From: a virus
Virus record (IMG/VR): IMGVR_UViG_3300037847_001407
Coordinates: 491 to 26,990 of that record
Direction: 5' to 3' (one strand)
Length of the DNA stretch: 26,500 bases
Shown: in pieces, positions 1 through 26,500 of the stretch
Layout of the letters: every line of letters starts with the position of its first letter
Numbering within the stretch: position 1 is the first letter of the stretch
The notes under the pieces: generated by a model
The model's database searches: none
Told to the model about the DNA's origin: nothing
Seen by the model: the letters and a program-made list of their open reading frames with translations, nothing else
Translations under genes and position numbers: made by a program

Positions 1-305
1 CCTTTAGCAAGCATACCTAGAATGCCGCCTAGACCCATTCCACCAGCACCACTAAATGCGTCTGATATTGGGCCTTTGCCTTTCATAATGCTGTACGCTG
101 GAGAAACTGTCTCTAACAGCTTACCCATGTTGGCTTTTATTATTTTACCGCCGCCAGCTTTCTTTTTTAGCTTTGGTTTTTTCTTTGTTTTTATTGCGCC
201 TTCAGGAATTTTCTTAACTCCCTTCGCCATATCGCGCATAAATCTTGTTTTCGGCATCCTATTACCTTTCATTTGTTGCCTCATAGAGGCTCTTGAGATT
301 GGCAT
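1..305 (-). CDS. Lys-rich / Gly-rich small protein, partial at window edge
   Basis: An open frame starts with ATG at 303-305, directly after the TAA of the upstream gene, and runs without a stop off the left edge; 101 codons are visible. The N-terminal half is strongly basic, with runs of Lys around residues 40-50. The visible C-terminal part (residues 75-100) is glycine-rich and mildly hydrophobic. No family was recognised. It follows the DUF6321 gene in the late operon with no gap, so it is probably translationally coupled and expressed with the head genes. It could be a small virion or DNA-associated protein, but this is inferred only from position and composition. Confidence 0.65.
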   Translation of the reverse strand, partial: MPISRASMRQQMKGNRMPKTRFMRDMAKGVKKIPEGAIKTKKKPKLKKKAGGGKIIKANMGKLLETVSPAYSIMKGKGPISDAFSGAGGMGLGGILGMLAK

Positions 306-596
306 TTAGCACTTCCACCGTCTTCTAGCTTGACGTAAACGGCTGTTTGGATTCTTCGCCGCTTTAGGAAACTTCTTCATTTGACCAGCAGAACGAGCGC
401 AGAAAGACTTACGTCTCTTTGCGTCCTTGCTTCCTTTCTTGACTTTACCAGTAACAGCAGTCTTTAGTTTGCTACCGGGGTTTGCCTTTCTGTAAGCGGC
501 AACACCCTTTTTGGTCATTCCCGCCCCACTTTTGGTAGGACGGAAATTACCTGATTTTACGGATGTCTTTATTGGGGTTTCTCTTTTTCTAGGCAT
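306..596 (-). CDS. DUF6321-like basic phage protein
   Basis: A 96-residue, highly basic protein beginning MPRKRETPIK and ending RQARRRWKC. Blocks such as TKKGVAAYRKANPGSKLKTA and KRRKSFCARSAGQM match, from memory, the DUF6321 family found in many marine phages; its function is unknown. A Shine-Dalgarno run (AGGGGGT) lies about 5 bases before the ATG. It sits among late head genes, and its charge suggests binding to DNA, RNA or an acidic virion partner. That role is inference. The family match is fairly confident. Confidence 0.85.
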   Translation of the reverse strand: MPRKRETPIKTSVKSGNFRPTKSGAGMTKKGVAAYRKANPGSKLKTAVTGKVKKGSKDAKRRKSFCARSAGQMKKFPKAAKNPNSRLRQARRRWKC

Positions 597-606
597 AGCC
601 TACCCC

Positions 607-885
607 CTATGACATGAACACCGTTACACTAGAACACGCAGTCAAATCTAAATAGACATCTGTCTCAAATAAAATACCATTGTCTGGAATGTTTACAGAG
701 AATGTGCTGGATGTACCAAAGGCGACATCTAGCAAGGTGGTCCCACCGGACCCCCCGTCCTTTAGAACGACTTGCGGGCTACCAGAGCCAGCGGTCACCA
801 CCTGTATCTGACGCACTCTTGCACGGCCAGCGTAAACAGTGGCATCTGCTGTTTTGGTAACGGCAAATACATCGGACCTGCTCAT
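607..885 (-). CDS. small virion-type beta-rich protein
   Basis: A 92-residue protein rich in Val, Thr, Gly and Ser with alternating hydrophobic residues, which suggests a small beta-sandwich. A perfect AGGAGG lies five bases before the ATG at 883-885. It lies between the structural-type protein at 895-1377 and the DUF6321 gene. Proteins of this size and composition in head operons are often decoration, head-completion or fibre-like proteins, but no specific family was recognised. Assignment as structural rests on operon position and composition only. Confidence 0.6.
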   Translation of the reverse strand: MSRSDVFAVTKTADATVYAGRARVRQIQVVTAGSGSPQVVLKDGGSGGTTLLDVAFGTSSTFSVNIPDNGILFETDVYLDLTACSSVTVFMS

Positions 886-894
886 ATCAGCCTC

Positions 895-1377
895 CTACGA
901 AGCGTCTGATGAGCTAGAAATACCCATGAACTTCAGGACCACAGTTGTGTCTGCTCCGGGGTCACCGGAAAGAACAACCTCAACTTCATCTGCTGTCTCT
1001 GTAGCGGCTGTTGTTGTACCGCCAGACATACCCAATACACCATTACATGGGAAGAAGCCTTTGAAGCCAGTTGAGTCTACTGCGGCAGTGATGCCATCAA
1101 CGAACCCATCTGTGTCTGCGTCTGTGCCAATATCAATAAGATTGACAGAGTTAGATGCCGCGCCAGTACAGGCGACCATAACAGCCATAGGAATAAAGTT
1201 TGATGGAATGCCGATAGCGGATTCTTTTCCTGTAGTAGCACCATTAGCAACTGTTACAGTAGCGGTGTAAACAGAAAGTGTCATCTCACTGGTGAGGTCA
1301 CCAGTTGTCGCGCTTTTAATAACATTCTTGAAACCGTTTTCTGAGCGGACGGGACCGCTAAAAGTAGTATTAGCCAT
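895..1377 (-). CDS. putative structural protein (begins MANTTFSGPVRSENGF)
   Basis: A 160-residue protein whose N-terminus, with the sequence NTTFSGPVRSENGF, resembles conserved putative structural proteins of marine phages (recollection, not searched). The rest is rich in Ala, Gly, Thr, Val and Asp with short beta-prone stretches, and has no membrane segment. AAGGAG lies six bases upstream of the ATG. It is the first gene after the terminator that follows the major capsid gene, so it may be transcribed at a lower level than capsid or from its own promoter in 1378-1440; no convincing promoter was found there. A decoration or fibre role is possible but unproven. Confidence 0.65.
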   Translation of the reverse strand: MANTTFSGPVRSENGFKNVIKSATTGDLTSEMTLSVYTATVTVANGATTGKESAIGIPSNFIPMAVMVACTGAASNSVNLIDIGTDADTDGFVDGITAAVDSTGFKGFFPCNGVLGMSGGTTTAATETADEVEVVLSGDPGADTTVVLKFMGISSSSDAS

Positions 1378-1442
1378 GGGAACTCCTTGTCTTGGCTAGT
1401 GTCAGCCGCAGTATGCGACTGTCAAGGTTCACAATCATTATA

Positions 1443-1472
1443 CAAAAAGAAAGGGCGACCCGGAAGCCGCCC
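1443..1472 (-). terminator. intrinsic terminator after the major capsid gene
   Basis: On the minus strand the stem GGGCGGC/GTCGCCC (7 pairs including one G-U, loop TTCCGG; 1453-1472) is followed directly by TTTCTTTTT (1452-1444). It lies 28 bases after the capsid stop codon and is preceded by the GTAC palindrome at 1484-1499. Confidence 0.8.
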
Positions 1473-1483
1473 AATCTAAAAGT

Positions 1484-1499
1484 TTGTACTCTAGTACAA
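1484..1499. promoter_or_regulatory. GTAC palindrome, perfect copy (TTGTAC-TCTA-GTACAA)
   Basis: Perfect 6+6 inverted repeat with a 4-base centre, touching the stop codon of the capsid gene and lying 12 bases before the terminator stem. It is a member of the dispersed family described in the findings. It may act as a DNA operator, or as the base of an RNA hairpin at the end of the capsid message. Confidence 0.6.
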
Positions 1500-2405
1500 T
1501 TAGGCTCCGGGTGAGCCGTAGATGCCCAGAGGGTCTGACACACCGAAGCTATAACGCTCGCGAGCCTTATAACGAACATTGCCTGTGTCAAAGTCGCCAT
1601 CCATAGATGTTGACATTGGTGTACGGACAAAGTGCTTCATGCCGTTTGGCACGTCAGTTGTCAGGAAGAAGGCGTCATTGTCAGTCAGGTAGTGATTGAC
1701 ACGGAAGCCTTGCGGAATCGAACCGTTTGACCGGATAGCGTTGATGTCGTTATCGGCTGTGCCAACACGCAAATCTGTCTGTAGCAGACGAGTTGCAACG
1801 AACATCAGTGCTGGTGGAACGATTAGCTTCTGAGGACGTGCCGCAATCAACAGGCCACGCTCGTCAACGAATGCGGCGATATTGATAACTGCATCTTCCA
1901 AAGAAGTTTCGTTCAAGTCAGCATTTGTGCTTGGACGGTTTGAGTTAGTTCCACCCTGAACAGTAGGGTGAGAAGCATTGAGCAATGAAACGCCATCACC
2001 TGAATTAAAGGTGGTGAAGCCATTGTTCAGAAGCGCGGCGGCTTTTACCTGCTTGGTATATGCCATCGCACGAGCAAGAGCCTTTGTATAACGTGCTGAA
2101 AGCGCATCATACAAATTATCTTCCATTGCTTCTTCAGTTACAGAAAAGCCCATTGCCACAGTTTCGTGGTTGTAACGGGCTGTGAAGGATTCCTGAGCGC
2201 TGTCAAACGAAATCGCTGACCCCTCCGGTTTTACGGGAGCGGCTCCGAAACCAGACAGCTTTACTTCTTCCTCGAAGCTACGCTCTGATGTTTCAGTTTC
2301 ATAGATTTCTGCGTGTTCGTTTTCATACTTTTCGTACTCCATGCCGAACAGTGCATTAAGACCCGGTAACAGTTCCTTCAGGAGTTGTGCGCGTGATATA
2401 GCCAT
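1500..2405 (-). CDS. major capsid protein (Mu gpT-like, HK97-fold type)
   Basis: A 301-residue protein of the size expected for an HK97-fold capsid subunit. The central part (around residues 90-145), with alternating helices and the text LLNNGFTTFNSGDGVSLLNA, then SHP, resembles Mu-like major head subunit (gpT-like) proteins. A long acidic N-terminal region (residues 20-50) could be the N-arm or delta-domain helix. It self-assembles into the prohead on the scaffold protein encoded two genes upstream. AAAGGAG lies 9 bases before the ATG. The gene ends in a GTAC palindrome and an intrinsic terminator, consistent with a discrete abundant transcript. The family call is from sequence feel, not a search. 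Confidence 0.85.
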   Translation of the reverse strand: MAISRAQLLKELLPGLNALFGMEYEKYENEHAEIYETETSERSFEEEVKLSGFGAAPVKPEGSAISFDSAQESFTARYNHETVAMGFSVTEEAMEDNLYDALSARYTKALARAMAYTKQVKAAALLNNGFTTFNSGDGVSLLNASHPTVQGGTNSNRPSTNADLNETSLEDAVINIAAFVDERGLLIAARPQKLIVPPALMFVATRLLQTDLRVGTADNDINAIRSNGSIPQGFRVNHYLTDNDAFFLTTDVPNGMKHFVRTPMSTSMDGDFDTGNVRYKARERYSFGVSDPLGIYGSPGA

Positions 2406-2418
2406 TACTTACACTCCT

Positions 2419-3021
2419 TTACGCAGAACCAGTGGTTGATGTGTGCTGGTGGTTATTAAACTTACACACCAGAATCGGGAAAGATGTACCCTTCTCATCG
2501 CCTTGGTCACCACCCAAATAATCAATCACACGGATTGGGTTCTGTGGGTCAGTGTCAAGCTCAGAGATGTCCAGAGCAACACGGCTAATCTTCAGTGAAG
2601 TATTAGGCGCTGTCTGAACGAGCAAGCAGTTCTTTCCGTAGATGTCACCAGTATTAGTTGGTGCGCCATCTGCTTGGATAGCAAACAACACATTCGGGTC
2701 ATCTACAATGTACGCCATTGCATCAGATGCAACGGTTGACGCAGGCCAAAGCTGTGAAAACACCTTTTGTCCTGAGTTAGGGTCGGTGTATGAGCAACCC
2801 ATAAAGATACCTACCATATCAATAGCGGTTGAATCATCACCTGTGCCGGACTGCTTTTCGATTGTGGTCGCTGTACCACCGTCTACTAGCTGTGCAATAT
2901 CGCCCATTGCGATATCAGTGCCGTAGCCAGAAGCAATAGGATACTGGCGGAATACTTCCAAAGACCCAGAATCTAAACGACCAATCGGGCGCAGACCGAA
3001 AGGAGCGGCAGTTGAAGACAT
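2419..3021 (-). CDS. head/decoration-like structural protein
   Basis: A 200-residue protein starting MSSTAAPFGLRPIGR; the APFGLRP start is common in conserved structural proteins encoded beside phage capsid genes. It is rich in Gly, Asp, Thr and Val with no membrane segment, and ends with a His/Thr/Ser-rich tail. It lies 13 bases upstream of the capsid gene. GAGGAA lies about 8 bases before the ATG. A capsid-decorating or head-stabilising role is likely from position and family resemblance. A minor head protein is the alternative. Confidence 0.7.
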   Translation of the reverse strand: MSSTAAPFGLRPIGRLDSGSLEVFRQYPIASGYGTDIAMGDIAQLVDGGTATTIEKQSGTGDDSTAIDMVGIFMGCSYTDPNSGQKVFSQLWPASTVASDAMAYIVDDPNVLFAIQADGAPTNTGDIYGKNCLLVQTAPNTSLKISRVALDISELDTDPQNPIRVIDYLGGDQGDEKGTSFPILVCKFNNHQHTSTTGSA

Positions 3022-3078
3022 TTGCTTATTCCTCTCTTCTATCTAGCCATTAACATAACGGTAAGCGCCTAATTAAAG

Positions 3079-3522
3079 TCACTTACCAAACGAAGTTTTC
3101 GTAGACCGTTCTGGATTTAGAACAGGCATACGAGGGTCAGATTGACGTAGATAATTATTATCTACAGATTCTATCTGCTGTGCGTTCATCTCATCGTGCG
3201 CTTCACGCCGAGATTCTGCAAAATCGGTTGAGTTCTCGCAGAGTAGCAAGCCTCCAACCTCAACATTACCTTCAAATCGAGAGTCGATATCAGGCAACAC
3301 TTGTAATTCAGGATGGTCCTCTGCCTTGACTGGCGTCCAACCCTCACGAAATTTAGACGACACATTGGTGTTGTCAGCCTGCCCTAAAGTTGATGTGCGT
3401 ACCCAGCGATATTCAACACCTTCGCGGGGTTCGGGGGTAGGTAACATGGTCGGTCTTTGCCAAGTTTTTTTACGAGCCTCGTTGTCACGGGACTTGTTTG
3501 AGCGTGGGGTTCTGTCAGACAT
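3079..3522 (-). CDS. conserved head-operon protein of unknown function
   Basis: A 147-residue hydrophilic protein. It has a basic, disordered-looking N-terminus (residues 1-25), then a core containing YRWVRTSTLGQADNTNV and FREGWTPVKAEDHPEL. This core resembles a conserved protein found between scaffold and capsid genes in other marine phages, function unknown to me. The ATG is 8 bases inside the end of the scaffold gene with GGAGG about 6 bases upstream, so translation is coupled to the scaffold. It may be a scaffold-associated or head-maturation factor; this is inference from position. Confidence 0.7.
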   Translation of the reverse strand: MSDRTPRSNKSRDNEARKKTWQRPTMLPTPEPREGVEYRWVRTSTLGQADNTNVSSKFREGWTPVKAEDHPELQVLPDIDSRFEGNVEVGGLLLCENSTDFAESRREAHDEMNAQQIESVDNNYLRQSDPRMPVLNPERSTKTSFGK

Positions 3523-4459
3523 TAGATGCCTCCTTCAAGAGTTGCGCCGCATATTGTTCTGCCGTAAGGCCAAGGCGCTTGGCGAGAGCGACTTGTGTTG
3601 AGGTTAATTGCACTCTGCGTGGTTTCTTTGCACTCCGCTGTGCGGGGGCAACCACGGGGCCAGTTTGACGAACAGGTGCTTCTTCCTCAATAATCTGTTC
3701 ACCAAACTTGTCTGGAAACCGCTGACGCATCTCTGCGTCAATACGGTTATAATACTCATCTGCTTGTGTTTGGGGGTTGATTCCTTCTTTTACGAGACTC
3801 TCATGCACCCCAAAAGCAAATCCTGTCATAGCTGTGTCATTACCAAACCATTCATTCTTGGCCGCCCACGCTTTTGTTTTTGCGTCTGGCTCTGGAACTT
3901 TGGCCTTCTGTGCCAGCGGCTCTGGGATTTCCTTAGCCTCTGGCTGAGGTTTTGGCTTGTAAGACTCAACCCTAAATTTTTCATTCTGGAGTGCAGTAAG
4001 TTTTTCCTGTGCCTCAATTAACTTGTCAGGGTCACCTGTCTCATAGGCTTCCTTGTAGTCAGATTTTGCACGGTCTAACTGTGCGTCAACACGGTCCTTA
4101 GCCTGCTTAACCAAAACTCCCTCACCCTCTTCAAGGGTTTTACGGAGCTTTTGATTCTCCTCATAAATTTTTCGGGCGTAATCAACGGCCTCGTCTTGAA
4201 GTCTTGACGCCTCTTCTTTGCGGCGGCGCTCTTCGTGAAACTCATACTTCAGTTGCTTAATGCGCTTTTGCACATTCTCACTGTAGTTTGCAATCTCATC
4301 ATCTTCCGGAATTTGCGGTTCAGCATCTTCCGCACGGCGAGGTTTGCCCTTATCAGCTTCAGGTGTATCGTCAACGATATCAACCTCAAGCTCATTATTC
4401 GATTCCAATTCCACTTCAGTGAAATCTTCTTCTTGTTTTTCGGCTGTATTATTATTCAT
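3515..4459 (-). CDS. putative scaffolding protein
   Basis: A 314-residue, very hydrophilic protein. Residues 1-60 are strongly acidic, residues about 55-165 are a long charged coiled coil rich in Glu, Lys, Arg and Gln, and the C-terminus (residues 270-300) is basic. This acidic/coiled-coil/basic-tail plan, lying just upstream of capsid in transcription order, is typical of head scaffolds that bind capsid subunits through a basic C-terminus. The start overlaps the GroES-like gene stop as ATGA. Pro/Lys/Glu-rich residues 166-195 look like a linker. Function is inferred from architecture and synteny. Confidence 0.75.
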   Translation of the reverse strand: MNNNTAEKQEEDFTEVELESNNELEVDIVDDTPEADKGKPRRAEDAEPQIPEDDEIANYSENVQKRIKQLKYEFHEERRRKEEASRLQDEAVDYARKIYEENQKLRKTLEEGEGVLVKQAKDRVDAQLDRAKSDYKEAYETGDPDKLIEAQEKLTALQNEKFRVESYKPKPQPEAKEIPEPLAQKAKVPEPDAKTKAWAAKNEWFGNDTAMTGFAFGVHESLVKEGINPQTQADEYYNRIDAEMRQRFPDKFGEQIIEEEAPVRQTGPVVAPAQRSAKKPRRVQLTSTQVALAKRLGLTAEQYAAQLLKEASNV

Positions 4460-4824
4460 GCTCTTGTGTATCCCCTTGGGTCATCGACAACAGCCTCAAC
4501 GGTGTCGTCATTAATAAGACGGAACTCCTGTTTTTCAATCTTAAACCGTGTGCCGGAATATGAACGAAAAATTACGAAGTCACCTTCCTTACAGTACGGG
4601 CCATTGGGAAACTTGTCTGCATCCCTATATGCGTCTGGCCCAGCCTTCACTACAAAACCAATGACTGATGCGGTTTGCTCCGCTTGTTTCAGTGCATCTG
4701 GCATATAAATACCGGCTTCTGTTTTTTCTTTAACCTCAAGTGGCTTTATTAAGAGTTTGTAACCAGTAGGTTCTGGCATCTTGCGGGCGACATTTTCGTC
4801 AACCGTTTTTTCAGCAGAATACAT
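4456..4824 (-). CDS. GroES-like co-chaperonin (phage Hsp10)
   Basis: A 122-residue protein. GYKLLIKPLEVKEKTEAGIY at residues 21-40, followed by MPDALKQAEQ, then VIGFVVKAGPDAY and GDFVIFRSYSGTRFKI, reproduces the Cpn10 fold order: the first strand, a mobile-loop region around 31-50, and the roof and closing strands. Phage co-chaperonins (T4 gp31 is the classic case) replace host GroES so that host GroEL can fold the capsid protein. An upstream in-frame ATG exists at 4887, but the ATG at 4824 has AAAGGA six bases upstream and fits the family start. It overlaps the scaffold gene by four bases (ATGA) and lies in the head operon, which supports a capsid-folding job. Confidence 0.88.
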   Translation of the reverse strand: MYSAEKTVDENVARKMPEPTGYKLLIKPLEVKEKTEAGIYMPDALKQAEQTASVIGFVVKAGPDAYRDADKFPNGPYCKEGDFVIFRSYSGTRFKIEKQEFRLINDDTVEAVVDDPRGYTRA

Positions 4825-4903
4825 TTCTGTTCCTTTGCAGTGATTTAGGTTCACAGTACCTTGCAGGTTATCCCTGAAAGTCTCCACAAAACAATATAGC
4901 GTA

Positions 4904-4935
4904 AGAAATGGCCTTACGGAACCCTTACGCCTCTT
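4904..4935 (-). repeat. intergenic inverted repeat, GCGTAAG/CTTACGC
   Basis: A 7-base inverted repeat with an 18-base loop lies in the gap between the small coiled-coil gene and the GroES-like gene; CGTAAG also recurs inside the loop. There is no T-tract, so it is not a classical terminator. It may be a message-processing or stability hairpin. Confidence 0.35.
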
Positions 4936-5104
4936 CTAGTCTTTTCTCCAAATCAAGAATGTCACGTTCTATTAAGGCCAAAGCCTCAACTTTGCCGACA
5001 AGGCGGATATATTCTTCATGGTCTTGACAACCGCCGCCAGCCATGTGGTCAGCTATGTCATTCATATAAACTCGAATTTTATCCTTTATCACTTCCAGCA
5101 TCAT
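4925..5104 (-). CDS. small coiled-coil protein overlapping the portal gene end
   Basis: A 59-residue protein with the text DIADHMAGGGCQDHEEYIRL followed by VGKVEALALIERDILDLEKR. The pattern (short helix, Gly-rich turn, then EEY-RLVGK-EAL and a terminal amphipathic helix) resembles a small protein often encoded near portal or head genes in phages. The start ATGATG sits inside the last 26 bases of the portal gene and has GAGGAG 4-7 bases upstream, so it is translationally coupled to the portal. Function is unknown; a portal- or head-associated accessory is plausible. The alternative start one codon later is equally possible. Confidence 0.72.
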   Translation of the reverse strand: MMLEVIKDKIRVYMNDIADHMAGGGCQDHEEYIRLVGKVEALALIERDILDLEKRLEEA

Positions 5105-7526
5105 TTATCTCCTCTGTTAGCTCTTTACCAAGTTCAATACCGTATTTTAAATCTTCACGCTGTCCCTGATAGCGAGTTTTAGCTAAATCAACGCCAAGTC
5201 TTGCGCCATCACGCCGCTCTTCGGATTCAATTCTTTCTTCTTGAACAGCAATATTTGCCTGTGACTTATCCATATCTGCTTGTAACTTGGCTATGTCAAG
5301 CTGTTGTTTGTGCTGGAACTCAGCCTCTTTAAGGGCAATTTCACGCTGTTGAATCTGTGTAAGTGGGTCTTGCTGTTGTTGCATGGCTTGTTCTTGTGCG
5401 GCCTCTGCCTGATTCTTATTAAGCAGTTTATCTGCCGCCTGCGCCGCCAAGCGAGAAATTTCAATTTCAACATCTTCTGGAAGAGGCTTGTCCTCATTAG
5501 GCATACCAACGCCGAGATTTTTCTCAATTTCTTTGCGATACTGAAACGCAACGTGTTCCGTTATATGCGCTGAAAGGGCGGCTTGTATTGCGCCAGCAAA
5601 AGGAGACTGCCCTACAATTTCCTGTAACTTGGGGTCTTGTGCGGCGGCAATGTGAACCTGAATGTGTGCCTCATGGTCTTGATACTTAAATGCCTTTACA
5701 GGCTCTTGTTTCAAGATAGCCATGTTTTCTGTAACTGGGTCAGACGGCGCAACATCCTCTGGCAACTTTACGATTTGGTCGGCGTCTTTGATTCCAAGCA
5801 CTTCGAGCATCTGACGATGCAACTGACCCATGTTGTAAAGATTGGGAGCCTGTTGAGCAAGTTGCATAGCCGCTTGATATTGCACGACTCTTTGTGACAT
5901 GGTTGCGGCGTTGGGGTCTGAAACCGGGATAATATCAACCCTATCATCGAAATCCTCCTGACGATTAAAGTCACCCTCTAGTTCATATGAATATTCTGGA
6001 CCCATATAGTCTTTGATTACCTTGCCCAATATTCTTAGTTCTTTTTTAAGGGCGGCGTGAAGGCGGGCCTGTACACCAGACATCACCTTCATGGAGCGCT
6101 CCATCAGCGCGAGCGTAGTTCCGACCGGAGCTTGCGGGTTGAGGTTTCCAACTTGTACATCAGCAACGGAGCCAATCCTTCTCCCCTCTTCCACGATATT
6201 TCCGAGCAGTTGGTATAATACCGATGATGGTTCCTTGTAAGGAAGGAATGCAATCGAGTCCCTAATTGCACCCCCCGGCACGTCCACGTCACGGAACTCA
6301 CCCGGCATGAGAGGCGAATCGTCACCTTTAATACGCAGTCCGCGAGCTTTAAGACCAGCGGGGAGATTAGAGAGTGTACCCGCATCAATAAGTTGGCGCA
6401 GAATACTTGTGGCACTTTTAGCAAGACCACCAATAAGATGAATAAGACCTGTTCCGTAGAACCCAAGCCCCGGTAAGTATCGGTAGTGAACAAAGTGCGC
6501 TCTTTTACGCTTTTTAATATCTTCTTCATACCAGTTCCTCCTTATAGACAAAATTGTCAAACTGGATTTATCAACAGTTACAACATACGGACGAGCTATG
6601 CCATCTGGGTCATCGAAAGGCTCTGGCAGATTTAGGTCAGCGTGAACCTCAAGGATGGTGTGTCTGTCATCCTCCTCCAAAACGGCGGTTTCGCCATCAA
6701 TCTCATCATACTTTTCTTGGATGTCTGAATAGTCTGGCTCTGGGTCAGGTAACTCAACATCAAGGTAAAAGCCATTAACCTGAAGCTCGATAATCTCATT
6801 TGGCGTCTTCTTCATAACATGAGTGTAACGAGGTGCGGTGGCTAAATCAGCCGCGCCATAAGAAACAACAAAGTCTTCCGCAGGGACAAACATTGCCGCA
6901 GGGCGCTCATTGATTGGGTCGTAGTAAACCTTTTTGAAAGCAGAGCCTGCTAAAGGCAAGCGAAACAGCATTTGTTCTGTTTCATCACGATACTCACTCA
7001 TCTCCTCAGTCAGAAGATAATTCATTTCGTTTTCAACGCGAGTGGCCTGCTCCATTTTTTCTGGGTCGCGCTTACCAACGACCTTCGTTCTTACAGGGCC
7101 AGACGCAGGGAATATCTCACCCATGGCCTGAGCCTGAAAGCGGACGACTGCTTCAGTCAGGACAGGGTGAAACACACCAGCCGCACCAGCCCAAGGCTGT
7201 GTGCGCTCCTCTATTTTCATGCCAAGAAGGTCTAATCCTTTGACGTAAGACCTTGCCCACTCTTTGCGAGACTGTCTATCCGCCACAAAATCATCAACGA
7301 TTTCAGACGCTAATGCTTGTAATTCAGCATCCTCAATAAATTCAGCGAGATTGCCGTCATGCTCCGGCCCCATAATCTCTTCAGCCATTTCGCCAGTGAA
7401 GTCGATAACCATTGACTCACCCTCAACGGAGATGCCAACAGCGTCTGGATTTACAACCTCAACTTCAACCTCACCTGTGCCTGCCATCTCTAATTCGGCA
7501 GGAGACATTTGTTTTTCTACAGCCAT
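5079..7526 (-). CDS. portal protein (large, 815 residues)
   Basis: An 815-residue protein matching portal proteins of the large type seen in short-tailed marine phages. Recognisable parts are the N-terminal RTQPWAGAAGVFHPVLTEAV, a middle region with HYRYLPGLGFYGTGLIHLIG and SATSILRQLIDAGTLSN, and a segment with QVGNLNPQAPVGTTLALMER. The last ~110 residues form a Gln/Glu/Lys-rich coiled coil (barrel- or tunnel-like). Twelve copies should form the ring through which TerL pumps DNA. It lies directly after TerL and a small gene in transcription order, the usual packaging synteny. CAGGAA lies about 8 bases before the ATG. Residues 1-55 are acidic and probably disordered. Confidence 0.9.
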   Translation of the reverse strand: MAVEKQMSPAELEMAGTGEVEVEVVNPDAVGISVEGESMVIDFTGEMAEEIMGPEHDGNLAEFIEDAELQALASEIVDDFVADRQSRKEWARSYVKGLDLLGMKIEERTQPWAGAAGVFHPVLTEAVVRFQAQAMGEIFPASGPVRTKVVGKRDPEKMEQATRVENEMNYLLTEEMSEYRDETEQMLFRLPLAGSAFKKVYYDPINERPAAMFVPAEDFVVSYGAADLATAPRYTHVMKKTPNEIIELQVNGFYLDVELPDPEPDYSDIQEKYDEIDGETAVLEEDDRHTILEVHADLNLPEPFDDPDGIARPYVVTVDKSSLTILSIRRNWYEEDIKKRKRAHFVHYRYLPGLGFYGTGLIHLIGGLAKSATSILRQLIDAGTLSNLPAGLKARGLRIKGDDSPLMPGEFRDVDVPGGAIRDSIAFLPYKEPSSVLYQLLGNIVEEGRRIGSVADVQVGNLNPQAPVGTTLALMERSMKVMSGVQARLHAALKKELRILGKVIKDYMGPEYSYELEGDFNRQEDFDDRVDIIPVSDPNAATMSQRVVQYQAAMQLAQQAPNLYNMGQLHRQMLEVLGIKDADQIVKLPEDVAPSDPVTENMAILKQEPVKAFKYQDHEAHIQVHIAAAQDPKLQEIVGQSPFAGAIQAALSAHITEHVAFQYRKEIEKNLGVGMPNEDKPLPEDVEIEISRLAAQAADKLLNKNQAEAAQEQAMQQQQDPLTQIQQREIALKEAEFQHKQQLDIAKLQADMDKSQANIAVQEERIESEERRDGARLGVDLAKTRYQGQREDLKYGIELGKELTEEINDAGSDKG

Positions 7527-7540
7527 GATAAATTCCTGAG

Positions 7541-7711
7541 TTAGTCGTCCTTTTGCATGATAACAGAATACCTAGCGTGATGGGAGCCTGCAAAGTCAGA
7601 GACTACCCTCCAGCCCTCTTCTTGGTACTTTTTCACTTCGTTATGGGAGACATAACGCAATGTAAATTTTTTAGTAATATTCAACTGGTCGTCTGTATGT
7701 TTGTTCGTCAT
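7541..7711 (-). CDS. small protein between TerL and portal, unknown function
   Basis: A 56-residue protein with text FTLRYVSHNEVKKYQEEGWR, looking like a compact alpha/beta fold ending in a beta strand. The ATG chosen (7709-7711) lies within the last 41 bases of TerL; a longer in-frame start at 7744 exists but would increase the overlap. No strong ribosome binding site is visible, so translation is likely coupled to TerL. No family was recognised. Confidence 0.55.
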   Translation of the reverse strand: MTNKHTDDQLNITKKFTLRYVSHNEVKKYQEEGWRVVSDFAGSHHARYSVIMQKDD

Positions 7712-9179
7712 CCCAATCATCCATAGAGCTTCTAATCCAACCACCCTGACGGAATCTCAGTAATGCTTGTGTTGTTGAGTCAACCAAGTCATCATTCTCT
7801 CCCGCAGGAAATGCCGCGCACTCCTCAATGACTTCCTCAGCCCATCTTGTGGCTGGACACCATATTACACCGGAAGCAAAAAGGTCGCTGACAGCATTAA
7901 CCCTCGCTATCTTATCCTGTCCACGGGATGGTGTAAACTCTGTGACAGGAATACCCATGGCCCTAAGCTCAAAAATCAAAGGCGCACCAGAGGCCTTTTT
8001 CTCCACAACCATTTGGTCGGGTTCATATTCCCAGTATTTATCATACGCGGCACGTTTTAATTCTGGAAACTCCAGTTTCTCTTTATAGGCGTCTAGCAAA
8101 ATTAGATTAGGTACTGTTTCGCCATCTTCGTTGGGATGATGAAACACACCCCATGTTGTACAGGCAGAGTAGTCCGCTCGTTGCGTTTTCAAAAACGCTG
8201 TGTCCCAACTTTGTATAATTGCTTCGCACGGTGGCGGATTCTCATATTCCCATTCTTGCCACCATTCTCGCTTAATCAACGCCCCTTCTTCTGCCGTGGG
8301 GTCTTGCTGATACTGTGCAGACCACTTCGATACAGGCAGTTCTGCTTTTAGTGCTTGTAGCTGGTCTAAAGGCCAAAACTCAGGCCACAGTGGCTCCTCT
8401 GACGGAAGAATTGCCGGAAGTTCAATTACCTCCCACTCATCCGCACCCTCTCTTTGTGTGGCTGATTTAATTATCTGCCCCGTCAAGTCACGCACTGACC
8501 AGCGGGTCATAACGATTATTATCGCCCCTCCCGGCTGTAATCTCTGTCTTGGTCCTGATGTGTACCACTCGTAAACTTTGTCGTAGACTTCTGGGTTGTA
8601 AGCCCCCAGTGCCGCCTCCTGTTCCGAGTGTGGGTCGTCAATAATGAGAACGTCAGCACCTTTACCAGTAACTGCACCGCCGACACCAATCGCAAAGTAG
8701 TCTCCTTTTTTATTTGTATTCCAACGACCAGCGGCCTTTGAGTCTGCGGAAAGGGATATTCCGGGAAACACTTCCTGAAAGTCCTCTTGGTTGATTAGGT
8801 TTCTGACCTTACGCCCAAAGCCTACAGCAAGCTCCGCAGTGTGTGCCGTCTGAATAATTTTTTTCTCTGGGTATCTGCCAAGAAACCATGCAGGAAACAG
8901 GTATGACGCGAACTCCGACTTGGTGTGTCGTGGCGGCATATTGATAATTAACCGCTTTAGCTCTCCGTTTGCCACACGCTCAAACGCATCCGACATGATG
9001 CTGTGATGACGCCCAGCAATAAATGAAGGCCACATTCTTTTGACAAAGGTTATGAAGTCCGTTCTGGACGACTCTTTAGCCTTTGCTTCTTCTAATTCTT
9101 CTAGTAGACCAATAATCTCTTGCCTTTGCTCTACAGGCAACTGAGATATCTTGCTCATAACTAACGCAGTGTTATTCAT
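7671..9179 (-). CDS. large terminase subunit (TerL)
   Basis: A 502-residue terminase. ATPase: Walker A-like PPRHTKS at residues 82-88, Walker B LIIDD at 178-182, and MTRWS near 224-228. Nuclease (RNase H-like fold): Asp326 in QSWDTAF, Glu393 in VVEKK, and Asp463/Asp464 in NDDLVDS supply the usual acidic triad. The protein cuts concatemers and drives DNA through the portal. The atypical Walker A without GKS glycines is normal for this family. The N-terminal ~45 residues are a Glu-rich helix that may contact TerS. The ATG overlaps the upstream small gene by 8 bases. TerS is encoded 2.5 kb away in a separate transcription unit, which is unusual. Confidence 0.95.
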   Translation of the reverse strand: MNNTALVMSKISQLPVEQRQEIIGLLEELEEAKAKESSRTDFITFVKRMWPSFIAGRHHSIMSDAFERVANGELKRLIINMPPRHTKSEFASYLFPAWFLGRYPEKKIIQTAHTAELAVGFGRKVRNLINQEDFQEVFPGISLSADSKAAGRWNTNKKGDYFAIGVGGAVTGKGADVLIIDDPHSEQEAALGAYNPEVYDKVYEWYTSGPRQRLQPGGAIIIVMTRWSVRDLTGQIIKSATQREGADEWEVIELPAILPSEEPLWPEFWPLDQLQALKAELPVSKWSAQYQQDPTAEEGALIKREWWQEWEYENPPPCEAIIQSWDTAFLKTQRADYSACTTWGVFHHPNEDGETVPNLILLDAYKEKLEFPELKRAAYDKYWEYEPDQMVVEKKASGAPLIFELRAMGIPVTEFTPSRGQDKIARVNAVSDLFASGVIWCPATRWAEEVIEECAAFPAGENDDLVDSTTQALLRFRQGGWIRSSMDDWDDEQTYRRPVEYY

Positions 9180-9411
9180 CAGACACGCATCTGTTTAGTA
9201 AAACTGATTTGGCAAGCTCTAACAAAAAGACCATATCGGGCGCTTTACCATGAGATGTAGCCATAAACAGATTCCCCTCGTCTGTCCAGCCAATAACCAT
9301 AGCCTCAGTCATGGTTACCTCTTCCCGAAGAACACCCAGCATTTCTTTTGGGTCTAAATCAGGCTCTTCATGTATAGATGGATTACCGGGAAACTGTATT
9401 ATATTGGTCAT
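9172..9411 (-). CDS. conserved small protein (begins MTNIIQFPG)
   Basis: A 79-residue acidic protein starting MTNIIQFPG and containing MVIGWTDEGNLFMATSHG, a strand-turn-strand pattern. Similar short proteins with an N-terminal IIQFP motif are common in phage and alphaproteobacterial genomes; function is unknown to me. The frame can extend to TTG two codons upstream, but the ATG at 9409-9411 with GGAAGAG upstream is preferred. It overlaps its neighbours on both sides, so translation of the three genes is coupled. It is the second gene of the late operon. Confidence 0.7.
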   Translation of the reverse strand: MTNIIQFPGNPSIHEEPDLDPKEMLGVLREEVTMTEAMVIGWTDEGNLFMATSHGKAPDMVFLLELAKSVLLNRCVSDE

Positions 9412-9607
9412 CGTCAATCTCTTCCAGTATCTCTATTCTGTCTCTGTGGATTGATATTTTATCAAGTTCACCCTGAATAGCCTCAAGAATATCGGAATGC
9501 TCTCCTATTCCCGCTGGATTAGATAGATAGACTTTTATGTTTGTTTTGTGCAGTTGAATGTTACCATGAGCTTGAGCAATCAAGGCACGAATTATGTCTT
9601 CTCTCAT
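9383..9607 (-). CDS. first gene of late operon, small helical protein
   Basis: A 74-residue mostly helical protein with the text VYLSNPAGIGEHSDILEAIQ followed by GELDKISIHRDRIEILEE. The motif YL-NP-GIGEH-DI--AI--EL-KI resembles a small conserved family that I recall from phage metagenomes; function is unknown. GGGAG lies about 6 bases before the ATG. It is the promoter-proximal gene of the leftward packaging/head operon and is preceded by a terminator-like hairpin (9626-9671), so its expression may depend on read-through. Confidence 0.75.
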   Translation of the reverse strand: MREDIIRALIAQAHGNIQLHKTNIKVYLSNPAGIGEHSDILEAIQGELDKISIHRDRIEILEEIDDDQYNTVSR

Positions 9608-9625
9608 TAAAAACTCCCTCTCCCT

Positions 9626-9671
9626 AAAAAATGACGGTGGGGGAGCAAAGGGAGGATGCTCTACCCCACCG
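9626..9671 (-). terminator. terminator-like hairpin in the late-operon leader
   Basis: On the minus strand, CGGTGGGG (9671-9664) pairs with CCCCACCG (9642-9635) and an inner GAGC/GCTC extends the stem. It is followed by TCA and TTTTTT (9631-9626). It stands 19 bases before the first late gene rather than after a gene, which suggests attenuation or controlled antitermination of the late operon. Confidence 0.6.
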
Positions 9672-9696
9672 GAAGCGCCGGGAGACGTTGCGCTTC
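9672..9696. repeat. hairpin GAAGCGC/GCGCTTC abutting the leader terminator
   Basis: A perfect 7-base inverted repeat with an 11-base loop, directly upstream (minus strand) of the terminator stem with no spacer. The two stems could stack in the nascent leader RNA. Confidence 0.5.
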
Positions 9697-9710
9697 AAAT
9701 TTTAGTATAT

Positions 9711-9793
9711 AGTACATTATGTACTTTAACTAGAGATGTATATAATATATAATACTACTATGTACTATATAGTACATATGTACTATAGTACAT
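9711..9793. promoter_or_regulatory. AT-rich divergent control region with nested GTAC palindromes
   Basis: It contains AGTACAT-T-ATGTACT (9711-9725), an 18-base perfect palindrome ATGTACTATATAGTACAT (9760-9777) and an adjacent 16-base perfect palindrome ATGTACTATAGTACAT (9778-9793). Two overlapping TATAAT boxes lie at 9741-9746 and 9748-9753 on the plus strand; TTTAAC at 9725-9730 is 17 bases before the second, a weak -35. The region lies between the leftward late operon and the rightward gene set at 10012. A nearly identical module recurs at 22006-22042 on the other strand. Confidence 0.65.
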
Positions 9794-9794
9794 T

Positions 9795-9862
9795 AGCCTA
9801 GTCCATCCTATTCGGATGGGAACCAGCCCCATCCCGCCTTCGGGCATTTAGAGGTGGCTAGG
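9795..9862 (+). ncRNA. putative structured RNA element with competing hairpins
   Basis: GCCTAG (9796-9801) pairs with CTAGGC (9858-9863) and closes a multibranch loop holding CCATCC/GGATGG (9803-9808 with 9814-9819) and CCCG-CCTT-CGGG (9833-9844). GGATGGG (9814-9820) can instead pair with CCCATCC (9828-9834), destroying both inner hairpins. The element lies just downstream of the rightward promoter candidate. The rest of 9863-10011 holds a CCAGA/TCTGG hairpin (9875-9888) and no gene. Confidence 0.45.
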
Positions 9863-10011
9863 CGTTTTACCGGACCAGACAACTCTGGAAGCATGGTAGG
9901 GGAGAGCGGCTTTGGCTTTAATTGTAGAAAAAAAACCTACAGTATATAGTCATCACGAATCGGAAAAGTCAGAGCCGCAACACCTTTCTGAAAAGAAAGA
10001 GGGAGAGGCCA

Positions 10012-10185
10012 ATGACGACTCAGAGCAAATCGACCTTGAAGAGTGCATCGCAAACGCAGGAAGCCTGCGATAAGTGTGATAAGCCAGCGCTCATTAAAAC
10101 TTACGGCAAAACTTTATGTGCCAATCACGGGCTTGAGCATCTGAAAGACCTGAACAAAATTAAAAAGCATGGGATACCTTTCTGA
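10012..10185 (+). CDS. small zinc-ribbon-like protein
   Basis: A 57-residue protein with CDKCDK (CxxC) near residues 19-24, followed 13 residues later by LCANHGLEH, giving a CxxC...CxxH candidate zinc site. AGGGAGAGG lies 3-8 bases before the ATG. It is the first gene of the rightward set, and its stop overlaps the next start as TGATG. The small size and zinc-knuckle plan suggest a nucleic-acid- or protein-binding early phage factor; function is not known. Confidence 0.72.
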   Translation: MTTQSKSTLKSASQTQEACDKCDKPALIKTYGKTLCANHGLEHLKDLNKIKKHGIPF

Positions 10186-10397
10186 TGAAAGAATTTGCCC
10201 TTGTGCTAGGTATGTGGACTTACACAGGCGAAGAGTGGGTCTTAGGTAGGCAAGATGTGCTGAAAGAAGAGTACCATCAGGAGCAATGTGAGTTTTCTTC
10301 TTATGAGGAGATGAAGGGCAAAGATAACGGAAACAAGTATTTCAAAGTAATCGTTCAATGCTATCCTGTTTCCTGTACCGATAAGGAGACGTGTTGA
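10185..10397 (+). CDS. small unknown protein, paralogue-like with next gene
   Basis: A 70-residue protein. A hydrophobic first strand, a Cys within EEYHQEQCEF, an EEM segment and a terminal FKVIVQCYPV strand with Cys are seen in the same order in the next gene, suggesting distant paralogy. Four Cys residues (one central, three near the C-terminus) may form disulphides or bind metal. It overlaps the preceding stop by one base. No family was recognised. Confidence 0.6.
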   Translation: MKEFALVLGMWTYTGEEWVLGRQDVLKEEYHQEQCEFSSYEEMKGKDNGNKYFKVIVQCYPVSCTDKETC

Positions 10398-10640
10398 ATG
10401 TTTAAAGCTATCATTGTGGCTTGTCACATAGCCAACCCAAACAACTGCATAATTATAACGGATGAACGTGGACCATATGATACAGAAGAGAAGTGCCAAG
10501 CTAGAATCGAAGAAATGATACACGATTCGATTTCGATATTTCTGTACAAACAATGGCCTATGATTTTCAAACTAACAAGCTGTGTACACCCAGACGATAT
10601 GGAATTTACGAATGTCGGCACTAATAACAAACCTACCTAG
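10398..10640 (+). CDS. small conserved cysteine-containing protein, unknown function
   Basis: An 80-residue protein starting MFKAIIVACHIANPNNCIII, then GPYDTEEKCQARIEEMI, ending near FKLTSCVHPDDMEF. The Cys spacing and the order (hydrophobic strand, ExC-helix-EEM, strand-C-P) resemble small proteins I recall from marine phages and the adjacent gene. AAGGAG lies 9 bases before the ATG, which immediately follows the previous stop. The first 15 residues are hydrophobic but lack the basic start and cleavage site of a clear signal peptide. Function is unknown. Confidence 0.65.
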   Translation: MFKAIIVACHIANPNNCIIITDERGPYDTEEKCQARIEEMIHDSISIFLYKQWPMIFKLTSCVHPDDMEFTNVGTNNKPT

Positions 10641-10641
10641 C

Positions 10642-11247
10642 ATGAAAGTTTATGTTCGTAAGGAATACCTTATGGACCACCAAGAAGGCCACGGTGAATT
10701 TGTTGAGGGGCATTGGGTAACAGCGAAGTCCATTCCCGGCAGAGCCTTTTACTTTGAGACTTACCTACCCCATTACGGCGCTCTATACGACAAACTACCG
10801 ATTAGCGCCTTTGTATCAGAGCCTAAAACACCAGAACCGGACCTGTCCCTGCCCAATCTGCAATTTTGGAACTGTATGGACTACGGTGTCACGTCAATTT
10901 ACAAGCAATTTATCGGCTCCATGGATTTTGAGGTCCGAACGCGGGATGAGGGCAACTTTTACGGCACATATGTCTGTACACTGGACAATTATCACATCCA
11001 CGCGGACGAAATAGACTACTCAACGTCCGAAATTCCAGAAGAACACAAGTCATTTAACCTGATAGAGCTAGAGAATGGGCAATATGCACTGTACCCCAAC
11101 AACAGAATGCGGGTATATGACAACTCCCTGACACCAGAGAACCCATCAATGCCCGATTTCAAGGTATCTACCGAATATTATCAGGTAGAATCCGGCAATA
11201 AGTACAGGCTAGGGGATACAGAAGAATACTTTTATGAAAAAAAGTAG
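10642..11247 (+). CDS. unknown protein, 201 residues
   Basis: It starts MKVYVRKEYLMDHQEGHGEF and contains LPNLQFWNCMDYGVTSIYKQ and a tyrosine-rich C-terminal half. It is rich in aromatic residues, looks globular and soluble, and has no membrane segment. The frame opens 20 codons earlier inside the previous gene, but the ATG at 10642, one base after the preceding TAG, is the natural coupled start; no strong ribosome binding site is visible. It is the last gene of the rightward set. No family was recognised; the Tyr/Asp/Glu composition gives no safe functional hint. Confidence 0.65.
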   Translation: MKVYVRKEYLMDHQEGHGEFVEGHWVTAKSIPGRAFYFETYLPHYGALYDKLPISAFVSEPKTPEPDLSLPNLQFWNCMDYGVTSIYKQFIGSMDFEVRTRDEGNFYGTYVCTLDNYHIHADEIDYSTSEIPEEHKSFNLIELENGQYALYPNNRMRVYDNSLTPENPSMPDFKVSTEYYQVESGNKYRLGDTEEYFYEKK

Positions 11248-11253
11248 TAAAAT

Positions 11254-11332
11254 TTGTACGAGGTTAGGAATCCTAGGTAACTTATCCTGAAAAACGCCCC
11301 GCTAGTTTCAGATAAATTGTATCCTAGTACAA
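11254..11332. promoter_or_regulatory. GTAC half-site, hairpin and near-perfect GTAC palindrome
   Basis: A left element TTGTAC-GAGG-TTAGGA (11254-11269) has a good left half only. A 10-pair hairpin with one bulge, TTATCCTGAAA/TTTCAGATAA (11282-11315), follows. Then TTGTAT-CCTA-GTACAA (11317-11332) matches the family with one change. All lie in the gap between converging genes. There is no T-tract, so the hairpin is not a standard terminator. Confidence 0.5.
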
Positions 11333-11349
11333 ATTAAGGGGGTGGGGGG

Positions 11350-11565
11350 TCAGTGTTTCGTGGGCTGTTCCATCACTTCCCACATCATCCACGCATAGTT
11401 CATCCTATCATTGACCTCAAACGACAGCGCTAGACGCCCTTCAAGGCTCATAGAGCGCCATTCCTGCTTCTCACGCTCCGTCATACCACATTTAAGACAA
11501 AGGCTCTCTTCGGGCTTCCTTGGGCCTCTATAGTAGCACTCCCCTTTGCAGGGTTTGTAATTCAT
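11350..11565 (-). CDS. DUF1289-like zinc-binding small protein
   Basis: A 71-residue protein starting MNYKPCKGECYYR. The pattern CKGEC, then LCLKCGMTEREKQEWRSMS, matches the DUF1289 plan (C-x3-C ... C-x2-C-GRT-E-I--W--MS), a short family of presumed iron or zinc proteins of unknown function. In-frame ATGs at 11589 and 11592 would add 8-9 residues; none has a clear ribosome binding site, and the start chosen fits the family best. It lies downstream of TerS on the same strand, possibly on the same message. Confidence 0.6.
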   Translation of the reverse strand: MNYKPCKGECYYRGPRKPEESLCLKCGMTEREKQEWRSMSLEGRLALSFEVNDRMNYAWMMWEVMEQPTKH

Positions 11566-11646
11566 AGTGTAATCGGTTGTGTGGAACATCATGTATATAA
11601 CAAGCCTAGCACAGGCATCTATCACGGGTGTGGGGGTAGGGTGGGG

Positions 11647-11662
11647 TCGCACCCTCGTACAA
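11647..11662. promoter_or_regulatory. degenerate GTAC-family site
   Basis: TCGCAC-CCTC-GTACAA has a perfect right half and 4 of 6 matches on the left. It lies 17 bases past the TerS stop codon, again at a gene end. Confidence 0.35.
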
Positions 11663-11678
11663 ATTCAACAGGGGGCAG

Positions 11679-12155
11679 TCACTCACCCATCAACACCGCC
11701 AAACGCCGTTGCAGGTCAGCCTCAATGTCGGAAGCAGTCCTGTCACTTGGCGTGTCTGTCTCGATACGGTCGCTGAACATCGAAATTGATTTGCCTAACG
11801 CTACCAATGCGCTGACCCGTGACGTATCACTGCCACTCATTGCCTCTTCTTTGAGCCTGTCGGTCACCCAGATTTTCAGCTTGTCTTCGTCTGTCCGCTT
11901 TCGTGCGGTGATTTCGTCAGTAATGGCCTTTATCCTACTTGTGACCTTAGTGTTCTTTGTCGCTAGGTTTGAGGCGTTAACCCATACTGTAGAAGGCTTT
12001 GTGCCTTCTTTGACGTTGTATGCCGTTTTATAGGCGTCAGTCAGTGTCTGACCCTGTGCTACCAGTTGGCAGAAGTGTTCCTGTTTAGCCGTTAACTTGT
12101 CCCCTTCATCTGACACTATTGTCAGGTGTGGGTGATTGTCTTTGTCTTTACCCAT
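11679..12155 (-). CDS. small terminase subunit (TerS)
   Basis: A 158-residue protein. Residues 21-45 (KLTAKQEHFCQLVAQGQTLT followed by DAYKTAY) form the helix-turn-helix start typical of terminase small subunits of the Terminase_2 type, followed by helices around residues 85-120 and an acidic C-terminus. TerS recognises phage DNA and activates TerL. AGGGA lies about 7 bases before the ATG. Unusually, it is not beside TerL: an opposing four-gene set and a control region lie between them, and it has its own leader containing a GTAC palindrome at 12214-12230. Confidence 0.88.
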   Translation of the reverse strand: MGKDKDNHPHLTIVSDEGDKLTAKQEHFCQLVAQGQTLTDAYKTAYNVKEGTKPSTVWVNASNLATKNTKVTSRIKAITDEITARKRTDEDKLKIWVTDRLKEEAMSGSDTSRVSALVALGKSISMFSDRIETDTPSDRTASDIEADLQRRLAVLMGE

Positions 12156-12213
12156 GTCTCTGTCCCTATGAAGTGCCGCCAGTATGCGCTACCGCTTGGT
12201 CGGGCTTTTGAAA

Positions 12214-12230
12214 TTGTACTACCAGTACAA
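12214..12230. promoter_or_regulatory. GTAC palindrome, 5-base spacer, upstream of TerS
   Basis: TTGTAC-TACCA-GTACAA: both halves are perfect and the spacer is five bases. It lies about 60 bases upstream of the TerS start (minus strand) within the 788-base gap, so it is well placed as an operator for TerS. Confidence 0.6.
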
Positions 12231-12283
12231 ATATAACAGCCCAGACACGCCACCACCACCCAGCACTTTGTTCCTGTTTCGTT

Positions 12284-12540
12284 CCTGTTAACCTATTTTT
12301 AGTTAAACAGGCAATGTTCTTGTTTTGTTCATGCCGTTTAATGGCGTTTTAAGCCCCACTGAGAGGTTTTAGGTATTTTTGCTAGGAAACATACACGGTT
12401 AGTCGCTGAGAGCGCTCAGTGAGCATTTTAGGTTTTGTCAACACTTTTGTGCATTTTAAGCGTCAATAATCCGACACCCCCAAAAAAGGGTTTTCTGCAT
12501 ATATATAGTGTCGATATACCCCATAATTATTTTAAATTAT
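12284..12540. other. AT-rich repeat-bearing region, candidate replication origin
   Basis: The stretch holds an inverted repeat CCTGTTAAC/GTTAAACAGG (12284-12311, one bulge) and four TTTTARG motifs (starting 12347, 12367, 12426, 12454). It also holds a perfect CTGAG-AGCG-CTCAG palindrome near 12406-12419, a CCC-AAAAAA-GGG stem near 12480 and a very AT-rich tract at 12500-12545. No gene is present; the open frames here are unconvincing. Position between oppositely oriented units and AT content suggest, but do not show, an origin. Confidence 0.3.
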
Positions 12541-12541
12541 T

Positions 12542-12595
12542 TTGTACCCATAGTACATTTAGGGGTTTACAATGCCTTTTAGATAGTCCATATAA
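12542..12595 (+). promoter_or_regulatory. GTAC site plus promoter candidate for the MoxR operon
   Basis: TTGTAC-CCATA-GTACAT (12542-12558, one mismatch, 5-base spacer) is followed by TTTACA (12566-12571) and TATAAG 19 bases later. The -35 and -10 are recognisable but the spacing is long. An operator overlapping or touching the -35 would fit repression of the rightward operon that begins at 12944. Confidence 0.4.
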
Positions 12596-12600
12596 GGGGA

Positions 12601-12910
12601 GGTTGCTCGCGCAACCGCTGGGTCAGCCCAGCTTCCACAGCCCCTGATGGCATGACGGCATTCTGGTTCACAGCCCCAGATTAGAGTGATTGGTCACCGC
12701 TCTAGATTTTGAGTTCCAAGCTATCTGGTATCGCCCTGAGATATCCGACACGCTCCGCGCTCCACCTCGACACTACGGCTGGCTGGTGTGGCGCGACAGT
12801 TCCCTGTCGGTGAGGTAGGGGTTCACGCCACTAGCTGTACGGTTCTCAACACTTTTGAGATTAGGCGGTGCTGATGCCGCCTACCTGTCACTGGGCATTG
12901 GTAGCCCAGT
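12601..12910 (+). ncRNA. leader or non-coding RNA with a tandem hairpin array
   Basis: Within 310 bases without a gene lie these stems. GGTTGC/GCAACC is at 12601-12616 and GCTGGG/CCCAGC, directly abutting, at 12617-12632. TCTGG/CCAGA is at 12662-12680 and TAGAG/CTCTA, with inner GTGA/TCAC, at 12682-12704. CGACAG/CTGTCG is at 12794-12809 and TCTCAA/TTGAGA at 12844-12860. TAGGCGG/CCGCCTA is at 12862-12883 and ACTGGGC/GCCCAGT at 12890-12910. CACAGCCCC occurs twice (about 12636 and 12669). The array ends about 20 bases before the ribosome binding site of the next gene. It does not fit a tRNA. Confidence 0.55.
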
Positions 12911-12943
12911 CTGAATGAGTTACCACGAAACAGGAGACTGAAC

Positions 12944-13237
12944 ATGACTGCATACCGCCACGCTAAAATCGCTGAATTACTTTCTATCTTTTGGGCTTGT
13001 AATGATGCTGACTCTGAGAACGCCCCCAACTGGACGCGACCAAATATGTCAGGCACAGTTTGCAATCCGCTATCACAGGCGATGAGGGCGTTACTGCACG
13101 CTGACTTTTATATCTATGACAACGCCAACGAATTGATTGAGCAGACCATGACCAATCTTATGGATAACTTTGCTCACTTTGATTACCAAGTGACTAGCGC
13201 GGTTAACTTTGTACTTTCTGATAACAATTGCTCATAA
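12944..13237 (+). CDS. unknown helical protein, first gene of MoxR operon
   Basis: A 97-residue, mostly helical, acidic protein starting MTAYRHAKIAELLSIFWACN, with ANELIEQTMTNLMDNFAHFD near the C-terminus. AGGAG lies 8 bases before the ATG. It follows the long structured leader. No family was recognised; no membrane segment or zinc motif is present. Position suggests an early-expressed phage factor. Confidence 0.65.
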   Translation: MTAYRHAKIAELLSIFWACNDADSENAPNWTRPNMSGTVCNPLSQAMRALLHADFYIYDNANELIEQTMTNLMDNFAHFDYQVTSAVNFVLSDNNCS

Positions 13238-13249
13238 GGAGGGGCTAAC

Positions 13250-13399
13250 ATGACGCAACCAAAAGAAATATGCGCCAATGAATACTGCGAAGAAAAAGGT
13301 ATCCATGAATGTTATGGATTTTATTACTGTGATGAGTGCATTGATGAACACGTTTACGATGAATGTGACCCTGACCCTGTAAAGAAAAAAGCTACCTGA
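13250..13399 (+). CDS. small cysteine-rich putative zinc protein
   Basis: A 49-residue protein with six Cys and two His: IC-ANEYC, then HEC, then YYCDECIDEH, then DEC. The arrangement C-x4-C...C-x5-C-x2-C...H suggests one or two zinc knuckles. A perfect AGGAGG lies 7 bases before the ATG, in the 12-base gap after the previous gene. Three hairpins follow the gene. Similar small zinc-binding proteins are frequent in phage early regions; no function is assigned. Confidence 0.72.
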   Translation: MTQPKEICANEYCEEKGIHECYGFYYCDECIDEHVYDECDPDPVKKKAT

Positions 13400-13402
13400 T
13401 GA

Positions 13403-13465
13403 TGCTGGCATGAGACACCAGCGAAACACCGCGCCTTGCGGTGTCGTAGCGTCTCGCTACTTTTT
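13403..13465 (+). terminator. triple hairpin ending in T5, partial terminator
   Basis: Stems GCTGG/CCAGC (13403-13422), ACACCGC/GCGGTGT (13426-13444) and GTAGCG/CGCTAC (13446-13460) follow one another, and the last is followed by TTTTT. The downstream gene has no evident promoter of its own, so this may be a leaky terminator or processing site that sets stoichiometry. Confidence 0.55.
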
Positions 13466-13489
13466 ATCAACAATCTTTTGGAGTACCAA

Positions 13490-14170
13490 ATGACTAATAT
13501 TGTAACTGTTTCCGATACCGTTCTTGACGCAATGGCAAGCAACGAAATGCAAAACGAAGCCCTTACTGGTGAGGCAAAGGGTATCAACGAACAGCGCCAA
13601 GCGCTGAAGATGGACAGCTATTGTCAACTGATTGCTGGCATTGCCCATCACAAACTTACCGCCAAGGGTCATCTGCCAACCACCATATCAAAGGGTGTAA
13701 AAGAAATGCTGACCAACTACGTTGGCCTTACTGACAGCATGGCTGAAAAAATGCACAAGAATGCAGTCGGCGCTAGACGTGAGTTAGAAATTGGCGGCAA
13801 CAATGTCACCCCACAAATGGTGGCAGATGTTTTTGCTGGCGCTGGCATTACATCAGAAGCCAAGTTGATTAAGCTGGTTGGCGGTCAGAAGAAGCAGACC
13901 AAAATACAAAAGCTGGTTCAGCAGATTGTCGGCAAGCCGTCTAAGACTGGCAAGGCATACATTGGCGGTCTGGTAAAGACAAACGCAGACGGTAAAAAGA
14001 CCAATGAGTTTGATGAAGCCCAGCTTGAAGAGTTCAAGAATGCTCTTGAAGATGCACTGCGTGTAAGGCGTGAGGCTGAAGCCGCCGCACAAGAGGCGGC
14101 AGACAAAGCCCAAGCCGAAAATGATGCAGTCAATGAGATGACTGCCCAACTTGAAGGTCAGGCCGCTTAG
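13490..14170 (+). CDS. unknown protein upstream of MoxR ATPase
   Basis: A 226-residue protein. Residues about 15-140 are helical and globular, including LTNYVGLTDSMAEKMHKNAV and NNVTPQMVADVFAGAGITSE. Residues about 175-226 form an Ala/Glu/Gln-rich coiled coil. No family was recognised. The frame opens 18 codons earlier, but the ATG at 13490 has TTTTGGAG six bases upstream. The gene is in the same transcription unit as the MoxR and VWA genes, so it may be an adaptor or substrate-recognition partner for that pair. That is inference. The stop codon lies in the loop of a stable hairpin. Confidence 0.7.
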   Translation: MTNIVTVSDTVLDAMASNEMQNEALTGEAKGINEQRQALKMDSYCQLIAGIAHHKLTAKGHLPTTISKGVKEMLTNYVGLTDSMAEKMHKNAVGARRELEIGGNNVTPQMVADVFAGAGITSEAKLIKLVGGQKKQTKIQKLVQQIVGKPSKTGKAYIGGLVKTNADGKKTNEFDEAQLEEFKNALEDALRVRREAEAAAQEAADKAQAENDAVNEMTAQLEGQAA

Positions 14171-14178
14171 TGCGGCCT
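14160..14178 (+). repeat. intercistronic hairpin with stop codon in loop
   Basis: AGGCCGC-TTAGT-GCGGCCT; the TAG stop of the upstream gene is in the loop. It is followed by TTT, six C and TTT, a poor T-tract. A similar stop-in-loop hairpin is at 16686-16708. Confidence 0.5.
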
Positions 14179-14210
14179 TTCCCCCCTTTCAACAAAACAT
14201 GGGAGTAAAC

Positions 14211-14441
14211 ATGATTAAAAAAGAACGCCTACTGTCAGGCTTTTATGGCAGATTTTTTACTGGTTTCTTCACCAAGCAGGACGGTTCACGCCGCCCTGTC
14301 TGGGGCGTCATCAAGAATGACCCTAATGTGCCAGAACATTTGGCGGTAGTCTTTGACTTACACGCCAAGCAATATAGGCGGTTTGATATCAATCTGCCTT
14401 TCAACATTAGGTCAGGCAACAATTTTGTTGTCAGCAATTAA
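14211..14441 (+). CDS. small basic protein preceding MoxR ATPase
   Basis: A 76-residue basic protein, MIKKERLLSGFYGRFFTGFF at the start, with an aromatic-rich first third and alternating strand-like segments such as EHLAVVFDLHAKQYRRFDIN. This resembles a compact beta fold. GGGAG lies 5 bases before the ATG at 14211; an earlier in-frame ATG at 14151 overlaps the preceding gene and lacks support. No family was recognised. It lies between the helical protein and the MoxR gene in a tight operon. Confidence 0.65.
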   Translation: MIKKERLLSGFYGRFFTGFFTKQDGSRRPVWGVIKNDPNVPEHLAVVFDLHAKQYRRFDINLPFNIRSGNNFVVSN

Positions 14442-14467
14442 TTTCAACAACGCATCGGGAGTTCATT

Positions 14468-15481
14468 ATGCGTATTTCACAAGCAAAAGCCATTGTCGAG
14501 GCTTCAATCGACAGCCAAATCCAGCACGTCAATGGACGTGATGCTCAACGCCCTATTGCCTACCTTGTCGGTGGTGCTGGTCTGGGTAAAACTTCAGTCG
14601 TTCAGACTATCGCTAATGAGCGCGAGGTTGGCCTCAATATCTTATCGCTGGCTCAATATGATGCTGGCGAGTTGGCTGGCTGGCTTGTCGCTGACGGTGA
14701 CAGTATGAAGCGACTACGGCCTGATTGGATGCCAGCCGATGGTGAGGGTATCTTGTTTTTGGATGAGTTGCCGCAAGCACCTGTAGCCAATCAGAACATT
14801 GCCGCACAGTTGGTCAATGAGCGCCGTATCGGTGAGCATCGCTTGCCTGACGGCTGGTCAATCGTATGCGCTGGCAACCGTACCAGTGACAGGGCTGGCA
14901 CTAACAATATGCCAAGCCACCTCAAAGACAGGCTGTTGTTTGTCGAGGTCGAGGCTGACCTAGAGGACACTGTGGCCTATATGAACAGCGTTGATGTGTC
15001 ACCGCTAATCACTGGCTTCCTGCGGTTCCGCCCAGAGTTGCTTCACAAGTTTGACCGTGATGCTAATTCATGCCCATCACCTCGCTCATGGGAGCGTGTG
15101 GACACCATGATGAAATGGGGTCTGGATGCAGTGAACGAGCAGGAGGCTGTTGCTGGTCAGGTTGGACGTGGCGCTTGCGCTGAGTTCATGGGGTACAAGC
15201 AGATACACGATACCTGCCCTGACATTGACGCAGTGATTGCTGACCCTGACGGTGCGGCTATCAGTGAAGACCCTGCTGTATGTTATGCAGTGTCTGCCGC
15301 CTTGGCTCACAAGGCTAATGACAAGAACATTGGCAACGTCATCAAATACCTGACACGCCTACCGCACAAAGAGTTTGCGGTGTTCGCCGTCAAAGACGCA
15401 TACAACCGCAATCCTGCCATCAAACAGACACAGGCGTTTCGCCAGTTCCTGTTGTCACATGGCAAAGAGTTGATGCTCTAA
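14468..15481 (+). CDS. MoxR-type AAA+ ATPase
   Basis: A 337-residue AAA+ ATPase: Walker A GGAGLGKT at residues 35-42, Walker B ILFLDE at 95-100, sensor-1 Asn137 in AGNRTSD, and a probable Arg finger in HLKDRLLF (Arg155). The layout fits the MoxR branch, whose members usually work as ring-shaped chaperones that load metal or remodel a partner containing a VWA domain encoded next door. That partner is present 65 bases downstream. GGGAG lies about 6 bases before the ATG. The length is typical. The target in a phage infection is unknown; virion assembly, host enzyme remodelling or counter-defence are all open. Confidence 0.88.
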   Translation: MRISQAKAIVEASIDSQIQHVNGRDAQRPIAYLVGGAGLGKTSVVQTIANEREVGLNILSLAQYDAGELAGWLVADGDSMKRLRPDWMPADGEGILFLDELPQAPVANQNIAAQLVNERRIGEHRLPDGWSIVCAGNRTSDRAGTNNMPSHLKDRLLFVEVEADLEDTVAYMNSVDVSPLITGFLRFRPELLHKFDRDANSCPSPRSWERVDTMMKWGLDAVNEQEAVAGQVGRGACAEFMGYKQIHDTCPDIDAVIADPDGAAISEDPAVCYAVSAALAHKANDKNIGNVIKYLTRLPHKEFAVFAVKDAYNRNPAIKQTQAFRQFLLSHGKELML

Positions 15482-15488
15482 CATTTGA

Positions 15489-15510
15489 TGGGGCGGTTCA
15501 CGCCGCCCCA
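15489..15510 (+). repeat. intercistronic hairpin between MoxR and VWA genes
   Basis: TGGGGCGG-TTCACG-CCGCCCCA, a perfect 8-pair stem starting 7 bases after the MoxR stop codon. No T-tract. It is followed at once by a GTAC-family site. Confidence 0.55.
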
Positions 15511-15511
15511 C

Positions 15512-15527
15512 CTATACCATCGTACAA
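15512..15527. promoter_or_regulatory. GTAC-family site upstream of the VWA gene
   Basis: CTATAC-CATC-GTACAA: perfect right half, 4 of 6 on the left. It lies 7 bases upstream of the GGGAG ribosome binding site of the VWA gene. Confidence 0.4.
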
Positions 15528-15546
15528 ATTTTTCGGGAGTTCTGAC

Positions 15547-16698
15547 ATGGATGCAGAAACAAAAATCGCTCGTGCAAAGACTAGGCTAGTGCTAGACCAC
15601 CCATTCTGGGGCAGTCTGGTGCTTGGCACTGCCTTTCATAAGGATGACATACCTACCATGTGTACAAACGGTCAGTGGATAAAATGGTCTGCTGATTTTG
15701 TTGATAAGTGTTCTGACAAGAATGTCATATTCACTGTAGCGCATGAGATATCACACATATTCCTCAAGCATTGCGACCCCATCAAAGAGATTGATGGCAA
15801 GCCTGTGAATGCTGAGGTTCAAAACATGGCTATGGATTATGTAATCAATCCTATACTTATTGACGGTAATGTTGGTGAGATGCCAGAGGGCGGCCTGTAC
15901 GACCCCAAATATCATGGCTGGTCATGGCTCAAAGTTTACCGCGAGTTGATGCAGATGGATGAGAGTGAACGCCCTCAGCCACAGCCATGGGGTGGCAATG
16001 TCGGCTCACCAGAAGATGACAATGGCAATGAAATGCAAGGCTCAGAACTTGAACAGTTCAACGCTACAATAGACCAGCGTGTGTTTCTGGCCGCTACTGG
16101 CGCTCAGTCTGCTGGTAAGTTGCCATCCGCTATCGCTGAGATAGTCGAGCGTATGCGGCGCTCTAAGGTTGACTGGTGTGACGTGTTCAATCGCTTCATT
16201 GGCGGTGACCAGCCTGATGACTACACGTTCCGCAAGCCCAACAAAAAAGTCTGGTATACGCAGGGCATATACACACCCAGCATTGAAAAGATTGGTGTGG
16301 GTGATGTCGTGGTTGCTGTAGATAGCTCAGGCTCAACTGGTGGACACCATCGGGAATATTTCTTTGGTGTTCTTAATCAGGTTATCGAAGACCATAATCC
16401 TACTTCTGTTACAGTCATTACTTGTGATGCTGAGGTTCAAACCGTCAGGCGTTATGAGCAGGGTGACATTGTAGAAGACATGGATGTTAAGGGTAACGGT
16501 GGCACTAGAGTGGAGCCAGTGTTCAGATATGTCAGTGAAGAAAATATCAAGTGCGATGCTCTTGTGTATCTCACAGACATGGGCATCTGGGATTTTCCAG
16601 ACAACACGCCTGACTATCCTGTGCTGTGGGTGTCAACAGACCCACAGTGCAATGACGCACCATTTGGTGAGACAACACGCATTGAGGTGGCGGCATAG
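15547..16698 (+). CDS. metallopeptidase-like / VWA protein (DUF2201 type), MoxR partner
   Basis: A 383-residue two-domain protein. The N-terminal domain has the zinc-protease signature HEISH at residues 66-70 in FTVAHEISHIFLKH, as in the putative metallopeptidase domain of DUF2201. The C-terminal domain is VWA-like with an intact metal-ion-dependent adhesion site: DSSGS at 259-263, Thr320 in NGGTR and Asp344 in LTDMG. A Pro/Gly/Asn/Glu-rich linker spans about 145-180. GGGAG lies 6-7 bases before the ATG. MoxR ATPases act on such VWA proteins. Whether the peptidase is active is unknown, but the catalytic residues visible are retained. Confidence 0.85.
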   Translation: MDAETKIARAKTRLVLDHPFWGSLVLGTAFHKDDIPTMCTNGQWIKWSADFVDKCSDKNVIFTVAHEISHIFLKHCDPIKEIDGKPVNAEVQNMAMDYVINPILIDGNVGEMPEGGLYDPKYHGWSWLKVYRELMQMDESERPQPQPWGGNVGSPEDDNGNEMQGSELEQFNATIDQRVFLAATGAQSAGKLPSAIAEIVERMRRSKVDWCDVFNRFIGGDQPDDYTFRKPNKKVWYTQGIYTPSIEKIGVGDVVVAVDSSGSTGGHHREYFFGVLNQVIEDHNPTSVTVITCDAEVQTVRRYEQGDIVEDMDVKGNGGTRVEPVFRYVSEENIKCDALVYLTDMGIWDFPDNTPDYPVLWVSTDPQCNDAPFGETTRIEVAA

Positions 16699-16708
16699 TG
16701 CCGTCACC
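16686..16708 (+). repeat. intercistronic hairpin with stop codon as loop
   Basis: GGTGGCGGCA-TAG-TGCCGTCACC, a 10-pair stem (one G-U) whose three-base loop is the stop codon of the VWA gene. It is followed by CTTTCAT and then an AGGAG ribosome binding site. Confidence 0.55.
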
Positions 16709-16732
16709 CTTTCATCTAATAGGAGACAATAA

Positions 16733-17545
16733 ATGAAATACACGATTGAAATGCACAGGCGTATGCAGTTTATCAAACAGCAGATTGCTGAGTGCCAACG
16801 TCAGTGGGCAGATGTAATGCCCAAAAATGTATCTGGGCAGATTGCCAAACATGGCAAGTACAGCTATCGCTCCAAGGGTGAGACAGCTAAACAGATAGAA
16901 GAAACAGAAGACTTCCTGAGAAAAGAGACTGGTAGCAGGGATGTATGGGATGGGGTTACATCTTATTTGCATGAATTACGCAACAGCATACGTCACATTC
17001 GTAGTGAGTTGCGAGGCAATGTCGAAGAGTATGCGCCTGTCAAACGCGCAGGTGACTACGCCAAAAGACGTGCTGATGACTTGCTATCTAACGCATTCCC
17101 ACGCACAAACATAGACCTGCATATCGGCGCTGGTTATGAGGTTGGAGCGCAACACAATGACGCAAGCACGAAATGGAATTTACGCAATGACGTAACGGTC
17201 GGCATGGCGTGGTTCAAGTCTGTCGGTAAGCGTGGCTTTGGCTTGATAAAAGCGCCAGAGGGTACGCTGTTTGTTCTTAGGTGCAAGCCTCGCTCTGTTA
17301 AGTATGTAGACGAAGATGGTATGAACGCTTTTGAAGTTCAAGCTGTCGGGTTCAAGCATGGCAAGTGCTACGACATGAACGGCTGGCTGGTGACCCATCA
17401 GTCCAGTGACCACAGCCACAAGTTGCCATTGGTCTGCAAGCATACTGGTAGCATGGATATTCCTCATGCTTTCGGTGTCAATCTGGGCAAGGCTCACAAA
17501 CTGTTGCAACGGCGTACTGTTGCACACCTAACCAAGCAACTTTGA
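16733..17545 (+). CDS. unknown 270-residue protein, last large gene of MoxR operon
   Basis: Residues 1-115 are basic and helical, probably coiled coil (FIKQQIAECQRQWADVMPKN; LHELRNSIRHIRSELRGNVE). Residues about 120-270 look like a mixed alpha/beta domain with many His and Lys. No family was recognised. AGGAG lies about 7 bases before the ATG. Its place directly behind the VWA gene, with no promoter between, suggests a role with the MoxR/VWA pair, as substrate, adaptor or effector. That is inference from context. Confidence 0.65.
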   Translation: MKYTIEMHRRMQFIKQQIAECQRQWADVMPKNVSGQIAKHGKYSYRSKGETAKQIEETEDFLRKETGSRDVWDGVTSYLHELRNSIRHIRSELRGNVEEYAPVKRAGDYAKRRADDLLSNAFPRTNIDLHIGAGYEVGAQHNDASTKWNLRNDVTVGMAWFKSVGKRGFGLIKAPEGTLFVLRCKPRSVKYVDEDGMNAFEVQAVGFKHGKCYDMNGWLVTHQSSDHSHKLPLVCKHTGSMDIPHAFGVNLGKAHKLLQRRTVAHLTKQL

Positions 17546-17554
17546 TAAGGAGAT

Positions 17555-17570
17555 TTGTACGATGGTGCAA
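17555..17570. promoter_or_regulatory. GTAC-family site overlapping a start codon
   Basis: TTGTAC-GATG-GTGCAA (one mismatch). The start codon of the next gene (17562-17564) lies in the spacer and AAGGAG (17547-17552) lies just upstream. A bound protein, or the hairpin formed in RNA, would therefore cover the translation start. Confidence 0.5.
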
Positions 17571-17774
17571 CACAAACCAATAGTTAATTGCATAGGTCAA
17601 ACTCAAGAGCAAATTGACAATGCAAATCACGCTGTCACCATTATCTGGGGAACGTGTGAAGACAAAACAGAAACATATGCCTTTGATACTGAAGAAGACA
17701 AAGAGATGTTTTTGTTGGGTGTTGATGCCGCCTGTGGGTGGCTTGAGTATCATATCGAGGGAGATGACGTATGA
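17562..17774 (+). CDS. small acidic phage protein, unknown function
   Basis: A 70-residue acidic protein with YAFDTEEDKEMFLLGVDAAC then GWLEYHI. The motif F-T-E-E--FL-GVDAA-GW recurs, as I recall, in short phage proteins of unknown function. AAGGAG lies 9 bases before the ATG. Its stop overlaps the next start as ATGA within a 24-base sequence that is repeated at the next junction. Confidence 0.7.
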   Translation: MVQHKPIVNCIGQTQEQIDNANHAVTIIWGTCEDKTETYAFDTEEDKEMFLLGVDAACGWLEYHIEGDDV

Positions 17775-17944
17775 TTGAAGTATACGCAGAAAGCAAAAGC
17801 CACGCTGAGTTATGGGCTACATTTCAAACTGAGAAGCTATATAATCTATGCCTACCTGCGTTGGAAAAAATAGCCAGTGAAATGGGTATGATTATCACAG
17901 AAAGTGTAAAGGACAATGAACATACCGAAGGAGATGACGTATGA
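17771..17944 (+). CDS. small acidic protein, unknown function
   Basis: A 57-residue helical acidic protein starting MIEVYAESKSHAELWATFQT and ending EHTEGDDV. The ATG overlaps the previous stop (ATGA) with GGAG nine bases upstream, and its own stop overlaps the next start in the same way. Its last residues (EGDDV) copy the end of the preceding protein because the coupling sequence is duplicated. No family was recognised. Confidence 0.65.
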   Translation: MIEVYAESKSHAELWATFQTEKLYNLCLPALEKIASEMGMIITESVKDNEHTEGDDV

Positions 17945-18141
17945 GTAACAATAAAGCGCCGTTAAAGTTATCCCCATTAGAGGCTAACGCTATTATGATA
18001 ATGCTAGACGCTGAAATGCAAACAATCTTTGACGAGGGCATTGACCCTATAGCAGATTGGGAACTTATACATTTCCATGCGTATCAACTTCTTGCGTATC
18101 AAAAATTCAAACAGTGGTATGTGGAGAACCATAATGATTAG
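17941..18141 (+). CDS. small helical protein, unknown function
   Basis: A 66-residue protein starting MSNNKAPLKLSPLEANAIMI and predicted to be largely helical, with an aromatic-rich C-terminus. The start is the second copy of the duplicated GGAGATGACGTATGA junction. It overlaps the next gene by 8 bases. No family was recognised. Confidence 0.62.
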   Translation: MSNNKAPLKLSPLEANAIMIMLDAEMQTIFDEGIDPIADWELIHFHAYQLLAYQKFKQWYVENHND

Positions 18142-18388
18142 TTGGCACAATGCACCAAACTACCGATACAACGGCTATCGGTATGTTCCTGATATAGACG
18201 AGGATGACGAGGGCATACGCAAGGCGTGGCACAATGTTTACAAGGTCGAGGACATTGACCCAAACAAAGATGCCCAACACCCTGTGTTGCCTGACTTCAC
18301 CATTGACGCATCGCCTTACAGATGGCTAACATATGATGAGTTCACTTATCATGTGGATATGATGAGAGGGAATGTTTATGATGACTAG
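18134..18388 (+). CDS. small Asp/Tyr-rich protein, unknown function
   Basis: An 84-residue protein starting MISWHNAPNYRYNGYRYVPD, followed by an acidic IDEDDEGI stretch. The ATG at 18134 has GGAG about 6-7 bases upstream; the frame extends 19 codons earlier inside the previous gene without support. It overlaps both neighbours. No family was recognised. Confidence 0.62.
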   Translation: MISWHNAPNYRYNGYRYVPDIDEDDEGIRKAWHNVYKVEDIDPNKDAQHPVLPDFTIDASPYRWLTYDEFTYHVDMMRGNVYDD

Positions 18389-18557
18389 GTTTATGATGTG
18401 GTGCTACACTTGGGTGCTTGGCCTCGTAGTAATGATGGCTGGCACTGGCGCAATCGAAGACCCAAATGGTCATTTGATTGCTGGTATTATCGTTGCATAC
18501 ACTGGGTGTGGAATGATGATAGTAGCAACTATTCAACTGACCAGAAAGAGACGATAA
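18378..18557 (+). CDS. small membrane protein, two predicted helices
   Basis: A 59-residue hydrophobic protein. Segments MMWCYTWVLGLVVMMAG and LIAGIIVAYTGCGMMIVATI look like two transmembrane helices joined by a short polar turn (EDPNGH), and the C-terminus RKRR is basic and probably cytoplasmic. ATG codons occur at 18372, 18378 and 18381; GAGGG at 18366-18370 is best spaced for 18378. It overlaps the preceding gene by 11 bases. A small two-helix phage protein could be a holin-like, superinfection-exclusion or membrane-modifying factor; no lysis partner is visible, so none is assigned. Confidence 0.62.
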   Translation: MMTRFMMWCYTWVLGLVVMMAGTGAIEDPNGHLIAGIIVAYTGCGMMIVATIQLTRKRR

Positions 18558-18559
18558 CG

Positions 18560-18717
18560 GTTACCTAGTGTGGGTTGTTGTTGACAGGCGGCGTGGTGCG
18601 TCTGGAGAAAGTTGTGAAGTTTCCACACTAGGGTGACTGTTCTCCGACTTCACAGCACACCACAACAACTTGAGGGGGGCGGTTTGTCATGTGCCGCCCC
18701 TCTCTACTTATTTTTTA
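18560..18717 (+). ncRNA. structured RNA with mutually exclusive stems and terminator
   Basis: Stem A: GTTACCTAGTGTGG (18560-18573) with CCACACTAGGGTGAC (18623-18637), 14 pairs and one bulge. Alternative set: GTTGTTGT/ACAACAAC (18574-18581, 18662-18669), GTGGTG/CACCAC (18593-18598, 18658-18663) and TGTGAAGT/ACTTCACA (18613-18620, 18647-18654). GGAGAA/TTCTCC (18604-18609, 18640-18645) crosses the last of these. The sets cross, so they form a pseudoknot or a two-state switch. A GC-rich terminator closes the element. Confidence 0.55.
18672..18717 (+). terminator. intrinsic terminator of the MoxR/small-gene operon
   Basis: GAGGGG(GG)CGG pairs with CCGCCCCTC (18694-18702), followed by TCTACTTATTTTTTATTT. 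The T-rich tract starts a few bases after the stem. It ends the rightward operon begun at 12944. Confidence 0.7.
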
Positions 18718-18718
18718 T

Positions 18719-18735
18719 TTATACGATTAGTACAA
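18719..18735. promoter_or_regulatory. GTAC-family site after the terminator
   Basis: TTATAC-GATTA-GTACAA (one mismatch, 5-base spacer). It lies directly after the terminator and about 100 bases before the ParB-like gene, a typical operator position. Confidence 0.5.
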
Positions 18736-18747
18736 ATTTCCTGTGGA

Positions 18748-18784
18748 TTGCCCACCACTGGGAGACATGAACGCCCTTGGGCAA
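18748..18784 (+). repeat. leader hairpin before the ParB-like gene
   Basis: TTGCCCA (18748-18754) pairs with TGGGCAA (18778-18784); the loop contains the GGGAG and ATG of a 25-codon upstream frame. Folding would hide that start. Confidence 0.4.
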
Positions 18785-18844
18785 GGCAACCTAATCCCCC
18801 TACAAACGGACTGGGGAGAAAGGCAAGGTGATACCTATGAATAA
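18767..18844 (+). CDS. possible 25-codon upstream frame (leader peptide)
   Basis: ATG at 18767-18769 opens 25 codons, MNALGQGNLIPLQTDWGERQ then GDTYE, ending 8 bases inside the ParB-like gene. A GGGAG lies only two bases upstream, closer than ideal. The overlap suggests translational coupling. It could be a chance frame; confidence is low. Confidence 0.3.
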   Translation: MNALGQGNLIPLQTDWGERQGDTYE

Positions 18845-19742
18845 GGTATCGAAAAAGAGGCGCGTAAGTGCCAACATGAAACTTGACGAGCAGAAATCTA
18901 GTTTATCCTCGTTGATTTCAAACCCACCTGAGAACACACGCATTATCGAGTTTTCACCAGAACTCGCATCGTATGTTCTTGAAAACCTCAACATCAACAA
19001 TCGGACAAAGAAGCCAAAGAACATCAAGCGCTACGCTAATGATATGGCAACTGGCAACTGGTCGCTGACAGGAGATACTCTTCAGTTTTCAAAGAAGGGT
19101 ATCTTGATGAACGGTCAGAACCGCCTGTCTGCTTGTGTCAAGGCTGGCGTTCCTTTTGTCACTCATGTGGCATTTGGGATTGAGGCCACAAGTCGCGTCC
19201 ATATGGATGTTGGGAAAGTGCGTAACAACGCTGACCTGTTTCATGGAGAGGGAGTGCCTTATCCAAACGAAACTGGTAAGGGTATTCGCATGATTATGGC
19301 ATGGAAGTCTGGCAAGACTGACGCGAGGGGCATTGACCTCGACTTGCGCGAGATGTTGGAATTGTACAACAATGTAATCGACAAGTCAGTTCTTGAACTT
19401 TGCATTAAGAAAGCCAAGGCTGTGAAGAGGCACACTTCCTATCCCGAAGCACACCTTATTGCTTTAATGTATTTTGCATGGAAGCAAGGCCATTCGGAAA
19501 AGGTTAAGAAGTTTATGGATGACCTGATTGCTGGGTACGGTAACGGCCCTCGCTCTCCTGTTCGTCTATTACTGTCAACCGTGTCTCGCTTGCGTATGGA
19601 TAGGTTTACTACAATTACACCTCATATGTACGCAATCATGCTTACTCGTTCATGGAATAATTACTTGGACGGCAGGGCGTCAAAGGTGTCAGATATGAAT
19701 GTGACACTCGATGACCCCTTACCAATAGACACATCCATGTAA
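18837..19742 (+). CDS. ParB/Srx-like domain protein
   Basis: A 301-residue protein. The core TGNWSLTGDTLQFSKKGILM then NGQNRLSACVKAG (residues 72-104) matches the ParB/sulfiredoxin-like pattern GxW...G..I...G.L.NGQHRL.A seen in phage ParB-like proteins, with Asn in place of the usual His. A basic N-terminus (residues 1-20) and a helical C-terminal half follow the usual plan. Family members bind DNA or nucleotide and may nick DNA; the phage role is unknown. The ATG at 18837 has AAGG eight bases upstream; a GTG at 18828 is an alternative. It has its own control region and is followed by a convergent terminator. Confidence 0.72.
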   Translation: MNKVSKKRRVSANMKLDEQKSSLSSLISNPPENTRIIEFSPELASYVLENLNINNRTKKPKNIKRYANDMATGNWSLTGDTLQFSKKGILMNGQNRLSACVKAGVPFVTHVAFGIEATSRVHMDVGKVRNNADLFHGEGVPYPNETGKGIRMIMAWKSGKTDARGIDLDLREMLELYNNVIDKSVLELCIKKAKAVKRHTSYPEAHLIALMYFAWKQGHSEKVKKFMDDLIAGYGNGPRSPVRLLLSTVSRLRMDRFTTITPHMYAIMLTRSWNNYLDGRASKVSDMNVTLDDPLPIDTSM

Positions 19743-19758
19743 TTGCAAAATTCATGCC

Positions 19759-19792
19759 AAAAAAGAGGGAGCGGCGTTTACACGCCGCCCCC
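19759..19792 (-). terminator. intrinsic terminator of the primase operon
   Basis: On the minus strand GGGGGCGGCGT (19792-19782) pairs with ACGCCGCTCCC (19777-19767), 11 pairs with one G-U and loop GTAA, followed by TCTTTTTTGG. It lies between the converging ParB-like and DUF6378-like genes. A second hairpin, CGGTTAT-ATCA-ATAACCG, lies at 19814-19831. Confidence 0.8.
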
Positions 19793-19854
19793 TGTAGTGT
19801 CGGGAGGAAACCACGGTTATATCAATAACCGCTTCAATTATGACGTTAGACTAT

Positions 19855-20151
19855 CTAATCTTTAGGGTCAACATTAAAACACTCAACCCCTGCCGCCGCA
19901 TATCCTGCCTTATCAAGATAACTATCCCAATGCTCAGGGCTTTCTATAAGCCTAGCTGTCTTCACCAAGTCCATCATCAGGCCATGGTCGAGCGGAGTTA
20001 TCTCTTCCCCATCTTTAAGTTTGTGACCTAAGTAAGCAGTCCATAAATTAGCAATGCGTGTCCAGTTTTCCAAAGGTGAGCCGTAATGGTCGCCACGCGC
20101 ATCTATAATTGACTTTGCTTCTTCCAATAATATTTTGCCTTTTCTATCCAT
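19855..20151 (-). CDS. DUF6378-like phage protein
   Basis: A 98-residue protein. LLEEAKSIIDARGDHYGSPL then ENWTRIANLWTAYLGHKL, and HGLMMDLVKTARLIE then HWDSYLDKAGYAAAG, match the DUF6378 pattern (a repeated helical protein with Y-G-P--N, LW-AYL and K-ARL motifs). The function is unknown; the all-helical plan loosely recalls MazG-type pyrophosphatases, but the metal-binding ExxE motifs are not clear. GGGGA lies four bases before the ATG. It follows the primase-helicase gene by eight bases in the replication operon. Confidence 0.78.
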   Translation of the reverse strand: MDRKGKILLEEAKSIIDARGDHYGSPLENWTRIANLWTAYLGHKLKDGEEITPLDHGLMMDLVKTARLIESPEHWDSYLDKAGYAAAGVECFNVDPKD

Positions 20152-20159
20152 AGCTTCCC

Positions 20160-21920
20160 CTAAAATGGTACATCTTCAGAATTGTACGATGGTACATCTG
20201 GAAAGTTATCCTCGCCACCAATCGAGTAACGAGAGGTGACTGGGTTGAAAAATAATTCAGCCACACCCTGTTTACCCACCCAACTAAATCGACACTTCCA
20301 AACATGAACCTCGCTAATTGCATTATTCACTGGGTCTGGCCTGTGTACAGACAGCCCCACATCCGCTTTTGCAAACCAAGCCGCGCTTCCAGAGATATCA
20401 TACCCCTTAGGCGCTGGCACTTTCCCATCTGTGCCGCGCATCATTTTTGTTGGGTGCGCGACAAACCAAAGATGGATGCCGTGAGACTGAGCGAAGACCC
20501 GAAGCTGGGTCAGCATCTCACTAATCCAATCTGTCTCGCTCATATCGCCATTTTTTTGAATGTAATTGTATGGGTCGATAATAGCGCCGCGAATACCGTG
20601 TCTCATTACAGCTATCTTCAATCTCTCTACAATACCCTCTATCGTGGCTAGTGAGCCATCGTTCTGATACAGAAAGCTAAAGTGTTCCCGCACAAAGTCT
20701 TTGCCTCTGTCCAATTCGTCAGGCGTGAGCCGTGGCGTTACGCCAGTAAAGAACGGCTTGGCAAAGTGCTTGCTAATTAATTTGGCAATGTGTAGGCGAG
20801 GCTCATTCTCGAAGGAACAGATGGCAAACTTCCATCCCTTTTCCTCTGCCAAGTTGACCATAATCTGGTCAATAAATTCTGACTTGCCTGATGACGGGTG
20901 TCCTGTAACCACAGTCAACTGACCCTCTACAATCGTGTAATATTCATCCACGTTGATGTAGCCAGTGGATGCACCGCTACCCATTCCCTTTTCATAAATC
21001 TCATCCAACTCATCGTAAAAATGCGAAGCATCGTAGAGTCCAGCGACAGGCCACGGGATAATCTTTGAAACAACTTTATCCAGACCTTTGCTGCCATGTT
21101 TCAGCAAAACATCATTGGCATCTTTACAATCTTCTGGAAACTCAACCTTCCAGCACTTGTCTTTGCCAATTCTCCTCGCTATCTCCTCAGCCATAGCCTG
21201 ACCAGCGCCATCAGAGTCTGTCGCAATTATTATTCTGTTTGCTTTCTCTATCTTCTTCTTTGCATCCCACAGAAACTTAAACTTACTGTCTTCTTGTGGG
21301 TCAATTCTGCCATCCACAACCTTCATCACCGCGCCATTCGGTACAGACACACAGCTTTCAAAGCCAGCTTCCATGAATGCCAACACGTCCATCTCGCCCT
21401 CGCAGATAAAGAGGTCATCTCCTGCCACAACTGAGTCAAGATTAAAAAATGATGCTGGTGAGCCGTTACAAGCAAAACCCTTGTCGGTTATCGCTCTGAT
21501 TTTTGCGGCGTATGTTTGGCCTTGGTTGGTGTAGGGGAAAACAACACAGTCAGTTTGGCTCTGTACCGCGCCGATGTAATGCACACCAGATTTCACCTTT
21601 GCCTTTCTGGCTGTGTCCTCAGATATACCGCGCCCCTTGAGCCAGCTTATTGTTTTATCGTTTAAATCATCCCAGTTATGTTGAACAGCTAGTGACACTT
21701 TGTTACTCCTCCTCGCTGGCATATATCGCTCTTCTAACGCCACGACACCATTGGCGTTACAGTGCCAGCAGTTATATAAAATACCTTCATCGCTCACCTT
21801 CAATGAAAGTGTGCGCTCCCTCTTTTTCTTCCTTTGGGGTGAGCATATCGGGCAAACAACTTTGTGTTGACCCTCGCCCTTACGGAGTGCTTCTCCGCGA
21901 ATTAGATGTTCTGTTTGCAT
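20160..21920 (-). CDS. Toprim primase-helicase (T7 gp4 / Twinkle type)
   Basis: A 586-residue fusion. Zinc finger CPIC at 23-26 with CWHC at 51-54; Toprim domain with EGEMD at 174-178 and DSDGAG at 235-240; RecA-like helicase with Walker A GHPSSGKS at 340-347, Walker B AIIDP at 446-450, and a conserved HPTKM at 489-493. It should prime and unwind at the phage fork. A longer frame opens at 21977, but the ATG at 21920 has GGAG 8 bases upstream and starts just before the zinc finger. The C-terminus ends NSEDVPF, an SSB-like acidic tip. A GTAC palindrome (20182-20197) lies within its last codons. Confidence 0.92.
   Translation of the reverse strand: MQTEHLIRGEALRKGEGQHKVVCPICSPQRKKKRERTLSLKVSDEGILYNCWHCNANGVVALEERYMPARRSNKVSLAVQHNWDDLNDKTISWLKGRGISEDTARKAKVKSGVHYIGAVQSQTDCVVFPYTNQGQTYAAKIRAITDKGFACNGSPASFFNLDSVVAGDDLFICEGEMDVLAFMEAGFESCVSVPNGAVMKVVDGRIDPQEDSKFKFLWDAKKKIEKANRIIIATDSDGAGQAMAEEIARRIGKDKCWKVEFPEDCKDANDVLLKHGSKGLDKVVSKIIPWPVAGLYDASHFYDELDEIYEKGMGSGASTGYINVDEYYTIVEGQLTVVTGHPSSGKSEFIDQIMVNLAEEKGWKFAICSFENEPRLHIAKLISKHFAKPFFTGVTPRLTPDELDRGKDFVREHFSFLYQNDGSLATIEGIVERLKIAVMRHGIRGAIIDPYNYIQKNGDMSETDWISEMLTQLRVFAQSHGIHLWFVAHPTKMMRGTDGKVPAPKGYDISGSAAWFAKADVGLSVHRPDPVNNAISEVHVWKCRFSWVGKQGVAELFFNPVTSRYSIGGEDNFPDVPSYNSEDVPF
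20182..20197. promoter_or_regulatory. GTAC-family site inside the primase-helicase 3' end
   Basis: TTGTAC-GATG-GTACAT (one mismatch) lies in the last coding bases and about 30 bases upstream (minus strand) of the DUF6378-like start. GGTACATCT occurs twice here (20167 and 20191). Confidence 0.45.
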
Positions 21921-21942
21921 TGTATTTCTCCACGACACCATA

Positions 21943-21971
21943 ACGATATGCCGATGGTCAAATACTGTCAA
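21943..21971 (-). promoter_or_regulatory. sigma-70-like promoter for the primase operon
   Basis: TTGACA (21971-21966) and TATCGT (21948-21943) on the minus strand are separated by 17 bases. Predicted transcription start is near 21936, leaving a short leader with GGAG before the ATG at 21920. Confidence 0.55.
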
Positions 21972-22005
21972 TATCAATTTTGGGGTAAGTTCGATATAGG
22001 TACAC

Positions 22006-22042
22006 TATGTACTATAAAGTACATAATGTATTATATATTATA
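22006..22042 (-). promoter_or_regulatory. AT-rich module with GTAC palindrome (second copy)
   Basis: On the minus strand TATAATATATAATAC (22042-22028) is followed after 3 bases by ATGTACTTTATAGTACAT (22024-22007). The same 15-mer and a 17-of-18 identical palindrome occur at 9741-9777 on the plus strand. It lies 35 bases upstream of the consensus promoter for primase. Confidence 0.6.
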
Positions 22043-22060
22043 TATACAGTTAAAATACAT

Positions 22061-22076
22061 TTGTACTATGGCACTA
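22061..22076. promoter_or_regulatory. degenerate GTAC-family site
   Basis: TTGTAC-TATG-GCACTA: perfect left half, 4 of 6 on the right. It overlaps the stop codon of the gene ending at 22074. Confidence 0.35.
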
Positions 22077-22382
22077 TTTTCTATCAATCAAATCTTTTAA
22101 TTTACGACCTTCATATCTGGCAACGGCTGGCTTGGATTCGAGAATATGAATAAAGTTATTTTTCATTTTGTCGTAGTCTATATCAGCTAAATCACACACT
22201 GTTATGAAGTCTTCTGTGTGAATCCACATCTCTATTATTTCACGTTCCTTGGGTTCATTCAGGTAGGCATCTGAGATAGCTTGGGATATCACCGCTCTCC
22301 AAAGGTGACACTCTGATGATTGTTCTTGGCCTTTCCCTATCAAGCCCCCAGTAAATATTCTTCTGCTTAACCTGTCGGTCAT
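22074..22382 (-). CDS. unknown helical protein following RusA
   Basis: A 102-residue helical protein. HLWRAVISQAISDAY (residues 26-40) and EDFITVCDLADIDYDKMKNN (56-75) resemble a family of short phage proteins often found beside RusA resolvases; function unknown. The ATG at 22382 has GGGGGTGA nine bases upstream, so this start is well supported although it lies 128 bases inside RusA in another frame. No internal ATG precedes the conserved part; TTG at codon 14 is an alternative. An HTH-like role is possible, not shown. Confidence 0.68.
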   Translation of the reverse strand: MTDRLSRRIFTGGLIGKGQEQSSECHLWRAVISQAISDAYLNEPKEREIIEMWIHTEDFITVCDLADIDYDKMKNNFIHILESKPAVARYEGRKLKDLIDRK

Positions 22383-22647
22383 TTTTATAAATCACCCCCT
22401 GCATCAAGTCCAATATCAAACTTTCATCGAGGTCTGGCCTCCTAGAAGAATAATAAATTAACATCTCAACTTTTACATCGTTTTCAAAAAGTTCGTCAAG
22501 ACTTTGACACTGTGCCAAAAATTTCACAGCATAATTACGAGCCTTTTCTGATTTAATAGAGGCTGGACGCCCCCTTATCATCACTATCTTTCGACTATTG
22601 GCCTTTGATGCTGGTTCGCCAAGTATCTGGAATATATGCTCTTTCAT
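22255..22647 (-). CDS. rusA: RusA-type Holliday junction resolvase
   Basis: A 130-residue protein of RusA family size. RRPDLDESLILDLMQGVIYK followed by NDRQV (residues 69-93) supplies the acidic catalytic residues: Asp72, Asp74 and Asp90 correspond to the Asp triad described for RusA. The N-terminal GEPASKANSRKIV is also typical. It resolves recombination and replication junctions before packaging. AGGA lies 9 bases before the ATG. The last 42 residues overlap the next gene in another frame. It starts divergently from the recombination nuclease gene. Confidence 0.88.
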   Translation of the reverse strand: MKEHIFQILGEPASKANSRKIVMIRGRPASIKSEKARNYAVKFLAQCQSLDELFENDVKVEMLIYYSSRRPDLDESLILDLMQGVIYKNDRQVKQKNIYWGLDRERPRTIIRVSPLESGDIPSYLRCLPE

Positions 22648-22661
22648 ACTAAAATATCCTG

Positions 22662-22690
22662 TTGACTTGTATATGCCCTAGTGATACAAC
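22662..22690 (+). promoter_or_regulatory. sigma-70-like promoter for the recombination operon
   Basis: TTGACT (22662-22667), 17 bases, TACAAC (22685-22690). TTGTAT (22667-22672) and ATACAA (22684-22689) form an inverted repeat between and over the boxes that resembles a wide-spaced variant of the GTAC family. The recombination gene starts at 22712. Confidence 0.5.
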
Positions 22691-22711
22691 AAACTGTGAA
22701 GGGAGAACACA

Positions 22712-23578
22712 ATGAAAATTACCAACAACCACAATCTGCCGCAGTCTTTTGTTGATTTTGCCAGAAACGACAAATATAGCAAGGGTCATGCAGACATCTC
22801 AGTTACAACGCTGATTGATAGCCCAAGGGTCAGGGTTATGCGTGACCACTACCATAGTGAGCGCGTAGTGGATGTTGTTGACAACATCTGGGCTTTGTTC
22901 GGTACGGCTGTACATCACGTTTTGGAAAGCACTGAGCCGTCTGATGACGTGGTTATTGAAGAGCGTTTATTCACAAAAATAAATGGCTGGGTTTTGTCTG
23001 GTGCGGTTGACCATCAGGTGATTAAGGGTCAGACGGTAGAGATTACAGACTACAAAGTTACCAGCGTCTGGTCTGTAATTCACGGCAAGATAGATTGGGA
23101 GCGACAGCTAAACGTGTATGCTTATCTGGTTCAGAAGAACAAAGGCAAGAAGGTAAAGAAGCTATCCATTTGCGCGGTTCTCAGAGATTGGAACAGGCGT
23201 GACGCACAGAACAAACCTAATTACCCCCAGTCTCCTATTGTGATTGTTGACATCCCAATGTGGGATGAAATGAAACGCATCCGCTACATACATGACCGCA
23301 TAAACTACCATCAGAACGCACAGGTTCTGTATGACATGGAAGGGTCATTTGAACGATGCTCAGACGAAGAGCGCTGGAAGCGTGACGATGCTTGGGCGGT
23401 AAAGAAAAAAGGATTAAAGAGGGCCATGCGTGTCTTTGATAACGAAGACGAGGCCAAGAAATTCTCTGAGGCACAGGACGTGTCAACTGAGATAGAACAT
23501 CGCATTGGTGAATATGTGCGGTGTAATGGCGACTACTGCGGTGTCGCTGAATTTTGCTCACAGTATAAAGGAAATTGA
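22712..23578 (+). CDS. PD-(D/E)XK recombination exonuclease (RecB/Cas4-like)
   Basis: A 288-residue nuclease. The motif order is GTAVHH (His68), GAVD (Asp100), ITDYK (Asp113, Lys115) and RQLNVYAYL (Gln132), as in RecB-like phage exonucleases. Four cysteines (Cys216, Cys271, Cys276, Cys282) are arranged one upstream and three at the C-terminus, resembling the iron-sulphur layout of AddB/Cas4 nucleases, though spacing differs. It would resect DNA ends for the annealing protein encoded one base downstream. AAGGGAG lies 6 bases before the ATG. Confidence 0.85.
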   Translation: MKITNNHNLPQSFVDFARNDKYSKGHADISVTTLIDSPRVRVMRDHYHSERVVDVVDNIWALFGTAVHHVLESTEPSDDVVIEERLFTKINGWVLSGAVDHQVIKGQTVEITDYKVTSVWSVIHGKIDWERQLNVYAYLVQKNKGKKVKKLSICAVLRDWNRRDAQNKPNYPQSPIVIVDIPMWDEMKRIRYIHDRINYHQNAQVLYDMEGSFERCSDEERWKRDDAWAVKKKGLKRAMRVFDNEDEAKKFSEAQDVSTEIEHRIGEYVRCNGDYCGVAEFCSQYKGN

Positions 23579-23579
23579 G

Positions 23580-24233
23580 ATGAGTAGTGTATGGGAAACT
23601 TTATCTGGCATTGATGTGTCAGAGCATACTGAAGAAAAAAATGGCCTGACTTATTTGAGTTGGGCATGGGCGTGGGGCATTGTGAAAAAGCATTACCCAA
23701 AGGCTACGTTCACTAAAAATTTGTACTCTAGTGCAAATAATGACTGTACCTTGCCGTACATGATTGACCCAGCAGGGTATTCGTTTGTGTCGGTTACAGT
23801 TGATATTGATGGGGAGAGCCAGACTGAAGTTCTGCCTGTTCTCAATCACGCAAACAAGGCTGTGTCACAGCCAGACAGCTTTCAAGTAAATACTGCGCTT
23901 CAGCGCTGTCTCGCTAAGTGCTGTGCAATGCACGGACTTGGGCATTACATCTATGCTGGTGAAGACCTGCCAGAGGGTGTAGAGCCAACGGTCACTGTAG
24001 AGAGTTCTACTGGTGAGAAGAAGGATATAAAGGGAATGGATACGGTTGCCGCTGTATTCAATACTTTCATTCCTGAGTGTAAAGACTTGGAAACTTTGCG
24101 CGGCTTTTGGGGCATCAACAAGGGTGCTATCGAAACCCTCAAGAAGGGTGACAATAAGCTGTACGAAGAGGTCTTGGATAACTTTCAGAACCATGCCAAG
24201 AAATTTGAATCAGAAAAGGGAGAAGCCGCATGA
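23580..24233 (+). CDS. Sak3/DUF1071-type single-strand annealing protein
   Basis: A 217-residue protein. NGLTYLSWAWAWGIVKKHYP near the N-terminus, then MIDPAGYSFVSVTVDIDG and NTALQRCLAKCCAMHGLGHY, match DUF1071, the Sak3-type single-strand annealing proteins. It pairs complementary single strands made by the adjacent exonuclease, replacing RecA/Rad52-type functions. AAAGGA lies about 8 bases before the ATG at 23580; earlier in-frame ATGs lie inside the nuclease gene. It overlaps the SSB-like gene by four bases (ATGA). A GTAC-family palindrome lies inside its coding sequence (23721-23736). Confidence 0.85.
   Translation: MSSVWETLSGIDVSEHTEEKNGLTYLSWAWAWGIVKKHYPKATFTKNLYSSANNDCTLPYMIDPAGYSFVSVTVDIDGESQTEVLPVLNHANKAVSQPDSFQVNTALQRCLAKCCAMHGLGHYIYAGEDLPEGVEPTVTVESSTGEKKDIKGMDTVAAVFNTFIPECKDLETLRGFWGINKGAIETLKKGDNKLYEEVLDNFQNHAKKFESEKGEAA
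23721..23736. promoter_or_regulatory. GTAC-family site inside the annealing-protein gene
   Basis: TTGTAC-TCTA-GTGCAA, one mismatch; the flank AAATTTGTAC...AAATAA matches the intergenic copies. It is the only clear copy deep inside a coding region. Confidence 0.4.
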
Positions 24234-24547
24234 GCAATCAATACCCACCATCAGGAGTCCTGTTCACAAACAATAACAAAAAGACAGCTAATCAGCCTGA
24301 CTATACAGGCGACTTGGAGTTGTCTGATGAGGTTATTAATGACCTTGTTGAACAGATGTCTAGGGGCAACCCTAAACCTAAACTGCGTCTAGCTGGCTGG
24401 AAGAAGACTAGCAAAAAGACTGGCGCAACTTTTGTTTCTTTGACTGGTAGTATGTATCAGGAAAGCAAACAGAAGAGAGAAGACGCAGACGGATTTGCAC
24501 CACCTAGAGCGCAAGCGGCTGTTACGGATGATGACGTACCGTTCTAA
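24230..24547 (+). CDS. SSB-like single-stranded DNA-binding protein
   Basis: A 105-residue protein. The core PKPKLRLAGWKKTSKKTGAT followed by FVSLTGSMY looks like the strands of an OB-type fold, and the C-terminus is DDDVPF (residues 100-105), the acidic-plus-Phe tip used by bacterial SSB to recruit partners. It is shorter than bacterial SSB. It lies between the annealing protein and an HNH nuclease and shares its last four residues with the primase-helicase. The fold is inferred; the tail is seen directly. Confidence 0.75.
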   Translation: MSNQYPPSGVLFTNNNKKTANQPDYTGDLELSDEVINDLVEQMSRGNPKPKLRLAGWKKTSKKTGATFVSLTGSMYQESKQKREDADGFAPPRAQAAVTDDDVPF

Positions 24548-24809
24548 TCGGGTTCGGTCTAAGAAGTATCTACAGACCTTGAGAGGTTCGCCTTGCTTGG
24601 TCTGTGGGTATGGCGCAGAGGCACACCACATCATGTTTGCGGAACCAAACGCCATGAGCATGAAAGTGGGAGACAACTGGTGTGTTCCTCTGTGCCACTC
24701 CTGTCACATGAAGCTACACGCATTCGGTGACGAAAGAACTTGGTGGGATTTACAAGGCATAGACCCACTGAAATGGGCTAGAGTTAATTGGGAGAAGTTC
24801 AATGGATGA
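24528..24809 (+). CDS. HNH endonuclease (DUF968/Ref-like)
   Basis: A 93-residue HNH protein. CLVC (Cys23, Cys26) and CHSCH (Cys56, Cys59) form the zinc site; AEAHHI (His33, His34) and CHMKLHAFG (His60, His64) supply the HNH core. PCLVC-x-HHI--C-PLCH-CH--LH resembles small recombination-associated HNH nucleases such as phage P1 Ref and DUF968 proteins. The ATGATG start lies in the last 20 bases of the SSB-like gene with no strong ribosome binding site, so translation is probably coupled. Being in the recombination operon, it is more likely a recombination/junction nuclease than a packaging HNH. Confidence 0.82.
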   Translation: MMTYRSNRVRSKKYLQTLRGSPCLVCGYGAEAHHIMFAEPNAMSMKVGDNWCVPLCHSCHMKLHAFGDERTWWDLQGIDPLKWARVNWEKFNG

Positions 24810-24972
24810 GAGCCTTTGCATAGCTTACGAGCTAAAGCATCAAATTGAAAATTTGCCTGATGAAGTTAAGCGAAGCAAAATTGTAGATGGAGCGGAGACT
24901 GACCACGATATGATATCAAAGGTAGCAATAGTCGTTCATGCTCTTGAAGCACATGGAAAGGATATAAAATGA
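24802..24972 (+). CDS. small acidic protein, unknown function
   Basis: A 56-residue helical protein starting MDESLCIAYELKHQIENLPD. The start overlaps the HNH gene stop and GGGAG lies six bases upstream; the stop overlaps the next start as ATGA. No family was recognised. Confidence 0.62.
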   Translation: MDESLCIAYELKHQIENLPDEVKRSKIVDGAETDHDMISKVAIVVHALEAHGKDIK

Positions 24973-25208
24973 GCGGAGAGAAAATCCCCCTTGGGATGAC
25001 CGTTAAAGAGTTTGAAGAGCATCTAAAGATGATGAACGATAGGGTCATAAACTTTAAAGAGTACGGCGGTTCTGTTGTGGGAACAAAGCTGGACAGGCGG
25101 TACAACAATCAAAAGAGAGGCAACTTTTACGGTAACGGTAACTTCTTGCGTAACGTAAAGGTTAGAAAAGATAGGCAAGGCAGGATTCATGGGGGCAAGT
25201 ATGGCTGA
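24969..25208 (+). CDS. small basic protein, unknown function
   Basis: A 79-residue protein. The N-terminal half is an amphipathic helix (MTVKEFEEHLKMMNDRVINF); the C-terminal half is basic and Gly/Asn-rich, ending IHGGKYG, possibly a nucleic-acid-binding tail. It overlaps both neighbours. No family was recognised. Confidence 0.6.
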   Translation: MSGEKIPLGMTVKEFEEHLKMMNDRVINFKEYGGSVVGTKLDRRYNNQKRGNFYGNGNFLRNVKVRKDRQGRIHGGKYG

Positions 25209-25665
25209 GGTAAAAGATGCCGCAGTGCATTTTGAGGCAGTAAAAACATCCATGTCTCAAAGCAAGCAAGGCACTATCTTACGCTTGGCACTGCACCCAA
25301 ACGAAGTTCCCCCCAGTCTTCATACTGACTGGGTTGGCTCACGGTACATGGTTGCCATGGTTAAGTTAGATGACCATGACCAGCCTGAGATTTCTACAGA
25401 GCAACGCGAGACTGAGCGACTTATCGCCAGTGCTGGTATGCTGTGCAGAAATGTTGACTTTGCTCACTATATACATGAGCGAAATCTAATAGACGACTAC
25501 AGCGCCGTAGATGACGAGAAGCGTGAGAAGCAAGTGGCGCACGGTCTAAGGCTTTACTTGGGCATACCAAGCAGGGCTGATATGAAAACGGACTCCCAAG
25601 CAAGGGAGAAATTTAAATCTCTATCTGAGGAGTTTACAAAATGGAAGCAGGGGCGTTCACAATGA
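25201..25665 (+). CDS. conserved phage protein of unknown function, 154 residues
   Basis: The text ILRLALHPNEVPPSLHTDWV then GSRYMVAMVKLDD resembles a conserved phage family with the pattern L-L-HP-E-P--L---VG-RY-VA-V-L-D, function unknown to me. The second half is helical and charged. The ATG at 25201 has GGGGG 5-6 bases upstream; an ATG at 25189 is less well placed. Its stop overlaps the next start as ATGA. Confidence 0.68.
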   Translation: MAEVKDAAVHFEAVKTSMSQSKQGTILRLALHPNEVPPSLHTDWVGSRYMVAMVKLDDHDQPEISTEQRETERLIASAGMLCRNVDFAHYIHERNLIDDYSAVDDEKREKQVAHGLRLYLGIPSRADMKTDSQAREKFKSLSEEFTKWKQGRSQ

Positions 25666-25844
25666 AGACAGATTTTATAGATGCAAAGGCAATAGCTGAT
25701 ATGCTGTCAATCAAACCAAAGTCAATTCAGTATGTAATGGAAAGTGACGAAAGGTTCCCAAGGCCTATTTCTTTTTCACCCAGAATAAAGAGGTGGAAGA
25801 GGCAAGAGGTGGAGGACTGGTTGCAGAAAAAGATGGGCGAGTAA
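25662..25844 (+). CDS. AlpA-like / excisionase-type HTH protein
   Basis: A 60-residue protein with an HTH followed by a wing: DAKAIADMLSIKPKSIQYVM then RFPRPISFSPRIKRWKRQEV and EDWL. The motif FP-P--F----RWK--EVE-WL is typical of AlpA-type and excisionase-type MerR-like regulators. AGGGG lies 8 bases before the ATG at 25662. It is the last gene of the recombination operon, and a perfect GTAC palindrome begins on the base after its stop codon. It is therefore one candidate to bind the GTAC family; that is a guess from position. Confidence 0.75.
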   Translation: MKTDFIDAKAIADMLSIKPKSIQYVMESDERFPRPISFSPRIKRWKRQEVEDWLQKKMGE

Positions 25845-25860
25845 TTGTACCATCGTACAA
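25845..25860. promoter_or_regulatory. GTAC palindrome, perfect copy (TTGTAC-CATC-GTACAA)
   Basis: Perfect 6+6 inverted repeat with a 4-base centre. It begins immediately after the stop codon of the HTH gene and lies 6 bases before the terminator stem, the same order (stop, palindrome, terminator) as at 1502-1443. Confidence 0.6.
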
Positions 25861-25865
25861 ATAAA

Positions 25866-25890
25866 GGGGCGCTTTACAGCGCCCTTTTTT
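25866..25890 (+). terminator. terminator between converging transcripts
   Basis: GGGCGCT-TTAC-AGCGCCC (25867-25884) followed by TTTTTT on the plus strand. On the minus strand the same stem is followed by CCCCTTTATTT, weaker. The six T overlap the stop region of the leftward gene ending at 25889. Confidence 0.85.
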
Positions 25891-26500
25891 ATAGGTTTTC
25901 GTTCATCAACTTGTTTGCTCTGGTGATGACAGTCTGAAGCTGGTCACCAAGTCTTTTGATAATTTTATCCTTTTGCTCTTCTGGTAATCTTGGATTGTCT
26001 TTGACCTGTCTCATCTTACGCAGAAGTCTGTTTCTCGCATTGTTGAGCGCCTTTACTTGACCAGATATACGCAACTCTGTTGCATACCTTTGCCTTACAC
26101 TTCTTGCCTGTGCAGGGTCACCAGCCTCAAGAGCGGATTTAAGTAACTCTTGTGCCTGTAGAACTTTGTTTCTGTTTTCTATGAAGCCGCTCAGGTCTTC
26201 TCTTTCAGAGACACTGTAAAATACCTTTCTGGCAAACGGTATCTGCCTAACCATTTCATCTTCAAATCCCTCTGTAAGAACGGTCGGGATTGTTTCGGTT
26301 GCAAGGTCAACGGAACGCTGTGCAAACATACCAGCGCCACCAGTTAAAAAGCCAACCCAGTATTCCAAAAGGTCTGGTGAAATATCAACGATGCCGCTTT
26401 GAATGGCATTGCCGCCAGTAAGAGAATTAAGGTTTGCCGCTATCCACTTGGCTGATGGACTTGTTGTAGACCAGTATAGCTGACTGTTAGGTGGTGGAGT
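25889..26500 (-). CDS. C-terminus of a large LPD38-type polyvalent virion protein, partial
   Basis: The frame is open to the right edge: 203 codons are visible with no start needed inside the window; the apparent start at 26368 is only an internal TTG. The upstream residues, with SQLYWSTTSPSAKWIAANLN and LTGGNAIQSGIVDISPDLLE then YWVGFLTGGAG, match the LPD38 domain (large polyvalent protein associated domain 38) seen in very large phage proteins thought to be packaged in the head and delivered into the host. The C-terminal part is helical and charged. It is transcribed leftward toward the convergent terminator at 25867-25890. Confidence 0.8.
   Translation of the reverse strand, partial: TPPPNSQLYWSTTSPSAKWIAANLNSLTGGNAIQSGIVDISPDLLEYWVGFLTGGAGMFAQRSVDLATETIPTVLTEGFEDEMVRQIPFARKVFYSVSEREDLSGFIENRNKVLQAQELLKSALEAGDPAQARSVRQRYATELRISGQVKALNNARNRLLRKMRQVKDNPRLPEEQKDKIIKRLGDQLQTVITRANKLMNENL

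Follow-up and report, generated by a model that had tools for sequence, protein, structure and literature searches.

Paired control regions with jointly diverging repeats in a group of uncultured marine phages

In lambdoid phages, one regulator serves two operator regions, OL and OR, which overlap divergent promoters, and its specificity is variable among relatives. Cluster A mycobacteriophages, which are temperate and have a known immunity repressor, carry up to about 30 asymmetric sites genome-wide, and the distance between their motifs relates to the distance between their repressors (PMC6550527, PMC9283540). The chromosomal island EcCICFT073, which carries a primase gene, requires AlpA for its induction, and AlpA also acts as an activator at its own promoter (PMC6092414).

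Very little is known about how uncultured marine phages are regulated. In the group described here, comparison alone yields control regions, a primase promoter, a probable late promoter, and a candidate regulator. Two of its control regions, C1 and C2, appear to be a pair of operators read by a single phage-specific protein that binds DNA in a sequence-specific manner, a reading to which we give a probability of about two in three.

The two control regions and their setting

The window (the whole stretch of DNA analyzed, 26,500 nucleotides) comes from a 26,990-bp (27-kb) IMG/VR contig of an uncultured marine phage; a relative, G001, is 57 kb. Matches to PHROG families include a primase/helicase, terminase, portal, RusA-like resolvase, exonuclease, and Sak-like annealing protein, among others. 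No close cultured relative was found, and a nucleotide search against named phages gave zero matches. By portal protein, the cultured relatives are HTVC023P, HTVC027P, and CRP-901/902, whose portals resemble that of this phage (38–46% identity) but whose replication genes, by annotation, do not. No integrase or CI-like gene was noticed among the scanned proteins of the 57-kb relative G001. Window 1375–1427 (minus strand) matches the Rfam Mu-gpT-DE RNA (59.1 bits), just upstream of a 160-aa gene that comes after the likely capsid gene. All of the evidence presented here is sequence, and the contigs are metagenomic, such that some may be fragments or chimeras. The features discussed below are as follows.

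9383..9607, minus strand: first gene of the leftward structural operon, start at 9607; terminase large subunit, portal, and others follow
9700..9793, no strand: copy 1 control region C1, made up of GTACAT dyads and an AT-rich core; at the corresponding position in all relatives having both loci
9704..9732, minus strand: leftward (late) promoter-like element CTAGTTA-N17-TATACT; -35 at 9732–9727, -10 at 9709–9704
9711..9725, no strand: dyad AGTACAT-T-ATGTACT (= AGTACATTATGTACT), within the leftward promoter spacer
9726..9753, plus strand: rightward promoter-like element TTAACT-N16-TATAAT, read from the sequence; overlaps the 15-mer of the earlier note
9760..9777, no strand: palindrome of copy 1, ATGTACTATATAGTACAT, read from the sequence
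9778..9793, no strand: second right-hand dyad, ATGTACTATAGTACAT, read from the sequence
20160..21920, minus strand: DNA primase/helicase gene (PHROG phrog_239, E 2e-89)
21943..21971, minus strand: sigma70-like putative primase promoter TTGACA-N17-TATCGT, 36 bp downstream of the C2 palindrome
21999..22067, minus strand: copy 2 control region C2, which aligns with C1 over about 76 bp
Parts of C2, minus strand: degenerate dyad 22067–22054, 15-mer 22042–22028, palindrome 22024–22007, degenerate dyad 22013–21999
25662..25844, plus strand: AlpA/excisionase-like winged-HTH protein, 60 aa (Pfam PF05930, E 3.8e-5; AF2 pLDDT 86)

On one side of C1 is the leftward structural operon, and on the other are the rightward early genes; C2 lies directly upstream of the primase-helicase, 12 kb away in the genome. 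An earlier note on this DNA had described a module at each place, consisting of a 15-mer followed by a palindrome, and both modules are borne out. The 15-mer TATAATATATAATAC is identical at 9741–9755 (plus) and 22042–22028 (minus), the 18-bp palindrome differs at one position (ATGTACTATATAGTACAT at 9760–9777 and ATGTACTTTATAGTACAT at 22024–22007, minus), and the gaps between 15-mer and palindrome are 4 nt in copy 1 and 3 nt in copy 2, as had been noted. The TTTAACT reported before both copies is indeed present, but not at equal spacing, its distance to the 15-mer being 9 nt in copy 1 and 5 nt in copy 2. That description had overlooked the late structural operon, which copy 1 also faces, as well as half-sites in the form of dyads (9711–9725 and 9778–9793) and degenerate dyads (22067–22054 and 22013–21999). 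The C1/C2 module alignment has a score of 44, whereas the best of 2,000 dinucleotide shuffles reaches 30, and the 18-mer with up to three mismatches gives eight strand-matches, compared with 0.04 expected by chance. A chance origin of the likeness is excluded by the shuffles.

A search for further copies, which the earlier note had proposed, found no third exact copy in the 26,990-bp record, and G001 (57 kb) contains the same two copies and no others at up to two mismatches. Among 2.9 million viral contigs, 79 stretches match the exact 18-mer pattern. Of these, 33 belong to this phage group, as sites of copy 1 or copy 2, and nearly all of the 46 matches outside the group are one repeated coding sequence of AT-rich phages. 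In bacterial genomes, the 18-mer has 27 scattered matches in 257 Gb, which look like chance.

Promoter elements and the leader of the structural operon

A promoter element next to the primase gene is conserved throughout the group. The pattern TTGACN-N17/18-TAWNNT occurs within 58 nt of the primase start codon in 31 of 31 distinct relatives, compared with 0.14 expected from shuffles. Judging from this sequence conservation, the primase promoter is probably the separate TTGACA-N17-TATCGT element and not the C2 module. The module therefore stands upstream of the likely promoter rather than over it, whereas at C1 a dyad overlaps promoter elements by sequence. Specifically, in the window, the GTACAT dyad AGTACATTATGTACT occupies the spacer of the leftward CTAGTTA-N17-TATACT. 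In several lineages, this element has identical hexamers and the same N17 spacing with a variable spacer sequence, and it is a probable leftward late promoter on these grounds. The probable targets are the first gene of the leftward structural operon (9383..9607) for C1 and the primase/helicase gene (20160..21920) for C2.

The leader of the leftward structural operon (window 9635–9696, minus strand) contains the hairpin GAAGCGC-AAC-GTCTCCCG-GCGCTTC and a second hairpin, CGGTGGGG...CCCCACCG. Among the relatives, the first hairpin has 14 arm/loop combinations in which the arms are fully paired and the GTCTCCCG loop is constant. The presence of this covarying hairpin directly after the leftward promoter supports a transcript start there. 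By its sequence, the GTCTCCCG loop could pair with the GGGAGA ribosome-binding region. Rfam has zero matches near C1, leader hairpins included, and the hairpins look like an undescribed regulatory RNA. On the other side, immediately after copy 1, a GC-rich folded RNA is found at window 9796–9863 (plus strand; z -2.6 for 9790–9905). A diverged version with apparent compensatory changes is present in L278, and L279 and L176 are without this RNA.

Co-diversification of the repeats and the candidate regulator

Relatives down to about 60% primase identity have repeats at both loci, mostly with an AT-rich core, and the repeat differs by lineage. Within one genome, the repeats are usually alike at the two loci; the lineage repeats include GTACAT (in the window, G001, and G002), CGGTAGAC, CTCTCTCTC, ACTAGTAT, and CTAGACTA. 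All occurrences are at C1 or C2 for CGGTAGAC in G006 (five of five in 58 kb), CTCTCTCTC in G020 (seven of seven in a 21.8-kb contig), and TACTAGTA in G035 (12 of 12), as are eight of the nine occurrences of CTAGACTA in G031 (six and two at the two loci). Further lineage motifs are found in G014, G007/G008/G016, G017/G018, and G036. In a 13 x 13 matrix of C1–C2 alignment scores, with cross-genome pairs as the control, the within-genome trace is 159, compared with a maximum of 124 in 100,000 permutations (p ~1e-5); this p-value is descriptive because the C1/C2 boundaries were drawn manually once the pattern had been noticed, and the 13 genomes are partly non-independent (C2 is common to G006 and G019, and the motifs of G031 and G035 are similar). 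The best partner is the genome's own C2 for 8 of the 13 C1 regions and its own C1 for 9 of the 13 C2 regions. The motif is lineage-specific and common to all sites of a genome with the exception of G019, which has different motifs at C1 and C2.

Several genomes depart from the common layout. G019 (L359 + L070) is the only one with clearly different repeats, namely a CTCTCTC hairpin at C1 and CGGTAGAC at C2. Its AlpA and C2 both match those of G006, and this genome may be a recombinant or an assembly chimera. The similarity between C1 and C2 in G004 and G029 is limited to AT-rich sequence. The C2 module is absent in G032–G034, and G033 and G034 have an array at C1 only. These arrays contain three copies of GGTATACC in G033 (C1 13533–13605) and three of GTCTAGAC in G034 (C1 51096–51177), each found nowhere else in the available sequence of that genome.

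These patterns suggest a mechanism in which the repeats (the GTACAT dyads in the window phage), grouped around an AT-rich core, serve as the binding sites of one protein. At C1, two promoters would be within its reach, as it could sit between the -35 and -10 of the leftward late promoter and over the start of the rightward early one. At C2, the sites lie upstream of the separate sigma70 primase promoter, and the protein would act from there. In this manner, it may couple the early/late switch to replication, with repression or activation at either site. Its specificity would shift fast between lineages, with both operator regions shifting along. The sequence comparisons show the paired sites, their joint divergence, and the conserved primase promoter; that a protein binds here, which protein it is, and in which direction it regulates are points that we infer from them. 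Co-regulation through a shared binding protein, as the earlier note suggested, has good support in that the sequences of the two sites change in step from lineage to lineage. The same note had named the loss of similarity in relatives that retain the genes as evidence against its reading. Such loss is literally seen in distant relatives, yet there the two sites have been replaced in concert.

The 60-aa AlpA-like protein is the best candidate for the regulator that would recognize the repeats at C1 and C2; we consider it a lead rather than an identification, at somewhat less than even odds. It passes the Pfam AlpA gathering score (PF05930, 23.9 bits; cut-off 21) and matches an AlpA-family protein in the PDB (8c3t, E 9.9e-7). 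The best Foldseek matches of its model are RdfS, BldC, GIsul2 AlpA, and Pukovnik Xis (TM 0.62–0.75, E ~0.01–0.06), and the protein is predicted to be a winged HTH of the excisionase/MerR type. Of the 14 genomes compared, 13 have an AlpA-like gene, and AlpA is the fastest-changing among the genes tested; in G033, no AlpA was found despite the array at C1. Partial Mantel tests conditioned on primase distance relate the divergence of AlpA to that of the motif (correlation 0.24, p 0.001, 20 loci), a modest effect obtained with the single motif-distance measure tried; six neighboring genes, p158, RusA, exo, Sak, SSB, and HNH, have no such correlation (-0.29 to 0.02). Counter-examples exist. The recognition helix of L075 is nearly identical to that of L066, yet L075 is without CGGTAGAC; that of L019 is nearly identical to the one in the window, yet L019 is without GTACAT; and L066 and L074 have a common motif with divergent AlpA.

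Three other proteins were rejected as the regulator. The one encoded just upstream of C2 (22077–22382) is 75–80% identical between lineages with different motifs and was undetected in several module-bearing lineages. For a 228-aa protein (13484–14170), the window and G002 have just 51% identity, although their motif is the same, and a ParB-like 304-aa protein is missing from several module-bearing lineages. The gene at 22077–22382 (minus strand) encodes a conserved 102-aa protein that overlaps rusA and belongs to no Pfam or PHROG family; perhaps it is an HTH protein.

Other explanations for the likeness of C1 and C2 may be considered. The earlier note took both copies for the same directional early promoter, with TATAATATATAATAC as the -10 and a repressor site over the start, driving both gene sets. 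The identical 15-mer and near-identical palindrome agree with this, and the arrangement is plausible at copy 1, where TTAACT-N16-TATAAT points rightward, dyads are located just downstream, and a dyad lies in the leftward spacer. At copy 2 it fails, as the hexamers are 12 bp apart instead of 16 and the universal TTGACA-N17-TATCGT element lies downstream. The claim that the copies read in the direction of their genes is not conserved either; the shared sequence has the same direction in the window but is reversed at C1 in G006, G007, and, weakly, G017. Moreover, distant lineages carry other repeats instead of the 15-mer and palindrome. With spacing differing between the loci and orientation differing in relatives, the 15-mer was rejected as a promoter at C2, and one repeated sigma70 promoter is a distinctly improbable explanation. 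It also seems unlikely that C1 and C2 are two replication origins, with the AT-rich core as the unwinding element and the lineage-specific repeats as iterons for an initiator. AT-rich cores do lie beside the repeats at both loci in most lineages, are among very few AT-only tracts in most genomes, and at C2 adjoin the primase gene. However, no initiator gene was recognized, the cores are weak in some lineages (G031 and G035), and C1 overlaps promoter elements. Cumulative GC skew does not pick out both loci and is uninformative as an origin test.

Alternatively, the likeness may be kept by recombination (inversion or gene conversion through the phage exonuclease/Sak system) instead of by one protein. 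The copies are inverted repeats in the window phage, blocks of 30–60 bp are common to both loci in some lineages, and exo and Sak genes are present. Against this, every record containing both a primase and a terminase has the two in the same orientation, such that inversion of the 12-kb segment was rejected; the similarity ends at the module; and the shared sequence occurs in both direct and inverted orientations. Because copy number and layout are unequal between C1 and C2, binding sites fit better than block copying, and we regard recombination as quite unlikely. A host regulator may also bind the repeats, with lineages differing because their hosts differ; no known phage repressor family was found. 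For sites this different, however, an unrelated host regulator would have to act at the same pair of loci in every case, and the bacterial 18-mer matches resemble chance, which makes this explanation very improbable.

Comparison with known systems

If paired operators for one phage protein are indeed present, the group offers at least a dozen natural protein/site pairs for studying shifts in DNA-binding specificity that leave a two-site circuit intact, as well as a sequence signature for typing these phages. A bolder proposal, which we consider doubtful at present, is that this large uncultured marine phage group is governed by a master switch, an AlpA-type wHTH protein that has no role in immunity and acts via two operator regions only, with protein and regions repeatedly changing specificity together; this would provide a natural series of matched regulators and operators.

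Small AlpA-family wHTH proteins in phage-like elements are also known from Gram-negative phage-inducible chromosomal islands (PMC6092414) and as P4 Vis. Those elements are satellites, whereas here AlpA belongs to a phage genome of about 57 kb, with a role suggested by correlation only. Like OL and OR of lambdoid phages, C1 and C2 are two operator regions for which one regulator is proposed, with specificity varying between relatives. Unlike OL and OR, they are 12 kb apart, one lies upstream of its promoter and not over it, and no CI/Cro pair was recognized. The nearest known kind is a phage repressor with lineage-specific operators, such as the stoperators of cluster A mycobacteriophages (PMC6550527). 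The cluster A repressor-stoperator system likewise combines phage-specific repeats, one DNA-binding protein, and lineage-specific motifs (PMC6550527, PMC9283540). In comparison, most sites here are dyads or short palindromes, and the scanned proteins include no recognized immunity repressor or integrase. Relative to the known systems, what differs in these phages, which have no recognized lysogeny genes among the scanned proteins, is the restriction of the sites to two loci and their coordinated replacement.

Follow-up and report, generated by a model that had tools for sequence, protein, structure and literature searches.

A phage early-operon leader that probably ends in a type III hammerhead and yields a transcript diced by hammerheads

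Phages are already known to carry clusters of hammerheads by which polycistronic RNA is cut (PMC3088659). In the prophage clusters described by Perreault et al. in 2011, several hammerhead types flank single genes of an operon, the identities of these genes vary and processing of a long transcript has been proposed; tandem sets cut in vitro, and clustered phage hammerheads cut in E. coli as well (PMC3088659). HHphage of the haloviruses HF1 and HF2 closely precedes the start codon of the first early-operon gene and carries an insertion near C3, and a transcript end was mapped at most 3 nucleotides from its cut site (PMC3088659). Hammerhead and twister ribozymes are enriched near genes of Mu-like phages (PMC10085705 and its references 25, 26), and the engineered insulator RiboJ, a hammerhead joined to a 23-nt hairpin (PMC7536230, PMC6206723), raises expression (PMC6206723). 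The purpose of hammerheads in bacteria and phages is an open question.

Here, we describe two hammerhead elements in the window, i.e. the whole stretch of 26,500 nucleotides that was analysed (positions 491 to 26,990 of IMG/VR record IMGVR_UViG_3300037847_001407), one at the end of an early-operon leader and one after the second gene (Table 1). What we show is sequence, covariation, position, overlap with a ribosome-binding site and the edges of exchanged cassettes, and we consider it probable that the leader ends in a type III hammerhead and that the early transcript is diced by hammerheads. The locus resembles the prophage clusters in its different hammerhead types around single operon genes of varying identity and in the processing proposed for it; unlike them, it has a leader element that is fused to a ribosome-binding site and preceded by a structured leader whose family can change, the core is altered in most copies, and the coincidence of cassette edges with hammerheads is shown statistically. 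HHphage shares its position and its C3-near insertion with leader elements of this lineage, but it is a single element of an archaeal saltern virus for which no leader family has been described. A hairpin at the new 5' end of the mRNA links RiboJ to our type I element; in RiboJ, however, it was added after the ribozyme, whereas here it is built with the 3' strand of stem I, with which it covaries. With the Mu-like context the locus has the phage setting in common, and the window too holds a Mu-gpT-DE RNA, but the hammerheads lie in a MoxR/VWA operon, and the phage, which has terminase and primase-helicase, looks virulent. Judged by the open-access literature, the ribosome-binding-site overlap, a structured leader that can change, the frequency of core variants and the cassette-edge coincidence are new.

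Table 1. Features of the early-operon region (positions in the window)
Feature	Position	Strand	Details and basis
Promoter candidate	12566-12596	+	TTTACA 12566-12571, 19 nt, TATAAG 12591-12596; read from sequence
Structured leader RNA, predicted 5' cleavage product of ~290 nt	12600-12889	+	Hairpin density, covarying helices in related families, unit replacement in L005 and L003
Hairpins of the array	12601-12616, 12617-12632, 12662-12680, 12794-12809, 12844-12860, 12862-12883, 12890-12910	+	
Two abutting hairpins at the transcript start	12601-12632	+	Hairpin rule; two hairpins kept in relatives
Hairpin directly 5' of the hammerhead	12862-12883	+	Loop TGCTGATG; hairpin rule; stem changes in relatives
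Type III hammerhead element	12884-12934	+	Predicted cut 12889/12890, after GUC; leave-out model R3, stem I covariation, Rfam Hammerhead_3 below cut-off in L004
Type III stem III	12884-12888 with 12930-12934	+	
Type III stem I	12890-12896 with 12904-12910	+	
Type III core	12911-12918	+	CTGAATGA, one extra A
Type III GAAA	12927-12930	+	Predicted cut 12889/12890, after GUC
Loop-loop pseudoknot	12900-12924	+	GGT 12900-12902 with ACC 12922-12924; pairing switches in relatives
Ribosome-binding site of gene 1	12932-12936	+	AGGAG; overlaps 3' strand of stem III
Gene 1, 97 aa, exchangeable	12944-13237	+	No family found
Gene 2, 49 aa	13250-13399	+	Homologue in L038 and L040
Type I hammerhead	13391-13450	+	Stem I 13391-13395 with 13446-13450; core CTGATGA 13396-13402, then an additional T; predicted cut 13445/13446; covariation
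Type I GAAA	13423-13426	+	
Hairpin at the predicted new 5' end	13446-13460	+	GTAGC-GTCTC-GCTAC; covaries
Gene 3, 226 aa	13490-14170	+	No family found; hammerheads on both flanks in several relatives
MoxR-type AAA ATPase and VWA/metallopeptidase-like protein	14468-16698	+	14468-15481 and 15547-16698; conserved downstream operon genes

The preliminary description had reported eight inverted repeats in the leader. Counting non-overlapping, perfect Watson-Crick stems of at least 5 bp with loops of 3-10 nucleotides, we found seven within 12590-12945 (356 nt). The array itself was borne out: seven hairpins appeared in 4 of 1000 dinucleotide shuffles and the array's six stems of at least 6 bp in none of 1000, and among 523 tiles of the window this one ranked first in hairpin density, in line with the claimed excess over nearby sequence. 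The exact abutting of the first two hairpins was confirmed, and so was the lack of a credible protein frame; none was found in the stretch, which relatives swap entirely. Is the hairpin density a common trait of such leaders? In 42 related leaders a raised density was not found (2.0 hairpins per 260 nt versus 2.6 in downstream windows), and the density is therefore a local trait and not a conserved signal. The folding energy of the whole stretch was no better than that of shuffles (z of -0.84 on the + strand and -1.94 on the - strand), and over the 42 related leaders it was uninformative (mean z of -0.5).

A promoter had been proposed upstream of the array. The sister phage L004 has TTGACA at the TTTACA position of the candidate and L134 has AGTCCATATAAGGGGAG in common with the window there; a consensus scan of the + strand found no promoter at this place. 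Judged only by TTTACA/TTGACA, TATAAG and their conservation in relatives, a promoter would lie here and transcription would start near 12600. The site downstream of it holds several unrelated leader versions (families A, B, C and D). In family C, 11 of the 31 pairs predicted by RNAalifold are changed on both sides, while covariation in family A is modest (4 of 41 pairs, RNAalifold). The stem directly 5' of the hammerhead, TAGGCGG/CCGCCTA in the window, becomes TGCGCGG/CCGCGCA, GGGCGG/CCGCCC or TGGCGG/CCGCCA in relatives. The earlier proposal of a structured RNA or regulatory leader thus holds as a non-coding early-operon leader with compensatory changes, which the suggested comparison of relatives reveals both in the hammerhead and in the conserved hairpins; it does not hold as an undifferentiated array, since its 3'-most hairpin (12890-12910) forms stem I in the type III element. 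GOLLD and ROOL had been named as precedents. A large ornate RNA of that kind would likewise be structured, non-coding and phage-borne, but we find this reading hardly conceivable for a leader of about 290 nt with unrelated versions at one site and a hammerhead at its end; moreover, an Rfam search of the window at permissive threshold linked it to neither of the two, nor to any Rfam family at this place.

The leader may be freed as an RNA of its own, about 290 nt long, given the predicted cut at the 3' end. Two roles are possible: it could act on RNA polymerase in the manner of put, or be a free RNA that works in trans. According to one alternative, the main function lies in the leader, upstream of the ribozyme, where the two abutting start hairpins would act like the put RNA of HK022 against termination, and the ribozyme would serve only for trimming. 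The tandem hairpins indeed adjoin the presumed start, and relatives keep two hairpins there that differ in their stems, GTCATCTGC..GCAGATTGAC and GGGG-ATCA-CCCC being examples. The put RNAs consist of two stem-loops near an early promoter; they measure about 70 nt and are active when untethered from the nascent RNA (PMC9378689), so that cutting would be tolerable. However, two hairpins are a weak criterion, no link by sequence was seen, no conserved terminator came to light in the operon and the likeness in function is a guess; we regard this alternative as improbable.

Relatives were fetched via gene 3, the terminase small subunit and DNA patterns, and hammerheads were spotted by eye in their comparison before a scanner was applied. 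In all of them the leader closes with CCTGTC, followed by a hairpin, a segment resembling CTGANGA and GAAACAGG, and this series folds as a type III hammerhead with stem III (CCUGU/ACAGG), GUC at the cut, the hairpin as stem I, the core, a minimal stem II and GAAA. In the window, three helices surround the core with stem III open, stem II is a single G-C pair, and GAAA and the GUC cleavage triplet are present; the canonical core CUGANGA is absent, as CTGAATGA has one inserted A. Judged by its sequence, 12884-12934 is a homologue of hammerheads whose core is a variant one, and not a canonical hammerhead. A covariance model built from eight relatives with the window left out (R3) matches the element with an E value of 6.4e-17 and places the extra A after CUGA. 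In stem I, 100% of the cells pair and four of seven pairs are changed on both sides. The pseudoknot is constant as GGT/ACC in subfamily A4 and occurs as CGT/ACG and TGT/ACA in a second subfamily. The scanner gave scores of 18 and 14 in the window, while 150 shuffles reached at least 14 once and 18 never. The Rfam models RF00008, RF00163 and RF02276 detected no hammerhead in the window even at permissive threshold; Hammerhead_3 gave E values of 0.0004 in L055 and 0.083 on the same element of L004, both with scores below cut-off. About 38 related uncultured phages have such an element at the end of their leader, the 38 elements being 42 regex matches minus four (in L022, L032 and L048 and the second in L030) that were dropped as chance matches. 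The leader hammerhead of L036 (8607-8675), like those of L042, L057 and L058, has an extra hairpin of about 20 nt beside the core (TTCCTGCTGTTGCAGGGTTTA), possibly a modular insertion.

The cores of the 38 leader elements fall into 13 canonical ones, three with an insertion after A6, the window included, and 22 with an extra or changed nucleotide near C3. An insertion after A6 has been reported to lower activity, as have insertions near C3, where the early transcript of the virus nonetheless starts at the cut site (PMC3088659). Since variants of both kinds are reported to be low in activity, the leader copy in the window may cut slowly or not at all. A serious, if rather unlikely, alternative is that the leader element descends from a hammerhead, has ceased to cut and retains its fold solely to mask the ribosome-binding site of gene 1, as a non-catalytic regulator of translation, with only the type I element at work. 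This would fit the changed cores of 25 of the 38 elements, which nevertheless keep the stems, the pseudoknot and the overlap with the site, and the insertion in the window, A6a, that is reported to be slow (PMC3088659). On the other hand, GUC and GAAA are invariant in the leader elements, whereas lost cutting would let GUC drift, and the fully canonical elements speak against it too; HHphage and HHmeta, with insertions near C3, are still slow cutters or seemingly active in vivo (PMC3088659). The sisters L004 and L005 have canonical leader cores, unlike the window. Many natural core-insertion copies stand beside canonical sisters in near-identical phages and would permit a direct comparison of cleavage rate and expression, and the lineage offers dozens of natural hammerhead variants at one fixed site.

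In our preferred reading, the type III element is predicted to cut after GUC, which would release the leader and leave an mRNA that starts with the stem I hairpin and may be protected. The cut would also remove the CCUGU strand paired to ACAGG and thereby free AGGAG of gene 1. The 3' strand of stem III contains the start of the ribosome-binding site, which reads AGGAG, AGGGA or AGGGG, in 36 of the 38 elements, and in these leader elements the start codon follows 12-17 nt past the A of CAGG. Unmasking by cutting is suggested by the fold and stays conditional because the accessibility predicted by RNAfold does not rise in the window (0.42 before and after cleavage; the mean of relatives goes from 0.39 to 0.54). 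The cut strand over the ribosome-binding site, the hairpin-first products and the elements at the edges of exchanged cassettes together make up a testable role.

The second element, a type I hammerhead, has three helices with an open stem I, CTGATGA and GAAA, and GTC is the cleavage triplet in every aligned sequence. The extra U between core and stem II is common to most relatives, and insertions of one or two nucleotides do occur at this border (PMC10085705). Over 25 distinct sequences, window included, 98.9% of the cells pair and 14 of 22 pairs are changed on both sides, with 88 two-sided cells versus 24 in shuffles; as the window is among the 25, the score of the type I model is partly circular, while covariation and scanner control are not. 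The type I cut would part gene 3 and everything downstream from the preceding transcript and leave a second 5' hairpin, in which the freed 3' strand pairs with another stem I strand copy located immediately downstream. Four of the five pairs of this hairpin are changed on both sides, and its loop (13451-13455) can pair with loop II (13412-13416), a pairing that covaries as well. A reading of the hairpin and the following T5 as a terminator was rejected, the T run not being conserved. The stop codon of gene 2 sits in the type I core, within 13391-13402, and in many relatives TAG or TAA of the upstream gene abuts the hammerhead; ribosomes terminating at the gene 2 stop could affect the folding of the hammerhead.

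Two hammerheads in the window compare with up to four in related marine phages. In L059, a single type III element is accompanied by three of type I, and the four precede the first genes, gene 4, gene 3 and MoxR. L055, L040, L031 and L032 are arranged similarly, and hammerheads stand before successive genes in L059, L055, L031 and L032. By such cuts the early transcript would be split into units whose 5' ends are independent of upstream sequence, which fits a swapping of whole leaders and genes between hammerheads. Window and L005 are about 91% identical up to the presumed transcript start, have unrelated leaders and regain identity from 12884 on, where the hammerhead starts; the leader is replaced as a unit in L003 as well. 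Compared with L004, the leader is kept and the gene 1 region differs from 12948 to 13387, ending where the second hammerhead begins. In a set of 31 replacements, each flanked on both sides by an alignment of 150 nt or more, 22 of 62 cassette edges were at most 20 nt away from a hammerhead edge versus 3.3 expected, an approximately 7-fold excess that is to be read as enrichment and not as a significance test, as the pairs are non-independent. We rejected an exchange at the RNA level via cut ends, as in retrozymes or circles, because the edges fall on the outer limits of the elements rather than on the cut sites. The same match with the outer limits would favour the idea that the sequences are kept mainly as short conserved DNA linkers, at which phages recombine by homology, and not for RNA processing; all helices, however, show compensatory changes, which indicate selection on RNA pairing that a linker does not need and so speak against this as the only reason, and we judge this explanation very improbable. 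Returning to hammerheads that act as RNA, we tentatively entertain a further possibility: they could be natural insulators that give each cassette its own 5' end and, at the leader element, also unmask the ribosome-binding site, with a fast-changing leader RNA set free at a rate fixed by deliberately slow cores. As insulators, they would make leaders and genes exchangeable between hammerheads without disturbing their neighbours.

The phage encodes terminase, portal, head protein, primase-helicase and exonuclease. Its nearest named terminases belong to marine and lake phages, including the Pelagibacter phages HTVC027P and HTVC023P (51-60% identity); no hammerhead elements were found in the examined genome parts of these cultured, distant relatives, and a DNA search in named phages gave no match. 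A genome scan for the type I pattern returned 31 contigs, of which only L061 has a real copy; this short contig in an Akkermansiaceae bin carries the present phage lineage and is probably mis-binned phage DNA. The sole Rfam match in the window is the Mu-gpT-DE RNA (RF03012, 59 bits) at 1375-1427 on the - strand, upstream of ORF 895-1377. In its outer helix a CCUG-type strand pairs with a ribosome-binding-site strand, as in the leader hammerhead, and Rfam weakly scores the leader element of L055 as Mu-gpT-DE (18 bits, E 0.44); the two RNAs may be structurally akin. A second hairpin-rich, gene-free stretch lies at 9630-9900, with many TAGTACAT/ATGTACTA palindromes at about 9700-9795 and no Rfam match, beside a ferredoxin-type operon; the protein encoded at 10582-11247 (+) matches a PHROG family annotated as ferredoxin, an auxiliary metabolic gene. 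Finally, a weak suhB/mmgR-like match at a terminator in L004 (11617-11702 on the - strand, E 0.82) perhaps hints at an alphaproteobacterial host.
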